In this document: one piece after another, positions 1-8,586 of the stretch
How the letters are laid out: each line of letters opens with the position of its first letter
Numbering within the stretch: position 1 is the first letter of the stretch
Assembly: GCA_030066455.1 (NCBI GenBank)
Contig: JASJBQ010000206.1
Span: 1-8,586 of the forward strand
Length of the DNA: 8,586 nucleotides
Reading direction: 5' to 3'
From: Desulfobacterales bacterium
Lineage (GTDB): Bacteria; Desulfobacterota; Desulfobacteria; Desulfobacterales; UBA5852
The notes under the pieces: generated by a model
Database searches by the model: none
What the model was told of the DNA's origin: nothing
Seen by the model: only the letters and a program-made list of their open reading frames with translations
Made by a program: the position numbers and the translations under genes

Positions 1-134
1 GCGCCGGCAAGATCATCATCGAAAACCTGACCCGCCTGGAGTCACTGATCGGCCAGACGTTTCAGCTGGCGTGCTTTCCTCTGAAGATCGCCGACGGAGA
101 CGGGTCACCCGTGCGCGCCGTGGCGATTCTATAA
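1..134 (+). CDS. Cyclase family protein (kynurenine formamidase-like), C-terminal fragment
   Basis: This is the 3' end of a gene whose start lies outside the window; the readable frame begins at base 3 and ends at TAA 132-134, leaving 43 residues. The fragment contains ENLTRLESLIG, then FPLKIADGDGSPVRAVAIL at the very end. The pattern 'ENL..L..L......F.LAC.PLKI..GDGSPVRAVA' is the usual C-terminus of the metal-dependent cyclase/arylformamidase family (PF04199 type). Members of that family hydrolyse N-formylkynurenine or related amides and esters. The metal-binding HxGTHxD motif would lie upstream and cannot be checked, so the substrate is unknown. The family call rests on the tail motif only. 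The next gene starts 132 bases later on the same strand, so co-transcription is possible but not shown. Confidence 0.75.
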   Translation, partial: AGKIIIENLTRLESLIGQTFQLACFPLKIADGDGSPVRAVAIL

Positions 135-266
135 AAGCAATCTCACCTTAAATCGCCCCCCCGGATGGCGGCGGGCCCCATATGGCGTGCCCGTTCAACC
201 GTCAATCTGGAATGGAGGGGCGCAAGACCGCATGGGCACCTGCGCGGATCGCCCGCAAGGAGAACG

Positions 267-1154
267 ATGGGGCCTGACATCTCCGAGCACCCCATCCGGA
301 TGGGGGACGGTACCCGTTCGGTGCTGACCGTTTTCAGGAACGAAACGTCGGCGCCGGTGGTGATCTGCATGCCGGCCATGGGTGTGCGTGCCGCGTTTTA
401 CGAACCGCTGGCATCCAATCTGTGCCTTCGCGGCCTGAACGTGGCGACGGCCGATCTCCGCGGGCTGGGCGCGAGTTCGGTGCGGGTCGGCCGTGGCACC
501 GATTTCGGCTACCACGACATGCTGACCCACGACTGGCCTGCCGTCCTCGATGCCGTGCACGAAGGGTTTCCCCCCAGCCGCACTTTTCTTCTCGGCCACA
601 GCCTGGGCGGCCAGCTGAGCGCGCTCTATGCCAGCCTTTTCCCGGAGCGGGTCGCCGGTCTGGTACTCGTGGCCTCATGCTCGGTTTACTACAAAGGCTG
701 GTCTTTCCCGGCCAATTGGGGGATATGGCTGGGCACCCAGACCGCCGGCCTGCTGGCCGCCCTGCTGGGCTATTTCCCGGGGCGTCGCGTCGGGTTCGGG
801 GGCACGGCCGCCCGCACGGTGATCCGCGACTGGGCCCGCAACACCCGCACCGGACGCTATGACCTGACCAACAGCCCCCATGATTTCGAAGCCCGACTGG
901 CGTCCCTGCGGCGGCCGGTGCTTGCGGTTTCGATTCCCGGCGACGGATTCGCCCCGCCCCGGGCCGTGGACAATCTCTGCCGCAAATTTCCCGAAGCTCC
1001 GCTCACCCGCTGGCATGTGCCGCCCGGTGAATTGGCACCCCAGGGTCTGGATCATTTCGGCTGGGTGCAACATTCGGGGCCAATTGCCGACAGGATCGCT
1101 GCATGGATGGCGACCATTCGGCCTTGCGGACACGAGCGCGCATCGAGTGGCTGA
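267..1154 (+). CDS. Alpha/beta hydrolase (serine hydrolase fold, COG4757-like)
   Basis: A 295-residue soluble protein with the alpha/beta hydrolase fold. The nucleophile elbow GHSLGG gives Ser112. Asp226, in PGDGFAPP after a beta strand, and His263, in LDHFGW, complete a plausible triad; an early strand reads VVICMPAMGV, followed by the ADLRGLGAS turn. The overall pattern resembles the 'predicted alpha/beta hydrolase' group COG4757, whose substrates are undefined. The start at 267 is chosen because AAGGAG at 257-262 sits four bases upstream; an in-frame ATG at 165 has no ribosome binding site and would add an arginine-rich, unconserved-looking extension. No signal peptide is seen, so it is probably cytoplasmic. 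The membrane methyltransferase gene follows within 20 bases, suggesting one transcript. Fold and catalytic residues are clear; the specific reaction is not. Confidence 0.88.
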   Translation: MGPDISEHPIRMGDGTRSVLTVFRNETSAPVVICMPAMGVRAAFYEPLASNLCLRGLNVATADLRGLGASSVRVGRGTDFGYHDMLTHDWPAVLDAVHEGFPPSRTFLLGHSLGGQLSALYASLFPERVAGLVLVASCSVYYKGWSFPANWGIWLGTQTAGLLAALLGYFPGRRVGFGGTAARTVIRDWARNTRTGRYDLTNSPHDFEARLASLRRPVLAVSIPGDGFAPPRAVDNLCRKFPEAPLTRWHVPPGELAPQGLDHFGWVQHSGPIADRIAAWMATIRPCGHERASSG

Positions 1155-1171
1155 GAAAACATTTACTCAGG

Positions 1172-1672
1172 ATGGATCAACGTCAGATGAATATCTCCGG
1201 TTTTCAGAAGATCTTCGGTGTAGGCCCGTCGGGCGCGCTGCTCAGCCTGATGCTGCTGGCCTTGCTGTGGGTGGTCGACGGGCTGGCCGGCCGACCCGCC
1301 ATCACGGCCCGTGCGGGCCTGCGCGACGCCGCGGCCCTGGTGCTCATTCTTTCCGGTGCCGCCTTACACGTCTGGTCCTTCGTGACACTGCGAAACTGGT
1401 GGCGCCATGACCGTCTGTGCACCCGGGGCCCGTTCCGTTTCGTGCGTCACCCCATGTACACGGCCTGGATCACACTGGTCGCCGGTGGGGCCGTGCTGGC
1501 GAGCAACTCATGGCTCATGCTCGCCGGTCCCGTTGGGCTTCACCTTCTCTGGCACCGCCTGGTGCCGCGGGAGGAGAAGATGATGGCAACCGTCTTCGGC
1601 GAGGCTTACCGGGAATATGCTGCCCGCACCGGCCGGTTTCTGCCGCGCTGGCGTCCGTCAGGACGAGCGTGA
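1172..1672 (+). CDS. Isoprenylcysteine carboxyl methyltransferase (ICMT/PEMT/NnrU)-like membrane protein
   Basis: A 166-residue integral membrane protein with about four hydrophobic segments (near residues 19-37, 53-72, 96-114 and 115-130). The C-terminal half carries the signature of the ICMT/phospholipid methyltransferase superfamily: LCTRGPFRFVRHPMY at 82-96, then EEKMM and FGEAYREYAARTGRFLPR at 134-159. In characterised relatives these residues form the S-adenosylmethionine pocket at the membrane face. Bacterial members have no prenylated-protein substrate; known ones act on lipids or small thiols (MddA methylates methanethiol), so the acceptor is open. The start is uncertain. ATG 1103 has AGGA seven bases upstream but overlaps the hydrolase gene by 52 bases; ATG 1172 and ATG 1187 avoid the overlap and still precede the first membrane segment. 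The 3' end overlaps the convergent selenoprotein gene by 15 bases. Confidence 0.85.
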   Translation: MDQRQMNISGFQKIFGVGPSGALLSLMLLALLWVVDGLAGRPAITARAGLRDAAALVLILSGAALHVWSFVTLRNWWRHDRLCTRGPFRFVRHPMYTAWITLVAGGAVLASNSWLMLAGPVGLHLLWHRLVPREEKMMATVFGEAYREYAARTGRFLPRWRPSGRA

Positions 1673-2449
1673 GTCGCCCGTCTTGGGCGGCGATGTCGCG
1701 GCCTGCCCGAAACCGAACAGCGCACGCTGTATGATGCGGGTGAGATAGACGGTCTGATCGGCGGTGAAATAGGCGCCCCGCCGGCGGTGGGTTTTACGGC
1801 GATAATCGCGGGCATGTTCTTCTGACCAGAAGAAGACGCTCTCCTTTCAGAAGTCGTCGATAATGTTCGGCGCCTCCAGTTCGTTTAGGGCGATGTCGGG
1901 CACGAACACGACGGGGCGGCAGCCTTCATCCCCCACGCCATAGTTCAGATCGCTGTCGATGTCGATTTGCATTGACCGGCCACAGTGGGCACACGTGGAA
2001 GCGACCCTGACCGCCAGTTTTTCGCCTCTAAGCCGCCCTTGCACGAAGGGCGTCGCGATAGCGTCTACGGCTCAGGCGGCATAAAGCCTTGCGCCCGTGC
2101 TGAAGGTCAGGGCGTGCGGTGTGGTTTCCACCGTTACCGGATAGGCCCAGGTCACTTCTCCGGCCGGATTGCGGAAGAGAAAGGTCATGCGGGCTTCGAG
2201 GTCGGCCAGCAGAGAAGCCACCTGTCGTTCGGGCAGTTCAAGTTCTGCGGCGATTGTTGCGGGTGGAAGGGGTCCCCCCAGGCGCGGCAGTTCACGTACG
2301 CTATAATGGTGTACCGCCCGGTGGTCCGGGGTCATGAAACCCATACCGGCCGCTATTCTGCCGCGGGCCCGGACGACCTGTTTTTCCCACAGAAAAGGCG
2401 GTACGGACAGCATCAAACGCCAGAAGCCGCTCATGAGTCGGTTGGCCAT
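1658..2449 (-). CDS. saoL: MerB-family organometallic lyase-like selenoprotein with two active-site selenocysteines (UGA at 2074-2072 and 1849-1847)
   Basis: Reading through two in-frame TGA codons gives one 263-residue protein. The N-terminal 90 residues form a winged-helix-like region (HHYSVRELPRLGG, then LPPATIAAELELPERQVASL). This is followed by WAYPVTVETTPHALTF and RLYAA-U126-AVD129AIATPF, matching MerB's ETPHRF and LYAWCALDTLIFP, so U126 sits at catalytic Cys96 and D129 at Asp99. STCAHCG aligns with the MerB segment holding Cys117. Then DDF-U201-KESVFFWSEEHA matches MerB FCCHVHFFAS, placing U201 at catalytic Cys159. MerB protonolyses carbon-mercury bonds; the substrate here is inferred to be an organometal. 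Each TGA is followed by a SECIS-type hairpin. AAGGA lies 10 bases before ATG 2449. Annotators would normally split the gene at the TGAs or call it a pseudogene. Two nonsense mutations hitting exactly the two catalytic Cys codons by chance is unlikely. The symbol saoL is from memory of an NCBI family name and is unverified. Confidence 0.88.
1817..1834 (-). promoter_or_regulatory. Candidate bacterial SECIS element for the second UGA (Sec201)
   Basis: On the minus strand, 12 bases after the TGA at 1849-1847, arm TTCTTCT (1834-1828), loop GGTC (1827-1824) and arm AGAAGAA (1823-1817) form a perfect 7-bp stem. The loop starts 19 bases after the UGA. Its GGUC sequence is like the GGUCU core of the well-known E. 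coli fdhF SECIS loop, which SelB recognises. The stem is encoded within the conserved FFWSEEH segment, so coding and RNA constraints coincide. Confidence 0.78.
2034..2052 (-). promoter_or_regulatory. Candidate bacterial SECIS element for the first UGA (Sec126)
   Basis: On the minus strand, 19 bases after the TGA at 2074-2072, arm CGCCCTT (2052-2046), loop CGTGC (2045-2041) and arm AAGGGCG (2040-2034) form a perfect 7-bp stem. The apical loop starts 26 bases after the UGA and has G at its second position. Both fit the usual bacterial SECIS rule: apical loop about 16-37 bases downstream, with a G among the first two loop bases for SelB contact. The hairpin lies inside coding sequence, over codons for TPFVQGR. 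Confidence 0.75.
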
Positions 2450-2583
2450 AATTAAATTTTCCTTTCCGCGACGGCCATCGAAAATCCCGCAATGCGCATG
2501 GGGTATTTCGGCTTAGGCCGCCTGTCGTTCGTTCTTTTCTCCACGTCCCGTTGAAAAAGAGATGGCATCATGCTGAATAGGAG

Positions 2584-2612
2584 GCTAAAGTGTGAAGCCG
2601 TAAACGGGTCAA
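2584..2612 (-). promoter_or_regulatory. Possible sigma-70 promoter for the MerB-like selenoprotein gene
   Basis: On the minus strand, TTGACC (2612-2607; five of six bases match the -35 consensus) is followed after 17 bases by TTTAGC (2589-2584), a poor -10 with three matches. It would leave a leader of roughly 130 bases before ATG 2449. The -35 is good and the -10 weak, so this is only a candidate. Confidence 0.25.
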
Positions 2613-2620
2613 GCGAAAAA

Positions 2621-2644
2621 TATCGATTGCCGTCGTGATCGATA
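2621..2644. promoter_or_regulatory. Dyad TATCGAT-N10-ATCGATA, candidate operator between divergent genes
   Basis: Perfect 7-base arms at 2621-2627 and 2638-2644 are separated by 10 bases, giving a 17-base centre-to-centre spacing typical of binding sites for dimeric repressors. It lies 41 bases before the MFS start codon and just upstream of the candidate minus-strand promoter, so one bound regulator could control both genes. No regulator gene is adjacent. The function is inferred only from symmetry and position. Confidence 0.35.
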
Positions 2645-2657
2645 CCCTGCATTTTTG

Positions 2658-2675
2658 GTCGCCAACCGTGGCGAC
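2658..2675 (+). promoter_or_regulatory. Hairpin abutting the MFS ribosome binding site
   Basis: GTCGCCA (2658-2664), loop ACCG, TGGCGAC (2669-2675) form a perfect 7-bp stem that ends one base before the GGAG Shine-Dalgarno at 2676-2679. An alternative smaller pairing, TTGG (2655-2658) with CCAA (2662-2665), would exclude it. It may modulate translation, or be an operator at DNA level. No known riboswitch class is recognised. Confidence 0.3.
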
Positions 2676-2684
2676 GGAGAATAA

Positions 2685-3920
2685 ATGGCAAACGATCTAA
2701 ACCCGGCGCTCAAGCTCGATGCCAGGAAGCCGCCGCCGTTTGTCCGACTCATGACCATTTGCTGTCTGGTGACCTTTGGTTGTTATTTTGCGGTGTTCAT
2801 GCGGCTGCCGGTGGTTCCGCTCTACGCCCGGGCACTGGGCATTTCGATTGCCGAAATCGGCCTGATCAACGCGGCCTTTTTTCTGATGGCCGGCCTGCTG
2901 TCGTTTCCGATGGGGCTTGTGGCCGACCGGTACGGCAGCAAGCCGGTGGCCGCCGCCGGTGTGCTCGTGCTGGCCGTGGCCGCCGGCCTGCTCTATTTCT
3001 GCACCACCTTTGCCCGGCTGACCGGGGCCTACCTGATGTTCGGGGCCGGGATTGCCGCCTTCGGTCCCACCATGATGGCGCTGGTGGCTCGGATTTCGCC
3101 GCCGACCCACCTGGGCCGCGCCTATGGCTGGTACACCACCGCCCTTTTCGGGGCCATGAGCCTGGGGCCGGCCCTGGGCGGCTACATGGCCGGCGGCTTC
3201 GGGTTCGTTCCGGTTTTCGTCACCATCACCGCCCTGCTGCTGGCCGACCTGGTCGGTCTGCTGCTCATACTGCCCGGGCCCGAGGAGGGAAGGGAAGCGG
3301 CCTCGGTGCCGCCGGCGGTTGGCGCCACGCTTAAAGGGCTTCTAAGCAACCGCACGGTCGTGGGCTGTTGGCTGGTGACGCTGGGGGCCTGCTTCGGGCT
3401 CGGGATGTTCACCAGTTTCATCCCCCTGCATGCCAGGGCGCAGGGATTGGCGGCCGGGCAGATCGGGCTTGTCTTTTTCGCTCAGGGGCTGGCCAACGGG
3501 CTTTCGCGGATTCCCTTCGGCTATCTCAGCGACAAGCTCGGACGGCGCCCACTCCTGGTGCTGATCGGCATGCTCGGCTTTGCTCTCTCCCTGGCGGGGC
3601 TGGCGGCGGCGGACCACAGGGCCGCCTTCATTTTGTGGGCGCTGGTGTCAGGTGCCAGCCTCGGACTGGCCTTTACCTCGGTGGGCGCTTTGATTGCCGC
3701 CTCCGTCGATGCCGACGCCCGCGGCGTCGCCATGGGGGGCTACAACACCTGCATCTACTGCGGCATGATGATCAGTTCCCTGTTCATGGGCGCCGTCATC
3801 GAGGCCACGGGGTATGCCTGGGGTTTTTATCTGACCGCCCTGATCAATCTGGGCTTCAGCGGGATTTTTATTCTGGCGATTCGGACCCCGAAATCCCGAA
3901 GCGGCCGGATGCCGCCTTGA
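2685..3920 (+). CDS. Major facilitator superfamily (MFS) transporter
   Basis: A 411-residue polytopic inner-membrane protein with about 12 hydrophobic segments and the internal duplication typical of the superfamily. The motif A loop GLVADRYGSKP is at residues 77-87, and its repeat in the second half, GYLSDKLGRRP, is at 279-289. GPALGGYMAG at 161-170 in the fifth membrane segment resembles the antiporter motif C. GGAG is five bases before ATG 2685. It is probably a proton-coupled exporter of the drug/metabolite efflux type, but the substrate cannot be read from sequence. Its divergent arrangement with the MerB-like selenoprotein gene, sharing a 235-base control region, suggests export of the lyase's substrate or product, or an unrelated drug; this is inference. 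Cys residues occur near the membrane (CCL at 26-28, NTCIYCG at 354-360), which is interesting for a possible thiophilic cargo. Confidence 0.9.
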   Translation: MANDLNPALKLDARKPPPFVRLMTICCLVTFGCYFAVFMRLPVVPLYARALGISIAEIGLINAAFFLMAGLLSFPMGLVADRYGSKPVAAAGVLVLAVAAGLLYFCTTFARLTGAYLMFGAGIAAFGPTMMALVARISPPTHLGRAYGWYTTALFGAMSLGPALGGYMAGGFGFVPVFVTITALLLADLVGLLLILPGPEEGREAASVPPAVGATLKGLLSNRTVVGCWLVTLGACFGLGMFTSFIPLHARAQGLAAGQIGLVFFAQGLANGLSRIPFGYLSDKLGRRPLLVLIGMLGFALSLAGLAAADHRAAFILWALVSGASLGLAFTSVGALIAASVDADARGVAMGGYNTCIYCGMMISSLFMGAVIEATGYAWGFYLTALINLGFSGIFILAIRTPKSRSGRMPP

Positions 3921-3928
3921 GGGCATCC
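3907..3928 (+). other. Stem-loop across the MFS stop codon
   Basis: GGATGCC (3907-3913) and GGCATCC (3922-3928) form a perfect 7-bp stem with an 8-base loop containing the TGA stop. No T-run follows, so it is not a standard intrinsic terminator; it may protect the 3' end or be incidental in GC-rich DNA. Confidence 0.3.
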
Positions 3929-4148
3929 ACCCTCGAGCAGGCCGCAAGGGCGGGGTTGCCAATACCCACATCAAGAAGGTAATACATTCTTGGCCTCGGG
4001 TCGCCACGCAAGAAATCGGACCGGCCGGATGCACGCCTCTGCCTATGTGAACGCCCAGGTTTGAAACCCGGCCGCAGACACCCACCAGAAGACTTGTGCC
4101 GGCATCGTTCGATGCCGTGGGCAGGAAAGATACAGGAACGCCTTCCAC
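3921..4148. other. 228-base intergenic spacer with no recognised gene; contains a palindrome at 4100-4117
   Basis: No convincing coding frame is seen in either direction. The most distinct element is an 8-bp inverted repeat CGGCATCG-TT-CGATGCCG (4100-4117). A short self-complementary segment, GGTTTGAAACC, lies near 4058-4068. The stretch looks more structured than a simple promoter region and could be the end of a degraded insertion sequence or a dispersed repeat, but no transposase piece or terminal repeat can be shown from this window. A promoter for the gene at 4149 is presumably within it; none is obvious. Confidence 0.35.
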
Positions 4149-4673
4149 ATGGAAATGAACGACCCGCATCCACCATCAGAACCGCCATCGCCCGCCGAGG
4201 TGCTCTTCGACTATGCCATCGACCGTGAAGACGTCAAATGGCTGATGGCGCAGTTGCACGTGGAAGCCGCTGTCAACCGGCATACGGTCGAGTACGAGTT
4301 GCAAATCCTCAAAATCATCAGTGTGGGGTGGAGCATTGCCTATCACCTCGAAAACGCACCGGCGAGGCAGCCGCTGCTGGAGGCTTTCTGGAATGCCGTA
4401 CAAACCTATGCCCAGAGCCTTTCACAGACCACCGAACTGATGATCGGGCAGGACATCGACTATTTCCTCACGCTGCGCGAGCGCCTGGATGCCTATCTGG
4501 CGGCCATGTCCGCCAGCAAGGAGAAAAACGACGCCGCCGCGGTCATCGGTCCCGCGTTTGCCGAGAAATGCGGCAACGCCGAAGACCTCTTCACCCGCAT
4601 GACCGGGGCCAAGCTGTTCATGTCGGTCGTCAGCCGGGTCAAGACCTATCTCGACGCGACATCCCCATCGTAA
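4149..4673 (+). CDS. Hypothetical protein, all-helical, 174 residues
   Basis: I do not recognise this family. The frame is 174 residues, starting at ATG 4149 with AGGAA at 4133-4137 (11 bases upstream, slightly long); ATG 4155 is an alternative start. After a proline-rich leader (PHPPSEPPSPAE) the protein is predicted by eye to be helical throughout, with amphipathic segments such as VEYELQILKIISVGWSIAYH (residues 47-66) and PLLEAFWNAVQTYAQSLSQT (74-93). No signal peptide, transmembrane segment, Cys pair or nucleotide-binding motif is visible. A central segment, MIGQDIDYFLTLRERLDAYL, is also helical. It is probably a cytoplasmic four-helix or larger bundle. It stands alone between a 228-base spacer and a convergent gene, so context gives no function. 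Stop codon is TAA at 4671-4673. Confidence 0.75.
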   Translation: MEMNDPHPPSEPPSPAEVLFDYAIDREDVKWLMAQLHVEAAVNRHTVEYELQILKIISVGWSIAYHLENAPARQPLLEAFWNAVQTYAQSLSQTTELMIGQDIDYFLTLRERLDAYLAAMSASKEKNDAAAVIGPAFAEKCGNAEDLFTRMTGAKLFMSVVSRVKTYLDATSPS

Positions 4674-4722
4674 AGGCACCGCCTTGCAAAGCGGGCGGCG
4701 ACGGATTGGCACGGCCGTGCGG

Positions 4723-4744
4723 TGGGGCTTGCATGCCTGCCCCA
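4723..4744. terminator. Weak candidate bidirectional hairpin between convergent genes
   Basis: TGGGGC (4723-4728) and GCCCCA (4739-4744) pair across a 10-base loop, in the 117-base gap between the convergent genes ending at 4673 and 4791. A second palindrome, GCACGGCCGTGC, lies at 4709-4720. Neither has a T-run on either strand, so intrinsic termination is doubtful. Confidence 0.2.
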
Positions 4745-4790
4745 TCGACGGGCGCATGGTCTTTGGCGATGCGGCCGGATGGCCGGGGGA

Positions 4791-6014
4791 TCATAGCGAC
4801 AGGGGACGTTTCTGGTTTTCGCGACGGCGGCGTTGGGCACGTTGCAGCGCCACGCCGATCACGCCCCCCAAGGTGTTGAGCAGCAGATCCAGCAACTGCG
4901 AGCTGCGGGAGGGGATCCAGGCCTGGGCCAGCTCGATTCCCAGGCTGAGCGCAAAGCACAGTCCCGCGCAGAACAGGAGCTCGCGGCGCGAGGCGGCTCG
5001 GCCGAAGTCGGCCCGCAGCGCGCTCACGAAAAAACCCAGGGGGACGAACCCCAGAAGATTGAGCATCACATCCTTCCAGAAATCGCCGTCCCAGCGCATA
5101 TCATCCCAAGGCAAATGAAGGATCTCCTTCTGCAGAATCCGCACGTTCGCAGGGATGATCAGGGACCGGGTATCGCCCATGCGGTTCAGGGCTTTTTGTC
5201 CCGGTACCTCATCGAAGAGGTAAAGCATGGCGGGCTCGGACGGCACCAACAGGGAAAAGTCACGCGTTTTTTTCCACAGCCTGAAGTGCTTGGCGATGGT
5301 CGCCGGCGCGAGGGCCCGCGTGTGGATGGCCAGGCCGAAAAGATCGCCGTTCCAGGAGTGGCGGGCGTAGACGGAATTGCCCACGACCAGGGTGGCGGGG
5401 CCGCGGAGGTTGGGTATATTCAGGGTCAGTTGGGTGGTGCGGGCGACCGGGCGGCCGTCGATGAAGATGCGACTGCCGTCGGCATCCGAGACCACGGTGA
5501 TCAAGCGTTCGACCCCGGCGGGCAGGGCGTTGTTCGCCGTGAGTCGCTTGAGCCCCATCCGGCCGCTGTAGTCGTTGCCGTGCATGACAACGAGCGACGA
5601 GCGCCACTGGCCGATCAGGAGCTGTTCGTCGTCACGGCCGCCGTGGAGCATCAGCAGGATCTGGAAGCGCTCGCGCTTCAAGGGCTCGGCCCGAACGGCC
5701 AGTTCGAATGCCAAGCCCGTTGCGGACGTGAGCGACGGCTCGGGCTTGACGCCGAAAGCCTTCCGGCAGTAGGCCATGGCGTAGTGCCCGAATGTCAGGC
5801 CGGCCCTGTCCGGGTGCCAGGTGACCTGGTTGTTCGTGGCGGTGCTATCAAACCGCAGCCCGAAGAACAGGATGACCAGAACCAGCACCGTGCTGATGCC
5901 GGCGAGGCCTCGCCTGGAAAGATAGCCTTTGGTCGCGATGAGCGTTACCTGTGGTTTGAGGTTTCCGTTAGAAAGGCGGTCGTCATTCCGATCGGGGTCG
6001 CCGCCGCCCCCCAT
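4791..6014 (-). CDS. LamG-like (concanavalin A-like) / VanZ-like fusion membrane protein
   Basis: A 407-residue protein with three parts. A short cytoplasmic leader and one transmembrane anchor (residues 36-53, AGISTVLVLVILFFGL) are followed by an extracytoplasmic domain (about 70-250) with the beta-sandwich pattern of LamG/concanavalin A-like domains: VVSDADGSRIFIDGRPVART, ATLVVGNS, and WNGDLFGLAIHTRALAPATI at 221-240. The C-terminal part (about 313-391) is VanZ-like: DVMLNLLGFVPLGFF, then a membrane segment to LGIELAQAWIPSRSSQLLDLLLN and TLGGVIGVAL. VanZ-type domains are of uncertain biochemistry; VanZ itself gives low-level teicoplanin resistance. A LamG domain suggests binding of polysaccharide or cell-surface glycan. 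A basic tail (RAQRRRREN) is likely cytoplasmic. ATG 6014 is the first in-frame start after a stop, but it lacks a visible ribosome binding site. Domain calls are solid; the role is not known. Confidence 0.85.
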   Translation of the reverse strand: MGGGGDPDRNDDRLSNGNLKPQVTLIATKGYLSRRGLAGISTVLVLVILFFGLRFDSTATNNQVTWHPDRAGLTFGHYAMAYCRKAFGVKPEPSLTSATGLAFELAVRAEPLKRERFQILLMLHGGRDDEQLLIGQWRSSLVVMHGNDYSGRMGLKRLTANNALPAGVERLITVVSDADGSRIFIDGRPVARTTQLTLNIPNLRGPATLVVGNSVYARHSWNGDLFGLAIHTRALAPATIAKHFRLWKKTRDFSLLVPSEPAMLYLFDEVPGQKALNRMGDTRSLIIPANVRILQKEILHLPWDDMRWDGDFWKDVMLNLLGFVPLGFFVSALRADFGRAASRRELLFCAGLCFALSLGIELAQAWIPSRSSQLLDLLLNTLGGVIGVALQRAQRRRRENQKRPLSL

Positions 6015-6299
6015 CGGTCGTCACGGCGTTTGCCGCCGGCGCATCGATACACCACCAAGGGCAACATAATACGGTTCGGCCCCCAGCGTAAAGCGCTGGG
6101 GGCGCGGGGTGGCTTCGCACATGAATTTTGTTGACGGTAAAACGAAGGCGGCGCTCATATCACGGCGTGTGCCGATCCTTACGTCGGGGCGGGCCCCCGG
6201 TTGGCCGGACGATCTCTGGGCGGGCCGATATGCGGGATGGCCCGCGAGGCGCCCGGCCGGATTTGGGCCTCCCGATTGCCGCGTGCGCAACACCGGCCC
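6015..6299. other. 285-base spacer without a supported gene
   Basis: Open frames exist here on both strands but have GC-driven, arginine/proline/glycine-rich composition and no ribosome binding site, so none is called. The spacer holds the strong hairpin at 6079-6103 (listed separately) and a second inverted repeat, GCGGGCC (6220-6226) with GGCCCGC (6239-6245), downstream of the small gene on the minus strand. The second could slow transcription but has no T-run. Confidence 0.4.
6079..6103. repeat. Perfect 10-bp inverted repeat (strong hairpin)
   Basis: GCCCCCAGCG (6079-6088), loop TAAAG (6089-6093), CGCTGGGGGC (6094-6103). It lies 65 bases upstream of the VanZ-like gene start, so on the minus strand it would fold in the leader or act as a block to read-through from the small gene. 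No T-run follows on either strand, so it is not a canonical terminator. Confidence 0.55.
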
Positions 6300-6500
6300 T
6301 TACTCGCCCTCTCCGCCGACCGCGAATCCGCTGGGGCCCAGACCGGTGGATGAAGATGTGCCCGCGATTTTGGCAAGGTAGGTATCGCCCAGTTTTTTAA
6401 TGTGGCTGTGGACGTTGTCGAAGTAGTTGTAGTGGATCTGCTCCTCCTCGATGACTTTTTTGCGGCGCTGCGTTTTTGCTGCGGGGGCTGCTTTCGGCAT
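6300..6500 (-). CDS. Small basic hypothetical protein, 66 residues
   Basis: The start is set by a perfect Shine-Dalgarno, AAGGAGG at 6513-6507, six bases before ATG 6500; the longer in-frame start at 6542 lacks one. The protein has an Ala/Lys/Arg-rich N-terminus (MPKAAPAAKTQRRKK), a charged and aromatic middle (VIEEEQIHYNYFDNVHSHIKKLGDTYLAKI) likely to be helical, and a Ser/Gly-rich flexible tail (GTSSSTGLGPSGFAVGGEGE). No membrane segment, Cys or His metal site is evident beyond two His at residues 23 and 31. I do not recognise the family. It lies downstream of the sigma-54 activator gene on the same strand, with a 222-base gap, so it probably has its own promoter, possibly in 6520-6720. The basic N-terminus could bind nucleic acid, but that is speculation. 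Confidence 0.7.
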   Translation of the reverse strand: MPKAAPAAKTQRRKKVIEEEQIHYNYFDNVHSHIKKLGDTYLAKIAGTSSSTGLGPSGFAVGGEGE

Positions 6501-6722
6501 GGGAAGCCTCCTTGAATCAGTTGACTGTTTTGCGGCCAACAAAGGCAGGTTGAGTCTAAATAGGGATTACCGCCTTGCGGCGCAAGTCCAAACAGGCGCT
6601 TTTTTGGCAGCGGGGAAATTTACCCATCGTTGCGAACGAGGAGGCGATCCCTCCCTGTCGTATGCGGGACCAATCGCAGCGGATCAAGTTGCGTGTCCGG
6701 CGCCGTTCAGAAAGGCCAGGAT

Positions 6723-8267
6723 CTACATTTTGGTTTTGCGGCCGTAGGGGATACGAAGTTTCTGCATGCGCTTGCGCAGGGTCGAGGGGTGGATTTGCAG
6801 ACGGACCGCCGCACCGCTGGGGCCCTCCACCCGGCCCTGGCACATGTCCAAGACGCGGCGGATGTGACGGGCCGTCACCGTATCGAGGGCCAGCGGTTCC
6901 GCGCCCGCATTTTTCGTTGGTTCATCCGGCGGAGGCCGCTTGGGGATCGGCGTTCCGATATCGGTGATATGCAACACCGGTCCGCGATTGAGGATCAGCG
7001 CCCGTTCGACGGCGTTTTCCAGCTCCCGCACGTTTCCGGGCCAGGGGTAGCGCATCAGCCGGTCCATGGCTTCCGGCGTGATCGAAGGGGTTCGGTGCCG
7101 CTTCATCTCGCTGACCTTTTTTTGGATGAAGTGCTGGACCAGGGCCGGGATGTCGGCCGGCCGGCGGCGCAGGGGCGGTATGGCGACGGGGAAGACCCGC
7201 AGACGGAAATAAAGGTCTTCCCGGAAATCGCCCTGCATGAGCATGGTTTCGAGATTTCGATGGGTGGCGGCAATGATGCGGATGTCCGCTTTGATCGTCC
7301 GGGTGCCGCCCACGCGGACGATTTCTCTTTCCTGCAAGACGCGCAGGAGGCGCACCTGGGCTTCGGGAGGCAGTTCGCCCACCTCGTCCAGAAAGAGGGT
7401 GCCGCCCTGCGCGCGCTCGATGAGTCCGCGTTTCTGCGAGAGGGCACCGGTGAAGGCACCTTTTTCGTGGCCGAAGAGTTCGCTGTCCATCAGGGTGGGG
7501 GGGATGGCGCCGCAGTTGACCTTGATAAACGGCCCCGGACGTCTGGGGGATGTGTTGTGGATGGCGTTGGCCACGACCTCCTTGCCCGTGCCGGTTTCGC
7601 CCAGCAGCAGAACCGGGCTGTCCAGCGGAGCCACCTGACGGACCTGCTCCATCACGCCGCGCAGCCCGAAATCGGCCCCGATCACGTTTTCACCGGCGAT
7701 GCGCCGCAGTTCGTCGTGCAAATAGCGGTTGTCGTCGGCCAGAAGGTCGCGCAGGGCGGAAAGCTCCCGGAAGCGCAGGCTGTTGGTCAGCGCCACCGAA
7801 AAGGGTTTGTTCAGAAGCCGCATCAGGCGCATGTGCTCGCGGGTGAAAGGGGCCTGCCCGTCGCCGAACACGGACACGATGCCCAGAAACGTGCGCTCCA
7901 GGACCAGATCCATGACCAGGGCCGGCTGGTCCAGGGCACCCAGTTCGCGCGCCACCGGTTCCGTGACGGGGTCGTCGCCCAAACGCATGATCAGGCGGAC
8001 CCGGATCGAGCGCTGTTCCTCGACCTGGCGGCGGCCTTCTTCCGAGAGTTGGGAACGCACGCTGAGGGCCCGACTGCCTTCTTGCGTCGCATTGGCCACC
8101 GTCTCGACGATTCCTCGCTCCCGGTCGTAGACATGGAAGCTCATCTGGCTGGCCGGAATGAACATGCGGATGTACTGCAGGCAGTGGTGCAGGGCTTTTT
8201 CGATTTCCAGGCTGCCGCAGATGCGCAGGGTGGCTTCGCGGAAAAAAACGGTTTCGTCGACGGGCAC
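6723..8267 (-). CDS. Sigma-54-dependent transcriptional activator (GAF - AAA+ - Fis HTH)
   Basis: A 514-residue bacterial enhancer-binding protein. Residues about 1-165 look like a GAF-type sensory domain (LEIEKALHHCLQYIRMFIPA, then VLERTFLGIVSVFGDGQAPF), so it probably senses a small molecule rather than a phosphoryl group; no receiver Asp motif is seen. The AAA+ domain (about 195-430) has Walker A GETGTGKE (223-230), the sigma-54 contact loop GAFTGA (270-275), Walker B GGTLFLDEVGELP (288-300), FREDLYFRL with the arginine finger region (348-356) and PWPGNVRELENAVERAL (408-424). A Fis-type helix-turn-helix closes the protein (EGPSGAAVRLQIHPSTLRKR, 481-500). Translation starts at GTG 8267-8265 with GAGGTGAG three bases upstream. 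It is transcribed divergently from the gene at 8490, whose upstream region has a -24/-12 promoter, so that gene is its likely target. The ligand is unknown. Confidence 0.95.
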   Translation of the reverse strand: MPVDETVFFREATLRICGSLEIEKALHHCLQYIRMFIPASQMSFHVYDRERGIVETVANATQEGSRALSVRSQLSEEGRRQVEEQRSIRVRLIMRLGDDPVTEPVARELGALDQPALVMDLVLERTFLGIVSVFGDGQAPFTREHMRLMRLLNKPFSVALTNSLRFRELSALRDLLADDNRYLHDELRRIAGENVIGADFGLRGVMEQVRQVAPLDSPVLLLGETGTGKEVVANAIHNTSPRRPGPFIKVNCGAIPPTLMDSELFGHEKGAFTGALSQKRGLIERAQGGTLFLDEVGELPPEAQVRLLRVLQEREIVRVGGTRTIKADIRIIAATHRNLETMLMQGDFREDLYFRLRVFPVAIPPLRRRPADIPALVQHFIQKKVSEMKRHRTPSITPEAMDRLMRYPWPGNVRELENAVERALILNRGPVLHITDIGTPIPKRPPPDEPTKNAGAEPLALDTVTARHIRRVLDMCQGRVEGPSGAAVRLQIHPSTLRKRMQKLRIPYGRKTKM

Positions 8268-8285
8268 GGGCTCACCTCAGCACAT

Positions 8286-8347
8286 AAACTGTCAAATAAG
8301 GTAGTAAAAGATAAAACTGCCATATAATACAGTAAAAACTGTCAAAT
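8286..8347. repeat. Three copies of AAACTGYCAWAT, candidate activator-binding sites
   Basis: AAACTGTCAAAT occurs exactly at 8286-8297 and 8336-8347, 50 bases apart, with a near copy AAACTGCCATAT at 8314-8325. The last exact copy overlaps an inverted repeat, ACAGT-AAAA-ACTGT (8329-8342). The cluster lies about 60-120 bases upstream of the sigma-54 promoter, the usual place for enhancer sites, and also covers the activator gene's own promoter, which would allow autoregulation. Confidence 0.5.
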
Positions 8348-8352
8348 GGCAA
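8324..8352 (-). promoter_or_regulatory. Sigma-70-type promoter for the sigma-54 activator gene
   Basis: On the minus strand, TTGCCA (8352-8347; five of six -35 matches), a 17-base spacer and TATTAT (8329-8324; five of six -10 matches). Transcription would begin near 8317, about 50 bases before the GTG start. The repeats listed at 8286-8347 overlap the spacer, the -10 and the leader. Confidence 0.55.
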
Positions 8353-8384
8353 AGCAAATATTGGCCGATAATTACAAATTATTG

Positions 8385-8397
8385 AAAATATTTGATA
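8385..8397 (-). promoter_or_regulatory. IHF-like site between enhancer repeats and sigma-54 promoter
   Basis: On the minus strand, TATCAA-ATAT-TT-T matches the IHF consensus WATCAANNNNTTR at all positions but the last. It lies in AT-rich DNA between the repeat cluster and the -24/-12 promoter, where IHF bending normally assists sigma-54 activation. AT-richness raises the chance of a random match. Confidence 0.35.
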
Positions 8398-8405
8398 ATA
8401 GATAT

Positions 8406-8421
8406 TGGTACAATATGTGCT
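8406..8421 (+). promoter_or_regulatory. Sigma-54 (-24/-12) promoter for the gene at 8490
   Basis: TGGTACAATATGTGCT matches the consensus TGGCACN5TTGCW at 10 of 12 defined positions, with the invariant GG (8407-8408) and GC (8419-8420) exactly 10 bases apart. Transcription would start near 8432, about 58 bases before ATG 8490. The divergent sigma-54 activator gene strongly supports the call. Confidence 0.7.
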
Positions 8422-8489
8422 TTGATGGCAAGTGTTTATATCGTCAAACGGTCTGTATTCGCAACCCGAGCGGTCAGAAGGACAAACCC

Positions 8490-8586
8490 ATGCCCCGCCA
8501 TCAACCATCGACGCCTCAGGAATGGATGGAAATGATCCGTATCCGTATGGATCCGTCCCGACGCAACGGTGTCGAGGGGCAGATCA
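8490..8586 (+). CDS. Unrecognised protein, N-terminal 32 residues only
   Basis: The gene runs off the right edge. It starts at ATG 8490 with AAGGA at 8478-8482, seven bases upstream, and the first residues include PQEWMEMIRIRMDPSRRNG. No signal peptide or known motif is visible in so short a piece. Its position behind a -24/-12 promoter and opposite a sigma-54 activator gene marks it as the first gene of an operon controlled by that activator. Composition returns from AT-rich to GC-rich exactly at the start codon region, supporting real coding. Function cannot be assigned. Confidence 0.65.
   Translation, partial: MPRHQPSTPQEWMEMIRIRMDPSRRNGVEGQI

Follow-up and report, generated by a model that had tools for sequence, protein, structure and literature searches.

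A minus-strand gene in the window, as we call the whole stretch of 8,586 nucleotides of Desulfobacterales DNA analysed here, encodes a MerB-family protein with an in-frame TGA at each of two catalytic positions. MerB is the classical methylmercury-cleaving enzyme and needs two cysteines; both are replaced by TGA codons in the gene described here. The protein almost certainly contains two selenocysteine (Sec) residues. Given these, it is probably a MerB-like carbon-metal lyase, and if it is such a lyase, mercury is probably its natural substrate. On balance we favour the whole of this reading, i.e. a diselenol organomercurial lyase in which both UGA codons are read as Sec by means of hairpins. 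A sequence-only reading of the same DNA had proposed Sec codons at both catalytic cysteine positions of a MerB-family protein, and this core is supported by the Sec or Cys codons at both sites, the Sec machinery of most carrier genomes and the purifying selection described below.

The gene and its relatives

The minus-strand frame 2449-1658 gives 263 residues when read through, with in-frame TGA at codons 126 and 201. The closing stop is also TGA (codon 264), and 15 bases are shared with the convergent ORF 1103-1672. The features used in this work are the following.

2460..2467, minus strand: possible ribosome-binding site, purine-rich GGAAAGGA upstream of the ATG, read from the sequence
1658..2449, minus strand: double-UGA MerB-family gene, ATG at 2449, stop TGA at 1658-1660, 263 residues
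2072..2074, minus strand: TGA codon 126, predicted Sec, aligned with MerB Cys96
2063..2065, minus strand: Asp129 codon, aligned with MerB Asp99
2035..2051, minus strand: SECIS-like hairpin 1, GCCCTT-CGTGC-AAGGGC, loop beginning 26 nt past TGA 126
1847..1849, minus strand: TGA codon 201, predicted Sec, aligned with MerB Cys159
1817..1834, minus strand: SECIS-like hairpin 2, TTCTTCT-GGTC-AGAAGAA, loop beginning 19 nt past TGA 201
2685..3920, plus strand: divergent MFS transporter adjoining the double-UGA gene, present in the related loci L001 and L002 too

The ORF list under the standard code splits the gene into the first 125 residues and an intermediate 65-residue GTG ORF, as expected from the earlier claim that standard annotation yields fragments. 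Within the window, Rfam gave no match at gathering scores and ARAGORN found no tRNA.

The Pfam model of MerB, the organomercurial (alkylmercury) lyase (PF03243; structures 3f0o and 3f2f; MerB2, 5c17), matches residues 106-237 of the read-through protein with 50.8 bits (gathering score 27). This match spans both TGAs, in agreement with the proposal that these join three segments alignable with MerB. A profile of the family was aligned to MerB chain 3f2g, a C160S mutant, with MerB residue numbers counted off the alignment; residue 126 corresponds to Cys96, 129 to Asp99 and 201 to Cys159, the same assignment as made from the sequence alone. Asp99 is the residue that protonates the carbon in MerB. 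The predicted fold is that of MerB, and like members of the MerB superfamily the protein has, by the profile alignment, Cys or Sec in place of Cys96 and Cys159 and Asp in place of Asp99; the corresponding codons are present in all of the best 80 of 128 loci. PF03243 scored over cut-off in 45 of 49 carrier genomes. With the NCBIfam models of canonical MerB, the window protein is far under the cut-offs (NF009710, 47.9 bits, cut-off 193; NF033555, 44.1 bits, cut-off 200) and does not belong to that equivalog.

Relatives were extracted from GTDB r220 contigs using degenerate patterns for three conserved peptides without the TGA sites, resulting in 128 loci, from which the best 80 were kept. Among these best 80 of 128 the codons at the two sites are TGA/TGA in 79 and TGC/TGA in one (L072:826-1569, the only locus with Cys at site 1), TGG is found at neither site, and the Asp129 codon is kept in all 80. 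Every one of them has Sec or Cys codons at positions 126 and 201; homologues with neither had been named by the sequence-only reading as evidence against itself. The conservation of TGA/TGA at the two sites far exceeds chance. Over the 19,331 codons of the 81 genes, counted up to 40 codons past site 2, there is a single extra in-frame TGA and a single TAA or TAG; L032 has both of them, close to its 3' end.

A second sampling was carried out by a six-frame profile search, which is independent of the DNA patterns. Among 395 genomes from the phylum of G001 it recovered 15 full-length members, each carrying two TGAs, and in the phylum of G034 (Chloroflexota by title) 2 of 301 genomes carried the family, again both with two TGAs. 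The gene is carried by two of the six genomes in the family of the closest genome. Viral contigs gave 62 pattern matches with no relative among them, and plasmids two weak matches, both ordinary MerB with 26-27% identity.

Protein databases gave 61 matches: 39 with Trp at both sites, 13 with a residue at neither site, five in which site 1 is Cys and site 2 has no residue, and four other cases. The Trp forms comprise the JGI-derived proteins P0002-P0031 and others, and could mislead family building; they probably arise where TGA on short contigs was translated with another code. Cys at a Sec position is found in L072 and the five database proteins (site 1), in the metagenome protein P0039 (site 2) and in MerB itself. 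P0039 has Ser at site 1, as does a second metagenome protein, P0058, in which the residue of site 2 is absent, and these two count against the Sec-site reading.

The ratio dN/dS before, between and after the TGAs was 0.19, 0.26 and 0.13 against L001, and 0.22, 0.27 and 0.13 against L002. Against the more distant L010 the middle segment reached 0.51, with synonymous change near saturation. The segments following each TGA are under purifying selection, and the decay past the TGAs that the sequence-only reading had named as evidence against itself is not seen, all three segments being below 0.3 against L001 and L002. A maximum-likelihood tree of the 81 proteins groups the window with L001 and L002 (100/99). 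Source labels, with phyla taken from submitter titles, include Thermodesulfobacteriota groups, Deltaproteobacteria, Chloroflexota, Acidobacteriota, Acidimicrobiaceae and others, intermixed on the tree; by these record labels the family occurs across many bacterial phyla.

Hairpins and Sec machinery

The two hairpins have loops of 5 and 4 nt with a G within the first two places, and stems of 6 and 7 pairs, and both fit the bacterial SECIS model quoted in the available part of a 2026 review (PMC13188914). All 81 genes share the same loop 1, and 80 of them the same loop 2. Full stems were found in 71 of 81 genes for hairpin 1 and 80 of 81 for hairpin 2, compared to 4.5% and 33% of synonymous shuffles. 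Codon conservation peaks at the hairpins, with Pro CCC at 99% (expected 30%), Gly GGG at 100% (25%) and Ser TCA at 89% (13%), and the other tested codons are mostly near expectation or moderately raised; raised codons are found outside the hairpins too, e.g. Ser AGC at +40 after site 1 and at -6 before site 2. At site 1, pair 1 is GC in 64 genes, TA in 5, CG in 1, GT in 1 and unpaired in 10, and at site 2, CG replaces TA at pairs 4 and 7 in 4 and 5 genes, both sides changing. Folding energy of the 45 nt past the TGA, measured against synonymous-codon shuffles, gave a weak signal at site 1 (mean z -0.88; 14% of genes with p<=0.05) and none at site 2 (mean z -0.02; 2%), with controls at -0.10 (4%). 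The evidence for SECIS elements is therefore taken from codon-level conservation together with stem counts, and not from free energy alone.

Sec machinery is present in most carrier genomes, searched here as genomes of relatives. SelB was over cut-off in 41 of 49 carriers versus 2 of 14 controls. For tRNA-Sec, 41 of 49 carriers were over the gathering score (39 of them at >=60 bits) versus 5 of 14 controls, and since control genomes also pass that score, weak tRNA-Sec matches mean little. In the near-relative draft genomes, selA scored 606 bits (G001) and 601 bits (G002), and selD 364 and 354 bits, with one in-frame TGA in each selD. Two tRNA-Sec (selC) genes were over the gathering score in G001 and none in G002, and SelB was found over cut-off in neither. 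Of the machinery that the sequence-only reading had proposed to look for, SelB and tRNA-Sec were recovered in most carriers, and selA and selD in the two nearest relatives, of which one has tRNA-Sec and neither SelB over cut-off; absences in drafts of unreported completeness may be gaps. Separately, tRNA-Sec genes adjoin a MerA-like flavoprotein gene in two Chloroflexota genomes (G028:C15 near 56000 and G041:C5 near 179700).

Proposed function and genome setting

Sec insertion, catalysis, substrate and product fate we infer as follows, by analogy with MerB for the chemical steps. SelB would bind each hairpin, and Sec would be delivered at codons 126 and 201. The mercury of R-Hg+, most likely methylmercury, would be attacked by one selenolate and then bound by the second as well. 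Protonation of the carbon by Asp129 would release methane, and Hg(II) would stay coordinated by both selenols. Mercury is the likeliest substrate by homology. Selenium has a higher affinity for mercury than sulfur, and the diselenol site may combine lyase activity with a higher metal affinity, as proposed earlier; on chemical grounds, Hg(II) may also be bound too tightly by two selenols to allow turnover. Only one of the 49 carrier genomes searched had MerA over cut-off, namely G046, from which the Cys-at-site-1 locus L072 comes. We therefore suppose that thiol, sulfide or selenide would remove Hg(II) by ligand exchange.

The loci L001 and L002, from Desulfobacterales MAGs, are syntenic with the window; their hydrolase, MFS, ORF174, VanZ and sigma-54 genes are about 75-88% identical to those there. 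A functional tie of the MFS transporter to the double-UGA gene is possible and at present putative. The 174-residue ORF at 4149-4673 on the plus strand is 82-87% identical in L001 and L002 and has no Pfam or NCBIfam match. Across the 81 loci no conserved operon was found; neighbours vary, with nothing common to most. Commonest among the neighbour clusters is a MarR-type gene, which lies upstream in 8 of 81 loci (49-901 bp); a MerR-superfamily gene comes next, directly upstream in 6 of 81, one member of each having been scanned. Clustering over the 81 loci showed no common mer neighbours, the Pfam scan covering 10 neighbours. By mer operon or MerA, the gene does not qualify as a canonical merB.

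HgcA was over cut-off in 23 of 49 carriers, nearly all without MerA. It was found in 8 of 15 carriers versus 105 of 380 other genomes in the phylum sample of G001 (one-sided p 0.035, two-sided 0.041), where the p values ignore kinship, the 15 carriers include the centre genome G001, and the carriage and HgcA scans are assumed to be drawn from the same 395 genomes. For Chloroflexota the counts are 4 of 10 carriers versus 1 of 299, nine of the ten carriers having been chosen for having the gene; the random sample by itself gives 0 of 2 versus 1 of 299. In a single locus among the best 80 of 128 is hgcA near the double-UGA gene. This is L037, a chromosome record, in which hgcA precedes the gene by about 2.6 kb in the same orientation; its region 2354-6738 holds hgcA, a ferredoxin ORF that is likely hgcB, a hemerythrin-type gene and the double-TGA merB, all on one strand. 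A search with the HgcA of L037 gave no further locus. The link of the gene to methylators is suggestive and not established.

Several other explanations were weighed against the diselenol lyase. The most serious, though we consider it unlikely, is a double-Sec MerB homologue with another soft metal or metalloid substrate (Sn, Pb, As, Se or Te), or one that binds without turnover. What is shared with MerB is the fold and the catalytic positions alone, the setting lacks a mer operon and, with one exception, MerA, and the nearest relatives G001 and G002 have no HgcA over cut-off, all of which would suit such a protein. Mere binding, however, needs no carbon-protonating Asp, and this residue is kept in 80 of 80 loci (best 80 of 128); the enrichment of HgcA among carriers, weakly controlled, also speaks for mercury. 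The occurrence of HgcA over cut-off in 23 of 49 carriers and the arrangement in L037 would suit a protein working with HgcAB, handling Hg(II) or methylmercury in methylation through delivery or product removal, instead of a free detoxification lyase. This is distinctly improbable: HgcA does not reach cut-off in 26 of the 49 carriers, proximity is confined to one locus in the best 80 of 128, and in the phylum sample 105 genomes have HgcA without the double-UGA gene.

Less probable still is an identity with SaoL, a MerB-like selenoprotein that belongs to the Sec-assisted organometallic (SAO) system; the sequence-only reading had thought that the protein might fit this family. The SaoL model NF040728 does match residues 67-166, but with 44.1 bits against a cut-off of 140; four further members of the family score 30.4-45.4 bits, and the canonical MerB L081 reaches the same level (45.3 bits). 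Among the NCBIfam matches listed for seven window neighbours there is no Sao family. SaoL is a MerB-related selenoprotein with one Sec in a CU motif according to a table in the available part of PMC13188914, and the available part of a 2022 review (PMC9312934) gives a MerB-like selenoprotein under the same accession, whereas the Sec codons of the window gene are 75 codons apart and neither adjoins Cys. The identification was rejected on the score under cut-off and on the mismatch in CU motif and Sec count. The probability of a pseudogene, a sequencing error or a code with TGA as Trp is close to nil. Fragments from standard gene calling and the Trp of the 39 database matches would be expected from it, but it is refuted by the conserved sites (TGA/TGA in 79 and TGC in the remaining one of the best 80 of 128 loci), the conserved hairpins, the purifying selection and the Cys homologues, five database proteins among them. 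Furthermore, the window ORFs 249-1154, 1103-1672 and 2685-3920 end in TGA, and the double-UGA gene itself has four TGG codons.

A broader proposal, which we regard as possible and short of even probability, is that of a large hidden family of diselenol methylmercury lyases, free of MerA, in anaerobes including many hgcA methylators. If true, cells that make methylmercury could also break it. Gene surveys using intact MerB frames would miss the family because UGA splits the gene, and it may bear on anoxic methylmercury breakdown by organisms counted as merB-negative. A 2021 survey states, in the part available, that no genome encoding only MerB codes for HgcAB (PMC8261052), in contrast to the 23 of 49 carriers with HgcA over cut-off when read-through genes are counted. 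The literature searched held no MerB with Sec at both catalytic sites, which does not establish its absence from print; there was no MerB in the main texts of PMC2398784 and PMC5029168, nor in PMC8318568.

Comparison with known systems

Sec at MerB catalytic positions is wider than the family of the window, as judged from a second double-TGA group and from forms with a single TGA. The second group occurs in the same carrier genomes; five of its genes were read, L086-L090 (genomes G022, G013, G018, G019 and G005), and further matches of this kind were listed. In these five each TGA is followed by a predicted hairpin. Like the window family it has TGA at both catalytic positions, and it differs in a 65-codon spacing, a distinct N-terminal half and, as read from the alignment, a Glu three residues past the first Sec codon where MerB has Asp99. 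The two members scanned score far under the NCBIfam cut-offs. In the MerB-like L084 (G044) and L085 (G025), site 1 is Cys and site 2 is TGA, with a hairpin having the same GGTC loop. The predicted natural Sec/Sec and Cys/Sec forms would make the role of selenium versus sulfur in Hg-C cleavage directly testable. Genome G004 also has the canonical MerB L081 (204 bits, over the NCBIfam cut-off). MerA-like flavoprotein frames with one in-frame TGA each were seen at G008:C99:72361-73749, about 3 kb from HgcA on the same contig, and at G019:C120:4391-5722, and are possible further selenoproteins.

HgcA and HgcB resemble the double-UGA family in mercury-carbon chemistry in anaerobes, with Sec forms listed in the available part of PMC13188914, and differ in being unrelated proteins. 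SaoL has in common with it that both are MerB-related selenoproteins, and the difference lies in the number of Sec residues, one in the CU motif in the part of that review available versus two Sec codons here. Compared to MerB, the double-UGA family has UGA for both catalytic cysteines and the gene stands alone without a mer operon. Identity to MerB chains is 14-22% across the fold, and the two have the fold and the catalytic positions in common and nothing more; the second Cys of a CxxC falls at the MerB Cys117 position in 71 of 81 genes, an equivalence read off the alignment.
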